From contig JCKJ01000001.1 in assembly GCA_000525025.1 (NCBI GenBank), positions 744,001-808,000 on the forward strand: a stretch of 64,000 nucleotides of DNA, in the 5' to 3' direction. The notes under the pieces were generated by a model, which saw only the letters and a list, made by a program, of their open reading frames with translations, was not told the origin of the DNA and made no database searches. Positions 1 through 64,000 of the stretch are shown one piece after another (the stretch's first letter is position 1; each line of letters begins with the position of its first letter). Source of the DNA: Methylophilaceae bacterium 11 (lineage in GTDB: Bacteria; Pseudomonadota; Gammaproteobacteria; Burkholderiales; Methylophilaceae). Made by a program: the position numbers and the translations under genes.

Positions 1-193
1 TAAACTGCGTGAAGCCAATACGATTGGCGGGCACTTGAAACAGATACTCAATTAAGGCGATACCCCAACTGATGAGCGCGGCAATAATCCAAGGTTTGCT
101 ACTGAGGTTTTTGAGGTGACCGTACCATGCAAATAGCATGAACAGGTTAGAAATGCTAAGCAGTACGATCGTTTTAAGTAGGGTAGCGCTCAT
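1..193 (-). CDS. DUF486 family small membrane protein (partial, C-terminus beyond window)
   Basis: Reading leftward from an ATG at 191-193, 64 codons stay open to the window edge. The product starts MSATLLKTIVLLSISNLFML and continues with a Trp-Tyr-Gly-His segment and a second hydrophobic stretch ending near FQVPANRIG. This pattern of paired membrane helices with a PANRIG motif matches DUF486, a roughly 110-residue integral membrane family distantly related to small drug/metabolite transporters. Function is unknown. The last 40-50 residues lie outside the window. It is on the same strand as glnB, but a 132-base gap with no visible hairpin separates them, so co-transcription is uncertain. Confidence 0.8.
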   Translation of the reverse strand, partial: MSATLLKTIVLLSISNLFMLFAWYGHLKNLSSKPWIIAALISWGIALIEYLFQVPANRIGFTQF

Positions 194-325
194 GAGTAAT
201 GCTTAAGTTTTTTCACACGTAATCTTTCTCAAAAGTGACGTGGTCAAGGTGTCTGAGTGAAGGTAGTACACATGGGTACGACGAGCGAAAGACAACGCAG
301 ACCACAGCAACTTTTCAGAAAGTAT

Positions 326-709
<384 letters not shown>

Positions 710-732
710 TTATTCTACGCATTAACCTTTGA

Positions 733-2337
733 CTATTCAAACGTTAACTTGCATGTAATCGGGTAGCGTCTATCTTTGCCAAAGCCTTTTTGTGTAATTC
801 TGACACCTACTGGCGCTTGTCGGCGCTTGTATTCGTTTCTATCAATCAGTTGCGTCACACGCAGCACGTCTTTGGTTTGATAGCCCAATTGCATAATCGC
901 GTGGCGGCTCATGTCTTCTTCAACATAAGCCTGCATAATCGCATCTAGTATTTCGTAAGGCGGTAGGCTATCTTGGTCAGTTTGATTGGCACGGAGCTCA
1001 GCACTTGGCGCGCGCGTGATAATACGTTCCGGGATAATTTTGCTACGCGTATTGCGATATTCAGCCAGTCGGTACACCAGCGTTTTGGGCACATCCTTAA
1101 GCAAGGAAAATCCACCTGCCATATCGCCATATAGCGTGCTATAACCCACGGCCATTTCAGACTTGTTGCCGGTAGTCAGCACAATGCTGCCAAACTTGTT
1201 AGAAAGCGCCATCAGCAACATGCCGCGAATGCGTGCCTGCAGATTTTCTTCAGTGGTATTAAACGGACGGTTGCCAAATTCTGGCGCCAAAGCGGTACGG
1301 AAGGTATCGAACAGTGTTTTAATGGGGATGAGGCTATGGTGCACGCCCACGCGATTGGCCATCTCAATTGCATCGTCCACGCTAATGTTCGATGTGAACT
1401 CTGATGACATTAGGACCACTTTCACGCGTTCGGCACCTAGCGCATCCACCGCGATCGCCAATGTCAATGCAGAATCAATGCCGCCAGATAACCCCAGTAC
1501 CACACTAGGAAAACCATTTTTATTGACATAGTCTGCAAGGCCTAAGGTTAGCGCGTGATATACCGTGGCCTCCATGCTTAATAGTGGCACTAGTTCCACA
1601 GGTTGCGGTTGACCATTAAGCACCTCTACGTAGCTTAATGTTTCCACAAAAGCTGGCAGTTGCTGAGAGACTTTCCCTTGTTGATTGAGCACAAATGATG
1701 CGCCATCAAACACTAACTCATCTTGCCCGCCCACCATATTGGTATAAATGACAGCCAAGCTAGTTTCTTGCACCCGCTCCGCTAAAATCTCATAGCGCGT
1801 ATTGAGCTTATCCATATGATAAGGAGAGGCATTGAGTGAGATCAGCAATTCTGCGCCCGCATGCTTGGCACGCATAGCCGGCGCTTTCTCCCAGCCGTCT
1901 GCGCAAATGAGCACGCCAATTTGCAGACCATCCAGCGCAAACACAAAAGGGGTGTCTCCGCGCTCAAAATAGCGCTCTTCATCAAACACGCTATAGTTGG
2001 GCAATACTTGCTTATGGTAAGTGTTTTGTATTTTACCTTGCTGAATGAGCGACGCTGCGTTGAATAGCTCGCCATTCACTTGATGAGGATGGCCAATAAG
2101 CACACTTAACTCAGGTGGAATCGCATCACATAGGTAGGCCAGCGCACGCTGGTTTGCTTCTAAAAAATCATTGCGGTAGAGCAAGTCTTCCGGAGGATAT
2201 CCGCACAATACCAGCTCTGGGGTGACCATGAGTGTTGCACCTGCCGCATAGGCCTGCTGGGCGTAGGCAATGATTTTTTTGGCATTGCCATGCATGTCAC
2301 CCACCATGGCATTGATTTGAGCAATCGCAATTTTCAT
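733..2337 (-). CDS. nadE: Glutamine-dependent NAD+ synthetase
   Basis: The 534-residue protein makes NAD+ from deamido-NAD+, ATP and glutamine, the last step of NAD synthesis. Residues 1-250 form a nitrilase-type (CN hydrolase) glutaminase domain with the triad Glu41 (TPELVLCGYPPE), Lys109 (YHKQVLP) and Cys145 (LICADGWE). The C-terminal half is the synthetase domain with the PP-loop SGGIDSA starting at residue 284. This is the long glutamine-using form, not the short ammonia-dependent form. It ends 68 bases before glnB and starts 9 bases after the upstream ankyrin gene, so the three are probably co-transcribed. nadB, for the first step of the pathway, is 29 kb away at 31.9 kb. Confidence 0.96.
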   Translation of the reverse strand: MKIAIAQINAMVGDMHGNAKKIIAYAQQAYAAGATLMVTPELVLCGYPPEDLLYRNDFLEANQRALAYLCDAIPPELSVLIGHPHQVNGELFNAASLIQQGKIQNTYHKQVLPNYSVFDEERYFERGDTPFVFALDGLQIGVLICADGWEKAPAMRAKHAGAELLISLNASPYHMDKLNTRYEILAERVQETSLAVIYTNMVGGQDELVFDGASFVLNQQGKVSQQLPAFVETLSYVEVLNGQPQPVELVPLLSMEATVYHALTLGLADYVNKNGFPSVVLGLSGGIDSALTLAIAVDALGAERVKVVLMSSEFTSNISVDDAIEMANRVGVHHSLIPIKTLFDTFRTALAPEFGNRPFNTTEENLQARIRGMLLMALSNKFGSIVLTTGNKSEMAVGYSTLYGDMAGGFSLLKDVPKTLVYRLAEYRNTRSKIIPERIITRAPSAELRANQTDQDSLPPYEILDAIMQAYVEEDMSRHAIMQLGYQTKDVLRVTQLIDRNEYKRRQAPVGVRITQKGFGKDRRYPITCKLTFE

Positions 2338-2346
2338 GTGGTTTAG

Positions 2347-3306
2347 TTAGTAGCGACCGCCAGCATTTTTAATCAATTCAACAATGGTTGGATTTTTAAG
2401 TTTCAGCGCGTAGACATAGGCGGTTAGGCCATATTGGTCACGCGCCTTTACATCAGCTTTGTTGTCCAACAACAATTTCACCATCTCTTCAGCGTTGCTA
2501 TCCACCGCCAATTGCAGTAAGGGCGTGCCTTCGGAATCGTGGTGATTCACATTAGCGCCTTTGGCAATTAGCGCCGTGGCCACTTCTACCTGTGATTTTT
2601 TGACGGCCCAAGTCAACGCCGTCCATTTGGAGTGGTCTTGCTCATCCACATCCGCACCTTTTTCTAATAGGTAGTTGACTGCTGGGGCATGGCCTTCACG
2701 TGCTGCGATCATCAATGCAGTGGTCCCCAGCTTATCTTGGGTATCTAATTTTGCACCGTTGTTGATCAAGCTGGTAATGGTAGGGATATCACCGCTTTTG
2801 GCGGCGTACATGAGTACGGGTTTCCCATCATCACTTTTAGTGTTGGCATCAATACCACTTTTAATAATTAAATCAACGGTTTGGCTGTATCCCGAGGTGG
2901 CAGCTAACCCTAGTGCGCTCCAGCCAGCGGGGTCGCGTACTTTGGCGTCAGCGCCTTTATCGAGCAGTACTTTGACTGTTTCGATATTGTTTTTCTTGGC
3001 GGCAAACATCAATGCCGTCCAGCCGCCTTTATCTTTGTCGTTCACATCCGCGCCTTTTGCAAGCAGCGCGCTAGCTACATCTGCGCGGTTTTTGCGTGCT
3101 GCGTACATCAGGGCGGTAATGCCTTCGTTATCCCGCGTGTTTGGATTTACGCCGCTACTCAGCATGGCATTGACGGTTGCAATATCACCCTTGGATGCAG
3201 CTGTGAACAAATAGGCAACGTCAGCGTTGGCAGCGTTCGCCGTCATATTGGCACTGAAGGTCAAATAGCCTACCAGTAAGCATTGCACCAGCACATAAAA
3301 ACGCAT
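2347..3306 (-). CDS. Exported ankyrin-repeat protein
   Basis: The 319-residue product begins with a probable Sec signal peptide (hydrophobic YVLVQCLLVGYLTF, cleavage near ANAANA around residue 26). The rest is about eight consecutive ankyrin repeats of about 33 residues with the usual G-TALM-AA and LL-KGADV signatures. No catalytic domain is visible, so it is probably a protein-protein interaction scaffold in the periplasm. It lies between sucD (11 bases upstream) and nadE (9 bases downstream) in the same direction, which suggests co-transcription with succinyl-CoA synthetase genes without an obvious functional link. A second exported ankyrin protein is encoded at 15432-15920. Confidence 0.85.
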   Translation of the reverse strand: MRFYVLVQCLLVGYLTFSANMTANAANADVAYLFTAASKGDIATVNAMLSSGVNPNTRDNEGITALMYAARKNRADVASALLAKGADVNDKDKGGWTALMFAAKKNNIETVKVLLDKGADAKVRDPAGWSALGLAATSGYSQTVDLIIKSGIDANTKSDDGKPVLMYAAKSGDIPTITSLINNGAKLDTQDKLGTTALMIAAREGHAPAVNYLLEKGADVDEQDHSKWTALTWAVKKSQVEVATALIAKGANVNHHDSEGTPLLQLAVDSNAEEMVKLLLDNKADVKARDQYGLTAYVYALKLKNPTIVELIKNAGGRY

Positions 3307-3317
3307 AAATAATAGCC

Positions 3318-4208
3318 TTAAGAATGAAACACTTGTTTGAGTTGCATGGCTTTGACAACAGCTTCGCCCAATTGTGCCGGTGAGTTAGCCACAACACATC
3401 CTGCAGACTCTAGCGCTAGGATTTTATCTTCCGCGCGTCCGCTGCCGCCAGAGATAATCGCACCAGCATGTCCCATGCGCTTGCCTTTGGGGGCGGTTAA
3501 GCCTGCAATATAAGCAGCTACGGGCTTGGTCACGTGGTGTTTAATAAAGTCGGCTGTGGCCTCTTCATCGCTACCGCCAATTTCACCTACCATGATAATC
3601 GCCTCGGTTTCCGGGTCTGCCTCAAACATGGTCAAGCACTCAATAAAGTTGAGGCCTTTGATGGGGTCGCCACCAATGCCTACACATGTGGTTTGGCCTA
3701 AGCCTAGCGCAGTTGTTTGGTGTACTGCTTCGTAAGTGAGTGTGCCGGAGCGTGATACCACGCCGACTTTGCCGCGTAAGTGAATGCTACCCGGCATAAT
3801 GCCAATCTTACATTCATCCGGCGTAATCACACCCGGGCAGTTAGGGCCAATCAGTTTGGTGCCATTGGCTTTGAGTGCCGCTTTCACATTGAGCATATCC
3901 AATACAGGGATGCCTTCTGTAATGCAAACCACCAACTCAATACCTGCATCAGATGCTTCTAAAATAGAGTCTGCGGCGTAAGGAGGCGGTACGTAAATCA
4001 CGCTGGCATTGGCTTGTGTTTCACGCACAGCTTCACGCATGGTATTAAATACCGGTAGGTTCAGGTGCAGCTGTCCGCCTTTGCCTGGCGTCACGCCACC
4101 CACCATCTTGGTGCCATAGGCCAATGCTTGCTCAGAGTGAAATGTGCCTTGTTTACCGGTAAAGCCCTGGCATAGCACGCGTGTATTTTTATTGACTAAA
4201 ATGGCCAT
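3318..4208 (-). CDS. sucD: Succinyl-CoA synthetase (ADP-forming) alpha subunit
   Basis: The 296-residue subunit has normal family length. It has an N-terminal Rossmann CoA-binding domain (FTGKQGTFH near residues 16-24) and a ligase domain with the phosphorylated active-site histidine, His247, in [10 protein letters not shown]. With SucC it interconverts succinyl-CoA and succinate with ATP formation. Its ATG overlaps the sucC stop codon by one base (TAATG), a classic translationally coupled pair. Obligate methylotrophs often have an incomplete citric acid cycle, so here it may serve mainly to make succinyl-CoA; that is inference. Confidence 0.97.
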
Positions 4209-5383
4209 TATTTCACCGCCAGACTGTTGACTGATTTCACGGCTTGCTGTGCGGCATCGGTTAAGTTTTCTGCAGAGATAATATTTAAACCACTTTCACG
4301 TAACATTTGTTTACCTAATTCAACGTTGGTGCCTTCCAAACGGACGACAACAGGGATGGTCATGCCGACTTCTTTGACAGCAGTGATAATGCCTGAGGCA
4401 ATAATGTCGCAGCGCATAATGCCGCCAAAAATATTGACCAAAATGGCTTTGACTTGCTTGTCTGCCAAAATGATTTTAAATGCCTTGGCTACTGTTTCAG
4501 CGGTTGCGCCGCCACCTACATCCAAAAAGTTGGCTGGCATGCCACCGTGTAATTTAATTAAATCCATGGTGGCCATGGCTAGACCAGCGCCATTCACCAT
4601 ACAGCCGATATTGCCATTGAGCGCAATATAGTTCAGCCCGGCATGATGCGCTTCGGCTTCTTTTGCATCATCTTGCGACCAATCACGCATTTCCGCCAAT
4701 GGTTTTTGGCGATACAGTGCATTGTCATCCACAGTCATTTTGCAATCTAAGGCCACCAGCTTGCCATCGGTGGTGACGATCAGCGGGTTAATCTCTAACA
4801 GCGCTAAGTCATTCTCTTTAAATAACTTGTATAGCCCTTTGGTCAGTTTGGTAAACGCGGTAATTTGGTCGCCGACTAAGTCCAACGCAAACGCCAAATT
4901 ACGTGCCTGATAATCGACCAATCCATTCAGCGGATCACAGATTTCCTGTAGGATTTTTTCAGGCTGTGTAGTTGCGATTTCTTCAATGTCCATGCCGCCC
5001 GCACTTGAAGCAACGATCACGACACGCTCTAATGTTCTATCGACTAACATCGAAAGATAGAGTTCACGGGCGATAGGTAAGGTTTGCTCTACCAACACTT
5101 GATGTACTGGCTGGCCATCTGGTGCATTTTGATAGGTGACTAAATGTTTACCTAGTAGCGCATTGGCAACGGTTTGGGCTTCTTGCCCGGATTTCACCAG
5201 CTTAACGCCACCTGCTTTACCACGACCACCGGCATGCACTTGCGCTTTGACTACCCAAGCACTTCCAGCAATTTCTTTGGTGGCTGCTGCGGCTGCCTCC
5301 TCTGATTGCACGACTTGTCCGATGGGGGTAGTGAGACCATAACGTTGTAGTAGTTGCTTCGCTTGATATTCGTGTAAATTCAT
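4208..5383 (-). CDS. sucC: Succinyl-CoA synthetase (ADP-forming) beta subunit
   Basis: The 391-residue subunit begins [17 protein letters not shown], the family's conserved N-terminus, followed by the ATP-grasp fold ([18 protein letters not shown] near residue 45, then LLEINPL and LVALDCK). The C-terminal CoA-ligase domain has the [15 protein letters not shown] and [10 protein letters not shown] motifs. It is the first gene of the probable sucC-sucD-ankyrin-nadE-glnB operon and is separated from the upstream cytochrome gene by 193 bases containing that gene's terminator. Confidence 0.97.
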
Positions 5384-5523
5384 TTTAAAAGTGGATATTT
5401 GATTAATTTATTTTCAATCGCTATTTTCGCGCAAAAGCTGGATGGACGCTAGTAAAAAAGCCATTGCCGCTGCGTTGTTACGCATTGCTCACAGTCGTGG
5501 ATGGTGAAGATGGTATGTGTATA

Positions 5524-5554
5524 AAAAAAGCCACGCAAACTGCATGGCTTTTTT
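5524..5554 (-). terminator. Rho-independent terminator after the membrane cytochrome gene
   Basis: An A-run, a stem GCCA-C-GCA / TGC-A-TGGC with one internal mismatch, and a T-run make a hairpin that can work in both directions. It lies 22 bases past the stop of the gene ending at 5577 and upstream of sucC, so it insulates sucCD from read-through. The stem closely resembles the terminator at 10833-10863. Confidence 0.75.
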
Positions 5555-5576
5555 GTGGGCAAACATTTAAAACATT

Positions 5577-6350
5577 CTATAAATCTTGTTCCCAAGCATT
5601 GCCGTACACTTTGCCATTGCGGGACAAAATATACATCTGATACATGCTGATAAACCACATATAGCTAGACGCCAAACTATAGCCGATACCACCAATAATG
5701 GTGAGCCAAGCAAAATTAGGTGAAAGCTTAGTGAGCCACCAAGACAAGATGTCGATAATTAAGAAGGCAAACGGGAACGCAATGGCCGTGACTTTGAGCG
5801 CTTTAGGCACATTCACTGCAAAGCTAAAAATAAAGCCAATAAAAAAGAAAATAAAGCTAATACCAAATAAATGAATATGTGAAACGCGCGTTAAGCTCTG
5901 AATGGTTGCGCCTTCGCTGGTGGCCGCTACTTTTTGTACTTCTTCAAAGTTTTTAAAGTTAGGAATGCCCGGCAACGCGCTGTGGCAGACCACACAGTTT
6001 TGTGCAAATACATCTTTGTAATGTGCATCCCAAGCTTCTTTAGGGGCACCTTTTCTCACCCATTGAATAATGTCTGCACGTACAGCATCCGGGGCATTGG
6101 CTTTCATGGAGCCGTTTAATTTACTCTCTAACTTGCTGTGGGTGCGGTCACCGTAGTAGCTATACACAATGTCATTTTTAGATAAGCCGACTTTGCCATC
6201 GGCCATACCATGGGTGAGCATGATTTGTAGCCCCGCCATACACAAGCCAACACCAATCACTAACAAATAACCGGTGAATAGCGCTTTTAAAGGCCATGGT
6301 AAATTGGGTAAGTTGAGCCATCCGAGATTGGCGGGGGGGGTTGTTTTCAT
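5577..6350 (-). CDS. Uncharacterised membrane-anchored c-type cytochrome-like protein
   Basis: The protein has 257 residues if the ATG at 6348-6350 is used; it has a GGGA ribosome-binding site six bases upstream, better than the ATG 12 bases earlier. It has an N-terminal transmembrane helix (ALFTGYLLVIGVGLCMAGLQ) and a soluble segment of about 100 residues with a haem c attachment motif, CVVCH in FAQNCVVCHSALPG. Three to four hydrophobic helices follow (ISFIFFFIGFIF, VTAIAFPFAFLIIDIL, LTIIGGIGYSLA). Histidines in VSHIHLFGIS could be haem ligands. I recognise it only as a conserved proteobacterial membrane protein of unknown role. The start region contains a run of eight C (coding strand) at 6333-6340. 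Confidence 0.75.
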   Translation of the reverse strand: MKTTPPANLGWLNLPNLPWPLKALFTGYLLVIGVGLCMAGLQIMLTHGMADGKVGLSKNDIVYSYYGDRTHSKLESKLNGSMKANAPDAVRADIIQWVRKGAPKEAWDAHYKDVFAQNCVVCHSALPGIPNFKNFEEVQKVAATSEGATIQSLTRVSHIHLFGISFIFFFIGFIFSFAVNVPKALKVTAIAFPFAFLIIDILSWWLTKLSPNFAWLTIIGGIGYSLASSYMWFISMYQMYILSRNGKVYGNAWEQDL

Positions 6351-6535
6351 TTTAATTCCCATAAAAGGTCAAACACAATAACGTATTTACAGCATAAACG
6401 TATTCACAGCATATCATTCAAGGCTTAAAAAATAAATTCGTAAACACCATTAAAAAGTAGGGTTAATTCTGTGCATTAAAACGAATCCCAATACGAACTG
6501 CTATAATTTTGTTTTTAAAATCATTCGAGTTGCTC

Positions 6536-7375
6536 ATGCGTTTAGTTGTTCAAGGGCGTGCGATTTCCTTGTCGCACCTCACCCATATTCATCGCATCAT
6601 CGGCGGTCATGCACAGTTTATTCAAGTGGGTGAGTTTGCCTATTACCTACCTATCCAGCAACAAGATACCGCTGAGGTAGCACGCTTTTGTGCAGAGCAA
6701 TTGTTAGATTGCGCAGTGGTGCCAGACCAGCAGCGCTTAAATCAGTTTGGCTTATGTGTGATGGACATGGATTCCACGCTGATCAGCATTGAGTGTATTG
6801 ATGAGATCGCTGACATGATGGGCATTAAGCCGCAGATTGCGGAGATTACTGAAGCCGCAATGCGCGGTGAACTAGATTTTGCGGCAAGTCTTAAAAAGCG
6901 TGTTGCATTGCTCAAAGGCTTACCAGAAAGCGCGCTGCATCGTGTGATTGAAGAACGATTGCAGCTGAATCCAGGTGCACAAGCGTGGATTACAGCTTGC
7001 AAAGCGCATCGCATCAGCACCATGGTGGTATCGGGTGGATTCACTTTTTTTGCTAACCACGTTAAACAGCTACTTGGCTTGGATTACGCTGTGTCGAATA
7101 CATTGGAAATTGTAGACGGTAAGCTCACTGGCAATATTCTGGGCGATATTGTTGATGCACAACGTAAGGCGGATGAGCTGGTGAAGTTACGTGACCAGTT
7201 AGGCTTGAAACCCGAGCAAACCATTGCGATAGGTGATGGGGCGAACGACCTGAAAATGATGGCTGCGGCAGCCATTGGCATTGCTTATCACGCCAAACCG
7301 GTGGTACAGCAACAAGCGACATATGCCTTAAATCATACTGGGCTAGATGGCGCGATTAATTTATTGAGCGCTTAA
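6536..7375 (+). CDS. serB: Phosphoserine phosphatase
   Basis: SerB hydrolyses phosphoserine to serine, the last step of serine synthesis. The 279-residue protein has an N-terminal ACT-like region and a C-terminal HAD-superfamily domain. Motif I is DMDSTLIS at 77-84 with nucleophile Asp77, motif II is the SGGFTFF serine segment near 166, and motif III is GDGANDLKMM at 233. I chose the ATG at 6536 because the in-frame TTG at 6509 falls beside the likely -10 element TATAAT (6502-6507) and would leave almost no leader. In a serine-cycle or RuMP methylotroph serine supply is central, but no other serine gene is nearby. Confidence 0.95.
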   Translation: MRLVVQGRAISLSHLTHIHRIIGGHAQFIQVGEFAYYLPIQQQDTAEVARFCAEQLLDCAVVPDQQRLNQFGLCVMDMDSTLISIECIDEIADMMGIKPQIAEITEAAMRGELDFAASLKKRVALLKGLPESALHRVIEERLQLNPGAQAWITACKAHRISTMVVSGGFTFFANHVKQLLGLDYAVSNTLEIVDGKLTGNILGDIVDAQRKADELVKLRDQLGLKPEQTIAIGDGANDLKMMAAAAIGIAYHAKPVVQQQATYALNHTGLDGAINLLSA

Positions 7376-7377
7376 CC

Positions 7378-8190
7378 TCAAAGCAGCGCTAATTCATCTT
7401 CACTAAAACCAGCAAGGCGTCTGGCTTCTATATTGAAGGGTGGGCGTAATTTGGGGGCTTGGTATTGTTGGCATAGCCTCTCAAATGTTTCGATTGGTGC
7501 TAAGTCACGTTGCACACATAGCCAGTTGTACCAATGATTGCCAATGGCCACATGGCCAATCTCATCGCGTAGGATAATATCCAATATTTCTGCAGCCGCC
7601 ATATCACCGGCCTGTGCCAATTTATTGCGTAATGCCGGGCTGGCATCTAAGCCGCGTGCTTCCATGGTTCTGGGCACGAGTGCCATGCGTGCCAGCACAT
7701 CGTCTTGTGTGCGTTCTACCATCTCCCACAGGCTGTTATGGCCGAGAAAATCGCCATATTGATAGCCCATACTCTGCAAGTGCTGATTGAGCAGGCTAAA
7801 ATGATAAGCCTCTTCTGCTGCGACCTTAAGCCAGTCCGTGTAGTATTGTTCTGGCATCTGTGCAAATCGCCAAATCGCATCCAGCGCAAGGTTAATGGCG
7901 TTGAACTCAATGTGGGCAAGTGCGTGAATCAATGCGGCACGGCCTTCTACTGTGCGCATGGAGCGCTTTTGTACCGATAGCGGTGATACCAGTTCCGGTT
8001 TGTCAGGACGACCTGGAATCGGCTCGCGATTGATGATCGATTGATCGATATCTAAGCTCAGCCCATCTGCAATAAACGTTTTTTGTAAAAGCAGTACGCC
8101 GTTTGCTTTGCGGGATGCATCGCGTGCAGTTAGCCAATTCAATGCAGTTTGGCGTAACTCGATTGGGTCTAATGTGCAATTATTCTTCAT
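7378..8190 (-). CDS. DUF455 ferritin-like protein
   Basis: The 270-residue protein matches DUF455, a ferritin-like four-helix family. Candidate di-iron ligands are visible: Glu95 in AHIEFNAINLA, Glu127 and His130 in EEAYHFSLL, and Glu210 and His213 in LRDEIGHVAIG. This is the pattern of a diiron carboxylate protein. The substrate is not known; relatives of the tRNA hydroxylase MiaE share the fold. Its start overlaps the 3' end of the upstream sensor kinase gene by 11 bases, so it is probably translated from the same mRNA as the two-component system. Confidence 0.85.
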   Translation of the reverse strand: MKNNCTLDPIELRQTALNWLTARDASRKANGVLLLQKTFIADGLSLDIDQSIINREPIPGRPDKPELVSPLSVQKRSMRTVEGRAALIHALAHIEFNAINLALDAIWRFAQMPEQYYTDWLKVAAEEAYHFSLLNQHLQSMGYQYGDFLGHNSLWEMVERTQDDVLARMALVPRTMEARGLDASPALRNKLAQAGDMAAAEILDIILRDEIGHVAIGNHWYNWLCVQRDLAPIETFERLCQQYQAPKLRPPFNIEARRLAGFSEDELALL

Positions 8191-9601
8191 AGGCTAAAAA
8201 AGTGACGGTGACACAAGTGCCTGTTTGTGACGGCTGCGTGCGCGTGAGTCCGTCTTTAATTTCAATGGTGGCATGATGGGCTTGTACAATTTCATTAACG
8301 ATGGCCAAGCCCAACCCGCAGCCTTGGCCCTGATTATCGTGCAAACGGTGAAATCGTTCAAATACCCGTTCACGCTCATGCTCCGGAATGCCAATGCCGT
8401 CATCCATTACGCTCAGTTGTATCGAATGTGCATCCCCCTGAATCACTACGGTAATCACGCCCGGGGCAGGGGTATAGCATATTGCGTTATCAATCAGGTT
8501 TGACAGCATCTCCCGTAGCATCAAATCATCGCCCCATAGTGTGGTATGTGCTAGCTGGATATCCAGCCCCAAATCTAAACCTTGATGTCGTGCCGTATTC
8601 ACAAACTGGCTGGTGACTTCGGTCGCGAGTGTAGCCAAGTGCACAACACGCATTTTGGGCTCGCGTCCAGAAGCAGAATCGACCGAGGCCATGGATAGCA
8701 TGCGGTGGAGCAGGTGGGATAAACGTGCTGAGCTACTCAGAATCATCGTTAGCGTTTCATGCACCTTGCCAGAGGTTTTTTCGCGCAATGCCAGTTCAGC
8801 CTGTGTTTGCAGGCCCGCAATAGGGGTGCGTAGCTGATGTGAGGCATCGGCAATAAATTGCTGCTGCAATTCCACCACGGCACGTACGCGCAGAATCAAA
8901 TTATTCATGGCTTGTAGCAAGGGCTGAATCTCGGTAGGGGCATCTGCGGTATTGAGCTCACTGAGATCGGTATGCGAGCGCTGGTTGATGGCCGCCTGAA
9001 TGCGCTGCAATGGCAATAACCCGCGTTTGATACCAATAAAGATCAACCCTGCGGCCAGCAGCAGAATCAGGAGCTGTGGAATAATCATTTCTTCCACAAT
9101 TTCTGTCACCATGATTTCTCTTTTGGTACGCGTTTCCGCCACTTGTACCATGATATTGCCTTGAATCTGCGCATCCACAATGGGTAGCGCAAAGGCAACG
9201 ACGCGTACCGATTGGCCGTTAAATTGGTCATCGTAATACGCATGTGCGGAGGCCGGTGGTAGTATTTTTGGTAAGGGCAGTGCGTCCTCGCCCAGTACTA
9301 AGGTGCCATTGGGGGCAGAAACACGATAATAAATCACATCATCTTTATCGTAATTCAATAAATCCTTTGCCACTTGCGGCAAGTTAATCAATATCTGTGA
9401 CTCATGCACCTCAACCTGATCGGCCAGTGCCAATGCGGCACGGAACAACGAGCGGTCATAGGCTAAGTTGGCATAATGCAAGGCACGGTAATACGAAAAG
9501 ATAGCGCTGACAATCAGTAGTACAAATAAAGGGATCAGCACCCATACCAGTAGCTGTTGCTTGAGCGATCTTGCTGTGTGCGAGTGAATGGGTTCAGTCA
9601 C
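8180..9601 (-). CDS. Sensor histidine kinase (TctE/QseC-like)
   Basis: The 473-residue membrane kinase has a transmembrane helix at about 18-37, a periplasmic sensor region at about 40-172 of the two-component sensor N-terminal (2CSK_N) type, and a second helix at about 174-191. A HAMP-like linker follows, then a HisKA domain with the phosphorylated His255 in DASHQLRTP, and an HATPase_c domain with N-box NLIDNAICYTP, DDGIGIP and GLGLAIV. It overlaps the response regulator gene by 8 bases and DUF455 by 11. The signal is unknown; tricarboxylate, quorum/stress-hormone and metal/cation sensors all share this architecture. Confidence 0.93.
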   Translation of the reverse strand: MTEPIHSHTARSLKQQLLVWVLIPLFVLLIVSAIFSYYRALHYANLAYDRSLFRAALALADQVEVHESQILINLPQVAKDLLNYDKDDVIYYRVSAPNGTLVLGEDALPLPKILPPASAHAYYDDQFNGQSVRVVAFALPIVDAQIQGNIMVQVAETRTKREIMVTEIVEEMIIPQLLILLLAAGLIFIGIKRGLLPLQRIQAAINQRSHTDLSELNTADAPTEIQPLLQAMNNLILRVRAVVELQQQFIADASHQLRTPIAGLQTQAELALREKTSGKVHETLTMILSSSARLSHLLHRMLSMASVDSASGREPKMRVVHLATLATEVTSQFVNTARHQGLDLGLDIQLAHTTLWGDDLMLREMLSNLIDNAICYTPAPGVITVVIQGDAHSIQLSVMDDGIGIPEHERERVFERFHRLHDNQGQGCGLGLAIVNEIVQAHHATIEIKDGLTRTQPSQTGTCVTVTFLAYEE

Positions 9602-10268
9602 TGGATTCTGCCTCTAACAAATAGCCCAGACCGCGAATGGTACGAACACGCGCACCTGCGGGCTCGATTTTTTTACGTAGACGATGAATGTAAACCTCAA
9701 TAGCATTGTCACCAATCTCTGTATCCCAATTACATAAAGCTTCTAATAGCTGCTCTTTGTTGACCACTTTGTTCATGCGTAACATTAACGCCTCGAGCAG
9801 TGCAAACTCTCTGGCCGAGAGCCCAAGTGGGTGCTCCAGATACATCGCTAACTTTCCGGCGACATCCAATGTCAGATTGGCGCATTTCAACGGCAAGTTA
9901 CTGCCAAGCTGTCCACGCCGGATAAGCGCACGTACACGCGCCTCAAATTCATCTAGGTGAAACGGTTTGGTCATATAGTCGTCCGCCCCCAAGTCCAAAC
10001 CCTTTACGCGGCTTTCAATGGCATCACGTGCAGTCAGTATCAACACAGACACTTTGTTGCCGGCTTGTCTTAACTTGCCAAGCACCTCCAGGCCATCCAT
10101 TTTGGGCAGGCCCAAATCCAAAATCACCAAGTCATATACGGATTCTTGCAGCATTAAATGGGCTTGTGCACCGTTGCTCACATGGTCTATCGCATGGTTT
10201 GCCTGCTCCAGTATGCGCACGATTCCGTTGGCCAATACGGCATCATCCTCGGCAATTAATATTCTCAT
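9594..10268 (-). CDS. OmpR/PhoB-family response regulator (QseB/TctD-like)
   Basis: The 224-residue regulator has a receiver domain (acidic pocket Glu7-Asp8-Asp9, phosphorylation site Asp51 in LVILDLGLPKMDG, Thr79, Lys101 in TKPF). A C-terminal winged-helix DNA-binding domain ends in VRTIRGLGYLLE. It is the first gene of the operon regulator-kinase-DUF455. Upstream lies a 143-base divergent region holding two GTAAGT repeats 11 bases apart, the usual spacing for OmpR-type dimers, so it may control itself and the two small exported proteins on the other side. Confidence 0.94.
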   Translation of the reverse strand: MRILIAEDDAVLANGIVRILEQANHAIDHVSNGAQAHLMLQESVYDLVILDLGLPKMDGLEVLGKLRQAGNKVSVLILTARDAIESRVKGLDLGADDYMTKPFHLDEFEARVRALIRRGQLGSNLPLKCANLTLDVAGKLAMYLEHPLGLSAREFALLEALMLRMNKVVNKEQLLEALCNWDTEIGDNAIEVYIHRLRKKIEPAGARVRTIRGLGYLLEAESSD

Positions 10269-10285
10269 AATTTAAATTTAGCTTT

Positions 10286-10302
10286 GTAAGTTTGGTGTAA
10301 GT
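10286..10302. promoter_or_regulatory. Candidate response-regulator box (11-base-phased direct repeat)
   Basis: GTAAGT occurs at 10286-10291 and again at 10297-10302, read on the other strand as ACTTAC-N5-ACTTAC. This is the half-site pattern and 11-base period known for PmrA/QseB-type regulators. It lies between the divergent regulator gene and the two small exported-protein genes. That the neighbouring regulator binds it is inference. Confidence 0.5.
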
Positions 10303-10411
10303 ATGTCTGCGTATATTGGCTATTGTGGGTTCGGCGAACAAGTTAATTGAGCAGAACGTGTCCGTGATGAGACCACATTAACATCATTTAATTTTATAGA
10401 GGATTATGACG

Positions 10412-10600
10412 ATGAACAAAATTTTATTAGCCATGTTAGCAGGTTTATTTGCGGTGGGCGCTTATGCGGCAGATGCGCCTAAAGCTGAGAGCGTTAGCAA
10501 TAAAGCGGAATCCGTGAAACACACAGCTGCGCCTGCCAAGAAAGCAAAACTTTTGAAGCAAGAAGCCAAAAAGGAAGCCGCAAGCGCAACCACCAAATAA
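10412..10600 (+). CDS. Small exported Ala/Lys-rich protein
   Basis: The predicted 62-residue precursor has a clear Sec signal peptide (MNKILLAMLAGLFAVGAYA, cleavage before ADAPK). The short mature part is about 43 residues, rich in Lys and Ala, and strongly basic. I chose the ATG at 10412 because GAGGA at 10399-10403 gives a spacing of 8 bases; the ATG at 10406 would be only 2 bases away. No family is recognised. It lies divergent from the two-component system and 51 bases before a second mini-protein of similar design. Confidence 0.7.
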   Translation: MNKILLAMLAGLFAVGAYAADAPKAESVSNKAESVKHTAAPAKKAKLLKQEAKKEAASATTK

Positions 10601-10651
10601 ACCATTAAAACAATATTGAATGACAAGTATTGAATTACATAGGAGATAGCC

Positions 10652-10792
10652 ATGAAAAAGATTTCTTTAGTCATATTAACGGTGATGGTGGCGTTGTCAG
10701 CCAATGCATTTGCCGCTGGCAAGCACCACACTAAACACCATCATGCAACTAAGAGCACCGTGGCACCAGCCCCTGCTCCTGCAGCCAAGTAA
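10652..10792 (+). CDS. Tiny exported histidine-rich protein (46 residues)
   Basis: An ATG with an AGGAGA ribosome-binding site (10641-10646) opens a 46-codon gene. It encodes a signal peptide (MKKISLVILTVMVALSANAF, cleavage near AFA-A) and a mature peptide of about 24 residues. The mature part starts GKHHTKHHHATK and ends in an Ala/Pro tail. The five clustered histidines suggest metal (Ni, Cu, Zn) binding or a proton-dependent charge switch; that is inference. It shares the transcript with the preceding small gene and ends before a strong terminator. Confidence 0.7.
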   Translation: MKKISLVILTVMVALSANAFAAGKHHTKHHHATKSTVAPAPAPAAK

Positions 10793-10832
10793 CTTTACTT
10801 TTTTATTTCCCCTCAAAAAAGTAGAGCCAAAG

Positions 10833-10863
10833 AAAAAAGCCATGCAATTTGCATGGCTTTTTT
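10833..10863. terminator. Bidirectional Rho-independent terminator
   Basis: A near-perfect inverted repeat with arms of about 15 bases (A6-GCCATGCAA and its complement ending in T6) lies between the convergent His-rich mini-protein gene (stop at 10792) and the beta-propeller gene (stop at 10886). A-run on one side and T-run on the other allow termination in both directions. Confidence 0.9.
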
Positions 10864-10885
10864 TGTGCAAGACACTTGTGAATAC

Positions 10886-11758
10886 TTATTTGGTTTCTGC
10901 CGGTTTAGACTCTTCTGCTTTCGGCTCACCTAATGGAATAAACACTAGCTCGCCCACTTTCATCAAGGGCACTAGTAAATATTCCCCATTAGCACTGAGC
11001 GCCATATCGGCAGAGCTAGTCAGGCCGTTCTTGAATAGTCTGGCTTTGCCGCCACTCAGTTGATTGATCACACCATTTTTCCAATCGCTGATGAATATTT
11101 TGCCTGACTTGGTTCTCACTAGTCCATCACCGCCACTAAAGCCATCCGCCACTTTAGAAATCGCACCGTTCCCTAAGTTAATGCGGTACAAAATGCCAGA
11201 TTCAAAATCGACAGAAAGTAACTGATTGCGACCTTCGAATAGCAAGCCGTTTGGGGCGAGTATTTCGGGACTTTTGCTATCGGCGATCACAGTCACCACG
11301 CCCCCTTTAGCAATTTTAAATATCTGACCGCCATCTTTGAGTGTACCGCTATCGCTCACATACAGGTTGCCTAGTTTGTCAGCTTCGATATCGTTGAGGA
11401 ACACCGGCGTACTAGGGAATGCGGCTTTGGCTGCATATACTTGCCATGTGCCATCCGCATTTACTTCTAACACTCTTGTGTTGTCAGCCACATAAAGCGT
11501 TTTGCCTACCAGCACGATCCCTTTGGGGTCATCCATGCCTTTGGCAAACACCGTGATATTGCCTTTTTTATCAACCTTGGTGATTTGTCCGTCACCGTCT
11601 TTACCAAACTCGCCGATTTCTGAGATATAAATGGTGCCATCTTTATCTTGTACGACAGATTCTGGTGTTTTGAGTCCAGTGATTTTGGTAGGGATAGGCT
11701 CTTTTGCTTGAACATTGAATGCAGCCAATAGTGCAACAATGAGTGTTATATTTTTCAT
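10886..11758 (-). CDS. Exported SMP-30/NHL-type beta-propeller protein
   Basis: The 290-residue protein has a signal peptide (MKNITLIVALLAAFNVQA). Repeated blades follow with motifs such as VVQDKDGTIYISE, GNLYVSDSG, LAPNGLLFEG and GKIFISDWKNG, typical of SMP-30/gluconolactonase and NHL propellers. I chose the ATG at 11756-11758 because an AGGAAA site precedes it and the signal peptide begins there; the longer frame adds 21 polar residues. The substrate is unknown; a periplasmic lactonase acting on the product of the upstream dehydrogenase-like protein is one possibility. It is the last gene of the cluster starting with the cytochrome at 15343. Confidence 0.8.
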   Translation of the reverse strand: MKNITLIVALLAAFNVQAKEPIPTKITGLKTPESVVQDKDGTIYISEIGEFGKDGDGQITKVDKKGNITVFAKGMDDPKGIVLVGKTLYVADNTRVLEVNADGTWQVYAAKAAFPSTPVFLNDIEADKLGNLYVSDSGTLKDGGQIFKIAKGGVVTVIADSKSPEILAPNGLLFEGRNQLLSVDFESGILYRINLGNGAISKVADGFSGGDGLVRTKSGKIFISDWKNGVINQLSGGKARLFKNGLTSSADMALSANGEYLLVPLMKVGELVFIPLGEPKAEESKPAETK

Positions 11759-11789
11759 AGATTTCCTGCCAGTGTGTTGAAAAAGAGTG

Positions 11790-12374
11790 TTAGTAGTATA
11801 GTTTGCTGATTGGGAGCTCATCTAGCGCAGGGCAAATGGTTTCCACATTCTTGGCCATTTTTACATTAAGTGCATTGATAAACAGCTGATTTTTTTTCAA
11901 TTCTGCAATCACTTTTTCCATGGCTTTGACGTAAGCTTTTTCCATATAAAAATCAGGTTTCACAGTCAGGCTGCCATTTTGTTCTGCCTGTTTTTTGATG
12001 CGCACAATTGCCGGCTCTATATTGCCGATACCACCAGTTTGCGTGAATACTTTGGCAATGATTTCGCCATGAAACACTTGCATCTGCGGGTTGTAGAACA
12101 TATGTGGCTCTAACAACAATACGACAGACGCATCATGGGCTTTGTCACACCACTGTGCGTTAGAAAAATATTTGTTGAGCGTACTGGTGGCCGCTTTTTG
12201 TGCCAACGGGCCTTTCATATGCCATACATCCAAATAAGGGTGCAGGATACGTACAGGATGCTCGTAATGCACTTGGGCGATATGCACTGCAATATTCCCC
12301 GGAATCAGGGTGGTATCTGCCAACGCCCAAGAGGATGCGAGCAGGGTAGAGAACAACGTCAATAATAGTTTCAT
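11790..12374 (-). CDS. Uncharacterised periplasmic protein
   Basis: The 194-residue protein starts with a signal peptide (MKLLLTLFSTLLASSWALA). The mature part has no motif I recognise. It contains two cysteines that could form a disulfide (in AQWCDKAHD and ETICPALDE) and a central TLNKYF-to-LLLEPHMFYN region that looks like mixed alpha/beta. It lies 39 bases downstream of the PQQ-dehydrogenase-like gene and 31 bases upstream of the beta-propeller gene, so it belongs to the same transcription unit and probably the same periplasmic process. Confidence 0.7.
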   Translation of the reverse strand: MKLLLTLFSTLLASSWALADTTLIPGNIAVHIAQVHYEHPVRILHPYLDVWHMKGPLAQKAATSTLNKYFSNAQWCDKAHDASVVLLLEPHMFYNPQMQVFHGEIIAKVFTQTGGIGNIEPAIVRIKKQAEQNGSLTVKPDFYMEKAYVKAMEKVIAELKKNQLFINALNVKMAKNVETICPALDELPISKLYY

Positions 12375-12413
12375 GTTAAAGCTTTCTGAGTAAATGCCCC
12401 TAGTAAGAGCCTG

Positions 12414-13625
12414 TTATTTTTTCTTATCTGCTTGATAGCTGATTTTATAAATATATCCCGTACGATCATCAGACACATACAGTGCGCCATCCGTTCCCAC
12501 AGCCACATCTACCGGCCTGCCCCAAGCATTCTGCCCATTTAGCCAGCCAGATACAAAGTCCTCTACGCCTATGGGTTGATTGTCTTTAAATTTTACACGT
12601 ACCAGCGCATAACCACTGGGCTGTTTACGATTCCATGAACCATGTAATGCAACAATCGCATCGGATTGGTATTCAACTGGAAATTGGCTTTTGTTTAAAA
12701 AGGTAATGCCAATCGGTGTTGAGTGAGAAACAAAAGTTGCTACGGGCGGGGTCGCTTCTGTGCAAAATTGACTAGGCGCAGTAAAGTTAGGGTCTTCTAC
12801 CATCTGCGTTAGATTGCCAGGATTGCCCCAGCAATGTGGCCATCCATAATGTTTTCCGCCCACAATGATGTTTAAGTGTTCAGGGGGTATCTCATCATTC
12901 ACGCGTCCACGTGCGGTATCGGAGCGGTTATCGGCACCTTCATTGGTGGCATAAAATGCACCCGTCACCGGGTGCCACGCAAAACCTTGGCTGTTTCTTA
13001 ATCCGCTTGCCCAAATGGCGCTGGGTGCATGTTTACCAACTGTGATGAGGTGACCCGCCGGTTTTCCCTCTGTGGTATAGCGCAGAATCGTTGCGCGTGT
13101 AGCCTCTTGTTCATCACAGACATTACAAGTGGAGCCTACGTTGAGATATAAAAAGCCATCAGGACCGAGTCGTACCGTTTTGAGTGTATGCCCGCCATCT
13201 GCTAGCCCGGAGATAAAAGGCTGTGGCGCAGACCAGCCGTTACTGGTTTTTGTGAGTTTCACAATCCCGTCTTGGTTAGAAACCAACATGGCATCTTGTA
13301 CAAATGTCAGGCTGTTTGGTGCGTTAAGCTGACGGGCAATAATGATGGGTGGTTCGGCGAGGCCATCACCATTGCTATCTTGCAGCATCAAAATTTGACC
13401 GCTAGTAGGCGAAGCTACATAAAGATTGCCTTGGGCATCAAAGGTCATCATGCGTGGTTGGCCATACTGACCGCCAAGTTTGCTGTAAATCTGGATAGAG
13501 AAACCAGCCGGCAATTTAAGCGCACTCATATCTGGTTTAGGCGCAGTATCGCGCGCATAGCAAGCCCAATACATGCTGATAAACAGCCCGAATAACACAA
13601 AACTGGTCCATTTAATGGCTTTCAT
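12414..13625 (-). CDS. PQQ-dependent sugar dehydrogenase-like (glucose/sorbosone dehydrogenase fold) protein
   Basis: The 403-residue exported protein has an N-terminal hydrophobic segment (ASFVLFGLFISMYWA type, residues 7-21). The six-bladed propeller of the glucose/sorbosone dehydrogenase family follows, with diagnostic IWASGLRNSQGFAWHP, FYATNEGADNRSD, GWPHCWG, LHGSWNR and WGRPVDVAVG segments. The family oxidises sugars or their aldehydes with PQQ as cofactor, though many members have no tested activity. CNVCDE (near residue 170) is an unusual cysteine pair but not a haem motif, since no His follows. It lies between an FccB-like flavoprotein and two other periplasmic proteins. Confidence 0.85.
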   Translation of the reverse strand: MKAIKWTSFVLFGLFISMYWACYARDTAPKPDMSALKLPAGFSIQIYSKLGGQYGQPRMMTFDAQGNLYVASPTSGQILMLQDSNGDGLAEPPIIIARQLNAPNSLTFVQDAMLVSNQDGIVKLTKTSNGWSAPQPFISGLADGGHTLKTVRLGPDGFLYLNVGSTCNVCDEQEATRATILRYTTEGKPAGHLITVGKHAPSAIWASGLRNSQGFAWHPVTGAFYATNEGADNRSDTARGRVNDEIPPEHLNIIVGGKHYGWPHCWGNPGNLTQMVEDPNFTAPSQFCTEATPPVATFVSHSTPIGITFLNKSQFPVEYQSDAIVALHGSWNRKQPSGYALVRVKFKDNQPIGVEDFVSGWLNGQNAWGRPVDVAVGTDGALYVSDDRTGYIYKISYQADKKK

Positions 13626-13677
13626 TGCTCACCTTTATTTAGTGAAATGATTTAGTGGCATACATGCGACAACCCAA

Positions 13678-14976
13678 TCAAGTCAGCACGTCGGACCAAA
13701 TATTATTGGCCCAAGCAAACGCATACTGGCCTTCTTGATCAGATGGGGCCGTAGACACGCCACCACCTTCTGCCGGTACCATGATTTTTTTCGCAGCATC
13801 GTATCGATACACATGCGCAACGTGGACTGCCTGACGGTCATCAATAAAGCTATAGCACGTGTTGGCAAACACTGGCGTTGGGTCCGGCTGATCTCCGCTC
13901 ATCAGCGCAACAACGGCTGCAGCGCATACCCGAGCCTGAGAGGTGGCCATATGTGCGGATTTGGGTAATCCGGCAGACACGCTATCGCCAATGACATGGA
14001 TATCTGAATGTAGTGTAGATGCATAACTTAAAAAGTCCACTTCGCACCAACGCTGATCTACATTATTCAGCCCGATACTTTGTGCTACTTTGCCCGCGCG
14101 CTGCGGCGGAATCACATTCAGTACATCGGCTTTGACTTGCTCAAACTCGGTGGTCACTGTTTTATGCGCTACATCCACAGATACAATGTCATTGTTAGGT
14201 CTGTAATCGACTATGCCAGCATAAGTTTGCGTAAATGCTTGATTAAACAACCCTTTTTTAGAGGTGATTTCAGGATTGGCATCCAGCACAATCACTTTGC
14301 TTTTGGGTTTATGGGCTTTAAAGTAACTGGCGACTTGGCATGCGCGTTCATAAGGACCAGGTGGGCAGCGGTAGGGTGCTTTTGGGATGGTCATCACAAA
14401 TACACCGCCATCCGGCATGGCTTCTAACTGCGCGCGTAAGTTGACTGTTTGCCAGCCTGCTTTCCAAGCATGCGGGATAAGCGCTTGCGCTTCCGCACTG
14501 GCTAAATTGGGGATTTTTTCATAATTGACATCAACACCGGGAGCAATCACCAGTCTGTCATAGCTCAGTTCACCTCGCGCCATGCGTACACGTTTTTTGT
14601 CAGCATCAATACTGGTGACTGTGTCATTGACCCACTGAATGCCGTGATTTTTTTTGACCAAATCATAGCCAAAAGTTAAGTCATGGATGGACTTGCTGCC
14701 ACCTAGTACCAAGTTGCTGAGCGGGCAAGACACAAATTGACTAGATTGTTCGATCACGACAGTTTCAATATTGCCCATGCTCCACATACGAATGTATTTT
14801 GCCGCAGTCGTCCCTGCATAGCCACCACCAATAATCACGACTCGACCCAACGGTGGTTTGCTGGCACGCGCGAAACTGGTATTGGAAACAATTAGCGCAC
14901 TGGTGTAAGCAGCTGCTTTTATTAAGCGGCGACGTGGGCGATTGATGGTTGTATTTTCCACTGAATTATCGTCCAT
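13678..14976 (-). CDS. fccB: Flavocytochrome c sulfide dehydrogenase flavoprotein subunit
   Basis: The 432-residue protein has a twin-arginine-type leader (RRRLIKAAAY, residues 15-24), as expected for export with bound FAD. A GxGxxG FAD site follows (VVIIGGGYAG at 47-56). Alignment by eye to the Allochromatium FccB places Cys84 (FVSCPLSN) at the covalent FAD attachment position. Cys204 (YRCPPGPYE) and Cys374 (NTCYSF) fall at the redox-active disulfide. All three are present, so sulfide or another sulfur nucleophile is a credible substrate. Its start overlaps the cytochrome gene by 11 bases. Confidence 0.93.
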   Translation of the reverse strand: MDDNSVENTTINRPRRRLIKAAAYTSALIVSNTSFARASKPPLGRVVIIGGGYAGTTAAKYIRMWSMGNIETVVIEQSSQFVSCPLSNLVLGGSKSIHDLTFGYDLVKKNHGIQWVNDTVTSIDADKKRVRMARGELSYDRLVIAPGVDVNYEKIPNLASAEAQALIPHAWKAGWQTVNLRAQLEAMPDGGVFVMTIPKAPYRCPPGPYERACQVASYFKAHKPKSKVIVLDANPEITSKKGLFNQAFTQTYAGIVDYRPNNDIVSVDVAHKTVTTEFEQVKADVLNVIPPQRAGKVAQSIGLNNVDQRWCEVDFLSYASTLHSDIHVIGDSVSAGLPKSAHMATSQARVCAAAVVALMSGDQPDPTPVFANTCYSFIDDRQAVHVAHVYRYDAAKKIMVPAEGGGVSTAPSDQEGQYAFAWANNIWSDVLT

Positions 14977-15343
14977 GCGTATCTTTCAGTTGCTGCGGGA
15001 TTGGAGAGATGCTGGTATGACGTTTTTGCTCGGAAAAGTAAGTGGCGAGTGCATTAATTTCATCTACATTGAGGCCTTTTGCGTGATGGTGCATCACAGT
15101 AGAGCTACGTTCACCTTGTTTAAATGCCAGCATTTGCGCAACAAAGTAACCAGCATCCAGCCCGGCCAAACTGGGAGTGATGCCTACGCTGTTACCTTGT
15201 GTGCCGTGGCAGGCTGCACAGGATGCAGCTAGTACCCGAATATGCGATTGTTGGACTGTATTGGGTGTTGGTTGCACAGTCTCTGCAGACATTGCCCCTG
15301 TGGGGATTAATAAACAAAGGGCAATAAAAAAGGCTTTAATCAT
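14966..15343 (-). CDS. fccA: Monohaem cytochrome c, electron acceptor of the flavocytochrome
   Basis: The 125-residue precursor starts MIKAFFIALCLLIPTGAMSA (signal peptide) and has one haem c motif, CAACH at 42-46, with a probable axial Met84 in TVMHHHAKGL. It resembles class I c-type (c553-like) cytochromes that pair with FccB. The classical Allochromatium FccA is dihaem, while green sulfur bacteria use a monohaem version like this. I prefer the ATG at 15343 because the signal peptide begins there; an upstream ATG would add ten residues, and neither has a strong ribosome-binding site. The 11-base overlap with fccB supports a functional pair. Confidence 0.88.
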   Translation of the reverse strand: MIKAFFIALCLLIPTGAMSAETVQPTPNTVQQSHIRVLAASCAACHGTQGNSVGITPSLAGLDAGYFVAQMLAFKQGERSSTVMHHHAKGLNVDEINALATYFSEQKRHTSISPIPQQLKDTHGR

Positions 15344-15431
15344 GGCAACATCAATTATTGAAAATACCATCATAAAGCCTTTTACAGATTTGTATAGTGA
15401 CCAATGTCACTATAGTCATCGCAAGATTAGA

Positions 15432-15920
15432 CTAGAAACATTTGTCTTGGCAGCCTTCTTCGCTCACGCCTAATGAGGTGAGTAATTTCACCATGTTTTC
15501 AGCGCGTGGACCTTCATCTTTCATTACGCGAATGAGTGATACGTCACCCTTCATTTTAATGTTCACGTCGGCACCTTTTGCAGCCAAGTATTTCACCACA
15601 TCTTCGTAACCATCAAATGCTGCTAAGTGAAAAGCTGTCATTTTGCTGGCTGGATGTGCATAATTTAAGTCCGCGCCTTTTTCAACTAGGTATTTCACAG
15701 TTTCTAATTTGCCCTTAGTTGCTGCCATTTGTAATGGCTCCCAAGCAAAGAACTTTTCGTTCACCAGTTTTGGATCCGCTTCCACATATTTTTTAACGAC
15801 CTTGGTATTGCCATCGCCCAGTGCTTGCGTAAACTCCATGTACTCTTCATCGGTCAGTGCAAAGCTATTGAGAGAAAAAGCAATAGCTACCACTGCAAAT
15901 AACGCTTTAATCATGTTCAT
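15432..15920 (-). CDS. Exported ankyrin-repeat protein
   Basis: The 162-residue protein has a signal peptide (MNMIKALFAVVAIAFSLNSFA) followed by about four ankyrin repeats (LQMAATKGKLETVKYLVEKGADLNYA and the next) and a C-terminal CQDKCF cysteine pair. The ATG at 15918-15920 is chosen because GGAGA lies 8 bases upstream; the longer open frame runs back into purL. It may dock onto or stabilise a periplasmic enzyme. It lies just upstream of the fccA gene on the same strand with an 88-base gap. Confidence 0.85.
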   Translation of the reverse strand: MNMIKALFAVVAIAFSLNSFALTDEEYMEFTQALGDGNTKVVKKYVEADPKLVNEKFFAWEPLQMAATKGKLETVKYLVEKGADLNYAHPASKMTAFHLAAFDGYEDVVKYLAAKGADVNIKMKGDVSLIRVMKDEGPRAENMVKLLTSLGVSEEGCQDKCF

Positions 15921-15964
15921 ACTTATTATCTCCAAACCTTCTTTTTTTATGGCGCTTGATTGCA

Positions 15965-18900
15965 TCAAGCAATAAATTTTCTTGCATTCCGGAACATACG
16001 CATCCAAGGACCGTCTTCTTGCCAATCATCTGGTCGCCATGAATGCTGCACCGCCCTAAACACCCTTTCAGGATGAGGCATCATAATACTAAAACGCCCA
16101 TCTGTGGTGGTAAACCCTGTTAAACCCTGAGGCGATCCATTTGGGTTAAACGGATACACTTCAGTTGGCGTTGACGCATGGTCGATAAACCGCATCGTCG
16201 CTAACTTTTCATTAAGCACTGTTGTGACAGCGCTTTTGTCAGAAAATTCCGTAAAGCCTTCGCCATGTGCTACTGCAATTGGCATGCGGCTGCCGGCCAT
16301 GCCATTAAAAAACATAGATGGTGATTCCAGCACTTCCACCATGGCAAAGCGCGCTTCAAATTGTTCGGATTTGTTGCGCACAAAATGCGGCCAGTGCGCG
16401 CTACCCGGAATAATGCTGTGCAAATTACTCATCATTTGGCAGCCGTTACATACGCCCAGTGCAAATGAATCACTGCGATTAAAGAATGCAGAAAACTCAT
16501 CACGTGCGCGTGTGTTGAATAGAATGGATTTTGCCCAGCCTTCGCCAGCCCCTAATACATCGCCATAACTAAACCCGCCACAAGCGACTAGGCCCGCAAA
16601 ATCTTTGAGTGAGACACGCCCTGCAATCACGTCACTCATGTGGACGTCAATGCTGTTAAAACCGGCACGATCAAATGCAGCAGCCATTTCGGTCTGGCCA
16701 TTAACGCCTTGCTCACGTAATACAGCCATGTTAGGGCGAGCACCCGTATTGATATAAGGCGCGGCAATATCTTCTTGCATATTAAAGGTCAGGTGTGCAT
16801 GCATGCCAGCATCCGCTTCATTTAGAATGCGGTCGTACTCTTGCTGAGCACAAGCAGGATTGTCACGCAGGCTTTGCATGTGGTAGGTGGTTTCTGACCA
16901 TGCGCGATGCAGGTTTACACGGCTATCTGCAAACTGTACTTGGTCTTTGCTGATGTGAATTTGATGTCCATTGTTCACAGTGCCAATCAGGTGCGCGCAA
17001 TGGCCAAGTGCATTGTTCAATTGCGCCAGAATCGCAGACGCATCACTGGCACGCACTTGCAACACAGCACCCAACTCCTCGTTAAACAATGCGCTGATGG
17101 CATCGCCTTGTAGCGTATTTAAATCCACATCAATACCACAGTGACCAGCAAAGGCCATTTCAGTGAGTGTGGCAAACAAGCCGCCATCACTACGGTCATG
17201 ATAAGCCAGCAGTTTGTTGTCCGTGTTGAGTGCTTGGATTTGTGTAAAGAGCTGTTTGAGTTGCGCTGGGTTGTCTACATCAGGTGCTTGGTCGCCCAAT
17301 TGGCTGTATACCTGCGCAAGTGAAGAGCCACCCATGCGATTTTTACCATTGCCTAAATCAATTAAGATCAGTGATGTGTCACCTAGCTGTTTATTATCAA
17401 CGCTTGTACGCAATTGCGGCGTCAATGTCTTGCGCACATCTTGCGTATTGGCAAAGGCAGAAATCACAAGCGAGATAGGCGAGGTGACTGCTTTCTTAGC
17501 GCCATCTTCTTCCCAAACCGTTTTCATACTCATCGAGTCTTTGCCAACTGGGATGCTGATGCCCAAGGCTGGACACAATTCCATGCCCACTGCTTTCACT
17601 GTGTTAAACAAGGCTGCATCTTCGCCGGCATGACCTGCAGGCGCCATCCAATTGGCAGACAGTTTTAAATTGCCGATATCGCTGATCCAGCTGGCAGCAA
17701 TATTGGTGATGGCCTCACCAATCGCCATGCGGCCAGAGGCTGGTGCATTGATCAATGCAATCGGTGCTTTTTCACCAATGGCAAACGCTTCACCCACATT
17801 GGTTTGATAGCCAGCCAAGGTGACTGCCACATCGGCTACTGGCACTTGCCAAGGCCCGACCATTTGGTCACGTGCGATCAGACCAGTCACAGAGCGGTCA
17901 CCGATGGTAATCAAGAATGTTTTATCTGCCACGCCGGGTAAGCGTAGCACGCGTGCAGCTGCCTCTTTCAAATCAATCTTGCTAGTATCGAATGCTGTTA
18001 ACTGTTTTGGGGTACTCTTGACGTCACGCGTCATTTTAGGTGGCTTGCCTAATAGCACAGAGAGCTCCATGTCTACCGGTTTATTGGCAAAGTGACTGTC
18101 TTCCACCGTCAAGTGACGTGCTTCGGTCGCAATGCCGACAATCGCAAATGGGCAACGTTCACGGGCGCAAATGTCTTCAAACAACGCCAAGTTTTCTTTG
18201 GCTACGGCCATGACATAACGCTCTTGCGCTTCATTGCTCCACAGTTCGCGTGGGCTCATACCGGGTTCTTCGTTATTGACATTGCGTAGTTGGAATACGG
18301 CACCCACTTTGGCGTCGTTGACTAACTCCGGAAATGCATTTGAGATACCGCCTGCCCCCACGTCATGAATACTCACAATAGGGTTTTGATCGCCCAGTTG
18401 CCAGCAACGGTCGATGACTTCTTGCGCACGGCGTTGTAATTCCGGATTACCACGCTGTACCGAATCGAAATCCAGATTTTCAGTATTCGCACCGGTATCC
18501 ATGCTAGATGCTGCGCCGCCGCCTAAGCCAATCAGCATGGCCGGGCCGCCCAGTTGAATCAGTGCCGCACCAGGTGGAATAGCATCTTTGAATGCGTGCT
18601 GGTCAGAAATATTGCCTACACCACCTGCTAACATAATGGGCTTGTGATAACCACGCACTTCGGCATTACCTTGTGCATCTTGTGCTTCAAGCTCAAAGGT
18701 GCGGAAATAGCCGGCAATATTAGGGCGGCCAAATTCATTGTTGTAAGCAGCGCCACCTAATGGGCCGTCTATCATGATTTGTAGTGGGGTAGCAATACGG
18801 CTGGGTTTGCCGTAAGGTTTTTCCCAAGGCTGTTTGAGATCAGGCAAGTTGAGGTTAGACACAGAGAATCCGGTCAGTCCGGCTTTTGGTTTGGAGCCGA

Positions 18901-19900
18901 TGCCTGTCGCACCTTCATCTCGAATCTCGCCACCTGCACCAGTGGCAGCGCCAGCAAATGGAGAAATAGCGGTAGGGTGGTTATGCGTTTCTACTTTCAT
19001 CAGGTAGTGCATATCATCTTCTACAAAGCGGTACTCGCCAGATTTGTTTGGGTAGAAACGTTGGGTTTTTTGGCCAGCCACAATAGATGAGTTGTCTGAG
19101 TAGGCAACCACCGTGCTGCCCGGATTGAGCTTGTGCGTGTTGCGGATCATGCCAAACAGTGAGATTTCTTGCTGTACACCGTCAATCACCCAGTCTGCAT
19201 TGAATATTTTGTGACGGCAGTGTTCAGAGTTCGCCTGTGCAAACATCATCAGCTCGACATCTGTCGGGTTGCGCCCCATTTTTTGATAATTTTCTAAGAG
19301 ATAATCTACCTCATCAGGCGATAGCGCTAAACCCATCTCGTTATTGGCTGCCTCTAGCGCAGGTTTGCCGCCATGTAAAATATCAATCGTATTTAATGGT
19401 TTTGGTGCTGCGTGGTGATATAGCTTTTCTGCGTCTTGTAACTGGCTTACCACAGTTTCTGTCATGCGGTCATGAATCGCTGCTTTGAATGCGGCTTTTT
19501 CAGCATCGCTTAATGGTTGACCGTTTTGGGTGGTCACATAATACGCAATGCCGCGTTCAAGCCGTAAAATATTGTCCAGTCCACAATTGTTAGCAATGTC
19601 TGTAGCACGTGATGCCCAAGGCGAAATAGTGCCGATACGCGGGATGACCAAAAATAATTCACCGGCAGGTGTTTCGGTGGTGGTCGCCGGGCCGTAGGTC
19701 AAAATTTCTTTCAGTGTACTTTGGTCACTGGCCGATAATGCATTGTCACTAAAGGCAAAGTGCACAAATTCGGTATAGAGATGTTGAATGCTTGGGACAG
19801 ATTGCTTAAGGGTTGCGTAAAGTTTTTCGAGGCGAAATTGTGATAGCGCAGCGCTGCCACGCAGACTTAAACAGGAGGTGCTTGATTGGGTGCTGGACAT
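15965..19900 (-). CDS. purL: Phosphoribosylformylglycinamidine synthase (large single-chain form)
   Basis: PurL converts FGAR, glutamine and ATP to FGAM in purine synthesis. The 1311-residue length is that of the single-chain proteobacterial enzyme, comprising an N-terminal PurS-like domain, a linker, two AIRS-related ATP-binding repeats and a C-terminal class I glutaminase. The motifs [19 protein letters not shown] and [12 protein letters not shown] are intact. The glutaminase triad is Cys1151 (GVCNGCQ), His1276 and Glu1278 (MPHPERVF). It is transcribed alone, with 127 bases upstream to the glycosyltransferase stop. Confidence 0.98.
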
Positions 19901-20027
19901 GAATGTAAGTATTTAACTGGATTGATGATTTACAACCATTATTTTAGCAGAAAGCAGCACCACACACACTGCTGAAAATCATCGATAAGCATGCCAGCGC
20001 AACAACCGTTGGCTGAAGCGCCGCTAG

Positions 20028-20990
20028 CTAGTTGTTACCGACAAAGCCAAGTAGATTTTTGTGCTTGAGTATCAATACAATCAAACTGAGTAAGTCTTTA
20101 CGCCGATAAAACGCGTATCTATTTTTGAACAGAATATATAGTTTTTTGAGCTTGCTACTACCTTCAAACAGGTAGAGATATTCTGCGACCTGTTTCTTTG
20201 CAATACTTGTCCAATCAAGCGCACTAAAGTCTTGTTTAACATGGCGATAGTTGCTTAAACTCACCTGTAAAGTTGGGCTGATATCAGAAGATTCACTATC
20301 CTGTAATTTGGCGTCGTTACGTGCAATTGAGCTGGAGTTATGTTGACGGTAATACAGTAGATTGTCAGAGATAAATCCGCGTGCACCGGTCAGTTCCGCA
20401 ATCATCCCCAAATGGTAGTCGTAAGGTAGTTTTGCGCTAATTTTTCTGGATTCGTTATTCAATGCACGATTGAATAGCGTGGAGCCACCTTGCACACTGT
20501 TGGCGATGATGATGCCGTTTAGCCCGGTTTTGAGGCCGCGTCTTCCAATGAATTGATCGCGTATGCTATTAAGTTGGCTATCCACAAAAGCAGAATCGGT
20601 GTGGACGAGTGCTGGTATTTTTTTTACGGTTTCAATAGATTGCAATAAGCGTAAGCTGCGTTCCAGCTTCTCTGGAAACCATACGTCATCTTGATCGCAC
20701 GCAGCAATATAGGGCTCATCCACTTTGTTGAATAAATGAAAATAGGCTTGCACCACGCCCAAATTACCTAGCTGATCTTCCAGAAAAATAAAACGAGGAT
20801 CTTGGGCAACATAGCGTTTGATGATGGTGATGGATTCATCTTTTGAGCCGTCATCCCGAATATAACAGCGCCAGTTTTGATACGTCTGCGCAATCAGCGA
20901 ATCCAGCTGTGCGGCAATATAGGCTTCACCGTTATAGGTCGATAATACAATGGCAATACGTTGAGATGCGTCATCTGAAGAAGCGGACAT
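20028..20990 (-). CDS. Family 2 glycosyltransferase
   Basis: The 320-residue protein has a GT-A fold N-terminus (RIAIVLSTYNGEAYIAAQLD), a nucleotide-sugar site IRDDGSKDES and the metal-binding DQDD at 99-102. Similarity is greatest to rhamnosyl- or galactosyltransferases of O-antigen loci. No transmembrane helix is evident, so it is likely cytoplasmic. It is isolated from any polysaccharide cluster, lying between feoB and purL, so the acceptor cannot be inferred. Confidence 0.88.
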   Translation of the reverse strand: MSASSDDASQRIAIVLSTYNGEAYIAAQLDSLIAQTYQNWRCYIRDDGSKDESITIIKRYVAQDPRFIFLEDQLGNLGVVQAYFHLFNKVDEPYIAACDQDDVWFPEKLERSLRLLQSIETVKKIPALVHTDSAFVDSQLNSIRDQFIGRRGLKTGLNGIIIANSVQGGSTLFNRALNNESRKISAKLPYDYHLGMIAELTGARGFISDNLLYYRQHNSSSIARNDAKLQDSESSDISPTLQVSLSNYRHVKQDFSALDWTSIAKKQVAEYLYLFEGSSKLKKLYILFKNRYAFYRRKDLLSLIVLILKHKNLLGFVGNN

Positions 20991-21112
20991 GAGCAGTCAT
21001 TTCTAATTGTTAATTTTGAAATTACATACTAGCAAAAAATCGATGTCCTGCTAAGCGCTTTTGGTCTATGGCAGTAGCCCCATATGGGTAGTGCTAACCT
21101 TGCTGTTGCTTG

Positions 21113-22906
21113 CTATAGCCCGAGTGCGCGGGCGCCTTGGTAAAAGATAAAGCTGATGAGCCATGCCAGTGCCAGCGACCACACAATGGATAACCACATG
21201 AATCCACTACTTTTTGATTCACTTTTCATGGTGGCGATAGTCGATAAACAAGGGGTGTAGATCAGGGTGAACAGCATAAAGCTCATGCCTTGCACCCAGT
21301 CGATGTTCATCGCAATTTGCTGGCTGAGCGCGTCGCCTTGCAAGCCATAAATCACGGCAAGCGAGCCCACCACAATCTCTTTGGCCACGAAGCCAAAAAT
21401 CAGTGCAATCGCCAGTTGGGTATCAATGCCAATCGGATTAAGCACAGGAGCGAATAGTTGCCCGATTTGACCTGCCCAAGTAGCGCTACTGGCAGGCGCG
21501 ACATTGGTTGGATAGTGCGTGAGCAACCAAACCAATACCACGCCAATAATAATAAATTTGGTGGCGCGACTTAAAAAGTGCTTCACTTCTTGCCAGCCAC
21601 GTAGCCAGATTTGGCGCGGGGTTGGAAAGCGATAAGGCGGCAGCTCTAAGATAAATGGCTCGGTACTTTTGTATTGGTGTTTAAACAAGATGGCGGTTAA
21701 GAATATGGTAAAGAAGCTCACCATATACAGTGCAAACATGATGTAAGCGGCTTGGCTTGCGGCAAATAATGTCGCAATCATAAACAAGAATACTTGTAAG
21801 CGTGCAGAACACAATGAGAGCGGGATCACCAACATGGTGAGTAGGCGCATCGGGCGGCTACGCATCACGCGCGTGCCCATTAGTGCAGGAACGTTACAAC
21901 CAAATCCCATCAGCACCATGACAAAACCGCGGCCATCCAAACCCATTTTGGCCATTAAAGTGTCCATTAAAAATGCGGCGCGAGATAAGTAGCCGCTATC
22001 TTCCACCATGCTCATTACTAAAAAGAACAGCACAATGATGGGCACAAATGCGGCTACGGTGCCGATGCCGTTGTAAATGCCATCCAGCAGCAATCCATTG
22101 AGCCAAGCAGGCAAGCTGGCGAATACAGGTTCTAAGGCTGTCGTTCTGAATAATTCCAGCAACCAAGCCATGCCATCTTGTAGCGGTTTGCCTGCGGTAA
22201 AAATAAATTGAAACAACAAAAACATAGCCAGAAAAAATAGCGGTAAGCCCAACCATGGGTGTAGCAATACACGGTCAATACGGTCAGTGGTTTCATCGTT
22301 CAGCTGGGTGGGCATTTGCACGGCATGTTTGACGATGTTATGCATGGTTTGCTCAATCTGAGTATCGACTTCGAGCAATTGCGCCACATGTGCGGGTGAT
22401 GGCATGGTGCTGACTGGGGTGTTCAGCACCAGTGCGGCAGCCTGTAGGGCTTGTGGGCAGCCATCACCGTATTTAGCGCTAATGGTTTGGACGGGAAACC
22501 CTAATTGTGCCGCCATCGTTACTGTATCAATGGTAATGCCGGCGCGCTTGGCCTCATCTTGCATGTTAAGCAAGAGTAATGTGGGTAGGCCAAGCTGCTT
22601 AATTTGTAATGCCAGCGATAGTTGTCGGTCAATCTGCGAGCTGTTGAGCACAATCATGACCAGATCTACAGTGTGATTGCTTAAAAAATGGCGGACCACT
22701 TGCTCATCATCTGAGAAGCCATGTAAATCGTATAAGCCGGGCAAATCAATCAGCTCAGCAATGTGTCCGCCTAGCAAGATTTTTGCACTCATTAAATCAA
22801 CGGTAATGCCAGGCCAGTTGCCCACGCGTGCTGATGCGCCACTTAAGCGATTAAATAATGTGGATTTCCCAGTATTGGGCATGCCCAGTAGTGCAATACG
22901 TTTCAT
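21113..22906 (-). CDS. feoB: Ferrous iron transporter B
   Basis: FeoB imports Fe2+ across the inner membrane. The 597-residue protein has an N-terminal G domain with G1 GMPNTGKS (8-15), G3 DLPG (54-57) and G4 NMQD (114-117). A core with Gate motifs (SRAAFLMDTLMAKMGLDGR, GFGCNVPALMGTRV) and multiple helices follows. It is shorter than the 770-residue Escherichia coli FeoB, chiefly through a shorter linker and C-terminus; the core appears complete, so I read this as a compact version, not a truncation. feoA lies 9 bases upstream. Confidence 0.96.
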   Translation of the reverse strand: MKRIALLGMPNTGKSTLFNRLSGASARVGNWPGITVDLMSAKILLGGHIAELIDLPGLYDLHGFSDDEQVVRHFLSNHTVDLVMIVLNSSQIDRQLSLALQIKQLGLPTLLLLNMQDEAKRAGITIDTVTMAAQLGFPVQTISAKYGDGCPQALQAAALVLNTPVSTMPSPAHVAQLLEVDTQIEQTMHNIVKHAVQMPTQLNDETTDRIDRVLLHPWLGLPLFFLAMFLLFQFIFTAGKPLQDGMAWLLELFRTTALEPVFASLPAWLNGLLLDGIYNGIGTVAAFVPIIVLFFLVMSMVEDSGYLSRAAFLMDTLMAKMGLDGRGFVMVLMGFGCNVPALMGTRVMRSRPMRLLTMLVIPLSLCSARLQVFLFMIATLFAASQAAYIMFALYMVSFFTIFLTAILFKHQYKSTEPFILELPPYRFPTPRQIWLRGWQEVKHFLSRATKFIIIGVVLVWLLTHYPTNVAPASSATWAGQIGQLFAPVLNPIGIDTQLAIALIFGFVAKEIVVGSLAVIYGLQGDALSQQIAMNIDWVQGMSFMLFTLIYTPCLSTIATMKSESKSSGFMWLSIVWSLALAWLISFIFYQGARALGL

Positions 22907-22915
22907 GAGGTGTAC

Positions 22916-23143
22916 TTAAGCTAGATCAAGTTGGATACGTTGTGCTTCGGACTCGCGCAAGATGATATCTGTTGCACCAATACGCACATGGAGCGGACCG
23001 TTAAAGCTTGCGCGACGAATCAGCGCAATCTGTTTGCCAATACGAAATCCTAACGCGTTAAGCCGTTGGTATAGCGCTTGCTCGGCATGAATCGCATGGA
23101 TGGTGCCTTGTTGGCCCGGGGTTAATTGGCTTAAAACGGTCAT
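22916..23143 (-). CDS. feoA: Ferrous iron transport protein A
   Basis: The 75-residue protein has the SH3-like FeoA fold: LTPGQQGTIHAI at the start, LNALGFRIGKQIALIRR, then GPLHVRIGATDIILRESEAQRI. It is a small cytoplasmic partner thought to modulate FeoB. It is the first gene of a two-gene feoA-feoB operon with a probable Fur-controlled promoter 22-36 bases upstream of its start. Confidence 0.95.
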   Translation of the reverse strand: MTVLSQLTPGQQGTIHAIHAEQALYQRLNALGFRIGKQIALIRRASFNGPLHVRIGATDIILRESEAQRIQLDLA

Positions 23144-23164
23144 ACGGATTATGAATAATCTAAA

Positions 23165-23179
23165 TGATAATAGTTCTTA
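23165..23179 (-). promoter_or_regulatory. Candidate Fur box upstream of feoAB
   Basis: TGATAAT-A-GTTCTTA fits the 7-1-7 Fur pattern (TGATAAT-N-ATTATCA) with a perfect left half and 4 of 7 in the right half. On the gene's strand it overlaps the likely -10 element TATTAT and lies just ahead of feoA, an iron-uptake gene, which is where a Fur site is expected. Confidence 0.5.
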
Positions 23180-23211
23180 ATTATGGCATAAATTCATGGG
23201 GTACGGAAAAT

Positions 23212-23239
23212 AAAAAAGCCTGCAGGTGCAGGCTTTTTT
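23212..23239 (-). terminator. Rho-independent terminator of the parvulin gene
   Basis: A7-GCCTGCA, a GG loop, TGCAGGC, then T6 forms a perfect 7-bp GC-rich stem flanked by A/T runs. It lies 25 bases past the stop of the parvulin gene and upstream of the feoA promoter. Confidence 0.88.
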
Positions 23240-23264
23240 GATGGTAAGTGCTGTAGTACGGGTT

Positions 23265-24080
23265 TTATTTTTTCGCACCAGTGCTAGCGCCAGCCACTTC
23301 AATTTTTGCTTTGTCTTTAAGACCCAGCATCATTTTTTCCAGCTTACGTTGTTGCAAAGTACGCTCTAAACCTTCTTTTACTTTGTCGTACGGTGGCACT
23401 TGTGTTGCGCGGGTGTCCACCATTTTAATTACGTGCCAGCCAAATTGTGTTTGTACTGGCGCTGTTGTCAACTCACCTTTTTTAAGTGCAATCACTGCAT
23501 CGCTGAATGGTTTCACCATGCCTGCTGGAGAGAACCAACCTAAATCGCCACCTTTTTCTTTAGAGCCAGGGTCCAGTGATTTCTCTTTGGCTAATTTGGC
23601 AAAATCCGTACCTTTTTTAAGTTGTGCTAACACATCATTGGCTTCGGCTTCTGTTTTCACCAAGATATGACGTGCGTTATATTCTTTATCACCCAACTCT
23701 TTTTTGTATTGCTCGTATGCTTCTTTTTTCTCGGCTTCAGACACAGGATTTTTCTTCATAAAGTCAGCAAGAAAAGCATTTACTAGCAATTTACGACGCG
23801 CCAGTTCTTCGTTAGCAATAAAGTCAGCTTGTTTATCAATGCCTAGTTTTTGCGCTTCTTGGTAAGCCAGCTCAGAACCTACTAGCTCGTTAATGACTGC
23901 ATTCTTCATGTTGTCATTTGGTTTTTGGCCACGTGCTTCCGCATCTTTTAATATGTAATCTACCCATGCTTGTTTGATGGGTTTGCCGTTGACCGTTGCA
24001 GGGTCCGCAGCCAGTGTTGGTAGTGCCAGTGCTAGCGTGGAAAGTGCGGCAGTGGTAACTAAAATGTGTTTGATGTTCAT
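23265..24080 (-). CDS. Exported parvulin-type peptidyl-prolyl isomerase (PpiC/SurA-like)
   Basis: The 271-residue protein has a signal peptide (MNIKHILVTTAALSTLALALPTLA, split here by its cleavage near LAADPAT). A SurA-like N-terminal helical chaperone region follows, then one rotamase domain (YNARHILVKTEAEANDVL, LGWFSPAGMVKPFSDAV, TQFGWHVIKM). It probably helps fold outer-membrane or periplasmic proteins. It has only one parvulin domain, unlike SurA's two, so it is a paralogue of the PrsA/PpiD type. Confidence 0.9.
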   Translation of the reverse strand: MNIKHILVTTAALSTLALALPTLAADPATVNGKPIKQAWVDYILKDAEARGQKPNDNMKNAVINELVGSELAYQEAQKLGIDKQADFIANEELARRKLLVNAFLADFMKKNPVSEAEKKEAYEQYKKELGDKEYNARHILVKTEAEANDVLAQLKKGTDFAKLAKEKSLDPGSKEKGGDLGWFSPAGMVKPFSDAVIALKKGELTTAPVQTQFGWHVIKMVDTRATQVPPYDKVKEGLERTLQQRKLEKMMLGLKDKAKIEVAGASTGAKK

Positions 24081-24112
24081 GAGAGGTCCTCAGGGTAAAA
24101 GTAAAGTCTTGA

Positions 24113-24391
24113 TTAGTTAGACATTGTTGTTATGGGGTCGCTTGGTGAAATTGCAAGTATGCTAATTGCATGAATTTTATGCGGAATTAAATCATTGATT
24201 GCTTGATACACCATTCTGTGACGCACGATCTGTGATTGATTCGAAAAGTGGGAGCTTACGATTTTTAGTTGAAAGTGTCCACCCCCCGTATTTCCAGCAT
24301 GTCCTTTGTGCAAATCGCTTTGGTCAGTAAGTTCGAGTAGGCTGGGTCCCAAATTGTTCAATCTGGATTTGATTTCTTCTATCAGGTGCAT
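24113..24391 (-). CDS. BolA family protein
   Basis: The 92-residue protein matches the BolA fold: helix EEIKSRLN, a GGGHFQLKIVSSHF strand with the conserved histidine region, and the RHRMVYQAINDLI motif. BolA proteins bind [2Fe-2S] clusters with monothiol glutaredoxins and affect envelope and stress genes. It is co-directional and 3 bases from the YciI-like gene. Whether it is BolA or IbaG cannot be told by eye. Confidence 0.85.
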   Translation of the reverse strand: MHLIEEIKSRLNNLGPSLLELTDQSDLHKGHAGNTGGGHFQLKIVSSHFSNQSQIVRHRMVYQAINDLIPHKIHAISILAISPSDPITTMSN

Positions 24392-24394
24392 GGT

Positions 24395-24694
24395 TTATGG
24401 TAGCGTTTTTCTAAAAGGTGATACTTTAACACTGGCATAGACCTGTTCTGTGACAAAAGGATCCGCATCAGCCCATGCTTGTGCTGCTTCTATATCATCG
24501 AACTCTGCAATGATTAAGCTGCCGGTGTAACCAGCGGGTCCCGGGTCAATGCTATCAATAGCGGGAAAAGGGCCGGCCAATAGCAGACGACCGGTGTTTT
24601 GTAATTCGGTGAGCCGTGCTAAATGCGCTGGCCTGGCTTTTAAGCGTTTATCCAGGCTGTTGGGGGTGTCCTCAGCCACAATTGCATACCACAT
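24395..24694 (-). CDS. YciI-like protein
   Basis: The 99-residue protein fits the YciI family (a ferredoxin-like dimeric fold with possible active-site His and Asp). The motifs are [32 protein letters not shown] and AWADADPFV. The ATG at 24692-24694 is preceded by a GGAGAG site; the longer frame would overlap yciB. Function is uncertain; some family members are dehalogenases, others appear to be structural. It lies 1 base after yciB and 3 bases before BolA. Confidence 0.88.
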
Positions 24695-24695
24695 A

Positions 24696-25259
24696 TTACT
24701 CTCCATCTTTCTGATTTGGGTCTTCATGGTTGGGGTTAACCAAATAGGCTTTCAGCACCAAGGTTTGACCAATCATAAAAGCAAACATCAGTGAGGTGAC
24801 GCCGAAGAGTTTGAAATTGACCCAAGCATTTTCGGTAAAGTGAAACGCAACATATAAATTAAGTATGCCTAATACCACCAAAAACAGAATCCACACCCAA
24901 TTGAGTTTGTGCCAAACAGTGGCTGGTGGGTTTAATACTTTGTGCATCATTTGTTGAATCAAGTTTTTGTTAAAAAACTGATTCGAAACAAACAAGACCA
25001 AAGCGCCTATCCAATAAAGCGCGGTGGGTTTCCACATAATATAGGTCTTGTCATGCAGCAATAAAGTGATGCCGCCGAGTATGGAAATGATCGCGCCGTT
25101 GATGAGAAGCGCTTTATCTACGGTTTTGAATACTAGTTTGCTCCACAAAATAAGCGCGATGGTGGTGCCGATGGCGACTGCGGTGGCGACATAGATATCA
25201 AACAGCTTATAAGCCACAAAAAACAAAATGACGGGGAGTAAATCAAAAAAAATTTTCAT
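24696..25259 (-). CDS. yciB: Inner membrane septation protein A homologue
   Basis: The 187-residue protein is a YciB/IspZ family member with about five transmembrane helices ([16 protein letters not shown]; the central [37 protein letters not shown]). The charged C-terminus reads [13 protein letters not shown]. YciB interacts with cell envelope and division proteins. It is the first of the co-directional cluster yciB-YciI-BolA-parvulin, and it diverges from the rnm gene. Confidence 0.93.
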
Positions 25260-25371
25260 GAATACACTTCAAAATACGTTGATATTGGATGGGGCTCAAC
25301 TTTGGTTGCGCTATCGGTAATCCCTGTATTTTGCTATGATTTCTGCTTGATTGCAAAATACTTATGAGATT

Positions 25372-26226
25372 ATGGCCGCATTAATTGATTTGCATTGCCA
25401 TTCAACCATTTCGGATGGCTTGCTTCCACCAGAAGAGTTGGTAGCGCACGCCGCTGCGCGCGGGGTTAAAGTGCTTGGCTTAACCGACCATGATGATTTA
25501 GGTGGCTTGGCCATTGCCAGAGAAGCGGCCAAACGCTATGGCATCGCCTTTGTGAATGGCGTGGAAATCTCCGTGACTTGGAAGCGCCGTACCTTGCATA
25601 TCGTTGGTTTAAAGGTGGATGCGGATAATCCGGCCCTTAAAAATGCGCTGGCAGGCGTGCGTGATGCACGCGATGGGCGTGCTCGAGAAATTGCAGCAGG
25701 TTTGGCAAAAGTGGGGATTGCCGATGCTTACGAAGGCGCAAAATCCTTTGCCAAACAAAGCATTATGACGCGCAGCCATTTTGCACAGTTTTTGGTGCAA
25801 GCGGGTCACGCAAAAAATGTAAAAACTGTATTTAAAAAATATCTAGTCAAAGGTAAGCCCGGCTTTGTAGAACATCAATGGATGAGTTTAGAAGAGGCTG
25901 TCACGCTCATCAAACAAAGTGGAGGTTTTGCAGTGATTGCACATCCAGGTCGCTATGACTTAGGGTTTGTGAACATGCACTTGCTCATGCATGAGTTCAG
26001 AGGATATGGCGGCGACGCGATTGAAGTCGTCACTGGCAGCCACACGCCGCCGCAATATGATCAGTTTGCAAAAATTGCCCATCGTTTTAGTTTAAAAGCC
26101 TCGCAAGGTTCGGATTATCATGGTCCGGGCTTGTCTTATATGGAAATGGGCTACCTGCCTGATTTGCCGCATGGTTGTGTGCCGGTTTGGCAAGATTGGG
26201 AAGAGGCGCGATTACTTAACGCTTAG
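25372..26226 (+). CDS. rnm: PHP-domain exonuclease (RNase AM / Rnm-like)
   Basis: The 284-residue protein has the PHP metal-binding motif DLHCHSTISDG near its start (His8, His10, Asp15), TDHDDLGG, and C-terminal HPGRYD and SDYHG segments. The Escherichia coli orthologue (YciV/TrpH) is a 5'-3' exonuclease that trims rRNA ends. The start at 25372 has a GAGA site; a TTG further upstream is less likely. It heads a run rnm-yciO-M50-trpS-scpA-scpB common in Betaproteobacteria. Confidence 0.88.
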   Translation: MAALIDLHCHSTISDGLLPPEELVAHAAARGVKVLGLTDHDDLGGLAIAREAAKRYGIAFVNGVEISVTWKRRTLHIVGLKVDADNPALKNALAGVRDARDGRAREIAAGLAKVGIADAYEGAKSFAKQSIMTRSHFAQFLVQAGHAKNVKTVFKKYLVKGKPGFVEHQWMSLEEAVTLIKQSGGFAVIAHPGRYDLGFVNMHLLMHEFRGYGGDAIEVVTGSHTPPQYDQFAKIAHRFSLKASQGSDYHGPGLSYMEMGYLPDLPHGCVPVWQDWEEARLLNA

Positions 26227-26264
26227 CGGCAAGTGCTTGGCGGATATTCTTACACGCAATCCTT

Positions 26265-26888
26265 ATGGCCCAGTATTTTGTGATTCATGCAGAAAATCCA
26301 CAACCACGCTTGGTGAAACAAGCGGTGGATATTTTGCAAAACGGCGGTGTGATTGCTTATCCCACCGACTCAAGCTATGCCTTGGGTTGCGCGCTTGGCT
26401 TTAAAGAGGCGCAAACCAAGATTCGCAGCATTCGTGGCGTGGATGATAGCCATTTGTTTACATTAATGTGCCGCAATCTAAGTGAGTTAAGCACTTACGC
26501 CAAAGTGGATAATGCGCAATTCAGATTGCTCAAAGCCAATACGCCGGGCCCTTATACCTTTATTTTAGAGGCCAGCCGTGAAGTGCCGCGCCGTCTTTTG
26601 CATGCTAAACGCAGTACGATTGGACTACGTGTGCCGGAGCATGCTGTGACACAAGCGCTGCTTGAAGCATTGGATGCGCCCTTACTCAGCATGACCTTGC
26701 AGTTGCCTGGCGATGATGCGCCGTTGAATATTGCCTGGGAAATCCGTGAGCAATTGGAACATCAATTGGATTTGGTGATTGACTCAAGCCTGGCGCAGGC
26801 GGGTGAGACTACTGTGGTGGATTTAACAGGTGCATCGCCGGAAGTGATCAGGCAAGGTATAGGCACCATCGACGTACTGGGGATATGA
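26265..26888 (+). CDS. yciO: YciO/Sua5/YrdC-family threonylcarbamoyl-AMP synthase-like protein
   Basis: The 207-residue protein fits the dsRNA-binding YrdC fold: GGVIAYPTDSSYALGC, RSIRGVDDSHLFTLMCRNL, GPYTFILEASREVPRR and KRSTIGLRVPEH. YciO proteins are paralogues of the t6A enzyme TsaC; their own role is less sure. It follows rnm by 38 bases and is probably co-transcribed with it. Confidence 0.9.
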   Translation: MAQYFVIHAENPQPRLVKQAVDILQNGGVIAYPTDSSYALGCALGFKEAQTKIRSIRGVDDSHLFTLMCRNLSELSTYAKVDNAQFRLLKANTPGPYTFILEASREVPRRLLHAKRSTIGLRVPEHAVTQALLEALDAPLLSMTLQLPGDDAPLNIAWEIREQLEHQLDLVIDSSLAQAGETTVVDLTGASPEVIRQGIGTIDVLGI

Positions 26889-26926
26889 GTACGCTTGGTT
26901 TATAGATTAATTAGGGATATCAACAC

Positions 26927-27565
26927 TTGGAACTGACCGTTGTACAAAAAATTGCCGTATACGCGCTACCTATCTTATTTGCCATTACGGTGCATGAGGC
27001 GGCACATGGTTACGCTGCCAAATATTTTGGCGATCTAACAGCCGAAAGAATGGGCAGGATTAGCCTGAATCCACTTAAACATATCGATCCATTTGGCACC
27101 ATTATCTTGCCTGCGTTGACGGTGATGCTTGGCGGTATATTATTTGGCTGGGCTAAGCCGGTACCTGTTAACTTTGCTAATTTACGCAATCCAAAAAAAG
27201 ACATGTTTTGGGTGGCAGCAGCAGGCCCGGCCTCAAATTTCGTCATGGCGATTTTTTGGGCATTACTACTGAGTTATGCTAATTATGCGCCCAATACGGC
27301 CATCAATTTTTTAGCGGAAATGAGCTTGGCGGGTATCTCGATTAACTTAGTGCTGATGGTGTTGAATTTGCTGCCGATGCCGCCTTTAGACGGCGGACGT
27401 ATTGCAGTAAGCTTACTGCCTACGCCGATGGCGATTCAATTGGCACGTTTAGAACAATACGGCTTTATTATTTTGATCGTGCTGATGTTCACCGGTATTT
27501 TGGGCAAAATTATTTCGCCCATCATTCACTTATTTGAACGACTTATTTATATGATATTTATGTAG
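26927..27565 (+). CDS. M50-family site-2 protease
   Basis: The 212-residue membrane metalloprotease has the zinc motif HEAAHGYA near residue 24 and the second ligand motif LNLLPMPPLDGGRI, with four or five hydrophobic helices. The start is a TTG at 26927 with AGGGA about ten bases upstream; the next ATG would remove the zinc motif, so TTG is nearly forced. It is of the RseP-unlike, short, PDZ-free type widely found beside trpS and scpA in Betaproteobacteria. The substrate is unknown. Confidence 0.9.
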   Translation: MELTVVQKIAVYALPILFAITVHEAAHGYAAKYFGDLTAERMGRISLNPLKHIDPFGTIILPALTVMLGGILFGWAKPVPVNFANLRNPKKDMFWVAAAGPASNFVMAIFWALLLSYANYAPNTAINFLAEMSLAGISINLVLMVLNLLPMPPLDGGRIAVSLLPTPMAIQLARLEQYGFIILIVLMFTGILGKIISPIIHLFERLIYMIFM

Positions 27566-27679
27566 TCGCATAGGTGTGGTTGTCGCTTTAATCATGTATA
27601 AAAGCATGTGTAATTAAATAAGCATAATTTATAATTGGCTTTATTTTCAGAATTTAATTTTCTTTGGGTTTGAATCACT

Positions 27680-28882
27680 ATGGCGGTCGAACGCGTTTTA
27701 TCTGGCATGCGCCCTACAGGGCAGTTGCATTTGGGGCATTATCATGGCGTACTTAAAAATTGGTTACGTCTGCAACACGAGCATGAGTGCTTATTTTTTG
27801 TAGCCGATTGGCATGCACTCACCACGCATTACGACACACCGGAAGTGATTGAAGAAAGCGTTTGGGATATGGTGATTGATTGGTTGGCGGCAGGGGTCGA
27901 TCCGGCCAATGCCACCATTTTTATTCAGTCGCGTGTGCCTGAGCATGCAGAGCTATATACCTTGCTCTCTATGATGACGCCGCTTAGTTGGCTGGAACGC
28001 GTACCCACCTACAAAGATCAACAAGAAAAACTGAGTAACAAAGACTTATCGACCTATGGTTTTTTAGGGTACCCCTTGCTGCAAAGCGCAGATATTTTGA
28101 TTTACAAAGCCACGCAAGTGCCGGTTGGTGAAGACCAAGTGCCGCATATTGAACTGACGCGCGAAATTGCTAGGCGGTTTAACCATATTTATGGGCGTGA
28201 AAAAGGCTTTGAAGAGAAAGCAGAAGCGGCTATTAAGAAATTAGGCTCTAAGCGTGCCGCCTTGTATGAGGAAATGCGTGCCGCCTATCAAGAAAGCGGC
28301 GATGAGGAAGCGTTGGAATCGGCGCGCGCCATGATTGAAGAGCAACAAGGCATGAGCATGGGCGATAAAGAGCGCTTGCTGGGCTACTTAGAGGGCGGCG
28401 GCAAGATTATCTTGGTGGAGCCTGATTACAAGCTAACCCCAGCTTCTAAAATGTTTGGTTTGGATGGTCAAAAAATGTCCAAGTCTTACAACAACACCAT
28501 TTCATTGCGCGAGCCGATTGATGTGGTTGCCAAGAAAATCAAAACTATGCCGACAGACCCGGCTCGTATTCGCCGCACAGACCCGGGTGATCCCGCTAAA
28601 TGTCCGGTATGGCAATTGCATGAAGTCTATTCGGATGACAAAGTGAAAGAGTGGGTACAGCAAGGCTGTAAATCGGCATCTATTGGCTGTATTGAATGTA
28701 AGCAACCAGTGATTGATGGTGTGGTCCATGAGTTGAAGCCAATTCAAGAACGTGCAGCTGAATATGCCGAAGACCCAACATTGGTCAAAAATATCGTCGC
28801 TGAAGGCTGCGAAAAAGCACGTAAATTAGCGCGTGAAACCATGCGTGAAGTACGCGACGTCATGGGTTTGAATTACAGCTAG
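27680..28882 (+). CDS. trpS: Tryptophanyl-tRNA synthetase
   Basis: TrpS charges tRNA-Trp. The 400-residue protein has the class I HIGH-equivalent HLGH at 17-20 and KMSKS at 265-269. It is about 65 residues longer than Escherichia coli TrpS because of an insertion at about 170-245 (acidic, Glu/Lys-rich) typical of betaproteobacterial TrpS. A TATAAT at 27630-27635 upstream suggests its own promoter. It starts 114 bases after the M50 protease gene. Confidence 0.97.
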   Translation: MAVERVLSGMRPTGQLHLGHYHGVLKNWLRLQHEHECLFFVADWHALTTHYDTPEVIEESVWDMVIDWLAAGVDPANATIFIQSRVPEHAELYTLLSMMTPLSWLERVPTYKDQQEKLSNKDLSTYGFLGYPLLQSADILIYKATQVPVGEDQVPHIELTREIARRFNHIYGREKGFEEKAEAAIKKLGSKRAALYEEMRAAYQESGDEEALESARAMIEEQQGMSMGDKERLLGYLEGGGKIILVEPDYKLTPASKMFGLDGQKMSKSYNNTISLREPIDVVAKKIKTMPTDPARIRRTDPGDPAKCPVWQLHEVYSDDKVKEWVQQGCKSASIGCIECKQPVIDGVVHELKPIQERAAEYAEDPTLVKNIVAEGCEKARKLARETMREVRDVMGLNYS

Positions 28883-28891
28883 ATTGTACGC

Positions 28892-29680
28892 ATGATAGAA
28901 GCGTCGATTCATGCCAAAATCAACGGAGAAACGCTGAATGCGTTGCCTCAGGATTTATATATCCCGCCGGATGCACTGGAAGTCTATTTGGAGACTTTTG
29001 AAGGCCCGCTGGATTTATTGCTGTACCTGATTCGCAAGCATAATCTAGATATTCTGGATATCCCGATGGCACAATTGACCGTGCAATATATGGGCTATGT
29101 AGACAAAATGAAAGTCATCAAGCTAGAGTTGGCAGCAGACTATTTATTGATGTCGGCCATGTTGATTGAGATTAAGTCACGCATGCTCTTGCCTAAACCT
29201 ACAGAAGTGGCAGAAGAAGACGATCCGCGTGCAGAGTTGGTACGTAGATTGATGGAATACGAAGCGATTAAACTGGCAGCGCAGCGTTTAGATGCTATGC
29301 CGATGGTGGGCGCGGAGATTCAGGTGGCTTCAGCTTACTATCAGCACATTAGCCAAGTAAAGCCGCCGGAAGTTAGTTTGGATGACCTATTGGATGCTTG
29401 GAAAAACGTATTGAAGCGCGCAAAGCTGAATCAGCATCATAAATTGGGGCGTGCCGAGCTTTCCGTGCGCGAGCATATGAGCCAGATTTTGCGCCGTTTG
29501 AATGCTGAGAAAATGGTAGAGTTTTCGGCGCTGTTTGTGATGGATGATGCCGCATTGCCTAAATTGGTCGTGCATTTTCTGGCTATATTAGAGCTGGCCA
29601 AAGAAGGGTTGATACGCATTACGCAACAAGCCGCATTTAGCCCCATTTATTTACAATTGCACTCAATAACAGTTGAATAG
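28892..29680 (+). CDS. scpA: Chromosome segregation protein ScpA
   Basis: ScpA is the kleisin that bridges SMC dimers with ScpB. The 262-residue protein has the N-terminal LETFEGPLDLLLYLIRKHNLDILDIPMA-type helix region (split here as FEGPLDLLLYLIRKH) and a C-terminal winged-helix. It starts 9 bases after trpS and ends 10 bases before scpB, so the three are one operon. No smc is in the window. Confidence 0.95.
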   Translation: MIEASIHAKINGETLNALPQDLYIPPDALEVYLETFEGPLDLLLYLIRKHNLDILDIPMAQLTVQYMGYVDKMKVIKLELAADYLLMSAMLIEIKSRMLLPKPTEVAEEDDPRAELVRRLMEYEAIKLAAQRLDAMPMVGAEIQVASAYYQHISQVKPPEVSLDDLLDAWKNVLKRAKLNQHHKLGRAELSVREHMSQILRRLNAEKMVEFSALFVMDDAALPKLVVHFLAILELAKEGLIRITQQAAFSPIYLQLHSITVE

Positions 29681-29690
29681 GCGCACTTGA

Positions 29691-30242
29691 ATGAAAGAGC
29701 TGAATAATATTCAAGAAATGAAGCAAGTGCTAGAAGCTGCCTTGCTGACAGCGGGTTTGCCATTAAGTCTGGACGACTTACTGAAATTGTTTGCAGGCAA
29801 AATGGAGCGCACTACGCTGCGTATGTTGCTGGATGAGCTCAAGCAAGATTGGGCAGATAAAACCTTAGATTTAGTCCAGGTTGCAAGTGGATATCGCTTT
29901 CAAGCCAAAGCACAATACAGTGAATACATTGCACGCTTGAATCCTGATCGGCAGCCTAAATACTCACGCGCGGTGATGGAAACATTGGCCATTATTGCGT
30001 ATCGTCAGCCGGTAACACGCGGTGACATTGAGCAGATTCGCGGTGTTGCGGTCAACCCAAACGTGATTCGTCAACTACAAGAGCGCGAATGGATTGATGT
30101 CGTTGGGCAGCGTGAGGTGCCTGGACGTCCATCGCTGTATGCCACGACAAAATTTTTTTTGGATGATTTAAACCTGAGATCGTTGGCAGAGTTGCCACCG
30201 TTTGAAGAGTTTACGCAGGCTGAAATTCCATTAGCCGAGTAG
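29691..30242 (+). CDS. scpB: Chromosome segregation protein ScpB
   Basis: ScpB is the winged-helix partner of ScpA in the SMC condensin. The 183-residue protein has two winged-helix domains; motifs include LEAALLTAGLPLSLDDL, SRAVMETLAIIAYRQPVTRGD and GRPSLYATTKFFLDDL. It ends 17 bases before the convergent gene at 30260. Confidence 0.96.
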   Translation: MKELNNIQEMKQVLEAALLTAGLPLSLDDLLKLFAGKMERTTLRMLLDELKQDWADKTLDLVQVASGYRFQAKAQYSEYIARLNPDRQPKYSRAVMETLAIIAYRQPVTRGDIEQIRGVAVNPNVIRQLQEREWIDVVGQREVPGRPSLYATTKFFLDDLNLRSLAELPPFEEFTQAEIPLAE

Positions 30243-30259
30243 TGCTGTGGAGTACGGCG

Positions 30260-30802
30260 CTATTTCCACTTAAAAAACAAGGCAAATGCAATCAAGCCGG
30301 CCGTAAGTAAAATCAGGGCTAATGCCAGTAAATAGTTGTTCTCTTGTTTATAGATTTTTTCCGCTTTAGCATCTTCCGCTTTTACCTCCGCAAGCACCTC
30401 CTCTTTGCTGTTGTTTGCATTGGCTGCGCCTAAGTCTGAACGGTTTTGAGAAGGTTGTGCGCGTGCGACGATATGTAATTCGTCACGTTCCGCTACAGGA
30501 GCAGTAACAGGCGCCTCAGGCAACGTGCTGCTCGACATATGCGTCGATAAGCTCAGTTTTGGGTTTGCAATATGGGGAGCCGCGATTTGGATGTTTTTTT
30601 CGGTCGCGGTGTTGCTGAGCGGGGCGCTGATATGCTCTTTGGAGAGCGCCGGTGTACCTAAATGATTTTTGACTGGTTCTAGGCTGGCATGGCTCAGTTG
30701 TATGCACAATATGAAGGTTGCACATAAGAAAAAACCATGACAGCAACACGTGGCAATCAAATTGCGCAGCGTGCGCTGTAATGGCTGGTGAAAGCGATTC
30801 AA
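30260..30802 (-). CDS. Uncharacterised protein with C-terminal membrane anchor
   Basis: The 180-residue protein has an N-terminal hydrophobic segment (CCCHGFFLCATFILCIQL) that could be a signal sequence. A long, low-complexity Ala/Pro/Ser-rich middle follows, with an acidic coiled-coil part (EEVLAEVKAEDAKAEK). One C-terminal transmembrane helix (YLLALALILLTAGLIAFALF) is followed by KWK. No domain is recognised. The layout (signal, spacer, coil, C-terminal anchor) resembles FimV-like or envelope-spanning proteins, but the evidence is weak. Confidence 0.6.
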   Translation of the reverse strand: MNRFHQPLQRTLRNLIATCCCHGFFLCATFILCIQLSHASLEPVKNHLGTPALSKEHISAPLSNTATEKNIQIAAPHIANPKLSLSTHMSSSTLPEAPVTAPVAERDELHIVARAQPSQNRSDLGAANANNSKEEVLAEVKAEDAKAEKIYKQENNYLLALALILLTAGLIAFALFFKWK

Positions 30803-30821
30803 GGTTAAAAAACCCTAGCGA

Positions 30822-31301
30822 TTAATGGTGATGTCCGCCTGCGCCATGTACGTGTTGATGTGATACTTCTTCTTGGTTAGCTGCCCTGACTGCAGTGATT
30901 TTAGCCGTAAATAACAAGCGCTCACCTGCCCATGGATGATTGCCATCTACCACTACTTTGCCGTCAGCAATTTCAGTGATTGTATATAAAATTACATCAC
31001 CGGTTTCGTCTTCGCCTTCAAACTGCATCCCAACTTTTAAATCTTTGCTTGGGAAAGCAGCGGCAGGTTCAATTTGTACTAGTGCTTCATCATATTCGCC
31101 AAATGCATCCACTGGCTCTAGGCTTACTTCAACTGTGTCACCAATGTTTTTACCATGCATGGCTTCTTCCACTTTTGGGAAAATGTTGTCGTAGCCACCA
31201 TGTAAATAAGCAACAGGATCGGTACTAGATTCGAGCACTTGGCCATCGCTGTTTTTAAGTTCATAGGTCATGGTAACAACTGTATTCATGGCAACTTGCA
31301 T
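30822..31301 (-). CDS. slyD: FKBP-type peptidyl-prolyl isomerase SlyD
   Basis: SlyD is a cytoplasmic isomerase and metallochaperone. The 159-residue protein has the FKBP core interrupted by the IF chaperone domain (SLEPVDAFGEYDEALVQ through VGMQFEGEDETG) and a C-terminal histidine tail, HQHVHGAGGHHH. That tail is a shortened version of the His/Cys-rich tail that binds nickel in Escherichia coli. The ATG at 31301 has an AGGA site seven bases upstream. Confidence 0.95.
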   Translation of the reverse strand: MQVAMNTVVTMTYELKNSDGQVLESSTDPVAYLHGGYDNIFPKVEEAMHGKNIGDTVEVSLEPVDAFGEYDEALVQIEPAAAFPSKDLKVGMQFEGEDETGDVILYTITEIADGKVVVDGNHPWAGERLLFTAKITAVRAANQEEVSHQHVHGAGGHHH

Positions 31302-31372
31302 GGATTTTCCTAACTGATAATAAATGATATTGAAATATAAAACGATTTTAATCTATTTGCGCTAAAAGTGCT

Positions 31373-31852
31373 TTAGTTGCGCGTATGTTTTTGTCGCCAC
31401 ACCCAGGGAGGTATAGGTCGCTTTTGCTTCCAAAGCCCGCGCCGCGCATGGCGCGCATCTTCTTCGGTGGTTTGTAAATAGAGGTTGCTGGAGTAACGCG
31501 CATTAAACCAAGCATGTCCTTCCGTAATCATAAATTCACTGACCGGGATATTGTTACAGGATAAATAACCAAGGTCACGCTGGTATTTATCTATGCCGGT
31601 AAGTTGTACCGAAATGTCTGCATGTTTGCATAGCTTGATGAGCGCGCGTCTGGCTTGCTTGCCATATTTCTGGTTGCGCTCTGGCGCGTCGATATCGGTA
31701 ATTCTGAGTTTGTATAGACGATCACCGTCTTGGATTTTGACCGTATCGCCATCGTACACTTGCTTAATGACTGGCGTTGCCCAAGCGGCTACGCTGAAAC
31801 TAAATAGCCATCCAATAGCTAGGAGAATCGTAAACCGAATAAATGCCGCCAT
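31373..31852 (-). CDS. Secreted thermonuclease (SNase-like)
   Basis: The 159-residue protein has a signal peptide (FTILLAIGWLFSFSVAAWA) followed by an SNase domain. Catalytic residues equivalent to Staphylococcus Arg35, Glu43 and Arg87 are Arg50, Glu58 (DIDAPERNQKYG) and Arg92 (KYQRDLGYL), with the Asp of DGDTVK as metal ligand. It should cut DNA and RNA in the periplasm or outside, with calcium. It lies 5 bases downstream of nadB on the same strand and may be co-transcribed. Confidence 0.92.
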   Translation of the reverse strand: MAAFIRFTILLAIGWLFSFSVAAWATPVIKQVYDGDTVKIQDGDRLYKLRITDIDAPERNQKYGKQARRALIKLCKHADISVQLTGIDKYQRDLGYLSCNNIPVSEFMITEGHAWFNARYSSNLYLQTTEEDARHARRGLWKQKRPIPPWVWRQKHTRN

Positions 31853-31857
31853 GCTAG

Positions 31858-33498
31858 TTAATGTAAATGAGCCGCCGTGGTTGGATGGCCGTGCGTGCTA
31901 TCCAGCAAGCTATAATCTGCTGCCGGTTCGAGCACGGTGGGGACTGCCTCAGCGAGTAACTCTGGATAATCTTTGCTGTAATGCAGACCGCGGCTTTCGT
32001 GGCGCTCAATTGCGCTCAATACAATGAGTTCGGCAACTTGTAACAAGTTGCGTAGCTCAATTAAATCGTTGCTGATTCTAAAGTTACTATAGAACTCATG
32101 CACTTCGTCTCGTAGCATATAAATACGGTGCAAGGCACGGCTTAGGCGTTTGTTGGTGCGCACAATGCCTACATAGTTCCACATAAACCGGCGTAACTCG
32201 TTCCAAGTGTGCGTAATCAAGACCTCTTCATCCGCATCTGTCACACGGCTTTCATCCCATGCCGGTAATGGCATGAATACCTGTTGTGCGTTCTGCATGA
32301 TATGGTTGGCTGCTGCTTGGCTAAATACCAAGCACTCCAACAATGAATTGCTGGCTAGGCGGTTTGCGCCATGCAGGCCGGTACAGGCGGTTTCGCCAAT
32401 GGCGTATAAGCAGTCAATATCAGTACGACCATGCGCATCTGTCATCACGCCACCACAGCTATAATGCGCAGCCGGCACAACGGGAATCGGCTGTTGCGTG
32501 ATGTCGATACCTAGCTCCAGACAGCGTTTGTAAATAGTGGGGAAGTGGCTCTGAATAAACTCGGCTGGCTGGTGTGAAATGTCTAGATAGACACAATCCA
32601 AGCCACGTTTTTTCATCTCAAAGTCAATGGCGCGCGCGACCACATCGCGCGGGGCTAACTCTTCACGCGCATCATGTGCAGGCATAAACCGGGTGCCATC
32701 CGGCAATTTAAGTTGGCCGCCTTCGCCGCGTACTACTTCAGAAATCAAAAAGGATTTGGCGTGTGGATGGTACAAGCAGGTAGGGTGGAATTGAATAAAC
32801 TCCATATTGGCCACTCGACAGCCTGCACGCCACGCCATGGCAATGCCATCGCCAGTGCTGACATCAGGGTTAGTGGTATATAAATACACTTTGCCAGCAC
32901 CGCCGGTAGCCAGCGCGGTGTGCTGTGCTGCAATGGTAATGACTTTGCCGGTATCGTTGTCTAACACATAAGCACCTAAACACCGGTTGCTCGAGGCAGC
33001 TAGCCCTAGCTTTTTAGTGGTGATCAAATCGACAGCAATATGATTTTCTAACAGAGTAATATTGGCGTGCTCACGGATACGTTCCGTCAGTGTTTTTTGT
33101 ACGGCATTGCCAGTGGCATCGGCCACATGAAAAATACGTCGATGACTGTGGCCGCCTTCGCGTGTCAGGTGATAGCCGCTATCATCAGATTCGCGCGTAA
33201 AGTGCACGCCTTGCTGGATGAGCCACTCAATGGTTTCACGGCCTTTTTCTGCCACCATGCGTGTCACTGCTTGGTCACACAATCCGGCGCCGGCAATCAA
33301 GGTGTCTTCGATGTGCGCTTCAATGGAGTCTTCACTATTTAATACTGCGGCGATACCGCCCTGCGCCCAACTACTGGCACTGTCGGTAATCTCACGCTTG
33401 CTGACTAAACACACCTTTTTGCTATCGGCAATTTTCAATGCCAATGTTAATCCGGCAAGGCCGCTCCCGATAATCAGGACATCAAATTGATTATTCAT
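31858..33498 (-). CDS. nadB: L-aspartate oxidase
   Basis: NadB oxidises L-aspartate to iminoaspartate, the first step of NAD synthesis, using FAD. The 546-residue protein has the N-terminal Rossmann site ([15 protein letters not shown]), the [13 protein letters not shown] active region and the [11 protein letters not shown] substrate-arginine region. The C-terminal helical domain of the succinate dehydrogenase/fumarate reductase flavoprotein family is also present. It diverges from rpoE across a 59-base region that holds a sigma-E-like promoter. nadA and nadC are not in the window. Confidence 0.97.
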
Positions 33499-33514
33499 AC
33501 ATCTTAATTTTAGT

Positions 33515-33542
33515 GAACTATTGGAAGTTTAACTGTGTCTCT
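33515..33542 (+). promoter_or_regulatory. Candidate sigma-E (RpoE) autoregulatory promoter
   Basis: GAACTA at 33515-33520 and GTCTCT at 33537-33542 are separated by 16 bases. The sigma-E consensus is GAACTT, 16 bases, TCTGA/TCTAA. The match (5 of 6 at -35, partial at -10) and its place ahead of rpoE, which commonly controls itself, support it. The transcript would start near 33548. Confidence 0.5.
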
Positions 33543-33710
33543 ACATAAGAGCTAGCGATGCATGTTAAATCATGTGTAAATAAGATAGGGGAAGAGAAAA
33601 TGCTACAAACAGGTAAAATTGAGGAATTAACCCGATCAGGCTTCGTGGAAAGCCCCGCGAAGGCGTATACTACTGGCTACAAAAAAACCACAAACGGGAG
33701 CGACGCCGCT

Positions 33711-34340
33711 ATGGCGGAAAAGCCAGTGCAAAACCCAAGCGCTGAGAATCGAGAGTTAGACCAAGTGTTGGTCTTACGTGCACAGCAAGGCGATAAAAGA
33801 GCATTCGGCTTGTTGGTGGAAAAATACCATCGTAAATTAGGCCGGTTACTTTCACGCATGATTCGCGATCAAGCGGAAGTGGAAGACGTGGTGCAAGAGT
33901 CTTTTATTAAGGCCTACCGCGCTTTGCACAACTTTAGGGGTGATAGCGCGTTTTATACTTGGTTGTACCGTATTGGCATCAACACGGCTAAAAACTATTT
34001 GGTCTCCATGGGCCGCAAGCCGCAAGTGATGCAAGACGTTGAAATTGAAGATGTAGAAAATTTTGACGAAGGCATTGAAATGCGCACCATGGACACGCCG
34101 GAAACAGCGTTGATGACCAAAGAGATTGCGCAAACCGTGAATGATACGATTGCCAATTTGCCAGATGAGTTACGTACGGCGATTACTTTGCGCGAGCTGG
34201 AAGGGCTAAGTTACGAAGACATTGCCTCGATTATGCAATGCCCAATTGGTACTGTGCGCTCACGTATTTTTAGAGCACGCGAGACCATTGCATTAAAATT
34301 GCGTCCGTTGTTAGATACACCTGAGCATAAACGTTGGTAG
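33711..34340 (+). CDS. rpoE: RNA polymerase sigma factor RpoE (sigma-E, AlgU)
   Basis: This is the ECF sigma factor for envelope stress. From the ATG at 33711 the protein is 209 residues, normal for RpoE, with sigma-2 (HRKLGRLLSRMIRDQAEVED through FYTWLYRIGINT) and sigma-4 (LRELEGLSYEDIASIMQCPI) regions. The start has GGGAG at ten bases. The frame stays open upstream to ATGs at 33600 and 33558; the ATG at 33600 also has a good GGGGAAGAG site and would add 37 residues. It is followed by rseA, rseB, rseC and mucD. Confidence 0.93.
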   Translation: MAEKPVQNPSAENRELDQVLVLRAQQGDKRAFGLLVEKYHRKLGRLLSRMIRDQAEVEDVVQESFIKAYRALHNFRGDSAFYTWLYRIGINTAKNYLVSMGRKPQVMQDVEIEDVENFDEGIEMRTMDTPETALMTKEIAQTVNDTIANLPDELRTAITLRELEGLSYEDIASIMQCPIGTVRSRIFRARETIALKLRPLLDTPEHKRW

Positions 34341-34379
34341 TTTTGTTGAATATGATAAAGATAGAAGTACGGGGTTAGT

Positions 34380-34856
34380 ATGAAAGAACAGTTATCAGCC
34401 TTGATTGACGGCGAATTTGATACGCATAACGCGGATCATCTTTTGATTGTTGCAAAGTCCGATGGTGAGCTACGACGCGCGTGGAACGAGTACCATATGA
34501 TTGGAGATGTGATGCGCGGGGATGTTGTGTTGCATCGTAACGTGGCCGGCCGAATTCTGGAAGCATTGGATGAAGAGCCTACTGTGATTGCGCCAGCCAT
34601 GGTGAAGGCATCGCGTACGGATACCAAGCAACCATTTTTTAAGAAGACTGCATTTTGGTCAGTCGCTGCTTCGGTCACGGCGGTGATGTTTGTCGGGCTC
34701 ATGTTGTTGCAACAACAAAAGGCGGAACAGACACTGGTCAATCCAATTGAAATTGCAGAAAGTATGCCCAGTGAATACTTAGCTGCGCACCAAACGTATG
34801 CACCTAACAGTGCCGCGTACTATATTCAAAGCGCCTCATATACGGAGCAACGTTAA
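34380..34856 (+). CDS. rseA: Anti-sigma factor RseA
   Basis: The 158-residue protein has an N-terminal cytoplasmic RseA domain (MKEQLSALIDGEFD, DVMRGDVVLHRNVAGRI), one transmembrane helix at about 91-110, and a periplasmic tail. RseA holds RpoE until it is cut by site proteases under envelope stress. It is 39 bases downstream of rpoE and 2 bases upstream of rseB, matching the usual order. Confidence 0.92.
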   Translation: MKEQLSALIDGEFDTHNADHLLIVAKSDGELRRAWNEYHMIGDVMRGDVVLHRNVAGRILEALDEEPTVIAPAMVKASRTDTKQPFFKKTAFWSVAASVTAVMFVGLMLLQQQKAEQTLVNPIEIAESMPSEYLAAHQTYAPNSAAYYIQSASYTEQR

Positions 34857-34858
34857 TA

Positions 34859-35830
34859 ATGCTTAGATGGATGTTGGCTTGCGGCTTGTGCTGCGCGAGC
34901 CTTAATATTCAGGCCTCCGAAGACCCTTGGTTAGCGTTACAGAAAACCGCATTTGCAGCGCGCGAACTTAACTATCAAGGCGTATTTGTCTATCAAAACG
35001 GTAATCAAATACGCTCAGTACAAATCACCCACATGAACAATGCCGGACGCGAACTGACCCGTAATGTGGTGCTGGATGGTCAGCCACGTGAAGTATTTAG
35101 TGAAGGCAGTGATATTGTTATTTTTAATGCAAAAAATAACAAAGTGGTGATTGAAAAGCGCCGCGGTCAAAATTTATTTCCAGCCATGTTGCCCACTAAT
35201 CTAGATGTGATTAAATCTAGCTATATCGCAAAACTTGGCGCTGTAGAACGGATTGCGGGGCGCGATGCACAAATCATTGATTTGGTGCCCAATGATAACT
35301 TTCGCTATTCGTATCGAATATGGTCTGATGCCGAATTTGGTTTGCTGTTGAAAATGACGCTGCTGGATAATCAGAACCGTGCGATTGAGCAGATAGGCTT
35401 TACGCAGCTGAGCATGCTCAATACGCATGAATTAGATTGGTTTCAACCCAAAATCGACTTATCCAAACAGTATGTAATGGAAGACGAGACCACGGTTAAC
35501 CATGTCTCCAATAATTGGGTAGTGGCGAATTTACCGCCCGGATATCGTAAGATCGATCATATTGAGCATATTGTGCCCGGCAAGTCAGGTATTGTGAATC
35601 AAGTCATTTTTTCAGATGGTATTGCCTCGGTTTCTGTCTTTATCGAACCCCTTAAAAAGGGCATGCGTGCCAAAACAGGTCACAAAGTAGTGGGGTCGAC
35701 CAATATTTGTGCGCATGTGATAGATGGCTATCAAGTGATTGTGGTGGGCGAAGTGCCAGCACAAACCGTGCAGCAAATTGCAAAAGCCATCAGCTTTAAC
35801 AAGCAACCTACCACCACTGCCAATAAATAA
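34859..35830 (+). CDS. rseB: Sigma-E regulatory protein RseB (MucB)
   Basis: The 323-residue periplasmic protein has a signal peptide (MLRWMLACGLCCASLNIQA). A lipid-binding LolA/LppX-like N-terminal domain (YQGVFVYQNGNQIRSVQITH) and a smaller C-terminal domain follow. RseB shields RseA from the first protease and senses lipopolysaccharide intermediates. It begins two bases after rseA. Confidence 0.94.
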   Translation: MLRWMLACGLCCASLNIQASEDPWLALQKTAFAARELNYQGVFVYQNGNQIRSVQITHMNNAGRELTRNVVLDGQPREVFSEGSDIVIFNAKNNKVVIEKRRGQNLFPAMLPTNLDVIKSSYIAKLGAVERIAGRDAQIIDLVPNDNFRYSYRIWSDAEFGLLLKMTLLDNQNRAIEQIGFTQLSMLNTHELDWFQPKIDLSKQYVMEDETTVNHVSNNWVVANLPPGYRKIDHIEHIVPGKSGIVNQVIFSDGIASVSVFIEPLKKGMRAKTGHKVVGSTNICAHVIDGYQVIVVGEVPAQTVQQIAKAISFNKQPTTTANK

Positions 35831-35847
35831 TTGTTGTTGAGTACATC

Positions 35848-36339
35848 ATGATAGAAGAACGCGCTGTCATTCTCTCGCTAGAGTCTAACTCCTCTCCCGC
35901 TGATACATCCTCGATTGCTACTTTAGAAATTGAGCGTAAAACTGCTTGCGGATTATGTGGTCAAACCCGCGGCTGTGGTAATGCCATATGGGGAAAATTG
36001 TTTGCACATCGCTCAACAGCATTTAAAGCGAATAACAGCATTCATGCATCAGTAGGGCAAAGCGTTATCGTTGGCATCAATGAACGCGCGCTGTTATGGG
36101 GTGCTTTGCTTTTATATATATTGCCACTTGTGACCATGCTGATTGCCTCCATATTGATCATGCAATGGACTGATTCAAATGGCATCACCATGCTAGCAGC
36201 CTTGATTGGGGTAGTACTAGGACTGTTGTGGGTGAAAGGGTTTACGGCAACACATCAGTATTTTGTGTTGCAACAGCCTGTCATTCTAAGATTGGCAGAT
36301 GATGACAGGCCAATTACATTTGCCAATCAACTTAATTAA
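35848..36339 (+). CDS. rseC: RseC/SoxR-reducing system family protein
   Basis: The 163-residue inner-membrane protein has an N-terminal cysteine cluster (Cys34, Cys37, Cys43 in CGLCGQTRGCG) and two transmembrane helices (LLWGALLLYILPLVTMLIAS and ITMLAALIGVVLGLLWVKGF). This is the RseC/MucC layout, with redox-active cysteines near the membrane. RseC works in the sigma-E operon and in keeping SoxR reduced. The spacing to rseB and mucD (17 and 24 bases) supports one operon. Confidence 0.9.
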   Translation: MIEERAVILSLESNSSPADTSSIATLEIERKTACGLCGQTRGCGNAIWGKLFAHRSTAFKANNSIHASVGQSVIVGINERALLWGALLLYILPLVTMLIASILIMQWTDSNGITMLAALIGVVLGLLWVKGFTATHQYFVLQQPVILRLADDDRPITFANQLN

Positions 36340-36363
36340 CCTTGAGGATAGAAGGAAATTTAG

Positions 36364-37785
36364 ATGTTAAAACAATGGATTTCTAGCACGTTGTTAACGA
36401 TTGCAATTGCAGTCAATGCGTTGCCCGTTTATGCAAAAGATTTACCAGACTTTACCGAACTGGCTGAGAAGCAAGGCCCTGCAGTGGTCAATATTAGCAT
36501 CACCTCAGTTGCGCATACCAATGGTATCGCGCCTTTTCCAGGTATGCCGGATGATGAAAATATTCAGGAGTTCTTCAAGCGTTTTGGTATCCCAGGCATG
36601 CCGCCAGGCCAAGGACAAGCGCCGGGTGGACAAGAATTTAAAACTCAATCGTTGGGTTCAGGTTTTATTATTAGCCAGGATGGCTATATTTTAACGAACG
36701 CACATGTGGTGAGCGAAGCGGACGAGGTGTTGGTCAAGCTGTCAGACAAGCGTGAGTTCAAAGCCAAAATCATTGGTGCGGATAAGCGCACTGATGTGGC
36801 ATTGATTAAAATCGAGGCGACCAATTTGCCTAAAGTGACTGTGGGTGACCCCAACGCACTGAAAGTCGGTGAATGGGTGGCGGCGATTGGCTCACCTTTT
36901 GGTTTGGAAAACACCATGACGGCTGGGATTGTCAGTGCAAAAGGGCGCGCATTGCCACAAGAAAACTTTGTGCCGTTTATTCAAACCGATGTGGCGATTA
37001 ATCCAGGTAACTCTGGCGGCCCATTGTTTAATTTGCGTGGCGAAGTAGTGGGTATCAACTCACAGATTTATAGCCGCAGTGGTGGGTCTATGGGTTTGTC
37101 ATTCAGTATCCCGATTGACGTGGCGATTGATATTTCCAACCAATTAAAAGCCAGTGGCAAAATCACACGTGGCTGGCTGGGGATTGCTATTCAAGAGCTC
37201 ACCAAGGAGTTGGCTGAATCCTTTGGCATGAAAAATACCAATGGTGCTTTGGTAGCGGGTGTGGAGAAGGGTGGGCCTGCGGACAAAAGTGGTTTAGAAG
37301 CTGGAGATGTCATCACTAAGTTTGATAGCAAACCGATTGTGACCTCTAGTGACTTACCTCGCGTAGTGGGTAGCACAAAACCGGGTAAATCTGTGCCGGT
37401 AGAAGTGGTGCGTAAGGGCGCGGCTAAAACTCTGAATGTCAGTGTGGGCGAAATGCCGATCGATCCTGCCGAGGCGAGTGCGCCCAGTAAAGCAGCGCCA
37501 AAAGCAGAGGCCAATAAAATCGGCTTGACGTTGAAAGAGCTCACGCCACAGCAAAAGAAAAAGCTCAATGGCAAAAATGGTTTGCTAGTCATTGAAAGTG
37601 CTGGGATTGCAGCGCAGGCAGGCATTCGTCGTGGTGACGTCGTGCTAGGCCTAAACAACAGTGAAAGCCAAAGCGTTGATTTGTTTAATAAACAGATTAA
37701 TGCTGTACCAGCAGGCAAGACGGTTGCTATTCTGGTATTGCGTGGCGAGAGCACGCTTTATGTGCCGATTAAGGTGACGAAGTAA
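36364..37785 (+). CDS. mucD: Do-family periplasmic serine protease (MucD/DegP-like)
   Basis: The 473-residue protein has a signal peptide (cleaved near PVYA), the trypsin-like catalytic triad His114 (TNAHVV), Asp144 (DVALIK) and Ser217 (GNSGGP), and two PDZ domains (about 270-360 and 385-470). It degrades or refolds damaged periplasmic proteins and is a member of the sigma-E regulon. It is the last gene of the operon, ending ahead of a strong terminator. Confidence 0.96.
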   Translation: MLKQWISSTLLTIAIAVNALPVYAKDLPDFTELAEKQGPAVVNISITSVAHTNGIAPFPGMPDDENIQEFFKRFGIPGMPPGQGQAPGGQEFKTQSLGSGFIISQDGYILTNAHVVSEADEVLVKLSDKREFKAKIIGADKRTDVALIKIEATNLPKVTVGDPNALKVGEWVAAIGSPFGLENTMTAGIVSAKGRALPQENFVPFIQTDVAINPGNSGGPLFNLRGEVVGINSQIYSRSGGSMGLSFSIPIDVAIDISNQLKASGKITRGWLGIAIQELTKELAESFGMKNTNGALVAGVEKGGPADKSGLEAGDVITKFDSKPIVTSSDLPRVVGSTKPGKSVPVEVVRKGAAKTLNVSVGEMPIDPAEASAPSKAAPKAEANKIGLTLKELTPQQKKKLNGKNGLLVIESAGIAAQAGIRRGDVVLGLNNSESQSVDLFNKQINAVPAGKTVAILVLRGESTLYVPIKVTK

Positions 37786-37828
37786 CACAACAAATAGCTG
37801 GCGATTCAGTCGGCTATTGCTGTTATGC

Positions 37829-37859
37829 AAAACCCGCATTGCATCTGCATGCGGGTTTT
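37829..37859 (+). terminator. Rho-independent terminator of the rpoE-mucD operon
   Basis: AAAACCCGCAT and ATGCGGGTTTT make an 11-bp arm around a 9-base loop, followed by T-rich sequence. It lies 44 bases past the mucD stop and 18 bases before the stop of the convergent AsmA-like gene, so it may serve both. Confidence 0.9.
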
Positions 37860-37876
37860 TTCTTTTCTCAAGATTG

Positions 37877-40153
37877 TTATTTCGTTTGCGGGTGATCTGC
37901 CGTGCCAGTGAGCACGAGAGTGGATTTAATTTGACGTGAGGCTGTACTTAAGTTGACACGAATACTACCTTTGAGCTGTTGGCTTTCTGTCACGGTTAAT
38001 GCGCCTGAAGCTTTCATGTTTCCGGATTTAAGCGCAAGTTGATCAACTGTCAATTGTCGATTTTTTGTAAAAAGCCGACCACTCAGCGAATCGAATCGGG
38101 TAGTACCATTAATCGCGGCATTCTTTTTAGCTACTTGGATTGCGCGCATGATGTCTATCCAGCCAATCTCGCCTTGTGAAATATTGAACTGACCCTGTAG
38201 ATTCGGTTGGTCGAAGAGATGTTCAATGTCCACAGCATTCGCAGAGATATCAATGTCCGCATCTACATTGCCTTTGGCGCTCACCGTGCTAAAGGCAGGC
38301 ATTAAGCTGTCCAAATCCGCATTGTGTACATTAATTTTGCCAGAGGTCTGCCAACCGTTTAACCAATCTAATGTAAGTGCCCCTGTCAGGGTGCCGTTGT
38401 AGGCAAAGCCTTGAATTGTGCTGAAATGAATGGCGTCATGATTGGCAGTGCCCTCTGCTTTCAGATTGCTAATAACGATCGGTGCACCCATTGGTAATGT
38501 CAGTTTTTTTGCTTGCATCGTAATCGCGTAATCATTCGCCTGTGCAGTCAGTACAATCTGTGTGCGTTGCTCATCAAGCATTATTTCCGCATGGCTCAGT
38601 TGACCACTAGGATTGAATTGCAAGCTAGCATCAAAACTGGGTAGCTTGGATTGCGCCAACTGAATCGTGATATCACGTAGCTCAAACTGTTGTGTTTGCC
38701 ATTGCATTTTCGATTGTCCATGCATCAGCCATTGTGCGCTGCGCTTGGCTTGCGCTGGTGTGATTAGCATACCTTTCAACTCAATTTTCTCAATGGGACG
38801 CGCGTCTGTCGTCAGCATTGCCCAAGTAGGAAAAATCTTGGCTGATTGTACTTGGACATCCGATACGTTGCCGACATCTATATGTTCGAGTACTAAGTGT
38901 GGGCTAGGCAATAGCGCAGTGTGCATTTGATGAATCTTGACACGCTCGCCAATATGATTGCTTGCCAGTTGCTCTACGTTGCTCAGCCAAGGGCTCACCA
39001 CAATCGGCAGATAAGTGAGTAGCGCCAACACAAGCACTAAGCCCGCGATAGTTAAGCCTGCAGGTACCAGCCATTGTGTGACAAATGTGACCGTATAATG
39101 TAGGCCAAAACTAAATGCTTTGAGTAAAGAGAAGTTAAATGAAGGGAGTTTGAATTTAGGCACCTTAGGTGCCGGGTTTGCACTCGCAATTGTATCGAAA
39201 GCGTCCGCAGATACATGTCTATAATCATCATAGGCTCCTGGCGCAAATGTATCGCCAAATGCTTCTTCATCTATGTCAATATGCTGCTTTACTTTTAGCG
39301 GTGTTGGCTCGGGTGGTGTTGACTTAGATGATGCCGCCTTTTTTTGCTGATGTTTTTGTAAAACGGCTTCTATTTCTGCCTTGGCCTGCGCTTCTGCCTC
39401 TGCTCTAGCTTTCGCCTCAGCTTCTGCCTTTGCCTGCGCTTCCGCTTCCGCTTCTGCCTTGGCTTTCGCCTCAGCTTCTGCTTTGGCCTGTGCTCTGGCT
39501 TTCACCTCAGCTTCTGCCTTGGCCTGTGCTCTGGCTTTCACCTCAGCTTCTGCCTTGGCTTTCGCCTCAGCTTCTGCTTTGGCTTTCGCCTCAGCTTCTG
39601 CTTTGGCCTGTGCTCTGGCTTTCACCTCAGCTTCTGCCTTGGCTTTCGCCTCAGCTTCTGCTTTGGCCTGCGCTTCTGCTTCTAGTCTTAATTTAGTCTC
39701 AATGGCTGCTTGTACTTGAGCAATGTTTTCGGCTTCTTCATCAAGCTCTGCTTGCGCACGTGCTTTGCCATCTTGTTTTTGATTGGATTTGTGCAAGGTA
39801 GCCACAGGTGTTGGGCTAGCGGATCTTGTAATCGCACTGCCAAAACTGGTGTCGAAAAATTGCTTGGTTTGCAGTTCCTCCACTACCATGGGGTTTATGG
39901 TATTGGAGGCAAAAAAGGCAGTCTCGTCAAAATCGCTTTTTGCAATGATGAAGCCATCATTGATGAGCTGGATTAGGATTTGGGTGTATTGATATTCTGT
40001 GAGTTTGCCTATGGCTTGCATCACAGACTTGGCATCGAGTTTACTATCGGTTTTGGTGAGTACCTGGATGTGGCTAGGCGGTAGCACTTTGTTTTTTAAA
40101 GACAAAGCCCTTGCGCCCTTGCTGGTTCTGCAGTAAACCGTTGATAAATTCAT
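37877..40153 (-). CDS. AsmA-like membrane protein with N-terminal domain and Ala/Lys/Glu repeat
   Basis: The 758-residue protein has four parts. Residues 1-80 look like a winged-helix-type helical domain ([34 protein letters not shown]). Residues about 158-262 are a charged repeat (units KAEAEAKA and [12 protein letters not shown]). A transmembrane helix lies at about 361-385. The C-terminal part resembles the AsmA/YhjG family ([31 protein letters not shown]), a beta-rich domain that may move lipids. The parts are each recognisable but the combination is not one I know. It lies between mucD and lepA, disrupting the usual betaproteobacterial order. Confidence 0.8.
39368..39682 (-). repeat. Intragenic tandem repeat encoding an Ala/Lys/Glu coiled coil
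   Basis: About 315 bases within the AsmA-like gene are built from near-identical modules encoding KAEAEAKA (24 bases) and [12 protein letters not shown] (36 bases). The latter occurs three times. Such high similarity at the DNA level allows slippage and recombination. The same region stays open in other frames, which makes artefact reading frames on both strands. Confidence 0.85.
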
Positions 40154-40167
40154 GCGAGTCCTTGCTC

Positions 40168-40187
40168 CGTTAAATCGTCATTTAACG
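40168..40187 (-). promoter_or_regulatory. Inverted repeat upstream of the AsmA-like gene
   Basis: CGTTAAAT-N4-ATTTAACG is a perfect 8-base palindrome, 15 bases before the start codon and next to the AAGGA ribosome-binding site. It could be a repressor operator or a leader hairpin affecting translation. Confidence 0.45.
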
Positions 40188-40548
40188 CACCAATTGATAT
40201 CACTTAAGCTTACCTCTGTTGGCTGCAAACAGGGTAACGCACTTGATATTTTGCGCGAAGATTCAGCGTTTACTAAATCATCTATAACGCTTTTTTAGTT
40301 TACTACAGATGATTTACTAGAGGTAGTGAATCCACCGGCTGGCATGGAATATTGTAGGTAGCGTCTAGTTTTGTTGTGTATTCGTCTCTTTTGCATAGTA
40401 TTCAATATAAGTACTCACGTTTTTTGTGTGTTTTGAACAGTACCATCAACTGACTTTATTGCATGCATAACGATAGATAAACAGTGGCTACGATGCAATT
40501 AATTACAACCTAATCAAGCCTTTGTAGTAAAATCACGCCAACTTAAAA

Positions 40549-40567
40549 AAGGCGCATTATGCGCCTT
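40549..40567 (-). terminator. Hairpin with minus-strand terminator geometry upstream of lepA
   Basis: AAGGCGCAT-T-ATGCGCCTT is a perfect palindrome. On the minus strand it is followed directly by a T-run, so it fits a Rho-independent terminator for antisense RNA. On the plus strand it lies in the lepA leader, followed after four bases by a T-run (TGTTTTTAAA), which could also attenuate. Confidence 0.5.
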
Positions 40568-40594
40568 ACCTGTTTTTAAACGCTAAAGTAAACA

Positions 40595-42388
40595 ATGAAA
40601 AATATCCGTAACTTCTCCATTATTGCTCACATTGACCACGGTAAATCTACACTGGCTGATCGTATTATTCAATTGTGCGGTGGGCTGGCCGACCGCGAAA
40701 TGGAAGCGCAAGTGCTAGATAGTATGGATATTGAGCGTGAGCGCGGTATTACCATCAAGGCGCAAACAGCGGCATTGCAATATAAGGCCGATGATGGGCA
40801 AGTATACAACCTGAATTTAATTGATACGCCTGGCCACGTGGATTTTAGTTACGAAGTATCACGCTCACTTTCTGCATGTGAAGGCGCACTGTTGGTAGTG
40901 GACGCCAGCCAAGGGGTTGAAGCGCAAAGTGTAGCCAATTGCTATACCGCTTTAGATTTGGGTGTTGAAGTAACGGCTGTGCTGAACAAAATTGATTTGC
41001 CTTCTGCAGATCCAGACCGCGTGATTCAAGAGATTGAAGATGTGATTGGTGTAGACGCAACCGATGCAGTGCGTTGTTCTGCCAAAACCGGCGAAGGCGT
41101 GCGCGATGTATTAGAGGCTGTGATTGCCAAAGTGCCAGCGCCTAAAGGGGATGTTAATGCACCTTTAAAAGCGCTGGTGATTGATGCATGGTTTGATAAC
41201 TATGTAGGTGTTGTAATGCTGGTACGCGTGATGGATGGTGTGTTAAAACCAAAAGATAAAATCCGCTTAATGGCCACGCACTCAGAGCATTTATGCGAAC
41301 AAGTTGGTGTATTTACCCCTAAATCAGTACAAAAAACGGCACTCTCTGCGGGTGAGGTAGGTTTTGTGATTGCTGGGATCAAAGAGTTGGCCAATGCCAA
41401 AGTAGGCGATACGGTGACCTTGGCTGGCAAACCCGCTTCAGAAGCATTGGCCGGATTTAAAGAAGTGAAGCCGCAGGTGTTTGCAGGCTTGTACCCGGTA
41501 GAGTCTAACCAGTTTGAAGCCTTACGTACCGCGCTTGAGAAGTTAAGCTTAAACGATGCGTCATTATTGTTTGAACCAGAAAACTCCACGGCATTAGGCT
41601 TTGGCTTTAGGTGCGGCTTCTTAGGTTTGTTGCACATGGAAATCGTGCAAGAGCGTTTAGAACGTGAGTACGATATGGATTTGATTACCACTGCACCCAC
41701 AGTGGTTTATGAATTGCTGCTTAAAGATGGCAGCGTGGTACAGATTGAAAATCCATCACGCCTGCCAGAGCCTTCGCGTGTAGAAGAAACGCGTGAGCCT
41801 GTCATTAATGTGAATTTATTGATGCCACAAGACTATGTTGGTCCGGTGATGACGCTTTGTAACAATAAGCGCGGTCTTCAAAAAAATATGCAGTACATGG
41901 GGCGTCAAGTGATGCTCAGTTATGAAATGCCATTAAACGAAGTGGTGCTAGATTTTTTTGATAAATTAAAATCGGTATCGCGTGGCTACGCTTCAATGGA
42001 CTATGAATTTTTAGAGTTTCGCGCCGCAGATTTGGTGAAGTTAGATATTATGGTCAATGGTGAGCGTGTGGATGCGCTCAGTATGATTGTGCACCGTGCC
42101 AACAGTGTGCATCGTGGCCGTGAGGTCGCGGCAAAAATGCGCGAGTTGATTCCACGTCAAATGTTCGATGTGGCTATTCAGGCCTCTATTGGTGCCAATA
42201 TTATTGCGCGTGAGACGGTCAAAGCCATGCGTAAAAACGTGATTGCCAAATGTTATGGCGGTGATGTATCGCGTAAACGTAAATTGTTGGACAAGCAAAA
42301 AGAAGGTAAAAAACGCATGAAACAGGTGGGCAATGTGGAAATTCCACAAGAAGCTTTCCTGGCGATTTTGCGCGTAGAAGATAAGTAA
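40595..42388 (+). CDS. lepA: Elongation factor 4 (LepA)
   Basis: LepA is a ribosome-binding GTPase that back-translocates or assists initiation. The 597-residue protein has the G domain ([38 protein letters not shown]), EF-G-like domains and the LepA-specific C-terminus ([22 protein letters not shown]). The length matches Escherichia coli (599). It starts the operon lepA-lepB-DUF4845-rnc-era. Confidence 0.98.
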
Positions 42389-42424
42389 GATTCATTAAAA
42401 CAATAAACACTAAAAGGGATAACC

Positions 42425-43225
42425 ATGTATTTTGCTTTGTTTATGTTGGTCATACTGCTGGTCACAGGGGCTATTTGGCTGCTCGATATTCTGGTGCTGC
42501 GCAAACGCAGAAAAAACAATGTAGACCCTTGGTATGTGGAATATAGCAAAAGCTTTTTCCCCGTCATTTTGCTAGTGTTTGTCATCCGCTCATTTTTGGT
42601 TGAGCCATTTAAAATTCCATCCGGTTCGATGATGCCTACGCTACTGGCCGGCGATTATATTTTGGTCAATAAATTTACCTATGGCTTACGTGTGCCTATT
42701 TTGAACAATACCTTTGTCGAGTTGAATCAACCTAAACGTGGTGATGTGTTTGTATTTCATTATCCACCTGAGCCAACGATCGATTACATCAAGCGCGTAG
42801 TAGGTTTGCCGGGGGATGTGATTCAATATCACAATAAGCGTTTAAGCATTAACGGCAAAGTGTTAAACGTTAACGATGAAGATGACTTTATCTACACCTT
42901 GCAAACCAAAGATGAAAACAATCAAGACCGTGATGTGACCATTCAAGCGTTACGCTATCAAGAGACATTGGGTGAGGTGAAACACGATATTTTGGTTCAT
43001 GATTTGGTGAATCAATATGAATCAGGGTCACCGGGCGCTAAGTTGATGAGCGGGCAATCTATTACGGTGCCAGAAGGCCATTATTTTGCTATGGGCGATA
43101 ATCGCGATAATAGTTCGGATAGTCGCGTGTGGGGCTTTGTGCCGGAGCGCAACTTGGTAGGCAAGGCATTTTATATATGGTTTAATTTTGATAACTTTTC
43201 CAGAATTGGGAATACAATCCAATAA
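42425..43225 (+). CDS. lepB: Signal peptidase I
   Basis: LepB removes Sec signal peptides in the inner membrane. The 266-residue protein has two transmembrane helices at the start, the catalytic Ser68 (PSGSMMPTL) and Lys123 (DYIKRVVGLPGD), and the C-terminal GDNRDNSSDSR motif. It lies 36 bases after lepA. Confidence 0.97.
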   Translation: MYFALFMLVILLVTGAIWLLDILVLRKRRKNNVDPWYVEYSKSFFPVILLVFVIRSFLVEPFKIPSGSMMPTLLAGDYILVNKFTYGLRVPILNNTFVELNQPKRGDVFVFHYPPEPTIDYIKRVVGLPGDVIQYHNKRLSINGKVLNVNDEDDFIYTLQTKDENNQDRDVTIQALRYQETLGEVKHDILVHDLVNQYESGSPGAKLMSGQSITVPEGHYFAMGDNRDNSSDSRVWGFVPERNLVGKAFYIWFNFDNFSRIGNTIQ

Positions 43226-43249
43226 GGATTGTTGATAAGGAGAACAGTG

Positions 43250-43615
43250 ATGCAGCCATTCCAAAACGGTCTAATCCGCAAACAACGAGGCATGTCTTTT
43301 TGGGGCACGTTAGTGGTGTTGGCGGCACTCGTGTTTATTGGTACGTTTGTGATGAAATCCTTGCCAGCTTATTTAGAGTTTAATGCCATCCGTACCAGCA
43401 TTAAAGCCATTGCCAAAGAGAGTTCAGGCGAATTAAATAAAAAAGAGGTAGCTGATGCTTTTGACCGTCAAGCCACTATCGACAATATTGATAGCATCAA
43501 TGGCCGAGAGTTGCGTATTGAGGGCGGGGCAATTGTGGCTGAATATCAAAAGGTGATTCCATTGTTTGGCAATATGAGCATTCTGTTGGATTTTCATGCG
43601 ACTACTGCAAAATAA
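43250..43615 (+). CDS. DUF4845 membrane protein
   Basis: The 121-residue protein has one N-terminal transmembrane helix (GMSFWGTLVVLAALVFIGTFV) and a periplasmic domain, the DUF4845 pattern found between lepB and rnc in Betaproteobacteria. The start at 43250 follows AAGGAG at seven bases; an upstream TTG is less likely. Function is unknown. Confidence 0.88.
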   Translation: MQPFQNGLIRKQRGMSFWGTLVVLAALVFIGTFVMKSLPAYLEFNAIRTSIKAIAKESSGELNKKEVADAFDRQATIDNIDSINGRELRIEGGAIVAEYQKVIPLFGNMSILLDFHATTAK

Positions 43616-43636
43616 CTTGGCGCAACATAATCCCGC

Positions 43637-44305
43637 ATGTCTTTAGCATCACTTCATCCACTCATTGGCTATACGTTCAACGCACCATCACTACTACAGC
43701 TGGCCGTCACACACCGCAGTTTTTCTGGTAACAATAATGAGCGCCTAGAGTTTCTAGGTGATGGGGTGCTTAACTTTATCGTGGCACATCAGTTGTATCA
43801 TCGCTTTCCTAAGTTGCCTGAAGGTGATTTAAGTCGTTTGCGAGCGCAGTTGGTCAAAGAATCCAGCTTATGTGAGATTGCGTTGACGTTAAACCTCAAA
43901 GATTACTTAAAATTAGGTGAGGGCGAGCTGAAAAGTGCAGGCTGGCGCCGTCCTTCTATCCTAGCGGATGCACTGGAAGCTATTGTGGGCGCGGTATATC
44001 TGGATGGTGGCTTTGTCGCGGCAGAAGCGGCGGTATTGAAGCTGTTTGCACAAAAGCTCAGTACGATCGATCCCAAAGCAATTGATAAAGACGCGAAATC
44101 ACAACTACAAGAATACTTGCAGAGCAAAAAAATTGAATTACCCGATTATGTGGTGGTCTCGATTGAAGGCGAAGCGCATGCACAAAGCTTTAAAGTAGAG
44201 TGTGTGATTAAAAAATTAGAGATTACAACTTTAGGCGAGGGCACTAGCCGTCGCAATGCAGAACAACAAGCTGCACAACTAGCCATGGAAAAAATAAATC
44301 AATGA
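43637..44305 (+). CDS. rnc: Ribonuclease III
   Basis: RNase III cuts double-stranded RNA and processes rRNA precursors such as the operon at 61 kb. The 222-residue protein has the signature NNERLEFLGDGVLNF, the second acidic site (DALEAIVGAVYLDGG), and a C-terminal dsRNA-binding domain. Its stop overlaps the era start by 4 bases (ATGA). Confidence 0.97.
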   Translation: MSLASLHPLIGYTFNAPSLLQLAVTHRSFSGNNNERLEFLGDGVLNFIVAHQLYHRFPKLPEGDLSRLRAQLVKESSLCEIALTLNLKDYLKLGEGELKSAGWRRPSILADALEAIVGAVYLDGGFVAAEAAVLKLFAQKLSTIDPKAIDKDAKSQLQEYLQSKKIELPDYVVVSIEGEAHAQSFKVECVIKKLEITTLGEGTSRRNAEQQAAQLAMEKINQ

Positions 44306-45186
44306 CTCAACCCTTTAAATGCGGCACTGTCGCGATTGTAGGCCGACCCAATGTAGGCAAATCGACATTGCTGAACCATATTTTGGGGATGAAGCTCGCT
44401 ATTACTTCACGCAAGGCGCAAACCACGCGCCATCGCCTGTTAGGCATTCACACCACAGAAGATACGCAGTTTTTATTTGTAGATACCCCGGGTTTTCAGC
44501 AAAAACATTTAAACGCTTTAAACAAAACACTCAATAAGACTGTGACGCAAGTGCTCACAGAAGTGGATGTGGTGCTGTTTGTGATAGAGCCGATGAAACT
44601 GGGCGATGCGGATAAAAAAGTACTGAGTTTACTACCCAAAAATAAACCGGTGCTGCTTGTGGTCAATAAGTCTGACCTAATGGGCGATAAAGGTAATCTG
44701 TTACCACTGATTCAAGACTTTGATTTGTTGCATCCATTTGCTGGCATTATCCCTGTCAGTGCTAAAAAGAATTTGAATCTGGATGAGTTATTGCTAGCCA
44801 CGCGCGAGCATTTGCCAGAGCAAGAGGCCATTTATGGTGAAGACGAGCTGACAGATAAGAATGAGCGTTTTTTGGCGGCAGAACTTATTCGCGAAAAAAT
44901 ATTCCGATTGCTTGGTGATGAGGTGCCTTATTCGGTGGCAGTAGAAATTGAAAAATTTGAAACAGTGAAAAATTTGCGTCGCATTTTTGCTGCGATTATT
45001 GTTGATAAAGACAGCCAAAAACCCATGCTGATTGGTAAAGGCGGGGAGAAGTTGAAACAAATTTCAACCGAAGCACGCCAAGACATGGAAAAACTATTTG
45101 GTAGTAAAGTATATCTAGAAACCTGGGTTAAAGTGAAAGGCGGATGGGCAGATGATGAAAGGGCACTTAAAAGCTTGGGCTACTAG
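44302..45186 (+). CDS. era: GTPase Era
   Basis: Era is a 16S rRNA-binding GTPase needed for 30S assembly. The 294-residue protein has G1 GRPNVGKS, G3 DTPGFQ, G4 NKSDLM and a C-terminal KH domain (KPMLIGKGGEKLKQISTEAR). It overlaps rnc by 4 bases, a common pair. Confidence 0.98.
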   Translation: MTQPFKCGTVAIVGRPNVGKSTLLNHILGMKLAITSRKAQTTRHRLLGIHTTEDTQFLFVDTPGFQQKHLNALNKTLNKTVTQVLTEVDVVLFVIEPMKLGDADKKVLSLLPKNKPVLLVVNKSDLMGDKGNLLPLIQDFDLLHPFAGIIPVSAKKNLNLDELLLATREHLPEQEAIYGEDELTDKNERFLAAELIREKIFRLLGDEVPYSVAVEIEKFETVKNLRRIFAAIIVDKDSQKPMLIGKGGEKLKQISTEARQDMEKLFGSKVYLETWVKVKGGWADDERALKSLGY

Positions 45187-45224
45187 CGCCCATTGGAAAG
45201 CTGCCGTGGCGAGGTAACATCACC

Positions 45225-45680
45225 ATGCAATCCTCGCCATCTATGCAATTTGGACAGCCTATCTCGTTAGATGATCAGGGTATTTACTATACGGTCAATC
45301 GTAAAACAGGCGGCATCAATAATGTATTTCAACTGGTTTATGAAGACGATGACTGGTATTTGTTCCAATTAAAAAACACCAGTAAAGACGGCGATATGGC
45401 TTGGGTGATTTTGGCTGACCAAGGCGACTATGCGTTGATGAGTGTGGATACTGGAACAGTGCGCCAATTGTTTGATAAACCAGAATTTTCAGAGCCTAAA
45501 GGGGCTTGGCAACTGATGCGGAATGACCGCTACGGCTTTGGCAAATTTACCCCGCTCTTACCTGCAGCACCTATACGCTATGCCATGGTTCTATTTTCTG
45601 GCGAAGAGATGCTAGTCCCCTTATTGATTGAAAAAGCTGAGGACGAGTTGCTACAGAGTCTGGCAAGTCTTGCACGGTAA
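45225..45680 (+). CDS. Hypothetical protein between era and recO
   Basis: The 151-residue protein is soluble and acidic. It has no signal peptide and no motif I can place. Its segments GIYYTVNRKTGGINNVFQLVY and GAWQLMRNDRYGFG look like a beta-rich sheet domain. It starts 38 bases after era and ends 26 bases before recO, so it is probably in the same transcript. Many Betaproteobacteria have era and recO adjacent without it. Confidence 0.7.
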   Translation: MQSSPSMQFGQPISLDDQGIYYTVNRKTGGINNVFQLVYEDDDWYLFQLKNTSKDGDMAWVILADQGDYALMSVDTGTVRQLFDKPEFSEPKGAWQLMRNDRYGFGKFTPLLPAAPIRYAMVLFSGEEMLVPLLIEKAEDELLQSLASLAR

Positions 45681-45706
45681 TTCGCACGGATTCTGATGGT
45701 ATAAAT

Positions 45707-46450
45707 ATGGCATCCCCCCTTCATCTACATCGCCAAGATAATCAGCCTGTCTACGTGCTACACACCTATCCATTCAAAGAAACCAGTTTGGTGGTTGAGT
45801 TATTTACACAGCGATTCGGTCGTGTGGCTGTGCTGGCCAAAGGTGCGCGTCGGCCACGTTCCGCCATGCGTGGTATGTTGCAATCATTTCAATTGTTGAC
45901 AGGTACTTGGTCAGGAAAAAACGAACTGAAGACATTACATAGTTTGGATTGGTCTGCTGGGCTGACCTTGCTCAAGGGTGAAGCGCTGATGTGCGGATTT
46001 TATTTGAATGAGCTGCTGCTGCGCCTGCTGCCTAGGGAGGATGCGCACGAAGATTTGTTTGCCTATTACGCCAATACGTTGAATGCGCTGTCAGGCATGT
46101 CGACAGCCAGTCAACCGCTTGAATTGGCCGTGATTCTCAGGCGATTTGAGTTAACGCTACTACAAGAACTGGGATACGCTATTCCGTTGCTGCAAGACGA
46201 AAATGGTGAGCCGATTGTTGCAGAAAAAAACTACCGCTACGAGGCGGAGTATGGCGCATGTGAATTAGGGGCAACTAAAAATGGCGTACAATTACGGGGC
46301 GGAACATTGCTGGATATGGCACGCGAAGACTATCGCGATGCACAATCACAGGTACAAAGTAAGCAACTGATGCGCTATTTACTGGCGCATTATTTGGGGG
46401 ATAAACCCTTACATACACGACAGCTACTCATTGATTTACAAGGGTTATAG
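45707..46450 (+). CDS. recO: DNA repair protein RecO
   Basis: RecO loads RecA on gaps with RecR. The 247-residue protein has an N-terminal OB fold (VYVLHTYPFKETSLVVELFTQRFGRVAVLAKGARRPR) and a helical C-terminus (FELTLLQELGYAIPL). It is shown here by short segments such as FKETSLVVELFT. It lies between the unknown gene and pdxJ. Confidence 0.95.
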   Translation: MASPLHLHRQDNQPVYVLHTYPFKETSLVVELFTQRFGRVAVLAKGARRPRSAMRGMLQSFQLLTGTWSGKNELKTLHSLDWSAGLTLLKGEALMCGFYLNELLLRLLPREDAHEDLFAYYANTLNALSGMSTASQPLELAVILRRFELTLLQELGYAIPLLQDENGEPIVAEKNYRYEAEYGACELGATKNGVQLRGGTLLDMAREDYRDAQSQVQSKQLMRYLLAHYLGDKPLHTRQLLIDLQGL

Positions 46451-46485
46451 GCTGTTTTTGTGATTTGATAATAGAAAATTACTAA

Positions 46486-47220
46486 ATGATTAAATTAGGC
46501 GTCAACATCGACCACGTCGCCACCATACGTCAGGCGCGTGGCACTAAATACCCCAGTGTAGTACAAGCTGCTTTGCGTGCTGAGCAATCAGGCGCAGATA
46601 GCATCACCTTGCACTTGCGCGAAGACAGACGTCATATGCAAGATGCAGATATCTTTGCATTACGTCCATTGCTGCAAACCAAAATGAATTTGGAATGTGC
46701 GGTCACAGATGAAATGTTAGACATTGCGATTAAAGTAGCGCCGCAAGATGTGTGCTTGGTGCCGGAGCGTCGAGAAGAACGTACTACCGAAGGTGGTTTA
46801 GATGTGATTACGCACTATGCCAAGGTTGAGCATGCCGTCAAAAAACTGAGCGATGCCGGCATTCGTGTCTCACTATTTATTGCGCCCGATATTGCACAGA
46901 TTGATGCTGCCGTTAAAATGGGTGCGCCTGTCATTGAGTTACATACGGGTACCTTTGCCGATGCTGAGACAGAACGTGCGCAAGAAGACGAGCTCAGCCG
47001 GATTGAGTTGGCATTGCATCATGCGCGTGATGCCAAGCTGGTCGTCAATGCAGGCCATGGCTTGCATTATCACAACGTGCATCACGTTGCGCGTATGTTT
47101 GGGTTTGAGGAGTTGAATATTGGCCACGCCATTGTTGCGCATGCCCTGTTTGTGGGTTGGGATAACGCGGTGCGCGAGATGAAAGCGTTGATGAAAGAAG
47201 CGGCGACATTGACACGATGA
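46486..47220 (+). CDS. pdxJ: Pyridoxine 5'-phosphate synthase
   Basis: PdxJ makes pyridoxine phosphate, a vitamin B6 step. The 244-residue protein starts with [17 protein letters not shown], has the catalytic His/Glu region LHLREDRRH, and ends with GHGLHYHNV and [12 protein letters not shown]. It overlaps acpS by four bases. Confidence 0.97.
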
Positions 47221-47594
47221 TTTACGGCATCGGTACGGACATTGTTGAAGTCGCCAGGCTTGAAAACTCTATTCAGAACTTTGGAGATGAGTTTGCTTTG
47301 CGTGTACTCGCTGAGAGTGAACTGGCTAGTTATCATCAAACCAAACTTAAGGCACGCTTTTTAGCCAAGCGGTTTGCAGCTAAAGAAGCATTTTCCAAAG
47401 CACTTGGCACCGGTATCCGTGGTGTGGTCAGCTTTCAAAATATTGCCGTGTCGCATGACGATTTAGGCAAGCCGGTACTAGTATTAGCGCAGGAATTGGC
47501 GAACTTTGTGCAAGAAAAACACATTACGCGTATGCACGTGACGATCAGTGATGAAAAAAATCTGGCGGCGGCCTTTGTGGTGCTAGAGCAGTAA
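47217..47594 (+). CDS. acpS: Holo-acyl carrier protein synthase
   Basis: AcpS attaches phosphopantetheine to acyl carrier protein. The 125-residue protein has the conserved [13 protein letters not shown] start and the [19 protein letters not shown] motif. It follows pdxJ with a 4-base overlap, the usual arrangement. Confidence 0.97.
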
Positions 47595-47596
47595 CC

Positions 47597-48400
47597 ATGC
47601 AGTCTAATCTTCCGGATTACGAGCGTCGCTTTGGTGGTGTGCGCCGCCTGTACGGTTCAGCAGGATTCGATAAGTTACAAGCAGCGCATGTGTGTGTCAT
47701 TGGAATGGGTGGGGTAGGCTCGTGGGCGGTGGAGGCTTTAGCGCGTAACGCCATTGGCACATTGACGTTGATTGATTTGGATAACATTGCCGAATCGAAT
47801 GTGAATCGACAATTGCATGCAGTGGACGATGCGTTTGGCTTGCCAAAAGTGACCGCGATGCAACAGCGCGTCAAGATGATCAATCCAGCTTGTGTAGTAC
47901 ACACGATAGAAGACTTTATTACCCCCGACAATATTGCTGCATTATTGGGCCAGGGTTTTGATGTGATTGTGGATTGCATTGATGATGCTAAGGCCAAAGT
48001 GGCCCTAGCCGCACTTTGTAAACAACAGCAACAACCGCTGGTGATGGTGGGCAGCGCTGGCGGACGCTTAGACCCCACGCGTATCCAAGTAGATGATTTA
48101 GCGTATGTCACAGGGGATCGCTTGTTGGCCAAAGTGCGCAATCAATTGCGTCGTGATTTTGCTTTCCCCAAAGCGAGTAACACTAAAAAGTCTGCAAAAT
48201 TTGGTGTTTTAGCTATATTTTCTGACGAGCCTGCACTTAAACCAATACAAGTAGAAGGCGCCGGATGTGAGATCAATCCTATCAGTTCAACCAGTATCAC
48301 TGGATTGAATTGTGCCGGTTATGGCTCCAGTGTTTGTGTGACCGCGCCATTTGGATTTACCGCTGCGCAATATGCGTTGAACCACATTGTAAAACCATAG
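47597..48400 (+). CDS. tcdA: tRNA threonylcarbamoyladenosine dehydratase TcdA
   Basis: TcdA (YgdL/CsdL) cyclises t6A to ct6A on tRNA. The 267-residue protein has the ThiF/E1-like ATP site GMGGVGSWAVEALARNAIG and the DLDNIAESNVNRQLHA metal region. It is two bases after acpS, which suggests it is the last gene of that operon. Confidence 0.93.
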   Translation: MQSNLPDYERRFGGVRRLYGSAGFDKLQAAHVCVIGMGGVGSWAVEALARNAIGTLTLIDLDNIAESNVNRQLHAVDDAFGLPKVTAMQQRVKMINPACVVHTIEDFITPDNIAALLGQGFDVIVDCIDDAKAKVALAALCKQQQQPLVMVGSAGGRLDPTRIQVDDLAYVTGDRLLAKVRNQLRRDFAFPKASNTKKSAKFGVLAIFSDEPALKPIQVEGAGCEINPISSTSITGLNCAGYGSSVCVTAPFGFTAAQYALNHIVKP

Positions 48401-48410
48401 TCATTGAGGC

Positions 48411-48584
48411 ATGACCTCTATACAATCGTCGGCCAATTTTAAAGGCAATAAATCCAACCTTCCCCACAAGTTATGTGTTCTATGTAGGCGCAGTATGGTG
48501 TGGCGCAAAGCGTGGGCAAACAACTGGGATGCTGTGAAATATTGTTCTACACACTGTAGCCGTGCCGCAAAATCAAAACGATGA
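48411..48584 (+). CDS. DUF2256 mini-protein
   Basis: The 57-residue product has Cys22-Cys25 and Cys45-Cys49 in LCVLCRRSMVWRKAW and VKYCSTHCSRAAK, the DUF2256 pattern with a likely zinc-binding cysteine set. Its stop overlaps the next start (ATGA), so it is translationally coupled with the photolyase-related gene. The family is often adjacent to such photolyases. Confidence 0.85.
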   Translation: MTSIQSSANFKGNKSNLPHKLCVLCRRSMVWRKAWANNWDAVKYCSTHCSRAAKSKR

Positions 48585-50131
48585 TTCGCCATTTAGTTAT
48601 AGTGCTGGGGGATCAATTAACCCTTGATAATCCTGCGCTTGAAGGCTTTGACGTTGCTTGTGATCAAGTAGTCATGGCTGAAGTGATAGGTGAGGGTGCG
48701 CATGTATGGAGTCATAAAGCACGCATTGCATTATTCTTATCGGCTATGCGCCATTTTGCAGAAAGCCTTAAAACATCTGGTTTTCCAGTTGCTTACTATC
48801 CATTAGGTGAGCACAGATATACTGAACTACAAGAAGTTTGGTCACATCATATTAAGCAACACGCGCCGCAGAAAATGATTGTTTGTGAGCCAGGTGAATA
48901 CCGCGTGTTGCAACTGCTTAAGACGTGTGCAGAAAACACCAATATACCGCTTATTATGCGGGACGATACGCATTTTATGTGTAGCCAAGCCAACTTTAAA
49001 CGTTGGGCTGGGCAAAGTAAAAGCTTACGCATGGAGTTTTTTTACCGCAACATGCGTCAGGAACACCACGTGTTGATGCAGGGCACTCAACCCATTGGCG
49101 GTGATTGGAATTACGACCATGAAAATCGCAAAACCTTTGGTAAGCATGGGCCGCAATCAGTGCCGCTAGCCCCGGTGTTTGAGATTGATGCCATCACACA
49201 CGAAGTATTTGCAGATGTAGAACACCATTTTGCAGAGCATCCGGGGACATTGGCACATTTTTGTTGGCCGGTGACACGTAACCAAGCCTTAACACTGTTA
49301 GATGTGTTTATCCAATACAAGCTTGCTGATTTTGGCGCACATCAAGATGCGATGTGGCAAGGCAGTGAGCAACCTCAATATGCTTTTTTGTGGCATTCAT
49401 TGCTGGCTTCATCGCTTAATTTAAAGTTGTTGAACCCACGTGAGGTGATACAAGCGGCAGAGCAGGCTTATCACGCATATCAATTGCCTCTGGCCAGTGT
49501 GGAAGGATTTATCCGTCAAATTTTGGGTTGGCGAGAGTTCATTAGAGGAGTGTACTGGTTAGATATGCCGACGATGGCAGAAAGTAATCATTACAAACAT
49601 CAACGTAATTTACCTATTTGGTATTGGACAGCCAATACCCATATGAACTGCATGCGACAAACCATCACGCAAACCATGCAGTATGGCTATGCGCATCACA
49701 TTCAACGTTTGATGGTCACTGGGATGTTTGGTCTATTGGCGGAAATCGCGCCCAAGCAAATAGAAGCTTGGTATCTGGCTGTGTATGTGGATGCAGTAGA
49801 ATGGGTGGAGTTGCCTAATGTGGCAGGCATGGCTTTGCATGCAAATGGTGGGCGCTTTACCTCTAAACCCTATGTGGCAAGCGGTGCTTATATTCAGAGA
49901 ATGAGTAATTACTGCCAAGGTTGCCGCTATAAACCTGATATTAAAACGGGTGCGCAGGCTTGCCCTGTCACCACGTTGTACTGGCATTTTCTAATTAAGC
50001 ATTATGAGGGCTTCGCACATCATCCTCGCACGGCCTTGATGGTGAAGCATGTCGATAAGATGTCACAAGAGCAACGCAATGCCATTACCGATTACGCACA
50101 AGGGTTATTAGCACGACTAGATAACCTCTAG
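48581..50131 (+). CDS. Iron-sulfur (6-4) photolyase-related protein (FeS-BCP/PhrB type)
   Basis: The 516-residue protein belongs to the bacterial (6-4) photolyase/cryptochrome-like group. Four cysteines, Cys357, Cys445, Cys448 and Cys461, are spaced 88, 3 and 13 apart. That is exactly the spacing of the [4Fe-4S]-binding cysteines (350, 438, 441, 454) reported for Agrobacterium PhrB. It has an N-terminal lumazine-type antenna domain and an FAD-binding helical domain. It should repair UV-made (6-4) lesions using light. Confidence 0.93.
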   Translation: MIRHLVIVLGDQLTLDNPALEGFDVACDQVVMAEVIGEGAHVWSHKARIALFLSAMRHFAESLKTSGFPVAYYPLGEHRYTELQEVWSHHIKQHAPQKMIVCEPGEYRVLQLLKTCAENTNIPLIMRDDTHFMCSQANFKRWAGQSKSLRMEFFYRNMRQEHHVLMQGTQPIGGDWNYDHENRKTFGKHGPQSVPLAPVFEIDAITHEVFADVEHHFAEHPGTLAHFCWPVTRNQALTLLDVFIQYKLADFGAHQDAMWQGSEQPQYAFLWHSLLASSLNLKLLNPREVIQAAEQAYHAYQLPLASVEGFIRQILGWREFIRGVYWLDMPTMAESNHYKHQRNLPIWYWTANTHMNCMRQTITQTMQYGYAHHIQRLMVTGMFGLLAEIAPKQIEAWYLAVYVDAVEWVELPNVAGMALHANGGRFTSKPYVASGAYIQRMSNYCQGCRYKPDIKTGAQACPVTTLYWHFLIKHYEGFAHHPRTALMVKHVDKMSQEQRNAITDYAQGLLARLDNL

Positions 50132-50202
50132 TCAATGCTAAACTTGCATGCTTGTCACAAATTTGTCATAAACGACATAGGGTTTCAGCATAAAATAAAG
50201 TC

Positions 50203-52245
50203 ATGATAACTCCACTACTAGACCGTGATTTAAGCATTCTCAGTTTTAACCAGCGCGTACTCACCTTAGCGCAACGCGAAGACTATCCCTTACTAGAGCG
50301 CCTGCGTTTTTTATGCATTGTGGCTTCTAATCTTGATGAATTTTTTGAAGTGCGGATGCCGCAACAACTGCAAGCCGTGCAAGACAATGTGACGCAAGGT
50401 GTGGTTAGCACGCAAAGCTTTACGCAGATTGCCAGCAAGGCACATGCCTTGGTCGCCAAGCAATATGAGCTATTCAATGATGTATTGATGCCTGCGCTCG
50501 CCAAAGAAGATGTGCATTTGGTCTCTGGCGGTGTACGTACGCCAGAGCAAAAACAATGGGTAGCTCAGTACTTCAAGCGTGAGGTTAAGCCTTTGCTCAT
50601 GCCAGTGGCGCTAGATCCTTCGCATCCATTTCCGCAAGTCGCCAATAAATCGCTCAACTTTATTGTAGAGCTGGAATACGCGCACAACCAAGAGCGCAAC
50701 ATTGCCATTGTGCGGGTGCCTCGCGTGGTGCCACGCTTGGTGCAATTGCCCGCCAATATCAGCCAGAAAGCGCAGTGCTTTGTATCACTGACCAGTATTA
50801 TCCGTGCCAATTTAGATGACCTATTCAGTGGCGCACGTATTTTGCATTTCTCACAATTTCGTGTGACGCGGAACTCAGATTTAGCTTTGGATGAGGATGA
50901 CGTCGATAATTTACGTACTGCATTGCGCGAAGAGCTTGCGCATCGTCAGTATGGCGATGCCGTACGCTTGGAAGTCTCGCATGAGTGCCACGAAGAGTTA
51001 GCCAATTTCTTGTTGGAGCAATTTAAATTGCCGCAGCAAGCACTGTATCGGGTCAATGGCCCGGTAAATTTAGGGCGCTTAATTCAACTGCCAGACATGG
51101 CTGAAGGCGCACATCTTAAATTCGTTCCATTCTTGCCGCAATGGCCAAAAAGTTTGCAGCGTACTCAATCCATCTTGGCGCAAATCAAAGAAAAAGATGT
51201 GCTGATTCATCAGCCCTTTGAAAGCTTTGATGCTGTTATTCAAATGCTGGAAGAAGCCGTAGACGACCCAAACGTGCTGGCGATTCGCCAAACCATATAT
51301 CGCACGGGCGCAGACTCCAGAATCTTACGCTTACTGCAGTTGGCCGTACGTCGCGGTAAAGAAGTGCTGGTGGTGGTTGAGCTTAAAGCGCGCTTTGATG
51401 AAGAAGCCAACATTAACTGGGCGGAAGCGTTGGAATCCATTGGCGCACAGGTGGTATATGGCGTGGTTGGCTTAAAAACGCATGCCAAAATGTTGTTGAT
51501 TATGCGGCGCGAAGGGAAAGCGATTAAGCGCTATGCACATCTTTCTACCGGTAACTACAATCCCAAAACAGCTAAACTCTATACCGATGTCTGCATGCTA
51601 ACGACAGATGCGGCAATCACCAGAGAGATGGAGCATGTGTTCAGGCATCTCACCAGTGAGTTGCCGTTGCCGCGGATGCAACAGTTATTGGTGGCCCCTT
51701 TTACTTTACATACCGCGATGTTAGCGCAAATTAAAAAAGCACAGTTGGCAGCAGGCCGCGGTCAGCCTGCCACTATCATTGCCAAAATGAACTCGCTGAC
51801 GGACGAGACGCTGGTGTTGGCGTTGATTGCTGCGGCTAAAAAAGGAGTGGAGATTGATTTGATTGTGCGTGGTGCCTGCATTCTGCCAGTTGATTTACCA
51901 GCGTTGGCTGGTCGCGTACGCGTACGCTCAATAGTGGGGCGCTTACTAGAGCACTCACGCGTGTTTTATTTTAATGTTGCGGGCGAAACCCATCTTTGGT
52001 TATCTAGCGCGGATTGGATGAGCCGCAATATGCTACGTCGTGTGGAAGTGGCATGGCCGATTCATGACGCCAACATGCAACAACGTATTATGGATGATTT
52101 GCTGACGCCATATCTGCAAGACAACGTAGATGCGTGGACACTGGGCGAACAAGGTGAATATCAACCGGTGCGAAAAATAAACACTGCAACGGTGCCATCG
52201 CATGCAATCTCTAGCCAAGCCATGTTAATTAAAAAACATAGCTAG
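50203..52245 (+). CDS. ppk1: Polyphosphate kinase
   Basis: Ppk1 makes polyphosphate from ATP. The 680-residue protein has the N, H and two catalytic domains of the family; the phosphorylated His427 (LKTHAK) and His446 (HLSTGNYNPKTA) are present. It lies just upstream of sixA and in the same region as ppx. The gap to the photolyase is 71 bases. Confidence 0.98.
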   Translation: MITPLLDRDLSILSFNQRVLTLAQREDYPLLERLRFLCIVASNLDEFFEVRMPQQLQAVQDNVTQGVVSTQSFTQIASKAHALVAKQYELFNDVLMPALAKEDVHLVSGGVRTPEQKQWVAQYFKREVKPLLMPVALDPSHPFPQVANKSLNFIVELEYAHNQERNIAIVRVPRVVPRLVQLPANISQKAQCFVSLTSIIRANLDDLFSGARILHFSQFRVTRNSDLALDEDDVDNLRTALREELAHRQYGDAVRLEVSHECHEELANFLLEQFKLPQQALYRVNGPVNLGRLIQLPDMAEGAHLKFVPFLPQWPKSLQRTQSILAQIKEKDVLIHQPFESFDAVIQMLEEAVDDPNVLAIRQTIYRTGADSRILRLLQLAVRRGKEVLVVVELKARFDEEANINWAEALESIGAQVVYGVVGLKTHAKMLLIMRREGKAIKRYAHLSTGNYNPKTAKLYTDVCMLTTDAAITREMEHVFRHLTSELPLPRMQQLLVAPFTLHTAMLAQIKKAQLAAGRGQPATIIAKMNSLTDETLVLALIAAAKKGVEIDLIVRGACILPVDLPALAGRVRVRSIVGRLLEHSRVFYFNVAGETHLWLSSADWMSRNMLRRVEVAWPIHDANMQQRIMDDLLTPYLQDNVDAWTLGEQGEYQPVRKINTATVPSHAISSQAMLIKKHS

Positions 52246-52258
52246 GCTGAATAGCAGA

Positions 52259-52741
52259 ATGCCAGACACTCAGTTAGTTAAAAACGTAATCCTTTGGCGG
52301 CACGCAGATGCCGAATTATGTGCGCCGGGCCAAACAGATATGGCAAGGCCACTAACGGCCAAAGGCCTCAAGCAATCTCGCGCAATGGCGCAATGGCTTC
52401 AACAATATCTGCCAAAAAATACCGTGGTATTGGTAAGCCCGGCTTTGCGTGCATTGCAAACAGCAGAGGCGTTGAATGGAAAGGTTATCATCGAAGATGT
52501 GTTTCAGCCTGACACCCGCTTAACGGAAGTGTTGGCCTATTTGCATCAGCACACTGCCGAGAATGTACTGATCGTTGGGCACCAGCCGTGGCTGGGTGAG
52601 CTGGTGGCTGCTTTGCTGTGCTTAGGTGATACCCCGGCGGTCAGCGTGAAAAAAGGCGCAGTATGGTGGCTGCGCCTACGGCAACAGGGGGGAAGTACGT
52701 ATCAGCTTTTTTCAGTACAAACCCCGCAGTTGCTAGATTAA
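52259..52741 (+). CDS. sixA: Phosphohistidine phosphatase SixA-like
   Basis: The 160-residue protein is a histidine phosphatase with the RHADAE motif (catalytic His15) and a second active-site histidine in IVGHQPWLGE. It is 13 bases after ppk1, so probably co-transcribed. In Escherichia coli SixA acts on phosphohistidine of the nitrogen PTS, but with ppk1 it could have a link to polyphosphate; that is inference. Confidence 0.9.
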   Translation: MPDTQLVKNVILWRHADAELCAPGQTDMARPLTAKGLKQSRAMAQWLQQYLPKNTVVLVSPALRALQTAEALNGKVIIEDVFQPDTRLTEVLAYLHQHTAENVLIVGHQPWLGELVAALLCLGDTPAVSVKKGAVWWLRLRQQGGSTYQLFSVQTPQLLD

Positions 52742-52790
52742 TCCCTAACGTTGTTTTTTAGGCATTAGTTTCAAGTCTTATTTTTAAGCT

Positions 52791-53348
52791 TTATTTTTTA
52801 GGGCGACCAGTTTTGATGACTGGAATTTTTTCCATGGTCATTTTTAATGTGTTGTCGCTCATCGCTGCCAATAATTTAATGCCTGCACGCAATAACTCAC
52901 TTTTCTTTACCGGGTGACCCAGCGCGTTCATTCTGCTTTTCAGTGTGCCAATCGCCGCATACTCTTCTTTAGGCATGGTAAAGCTATCGCGTTCCATTTT
53001 AACTTTTTCTGGTTTATTTTTTTTGTCGTCTTTTTTATGGTCTTTTTTGCTGTCGGCCGCTTTTGCTTTGGTTGCTGGTTTGGCTTTTGTGGCTGTTTTT
53101 GCAATAGGCTTAACAGCAGCTTTTGCTGGCGCAGCTGACTTAGCGACGACAGATTTAGTCGCGGCAGGTTTAGTTACGACAGGCTTAGCAACAATAGCTG
53201 CGGGTTTGGCCGCTACCGGCTGATTCGGGATGGGTTTGCTCACTGTAGGTTTGCTGACAGCTGTTTTTGCTGCGGTCGGTTTTGTTTGTGCAGGTTTGCT
53301 AGCTGGTTTAGCGGCTGTTTTTGGTTTGGATACAGGGGTGTTCGCCAT
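52791..53348 (-). CDS. Histone H1-like Ala/Lys/Pro-rich protein with conserved C-terminus
   Basis: The 185-residue protein has residues 1-110 of low-complexity KPAxxKPA repeats, strongly basic, and a conserved C-terminal domain (SFTMPKEEYAAIGTLKSRM, ALGHPVKKSELLRAGIKLL) with possible ribbon-helix-like character. The basic tail should bind DNA, RNA or polyphosphate. It resembles AlgP/HctB tails. It lies convergent to sixA and co-directional with ppx, in the polyphosphate region. Confidence 0.8.
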   Translation of the reverse strand: MANTPVSKPKTAAKPASKPAQTKPTAAKTAVSKPTVSKPIPNQPVAAKPAAIVAKPVVTKPAATKSVVAKSAAPAKAAVKPIAKTATKAKPATKAKAADSKKDHKKDDKKNKPEKVKMERDSFTMPKEEYAAIGTLKSRMNALGHPVKKSELLRAGIKLLAAMSDNTLKMTMEKIPVIKTGRPKK

Positions 53349-53367
53349 GACGGGTCTCCTAAAAATA

Positions 53368-53384
53368 GTATAAACAGTTTATAC
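53368..53384. promoter_or_regulatory. Perfect 8-1-8 palindrome upstream of the histone-like gene
   Basis: GTATAAAC-A-GTTTATAC lies 20-36 bases before the start codon, over TATA-like elements, so it is a candidate operator or self-regulation site. No cognate regulator is visible nearby. Confidence 0.55.
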
Positions 53385-53487
53385 CGTTTATTTTCATTGT
53401 CAATTGCTCCATTGGATTGCAGTGGCAGTGAGCCATTGCAATCTCATCATATGAAAACGGTATGACAGTTTGATGGAGGTTGCGCGT

Positions 53488-55014
53488 TTAATCCGGCGTG
53501 CTGACGACAAGTGTCCAATTGGTTTTTTGCCAGGCCAATACTTCTTCTTCTAGCAGGTAGCAGGTTTGTGGAAAGGCCTTTTGCCATGCACTTGGTAAGC
53601 TCAAGAAAAAACCATGGTGTTCGCGCGCTAATTGTAAATTTTTAAGCACAGGCATATTGCGTGAATGGCAGAATATGACTGCTAAACGCAACGCAAGAAG
53701 TTGGCAGATAAAAATCTCATCCTCAAAGTCAGCCTCTAGTTTTCTAAGCTTTCCATAATGCCCCAATACCAATAAGCTAAGGCGATGTAATTCGCTCTGT
53801 GCAAATCCCATGAGCTCGGTATTGTCCAGAATGTAAGCGCCATGTCGTTGCGATTCGCTATGAGAAATAGCGCAGCCAATCTCATGACTGTAAGCTGCCC
53901 AACCTAATATTTGCCGGTGCTTAATGACTTCATGCGCGTCTTCATCGGGGACATTCAAGGATGGTGATAGTAGATCAAAAAACCGTAGTGCTACTTTAGA
54001 CACATTGCCTGCCTGCGTTTTATTGGCACCAAAGCGTGTAGTCAAGCGATGAATGGAAGCGTCGCGTAAGTCTTCAGTGGCATCATCTTCAGCAATCATG
54101 TCATACAACAAACCATGTCTGAGTGCGCCTTTGGCCACCACTAAAGTATCTAGTTTTAAAATATCAAATACGGCAATCAAAATACTCAAGCCGCCTGCAA
54201 TCACTGCTTTACGTTCTTCTTTTAAGCCACCTAATTCCAAATTGCTCACATGTTTGGCTTTAATAAGTTGATGACGTAACCAAGTCAGGCCTTCTTGCGT
54301 TACGACATCTTCGCCAAATCCTGCGTAACTTAAAATATCTGCTACTGCACCCACCGTGCCAGATGCGCCGTAGGCAATATCCCAATGTTTGTGTTGATAG
54401 GTTTCTGCCACCATGTCTAAGAAAGACTCAGCGGCGATTTCGGCCCGTTGAAAGTTGCGTTCCGAGAATTGACCATCCGCAAAGTATTTAAGTGACCATG
54501 CCACAGAGCCCACGCGTAACGAGTCTGTGGTTTCGGTATTAAAGTGCTGGCCGATAATGAATTCTGTAGAGCGGCCGCCAATATCAATCACCAAGCGCTT
54601 TTCGTTAGATTGCGGCAGTAAGCGGCTCACTCCCTGATAAATCAGGCGCGCTTCTTCCACCCCGGAAATCACTTCGACATCGTAACCCAACGCTTTTTTG
54701 GCTTGTTTAATAAAGACATCACGATTTTTAGCTTCACGTAAGGTTTGCGTGGCCACAGCGCGTACGCAATGGGGTGGAAAACCTTTCAGTGTTTCACCGA
54801 ATCTTGCTAGGCATTTCAAGCCACGATCAATGGCATCTTGTGTTAAGTTGCGGTCTTCGTCTAGGTCGCCGCCTTGGCGTACCGCTTCCTTTAGGTAATC
54901 CACACGTTGAATTTGGCCATGCTCAATACGGCCAATTTCTAACCGAAAACTATTGGAACCTAAGTCGACAGCAGCAAGGAGTGTTTCTGAGGCGTTGGGG
55001 TGAGTTGCGTTCAT
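53488..55014 (-). CDS. ppx: Exopolyphosphatase (Ppx/GppA)
   Basis: Ppx releases phosphate from polyphosphate ends. The 508-residue protein has the actin-like ATPase motifs AAVDLGSNSFRLEIGRI and VIDIGGRSTEFIIG, and a C-terminal HD-like domain (YSHEIGCAISHSESQRHG). It is near ppk1 but on the opposite strand. Confidence 0.95.
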   Translation of the reverse strand: MNATHPNASETLLAAVDLGSNSFRLEIGRIEHGQIQRVDYLKEAVRQGGDLDEDRNLTQDAIDRGLKCLARFGETLKGFPPHCVRAVATQTLREAKNRDVFIKQAKKALGYDVEVISGVEEARLIYQGVSRLLPQSNEKRLVIDIGGRSTEFIIGQHFNTETTDSLRVGSVAWSLKYFADGQFSERNFQRAEIAAESFLDMVAETYQHKHWDIAYGASGTVGAVADILSYAGFGEDVVTQEGLTWLRHQLIKAKHVSNLELGGLKEERKAVIAGGLSILIAVFDILKLDTLVVAKGALRHGLLYDMIAEDDATEDLRDASIHRLTTRFGANKTQAGNVSKVALRFFDLLSPSLNVPDEDAHEVIKHRQILGWAAYSHEIGCAISHSESQRHGAYILDNTELMGFAQSELHRLSLLVLGHYGKLRKLEADFEDEIFICQLLALRLAVIFCHSRNMPVLKNLQLAREHHGFFLSLPSAWQKAFPQTCYLLEEEVLAWQKTNWTLVVSTPD

Positions 55015-55063
55015 GAGAGTGTTATAACCTGTTTATTTGAAATCTTGATGACTGTTTTGTATT

Positions 55064-55330
55064 TTATGCTAACGTAATCTGTTGTTCGTATTCGGGAAAG
55101 TAGCGTGCGATCACGCTGAGATCGAACTGTTGCAGAATGCTGGTGTTTGGCTCACGTGCTAATAAAAAGATGAACGACTGCTTGACCAATTCAGTGGTGG
55201 ATATTTTGCCTTGCGTCAGTTTCTGTGCATACGCAGGCTGTACGCTCACCAAGTGTGAGGTCGTGCTGCGATCTCTTACCGTGACTTTAAATTGCAAGGT
55301 ATCCACTGCAACCACTTGAATATCTGCCAT
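55064..55330 (-). CDS. Hypothetical protein, 88 residues
   Basis: The protein starts MADIQVVAVDTLQFKVTVRD and ends in RYFPEYEQQI; the ATG at 55330 has AGGAG six bases upstream. It is a small, mostly beta-strand soluble protein of unknown function, co-directional with ppx, 49 bases upstream. Confidence 0.7.
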   Translation of the reverse strand: MADIQVVAVDTLQFKVTVRDRSTTSHLVSVQPAYAQKLTQGKISTTELVKQSFIFLLAREPNTSILQQFDLSVIARYFPEYEQQITLA

Positions 55331-55359
55331 ATTCAACTCCTACAAAATGTACATGCGCT

Positions 55360-55387
55360 CTTGAAATGGCAGAGGCCGACCCAATTT
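55360..55387 (+). promoter_or_regulatory. Sigma-32 type heat-shock promoter of htpG
   Basis: CTTGAAA (55360-55366), 13 bases, CCCAATTT (55380-55387) match the heat-shock consensus CTTGAAA-N13/14-CCCCATNT in 14 of 15 defined positions by eye. It lies about 100 bases upstream of htpG, a well-known heat-shock gene. Confidence 0.75.
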
Positions 55388-55436
55388 ATGTAACAAAGAA
55401 ATGCGTTAATCGCATGTTTAAAATAAAAAATAATTA

Positions 55437-55451
55437 AACAATATTATTGTT
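55437..55451. promoter_or_regulatory. Palindrome in the htpG leader
   Basis: AACAATA-T-TATTGTT is a perfect 7-base inverted repeat, 36 bases upstream of htpG. It may be an operator or a thermosensing leader structure; A/T-only composition makes chance more likely. Confidence 0.35.
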
Positions 55452-55487
55452 ATTGCCAAATTTAAGTTTAACTCAAAGAGAGACTCC

Positions 55488-57377
55488 ATGACGACAGAAA
55501 AATTAGCTTTCCAAGCCGAGGTCAAACAACTTTTACAATTAATGATTCATTCTTTGTACAGCAACAAAGAAATCGTATTGCGCGAGTTGATTTCCAATGC
55601 ATCCGATGCCGCAGATAAACTGCGCTTTGAAGGCCTTTCCAACGGCGCGCTATACGAGAATGATAGCGAGCTAAAGATTCGCATTGGCTTTGACAAAGCA
55701 GCACGTACAGTCACCATTTCCGACAATGGCATTGGCATGAATCGCGAAGAAGTGATTCGTAACATCGGTACCATTGCAAAGTCTGGTACCAAAGAGTTCT
55801 TTCAAAACCTAACGGGTGACCAAGCCAAAGATGCCAACCTGATTGGCCAGTTTGGGGTAGGGTTTTACTCTGCATTTATTATTGCGGATAAGGTAACGTT
55901 GATTACACGCCGTGCTGGTGAAAAGGATGCGGTGCAGTGGCAGTCAAGTGGTGAGGGCGATTTTACTATTGATACAGTAGAAAAAGCAGGGCGCGGTACC
56001 GATGTGATTCTGCATCTGCGCGAAGGCGAAGAAGAGTTTCTGAACGATTGGAAACTCAAAACGATTGTGCGCAAGTATTCCGATCACATTACCTTGCCTA
56101 TCATCATGAAGAAATCAGAGTGGAAAGATGGTGAGAATGGTGCTGGCGGTGAGATGGTACCTACTGATGAAGATGAAACCATCAATAAAGCTTCGGCATT
56201 GTGGGCGCGTAGCAAAAGTGAGATTACCGAAGAAGAGTACCAAGAATTCTACAAGCATGTGTCACATGATTTTGAGAACCCACTTGCCTATTCTCATAGC
56301 CGTGTAGAAGGTAAGCAAGAGTATATTTCTCTACTCTATATTCCAACGAAAGCGCCATTTGATTTATATGACCGCGAGCGTCGTCAGGGTATTAAGCTTT
56401 ACGTGAAGCGTGTGTTTATTATGGAAGACGCAGAAAAACTGATGCCACAGTATCTACGTTTTGTGCGTGGTGTGATTGATTCTGCTGACTTGCCGCTGAA
56501 TGTCTCGCGTGAAATCTTGCAAGACAGCCGCGATGTAGAAGCCATTAAAAATGGTTCTGTTAAAAAAGTATTGGGCTTGTTGGAAGATTTGGCAGAAAAC
56601 AAACCAGAAGCGTATGCAAAATTTTGGGATGCGTTTGGCCGTGTGATGAAAGAAGGGCCCGGCGAAGATTGGGCCAATAAAGACAAAATTGCAGGCTTGT
56701 TACGTTTTGCTTCCACGCATGCAGATAACGACACACAAAATGTATCCCTTAAAGATTACATTGCACGGATGAAGCCTGAGCAAGAGGTCATCTATTATAT
56801 TACTGCGGACACTTTTGCGGCCGCGCAGCATTCGCCGCATCTGGAAATTTTCCGCAAAAAAGGCATTGAAGTATTGTTGATGTCGGACAAAGTGGACGAG
56901 TGGCTATTAGGTGGCTTAACTGAGTTTGAAGGTAAAAAACTGCAATCCATTGCCAAAGGTGATTTGGACTTAGGCAAGCTGCAAGACGAATCCGAGATAG
57001 AAGCACAGAAGAAAGTGGAAGAAGAAGCCAAGTCATTGGTCGAGCGTATTCAATCAACATTGGGCGATGCTGTGAAAGAAGTGCGTGTGACCCATCGTTT
57101 AACTGATTCACCGGCATGCTTAGTGGCCGGCGAGCACGATGTTTCGGCTAACTTGGCGCGTATTCTAAAAGCGGCTGGCCAAAAAGCACCGGAGAGCAAA
57201 CCTATCTTGGAGATTAATCCAGCCCATCGTTTAATTGAGCGGCTAAAGAACGAAAATGATGATGCTAAGTTTGCGGATTATACCCACGTAGTGTTTGATC
57301 AGGCCTTGCTTGCAGAAGGCGGGCAATTAGAAGATCCGGCAAGTTTTGTACGACGCATGAATAGCCTGATTGTGTAA
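55488..57377 (+). CDS. htpG: Chaperone HtpG (Hsp90)
   Basis: HtpG is an ATP-driven chaperone. The 629-residue protein has the GHKL ATPase domain ([39 protein letters not shown]), middle domain and C-terminal dimerisation domain; length agrees with Escherichia coli (624). It is transcribed alone, from a sigma-32 promoter to a terminator. Confidence 0.98.
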
Positions 57378-57396
57378 GTATTGACAGGCATGAGCG

Positions 57397-57427
57397 AAAA
57401 GCCCGCGAATTCTTCGTGGGCTTTTTT
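57397..57427 (+). terminator. Rho-independent terminator of htpG
   Basis: AAAAGCCCGCGAA, loop TTC, TTCGTGGGCTTTTTT pairs as a stem with one G-T wobble, ending in six T. It lies 20 bases after the htpG stop. Confidence 0.9.
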
Positions 57428-57512
57428 GTCTCAATTTTAAGTTCTCACGTTAGGTTGGCGTAGTATTTGCTAAAATTTAACTAACAACAACCAAATTACT
57501 TTTAAGGTTCCT

Positions 57513-60023
57513 ATGGCTGCAACGAAAACATACAAAGCGACACAAATGGTTTTGCCAAAATTAACCACCATCAAACAGGCATTGCAAAATCATTTGGTGT
57601 ACTCCTGTTTTAAGACAGATCAAGCAGCGACGCCGCGTAACTGGTATGACGCATCTGCTTATACAGTGCGGGATCATGTAGTAGAGCGCTGGGTAAAAAC
57701 AGCTTCTGCTTATGCCGAGCAAGATCCTAAACGTGTTTATTATCTTTCATTAGAGTTTTTAATTGGCCGTATGTTGACCAATGCCGCACTAAACTTGGGC
57801 ATTAAAGATGAGTTAAGCGATGGTTTAGGTGCATTGGGTCACTCGCTGGAAGAAGCGGTGGAGATGGAACATGATGCTGCGCTAGGGAATGGTGGCTTGG
57901 GTCGTTTGGCTGCTTGCTTTTTAGATTCGATGGCGACGCTGGATATTCCTGCCACAGGGTATGGCATCCGTTACGAGTACGGCATGTTTAGGCAATCCAT
58001 TGAGCATGGGCAACAAATTGAGAATCCAGATAACTGGTTACGCTATGGCAATGTGTGGGAGTTCCAACGCCCTGAAGTAACTTATATGGTGAAGTTCTAC
58101 GGCAAAGTGGTGCAAGTGCCCTCAGCGCATGGCACCAAAAGCCATTGGGTAGATGAAGACCATGTGGTAGCCATGGCGTATGACATGCCAGTGCCCGGTT
58201 ACGATACTGAAACGGTGAATAATCTGCGCCTTTGGTCAGCCAAGGCCACCAAAGAATTTGATTTGCGCCACTTTAACGAAGGCAATTATGAGCAATCGGT
58301 TGAGGTGCGTAACGATAGTGAAACCATCTCTAAAGTGTTATACCCCAACGATGCGTCGGCATCTGGCCGTGAATTGCGCTTAAAGCAACAATACTTCTTT
58401 GTGTCCGCTTCCATTCAAGATATTTTGCGACGCTTTATGGCCTCCAAAACCAATATGACCAAATTGGATTGGAAAGACTTGCCTAATAAAGTGGCTATTC
58501 AATTGAATGACACGCATCCTGCCATTGGTGTGGCGGAAATGATGTATCAACTGGTCGATGTGCATCATCTTGATTGGGCATTCGCATGGGATTTAGTAAC
58601 GCACGTGTTTGCATATACTAACCATACATTGATGCCGGAGGCATTAGAAACGTGGTCGGTAGAGTTGTTTGGCAGTTTGTTGCCGCGTCACTTGGAAATC
58701 ATTTATGAAATCAATCACCATTTCTTGCAAATGGTGAATCATCATTTCCCAGGTGATACAGATTTGTTAAAACGTGTATCAATCATTGATGAGACACATG
58801 GCCGCCGTGTACGCATGGCACATTTGGCAGTGGTGGGTAGCCATACCGTCAATGGCGTTGCGGCTTTGCACAGTGAGTTGCTTAAAACAACCTTGTTTGC
58901 AGACTTTAACCGCATCTATCCTAAAAAACTCACCAACATGACCAATGGTATTACGCCACGTCGTTGGTTGAATCAGGCTAACCCTGGTTTAACTAAGTTG
59001 ATAGCGCAAGCGATTGGCGATGGGTTTCAAAAGGATTTAACGCAGCTAGTGAAGCTTACACCGTTAGCAGATGATGCTGCATTCAGAAAAGCATTTAGAG
59101 CGGTTAAGTATGCCAACAAACAACGCCTAGCCAATAAAATCGCTTCGTTGACAGGCGTGCAGCTTAATCCCAACGCGCTGTTCGATGTGCAGATTAAGCG
59201 GATTCATGAATATAAGCGCCAACTGCTGAATGTGTTGCATGTGATTACGCTCTACAACCGCATTCGTCGTGGTGATGCAGGCAGTATCACGCCGCGTGTG
59301 GTGATTTTTGGTGGTAAAGCCGCGCCTGGTTATTGGTTAGCCAAATTGATCATCCGTCTGATTAATGACGTTGCCGCGATTGTGAATGATGACCCGGCTG
59401 TGGGCGATCAACTAAAAGTCGTCTACTATCCAAACTACGAGGTGTCTGCAGCGGAGATTTTATTCCCCGGCAGTGACTTGTCCGAGCAAATTTCAACGGC
59501 AGGTACTGAAGCCAGCGGAACTGGCAACATGAAAATGGCGCTGAATGGTGCGCTGACGATCGGTACATTAGATGGCGCCAACGTAGAGATTAAAGAAGAG
59601 GTGGGGGATGAGAATATCTTTATATTCGGACTCACTACGCCGGAAGTCGCAGCCACTAAAGCTGCCAATTACAACCCGTGGGATATTTACCATAGCAATC
59701 CTGAGTTGAAACAAGTGCTTGATATGATTGGATCAGGCTTCTTCTCGGTAGAAGATCCAACTCGCTACCAAGCCATTGTCGATACCTTGCTACATAAGGG
59801 TGATCATTACTTATTGCTGGCCGACTATGCGAGCTATATTGCCAAGCAAGAGGAAGTCTCACAGGTATATCAAGATCAAGAGGAATGGTCGCGTCGTGCC
59901 ATATTAAACGTAGCACGCATGGCCAAGTTCTCTAGTGATCGAACCATTGGCGAGTACGCCAACCAAATTTGGCATGTAAATTCTTTTAAAAACAGCAGCG
60001 TAAAAAGCCCAAAAAATAAATAG
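57513..60023 (+). CDS. glgP: Glycogen/maltodextrin phosphorylase
   Basis: GlgP cuts alpha-1,4-glucans with phosphate to give glucose 1-phosphate. The 836-residue protein has ALGNGGLGRLAACFLDS, IQLNDTHPAI and the pyridoxal phosphate lysine in EASGTGNMKMALNGALT. Length is normal. No other glycogen gene is adjacent, so it may be orphan. Confidence 0.97.
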   Translation: MAATKTYKATQMVLPKLTTIKQALQNHLVYSCFKTDQAATPRNWYDASAYTVRDHVVERWVKTASAYAEQDPKRVYYLSLEFLIGRMLTNAALNLGIKDELSDGLGALGHSLEEAVEMEHDAALGNGGLGRLAACFLDSMATLDIPATGYGIRYEYGMFRQSIEHGQQIENPDNWLRYGNVWEFQRPEVTYMVKFYGKVVQVPSAHGTKSHWVDEDHVVAMAYDMPVPGYDTETVNNLRLWSAKATKEFDLRHFNEGNYEQSVEVRNDSETISKVLYPNDASASGRELRLKQQYFFVSASIQDILRRFMASKTNMTKLDWKDLPNKVAIQLNDTHPAIGVAEMMYQLVDVHHLDWAFAWDLVTHVFAYTNHTLMPEALETWSVELFGSLLPRHLEIIYEINHHFLQMVNHHFPGDTDLLKRVSIIDETHGRRVRMAHLAVVGSHTVNGVAALHSELLKTTLFADFNRIYPKKLTNMTNGITPRRWLNQANPGLTKLIAQAIGDGFQKDLTQLVKLTPLADDAAFRKAFRAVKYANKQRLANKIASLTGVQLNPNALFDVQIKRIHEYKRQLLNVLHVITLYNRIRRGDAGSITPRVVIFGGKAAPGYWLAKLIIRLINDVAAIVNDDPAVGDQLKVVYYPNYEVSAAEILFPGSDLSEQISTAGTEASGTGNMKMALNGALTIGTLDGANVEIKEEVGDENIFIFGLTTPEVAATKAANYNPWDIYHSNPELKQVLDMIGSGFFSVEDPTRYQAIVDTLLHKGDHYLLLADYASYIAKQEEVSQVYQDQEEWSRRAILNVARMAKFSSDRTIGEYANQIWHVNSFKNSSVKSPKNK

Positions 60024-60072
60024 TTAAGCGTAAACTCTACTCTGTATTTTCAATATTAGGGTGGAGGCTGTG

Positions 60073-60756
60073 ATGAAGAAAAGTTTAATGGCTGTGTTGT
60101 TTATGATGTTTGTAACACACGCAAATGCGCTCAGTGTTGCTGACCTTAGCAACACAGAAGCGAGCGGTGGCTTAAAGGAAGCGCTGACACAAGGCGTAGG
60201 TAAAGCCGTGAGCCTGTTGGGTAACACTGATGGGTTTCTGGGTAATAAAGAAGTTAAGATTCCATTGCCGGACTCACTGAAAAAAATTGAGAAAGGTATG
60301 AAGCTCATGGGCATGGGCAAACAGTCAGATGAGCTGGTGTTGAAAATGAACCGAGCAGCAGAGGCTGCCGTACCAGAAGCCAAAGCATTGTTGGTGGATT
60401 CGATTAAAAAAATGAGTGTGGCCGATGCCAAGTCTATTTTGACTGGACCGAATGATGCGGCCACGCAATATTTTAAAAAGACTACCTCTACCCAAATGGC
60501 TGCCAAATTCTTGCCTATTGTGCAAAAGGCTACAGAGAAAGTGCAGTTGGCGGAAACTTATAATAAGTATGCAGAGATGGGTAGTAAGTTTGGTGTCGTC
60601 AAAAAAGAGGATGCCAAGATAGAGCAGTATGTAACGAATAAGGCGCTAGACGGTCTATATTTAATGATTGCCAAAGAGGAGGCGGCCATTCGGCAAGACC
60701 CGGTTGGTCAGGCCAGCAGTCTTCTGAAAAAAGTATTTGGTGCTGTAAGTAATTAA
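60073..60756 (+). CDS. DUF4197 exported protein
   Basis: The 227-residue protein has a signal peptide (MKKSLMAVLFMMFVTHANA) and the DUF4197 pattern (GGLKEALTQGVGKAVSLLG, LVLKMNRAAEAAVPEAK, SILTGPNDAATQYFKKTT). The start has GGAGG at six bases; the earlier GTG is weaker. Function is unknown; helical and periplasmic. Confidence 0.9.
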   Translation: MKKSLMAVLFMMFVTHANALSVADLSNTEASGGLKEALTQGVGKAVSLLGNTDGFLGNKEVKIPLPDSLKKIEKGMKLMGMGKQSDELVLKMNRAAEAAVPEAKALLVDSIKKMSVADAKSILTGPNDAATQYFKKTTSTQMAAKFLPIVQKATEKVQLAETYNKYAEMGSKFGVVKKEDAKIEQYVTNKALDGLYLMIAKEEAAIRQDPVGQASSLLKKVFGAVSN

Positions 60757-60779
60757 AAAGCGTTTAAGTCTTTGAAAAT

Positions 60780-60803
60780 AAAAGCGCATTGCAATGCGCT
60801 TTT
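60780..60803 (+). terminator. Rho-independent terminator after the DUF4197 gene
   Basis: AAAAGCGCATTG and CAATGCGCTTTT form a perfect 12-base palindrome, followed by A/T-rich sequence. It separates the gene from the rRNA promoter. Confidence 0.85.
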
Positions 60804-60855
60804 ATTTTCTGTCCTGAGTGAGGCAAGAAATCTTAAACAAAAATGCAAAGACTGT

Positions 60856-60885
60856 TTGACACATGCTCAAAATCTTTGCTATAGT
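60856..60885 (+). promoter_or_regulatory. Strong sigma-70 promoter of the tRNA-fMet/rRNA operon
   Basis: TTGACA at 60856-60861, an 18-base spacer, TATAGT at 60880-60885. The -35 is perfect, and the next feature downstream is the initiator tRNA 44 bases on. A 6-base inverted repeat (TCGACG 60894-60899, CGTCGA 60917-60922) lies in the leader. Confidence 0.75.
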
Positions 60886-60928
60886 CTCACCTCTCGACGC
60901 AACATGAAAAACGAAACGTCGATGCGGA

Positions 60929-61005
60929 CGCGGGATGGAGCAGTCTGGCAGCTCGTCGGGCTCATAACCCGAAGGTCACAGGTTCAAATCCTGTTCCCGC
61001 AACCA
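60929..61005 (+). tRNA. Initiator tRNA-fMet (CAT anticodon)
   Basis: The 77-base gene folds as a full cloverleaf with CCA encoded. Initiator features are clear: C1 opposite A72 is unpaired, and three G-C pairs (GGG/CCC) flank the anticodon loop. The anticodon CAT is at 60963-60965. It lies between the rRNA promoter and boxA. Confidence 0.96.
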
Positions 61006-61263
61006 GTTTAAACATAGCGATTTAAGCGGTAGTAATTTAAGTTCTTTAACAAACTGAATGACTGATAAGTGTGGGTGTTTGTGGTGATGGGTTAAGAGAC
61101 TTCGGTTTCTTAGAGACTCAGAATATAAACGCTTACACTTAAATTTAAGACAAGTATGTACAGGTTACTTTAAGTAGTAACACATACCTTGAAATGAATT
61201 TGAGAAATAAAGCAAAGCGAAATAACCACCTCGAAAGAGGTAAACAAGTAATAGTCAGAAATT
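61006..61263 (+). promoter_or_regulatory. 16S rRNA leader with boxA and processing hairpins
   Basis: GTTCTTTAACA at 61041-61051 is a boxA antitermination site. AAGAGAC-TTCG-GTTTCTT at 61094-61111 is a stable UUCG tetraloop hairpin. GTATGT/ACATAC with inner GTTACT/AGTAAC makes a second hairpin (61154-61187 region). No terminator lies between the tRNA and 16S. Confidence 0.7.
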
Positions 61264-62807
<1,544 letters not shown>

Positions 62808-62903
62808 GAGCAAAACCTTTTGCTGCAAGCATTCACTCTTATCAGTCATTCAACAGTAGTACAACAAAGATTGGCCACAGGTAATATTAGAAACTACCTT
62901 ATT

Positions 62904-62980
62904 GGGTCTGTAGCTCAGCTGGTTAGAGCACCGTCTTGATAAGGCGGGGGTCGTTGGTTCGAGCCCAACCAGACCCACCA
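62904..62980 (+). tRNA. tRNA-Ile (GAT)
   Basis: A full cloverleaf of 77 bases with encoded CCA; anticodon GAT at 62938-62940. It lies 99 bases after 16S, as usual for rRNA operons. Confidence 0.97.
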
Positions 62981-62999
62981 GATTCACCTCGTAATATAT

Positions 63000-63075
63000 G
63001 GGGGATTAGCTCAGCTGGGAGAGCACCTGCTTTGCAAGCAGGGGGTCGTCGGTTCGATCCCGTCATCCTCCACCA
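63000..63075 (+). tRNA. tRNA-Ala (TGC)
   Basis: A 76-base cloverleaf with encoded CCA; anticodon TGC at 63033-63035. The G3-T70 pair, the alanine identity element, is present in the GGGGGAT/ATCCTCC stem. Confidence 0.97.
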
Positions 63076-63454
63076 AGCTTTGTTGAGTAGAAATTAGAAG
63101 CAAGTATTGCTTAAGGATTGATTTAAACAATACTTGCTTCTGGTTTTTAACTAGACTGTTCTTTAACAAAATGGAAGAAGTAAAGAGAATGCACATTGTG
63201 TGATGACAATGTTGTATTCAAATGGGCAATATTATTTTTTAACCGGAGTAATATTGACTGATTGCAAAATCGAACATTTTGCTTGGCATGAGTTTCTGGA
63301 ATGAAAGTTCTTGAAATAAATGTAAGTGAAATAAAAACCATCTTAATTTGTACAACCTTGCAGATTAAGAAAAGTTGCTTTAGAAAAACTATAACGCATG
63401 TCTCATGCATGATGAAATCTGGATTTAAAAAGGGTTTAGGTTTTAACGTTATAG
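63076..63454 (+). other. Spacer between tRNA-Ala and 23S with processing hairpins and boxA
   Basis: No gene is seen in these 379 bases. Contents: a 14-base perfect inverted repeat (63096-63109 with 63128-63141), boxA TGTTCTTTAACA at 63157-63168, hairpin ACATTGT/ACAATGT (63193-63212) and hairpin CAATATTA/TAATATTG (63227-63256). These are normal kinds of rRNA processing or antitermination structure. Confidence 0.75.
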
Positions 63455-64000
63455 GATCAAGTGAATAAGTGCATATGGTGGATGCCTTGGCGATTACAGG
63501 CGATGAAGGACGTGATAGCCTGCGTAAAGGTTCGGGGAGCTGGCAAATAAGCTTTGATCCGGACATATCCGAATGGGGAAACCCACCCGCAAGGGTAACC
63601 GCTCCTGAATATATAGGGAGATGGTGGCGAACCGAGTGAACTGAAACATCTAAGTAGCTCGAGGAAAAGAAATCAACCGAGATTCCGTAAGTAGTGGCGA
63701 GCGAACATGGAACAGCCTGTTATTTTTAGCACATGCGATAGTAGAACGGAATGGAAAGTCCGGCCATAGAGGGTGATAGCCCCTTATACGAAATCCCGTG
63801 TGTGGAACTAGGGTAACGACAAGTAGGGCGGGGCACGAGAAACCTTGTCTGAACATGGGGGGACCATCCTCCAAGGCTAAATACTCGTAATCGACCGATA
63901 GTGAACCAGTACCGTGAGGGAAAGGCGAAAAGAACCCCGGGAGGGGAGTGAAATAGATCCTGAAACCGTATGCATACAAACAGTGGGAGCCTCGTAAGGG
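63455..64000 (+). rRNA. rrl: 23S ribosomal RNA (partial, 5' part)
   Basis: The start at about 63455 is set by counting back 23 bases from the conserved GTGGATGC, as in Escherichia coli. Sequences GGCGATGAAGGACGTG, GGGGAAACCCACCC-type and GGCGAGCGAACATGG-like blocks follow. It runs out of the window. Confidence 0.95.

Follow-up and report, generated by a model that had tools for sequence, protein, structure and literature searches.

The stretch of DNA considered here (the window) comprises 64,000 nucleotides of Methylophilaceae bacterium 11 and carries on its minus strand a gene for an AsmA-like protein with a predicted cytoplasmic head (Table 1). The gene lies within a run at 33558-42388 that reads rpoE-rseA-rseB-rseC-mucD, then lepA, and then a lepB-like signal peptidase gene, with all names assigned by reading of the ORFs. 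The corresponding gene order of Escherichia coli is rpoE-rseABC-lepA-lepB, and the window's run resembles it, with the AsmA-like gene lying between mucD and lepA. Because it converges on mucD and diverges from lepA, the AsmA-like gene is probably transcribed alone. A preliminary description of this DNA had recognized four parts in a single 758-residue chain between these two genes, and all four are indeed present, with their borders adjusted: a winged-helix-like head, a long charged helix, a membrane helix, and a periplasmic beta-groove.

Table 1. The AsmA-like gene of the window, its encoded parts, and its flanking genes (positions are those of the window)
Feature	Position	Strand	Basis
mucD	36364-37785	+	name by reading of ORF
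AsmA-like gene with cytoplasmic head	37877..40153	minus	ATG start, 758 aa; ORF and translation
Periplasmic beta-groove, residues about 405-758	37880..38941	minus	AlphaFold2, PF05170 in 12/17 family members, strand alternation
Helix after membrane helix, residues 387-401, groove start	38951..38995	minus	AlphaFold2; Vps13, Atg2 and LPD-3 alignments begin nearby
Membrane helix, residues 356-381	39011..39088	minus	AlphaFold2 model residues 5-30 (model starts at 352); hydropathy and charge asymmetry in homologues
Charged helix, residues 138-268	39350..39742	minus	131 aa without Pro or Gly; Ala 40%, E/D 23%, K/R 19%
DNA tandem repeats, periods 24, 36, 84 and 120 bp among others	39374..39683	minus	Tandem Repeats Finder; encode most of charged helix
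Winged-helix-like head, residues 1-74	39932..40153	minus	AlphaFold2 (moderate), structural matches, MarR_2 profile match, two alignments
lepA	40595-42388	+	name by reading of ORF

The flanks of the gene hold several potential signals. An inverted repeat at about 40270-40320, with arms near AAATCATCT and AGATGATTT, was found by eye between the AsmA-like gene and lepA and is a possible operator. Directly before lepA, at 40549-40567, a short GC stem is followed by T-rich sequence and is terminator-like on the minus strand. On the other side, a stem-loop with a T run at about 37831-37868, also recognized by eye and with a loop that exceeds the scanner's limit, is perhaps a terminator shared by mucD and the AsmA-like gene. 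A search for a sigma-E promoter before the AsmA-like gene found none, the one loose match being oriented towards lepA.

The placement next to mucD and lepA, which the preliminary description had included in its account of the protein, does not appear to be a feature of the family. Among 21 loci tested (L042-L058, L101, L151, L201, and L202, with L101 being L046 in place), lepA is near the AsmA-like gene in four, L042-L045, all from the window's genus, and mucD in only two, L042 and L044; the contigs of L043 and L045 stop within the AsmA-like gene. The mucD-lepA site was consequently rejected as a meaningful location. A conserved operon or partner gene was similarly rejected, with the commonest cluster of neighbours occurring in at most 15 of 61 complete loci and consisting of a protein that is GGDEF-like by eye and stands at varying distances from the AsmA-like gene. 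Clustering of the neighbours of 16 loci with other head-bearing proteins returned small clusters only, one of them comprising three linked genes at three related loci. Moreover, a PHROGs search with four proteins gave no match.

The C-terminal part of the protein was modelled with AlphaFold2 on 51 sequences (alignment A5, comprising 50 of the 57 complete groove rows plus the window). The model consists of the membrane helix, another helix, and 20 long strands, with a mean pLDDT of 89.7 and a pTM of 0.82. It matches bridge-like lipid transfer proteins, including LPD-3 (Z 8.0, model residues 32-354), Vps13 (Z 7.0, residues 35-298), and Atg2 (Z 6.7, residues 40-177), in a list headed and mostly filled by outer-membrane barrels or other beta proteins at Z 6 to 8.5. 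Foldseek gave no match to this part at E 0.001, and its top rows were barrels and unrelated beta proteins. Sequence supports an AsmA assignment more firmly than these structural matches. PF05170 (AsmA) was detected in 12 of 17 family members at E 0.1 or better, with a best value of 2.2e-18, and one of them, L219, passes the curated cut-off with 54.2 bits against 29.8. The window chain itself falls below threshold for PF05170, and its link to AsmA therefore runs through its relatives and a short, headless AsmA-like paralogue in the window's genome (G000:C1:1219090-1220256, a 454-codon frame), which the groove query finds at E 5e-33 and which passes PF05170. Finally, the alternation of strand hydropathy in the groove is 2.39 as compared to 1.62 in shuffled sequences, a value reached by 3 of 2000 shuffles, as expected of a groove with a greasy inner face. 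The earlier reading of the C-terminal part as AsmA-like is thereby upheld, and this part can be taken as shown or strongly predicted to comprise a membrane helix and, after it, a short AsmA-type beta-groove.

In common with the broad AsmA-like superfamily, then, the protein has a membrane helix directly before a Chorein-like start and a beta-groove, together with PF05170 homology by way of its relatives. It differs in that head and coil, about 355 residues in all, stand before the membrane helix, and in a groove of only about 350 residues. The preliminary description had stated that AsmA-like proteins carry one helix ahead of a periplasmic C-domain, and this agrees with a report on Pseudomonas aeruginosa, where AsmA-like proteins are described as sharing an N-terminal transmembrane helix (PMC10900882). 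The window protein was assigned to none of AsmA, YicH, YhjG, YhdP, YdbH, and TamB, since in these the membrane helix is at the N-terminus of the chain rather than at residues 356-381. Short AsmA-like paralogues of about 450 residues, found in related genomes as well as the window's own, have a homologous membrane helix and groove but neither head nor coil. The window's genome also encodes YhdP (a 1300-codon frame), TamB (1103), and two large AsmA-like frames (1011 and 1232), which suggests that the window protein is an additional member, perhaps a conditional one, and may have little or no lipid role of its own.

The orientation of the protein can be predicted from the charges around the membrane helix. 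According to the positive-inside rule, the positively charged flank of a membrane helix is on the cytoplasmic side. The 15 residues flanking the helix have a mean net charge of +4.43 before it and -0.02 after it, and the charge is greater before than after in 59 of 61 complete homologues. By this asymmetry, the head and coil are strongly predicted to be cytoplasmic and the groove periplasmic, in keeping with the preliminary description. The cytoplasmic part had been put at 300 residues, however, and it is actually about 355, as the membrane helix begins at residue 356.

The coil has the composition of a charged helix and the statistics of a solitary one. Frequent pairing of E/D with K/R four residues further on is the pattern of single charged helices. 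Such pairs (E/D at i, K/R at i+4) exceed the mean of 50 shuffles in all 61 complete homologues, with a median of 0.155 as compared to 0.062, in charged stretches that were picked by composition and range from 22 to 399 residues in length. Hydrophobic residues are sparse, at 8% in the window and a median of 9%. The coil therefore resembles a lone charged helix more than a classical coiled coil, and the long charged coil originally described is corrected in this respect, its length, charge, and position before the membrane helix being upheld. Domain II of TolA is likewise an Ala/Lys/Glu-rich helix, and TIGR02794 gives a low-complexity match to the coil only, at 30.2 bits against a cut-off of 59.45. 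The TolA helix follows its membrane anchor and is periplasmic, whereas the window coil comes before its membrane helix and, judged by charge, is in the cytoplasm. TolA or coiled-coil membership was rejected, as the matches reflect low complexity only. In searches of the whole window chain, nothing rose above a cut-off in Pfam or NCBIfam, and the NCBIfam matches below 0.01 were on the coil or spanned it. A 112-residue ORF on the plus strand at 39381-39719, antisense to the coil repeat, mirrors this low-complexity repeat and is unlikely to be a gene.

The length of the coil is free to change. Among the matches listed, the linker between head and groove in complete loci ranges from 43 to 1188 residues, and in Sulfuricella, two proteins whose heads are 91% and whose grooves are 88% alike have lengths of 1072 and 796 residues. 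L116 (539 residues), which is almost without a coil, adjoins L132 (1278 residues) on the groove tree (SH-aLRT 99), indicating that loss of the coil is possible. In L060, L209, and L219, too, the linker is shorter and not a coil.

The head was modelled on a 62-sequence alignment (A6: 61 of the 80 head rows plus the window, including row L165 with unknown residues), giving the secondary structure E6-9, H11-18, H26-35, H41-48, H53-66, and E69-72. Confidence is moderate, with block means of pLDDT between 69 and 85 over residues 1-70, values below 50 from residue 75 on, and an overall mean of 64.3, the other four models having means of 53.5-61.7. A KTxKG motif lies near the start of the head, at beta1-alpha1, and its T, K, and G are invariant and its first K nearly so, both in A6 and in the alignment of 15 head sequences from which the head profile was made (A1); the window version is RTSKG. 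Foldseek found no match to the model at E 0.001 or better. In a second structural search, the best matches were chains of GATOR1 complexes, which we take to be NPRL2/NPRL3 (Z 9.7, rmsd 3.3, 81 residues), and other matches included the winged helix of the RNA polymerase III 39 kDa subunit (Z 8.4), MccB (Z 7.4), and TruD (Z 6.5).

Comparison of profiles points in the same direction. Head residues 21-73 match MarR_2 winged helices at 94.8%. In the same comparison (hhalign, with 8 of 18 PqqD rows and 16 of 17 MarR_2 rows usable), the head matches the 8-sequence PqqD profile at 62%, and PqqD matches MarR_2 at 8.4%. PqqD and the RiPP recognition elements are winged-helix-like peptide binders, and the MccB and TruD matches show a likeness to them, as does a weak match of the head profile (E 9.3e-4) to a domain at L088 that is presumably PqqD-like, judging by its radical-SAM neighbour. 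They are nonetheless a less likely family for the head, with a match weaker than that of MarR_2. None of the solved chains reached E 0.001 against the head profile (best 0.0049), the 15 heads had no convincing match in Pfam (best HTH_47, E 0.0012), and no Pfam or NCBIfam model scored above its cut-off on the head among the proteins scanned. The head nevertheless shows the three-helix core and wing of a winged helix as well as the profile similarity, at the moderate confidence of its model, and the preliminary description's winged-helix-like N-terminus, for which residues 1-100 had been indicated, holds for residues 1-74. In comparison with MarR_2-type winged helices, the window head adds an N-terminal strand and a helix with the KTxKG motif, and its third helix is not basic. 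The plan of the model, the structural matches, the MarR_2 profile, and the poor Pfam matches together indicate that residues 1-74 most probably form a winged helix extended by an N-terminal strand and helix, one that fits none of the named families well among those searched and is thus an unnamed domain.

The architecture is common among relatives of the window organism. Single queries with the head and the groove found matches in 11 and 28 of 61 genomes, respectively. The head profile, at E 0.001 and with the window's genome included, had matches in 57 of the 187 family genomes, 143 of the 300 order genomes, 27 of the 274 from the class, and 15 of the 249 from the phylum, counts that take in partial, generic helix-turn-helix matches; 100 of the 143 order genomes matched at E 1e-9 or better, and the four matches outside the class covered profile columns 19-73 or less only. 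At least 72 order genomes carry the head in an open frame of at least 700 codons, and 63 of the 143 have two or more matches. A scan of named genomes with one short pattern gave at least 80 loci, nearly all of them from Betaproteobacteria or Burkholderiales by title among the matches listed; the groove proved too divergent to serve as a profile for these genomes. Head and groove are encoded in one ORF in 61 of these 80 listed loci, while 13 are truncated at contig ends and 6 are otherwise arranged (3 with masked bases, 1 with a frame break, 1 head-plus-receiver, and 1 head-plus-small-domain). Two loci with Bordetella parapertussis MAG titles, L171 within the 61 and L142 within the 6 others, were excluded from structures, tree, and distances.

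This recurrence of the same order of parts is more than chance would produce. The succession of head, coil, membrane helix, and groove is a conserved design common in Betaproteobacteria, as the order-wide head matches also attest, and is not an isolated fusion. The preliminary description would have been countered by an architecture both widespread and described, and this holds by half: widespread it is, but a full-text literature search, with a coverage that excluded most subscription papers and bioRxiv, returned no description of it among the matches listed. What is new is an AsmA-like variant with a cytoplasmic head and coil before the membrane helix, the AsmA-like kind of groove being already known. 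In the window's own genus its presence is patchy, with a full-length head match in 6 of 22 genomes, a partial match in 4, and none in 12.

The head has been passed on jointly with the groove and is under the stronger constraint. Across 64 proteins, head and groove distances correlate with an r of 0.848, a value reached by none of 999 permutations, and the head is more alike than the groove in 1947 of 2016 pairs. A rapidly built tree of 52 grooves, comprising 40 of 66 head-bearing rows (part chosen, part random) and 12 short forms, separates head-bearing from short forms with 2 label changes as compared to a shuffled mean of 10.9. Grouping of the short forms in a single clade is compatible with the data (p-AU 0.477), and the deep part of the tree is unsure owing to long branches. 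The rows came from 94 groove rows less 12 cut copies and L015, L151, L142, and L171; L039 was counted as head-bearing because a non-ATG start supplies its head (L060), and the window row dropped out as a duplicate of L012, itself left undrawn, and is represented by the congeners L013 and L014. Between the window and the congeners G016 and G001, dN is 0.018 and 0.022 for the head and 0.412 and 0.419 for the groove, with lepA at 0.014 and 0.047 and mucD at 0.062 and 0.054; only dN was used because dS exceeds 1 throughout. In both pairs the head is therefore about 20 times slower than the groove and close to lepA. A head that evolves as slowly as LepA while its groove drifts points to a conserved cytoplasmic partner that would bind it.

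The head also occurs on other proteins. It precedes receiver domains at L204 and L211 (by Pfam), at L161, L213, and L218 (which cluster with a receiver protein), and at L212 and L214 (by eye), and the head-plus-receiver gene of L204 lies about 2.6 kb from an AsmA-like gene. It also precedes small helical domains of about 80 residues that have no Pfam match above cut-off; L066, L073, L203, L216, and others are proteins of about 150-190 residues with a head and a small, helical-looking C-terminal domain. Head and coil without a groove make up L201 and L202 (416 and 394 residues), with the L201 gene located upstream of a gene for the full protein on the same strand with three ORFs between, and the head is alone or nearly so in L206 and L077-L079.

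With about an even chance of being correct, the preferred reading is that of an AsmA-like, lipid-handling protein of the inner membrane whose protein-binding head, mounted on a stiff spacer that varies in length, holds or controls it from inside the cell. At the outer face of that membrane, the groove would handle phospholipid or some other amphiphile, and with about 350 residues it probably does not reach across the periplasm by itself. The head, as a protein-binding winged helix rather than a reader of DNA, would dock on a conserved cytoplasmic partner, and the charged helix would serve as a stiff spacer without fixed length, such that lipid handling outside could be positioned or switched from inside. 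The reuse of the head before receiver and other domains, together with its non-basic third helix, was counted in favour of a binding module. Counted against this explanation were the lack of a conserved neighbour, the moderate head model with neither a Foldseek nor a solved-chain match at E 0.001, the overall positive charge of the head, the patchy presence, the other AsmA-like proteins of the window's genome, and the groove matches led by barrels of similar Z. A regulatory or scaffold role for the head and coil, as originally proposed, would be plausible.

It is also conceivable, though unlikely, that the protein is a membrane-tethered transcription factor of the ToxR or CadC kind, in which the head binds DNA near the membrane and the groove acts as a periplasmic sensor. 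The MarR_2 profile match would suit such a role, as would a whole-head net charge that is positive (+5 in the window, median +3) and a conserved basic start (residues 5-23, median +3); with this positive charge, the head may bind nucleic acid or anionic lipid. Set against this are a third helix with a median net charge of -1, which in the window has 14 residues and no basic one among them, the fusion of the same head to receiver and small helical domains, and linkers of more than 1000 residues in some members, for which a DNA reader would have no need.

Similarly improbable is a filament or condensate scaffold, whereby heads and coils would self-assemble in the manner of coiled-coil cytoskeletons and cluster the grooves, with the groove-less head-plus-coil proteins as partners. 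The existence of the latter, including the copy at L201 upstream of a full protein, fits this idea, and so does the polar enrichment of AsmA-like proteins in E. coli; according to a 2026 paper, YhdP, TamB, and YdbH are enriched at the cell poles, with the molecular basis left for future work (PMC12977461). The few hydrophobic residues of the coil and its i to i+4 salt-bridge pattern instead favour a lone helix, and members with a short or non-coil linker also count against a scaffold. That head and coil are a nearly functionless, neutral extension of an ordinary AsmA-like paralogue, its coil drifting by repeat slippage, would account for the tandem repeats that encode the coil, the great differences in length between close relatives, and the patchiness within the genus, but it is somewhat less likely still, with the low dN of the head and the retention of head and groove together across the order speaking against it.

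Beyond the membrane protein itself, a protein-binding head could be an uncatalogued winged-helix module that forms a betaproteobacterial network over response regulators, small helical proteins, head-plus-coil proteins, and AsmA-like proteins, in which receiver-head proteins could compete with the membrane protein for its docking site or join that site. This extension is quite improbable, but if it were true, two-component signalling would have a direct route to envelope lipid handling that bypasses transcription. The unnamed head domain is worth naming and testing, and whatever binds it should reveal a tie between lipid handling outside and the cell interior. A natural AsmA-like family with a conserved cytoplasmic head would thus offer a direct handle on the positioning and control of AsmA-like proteins.
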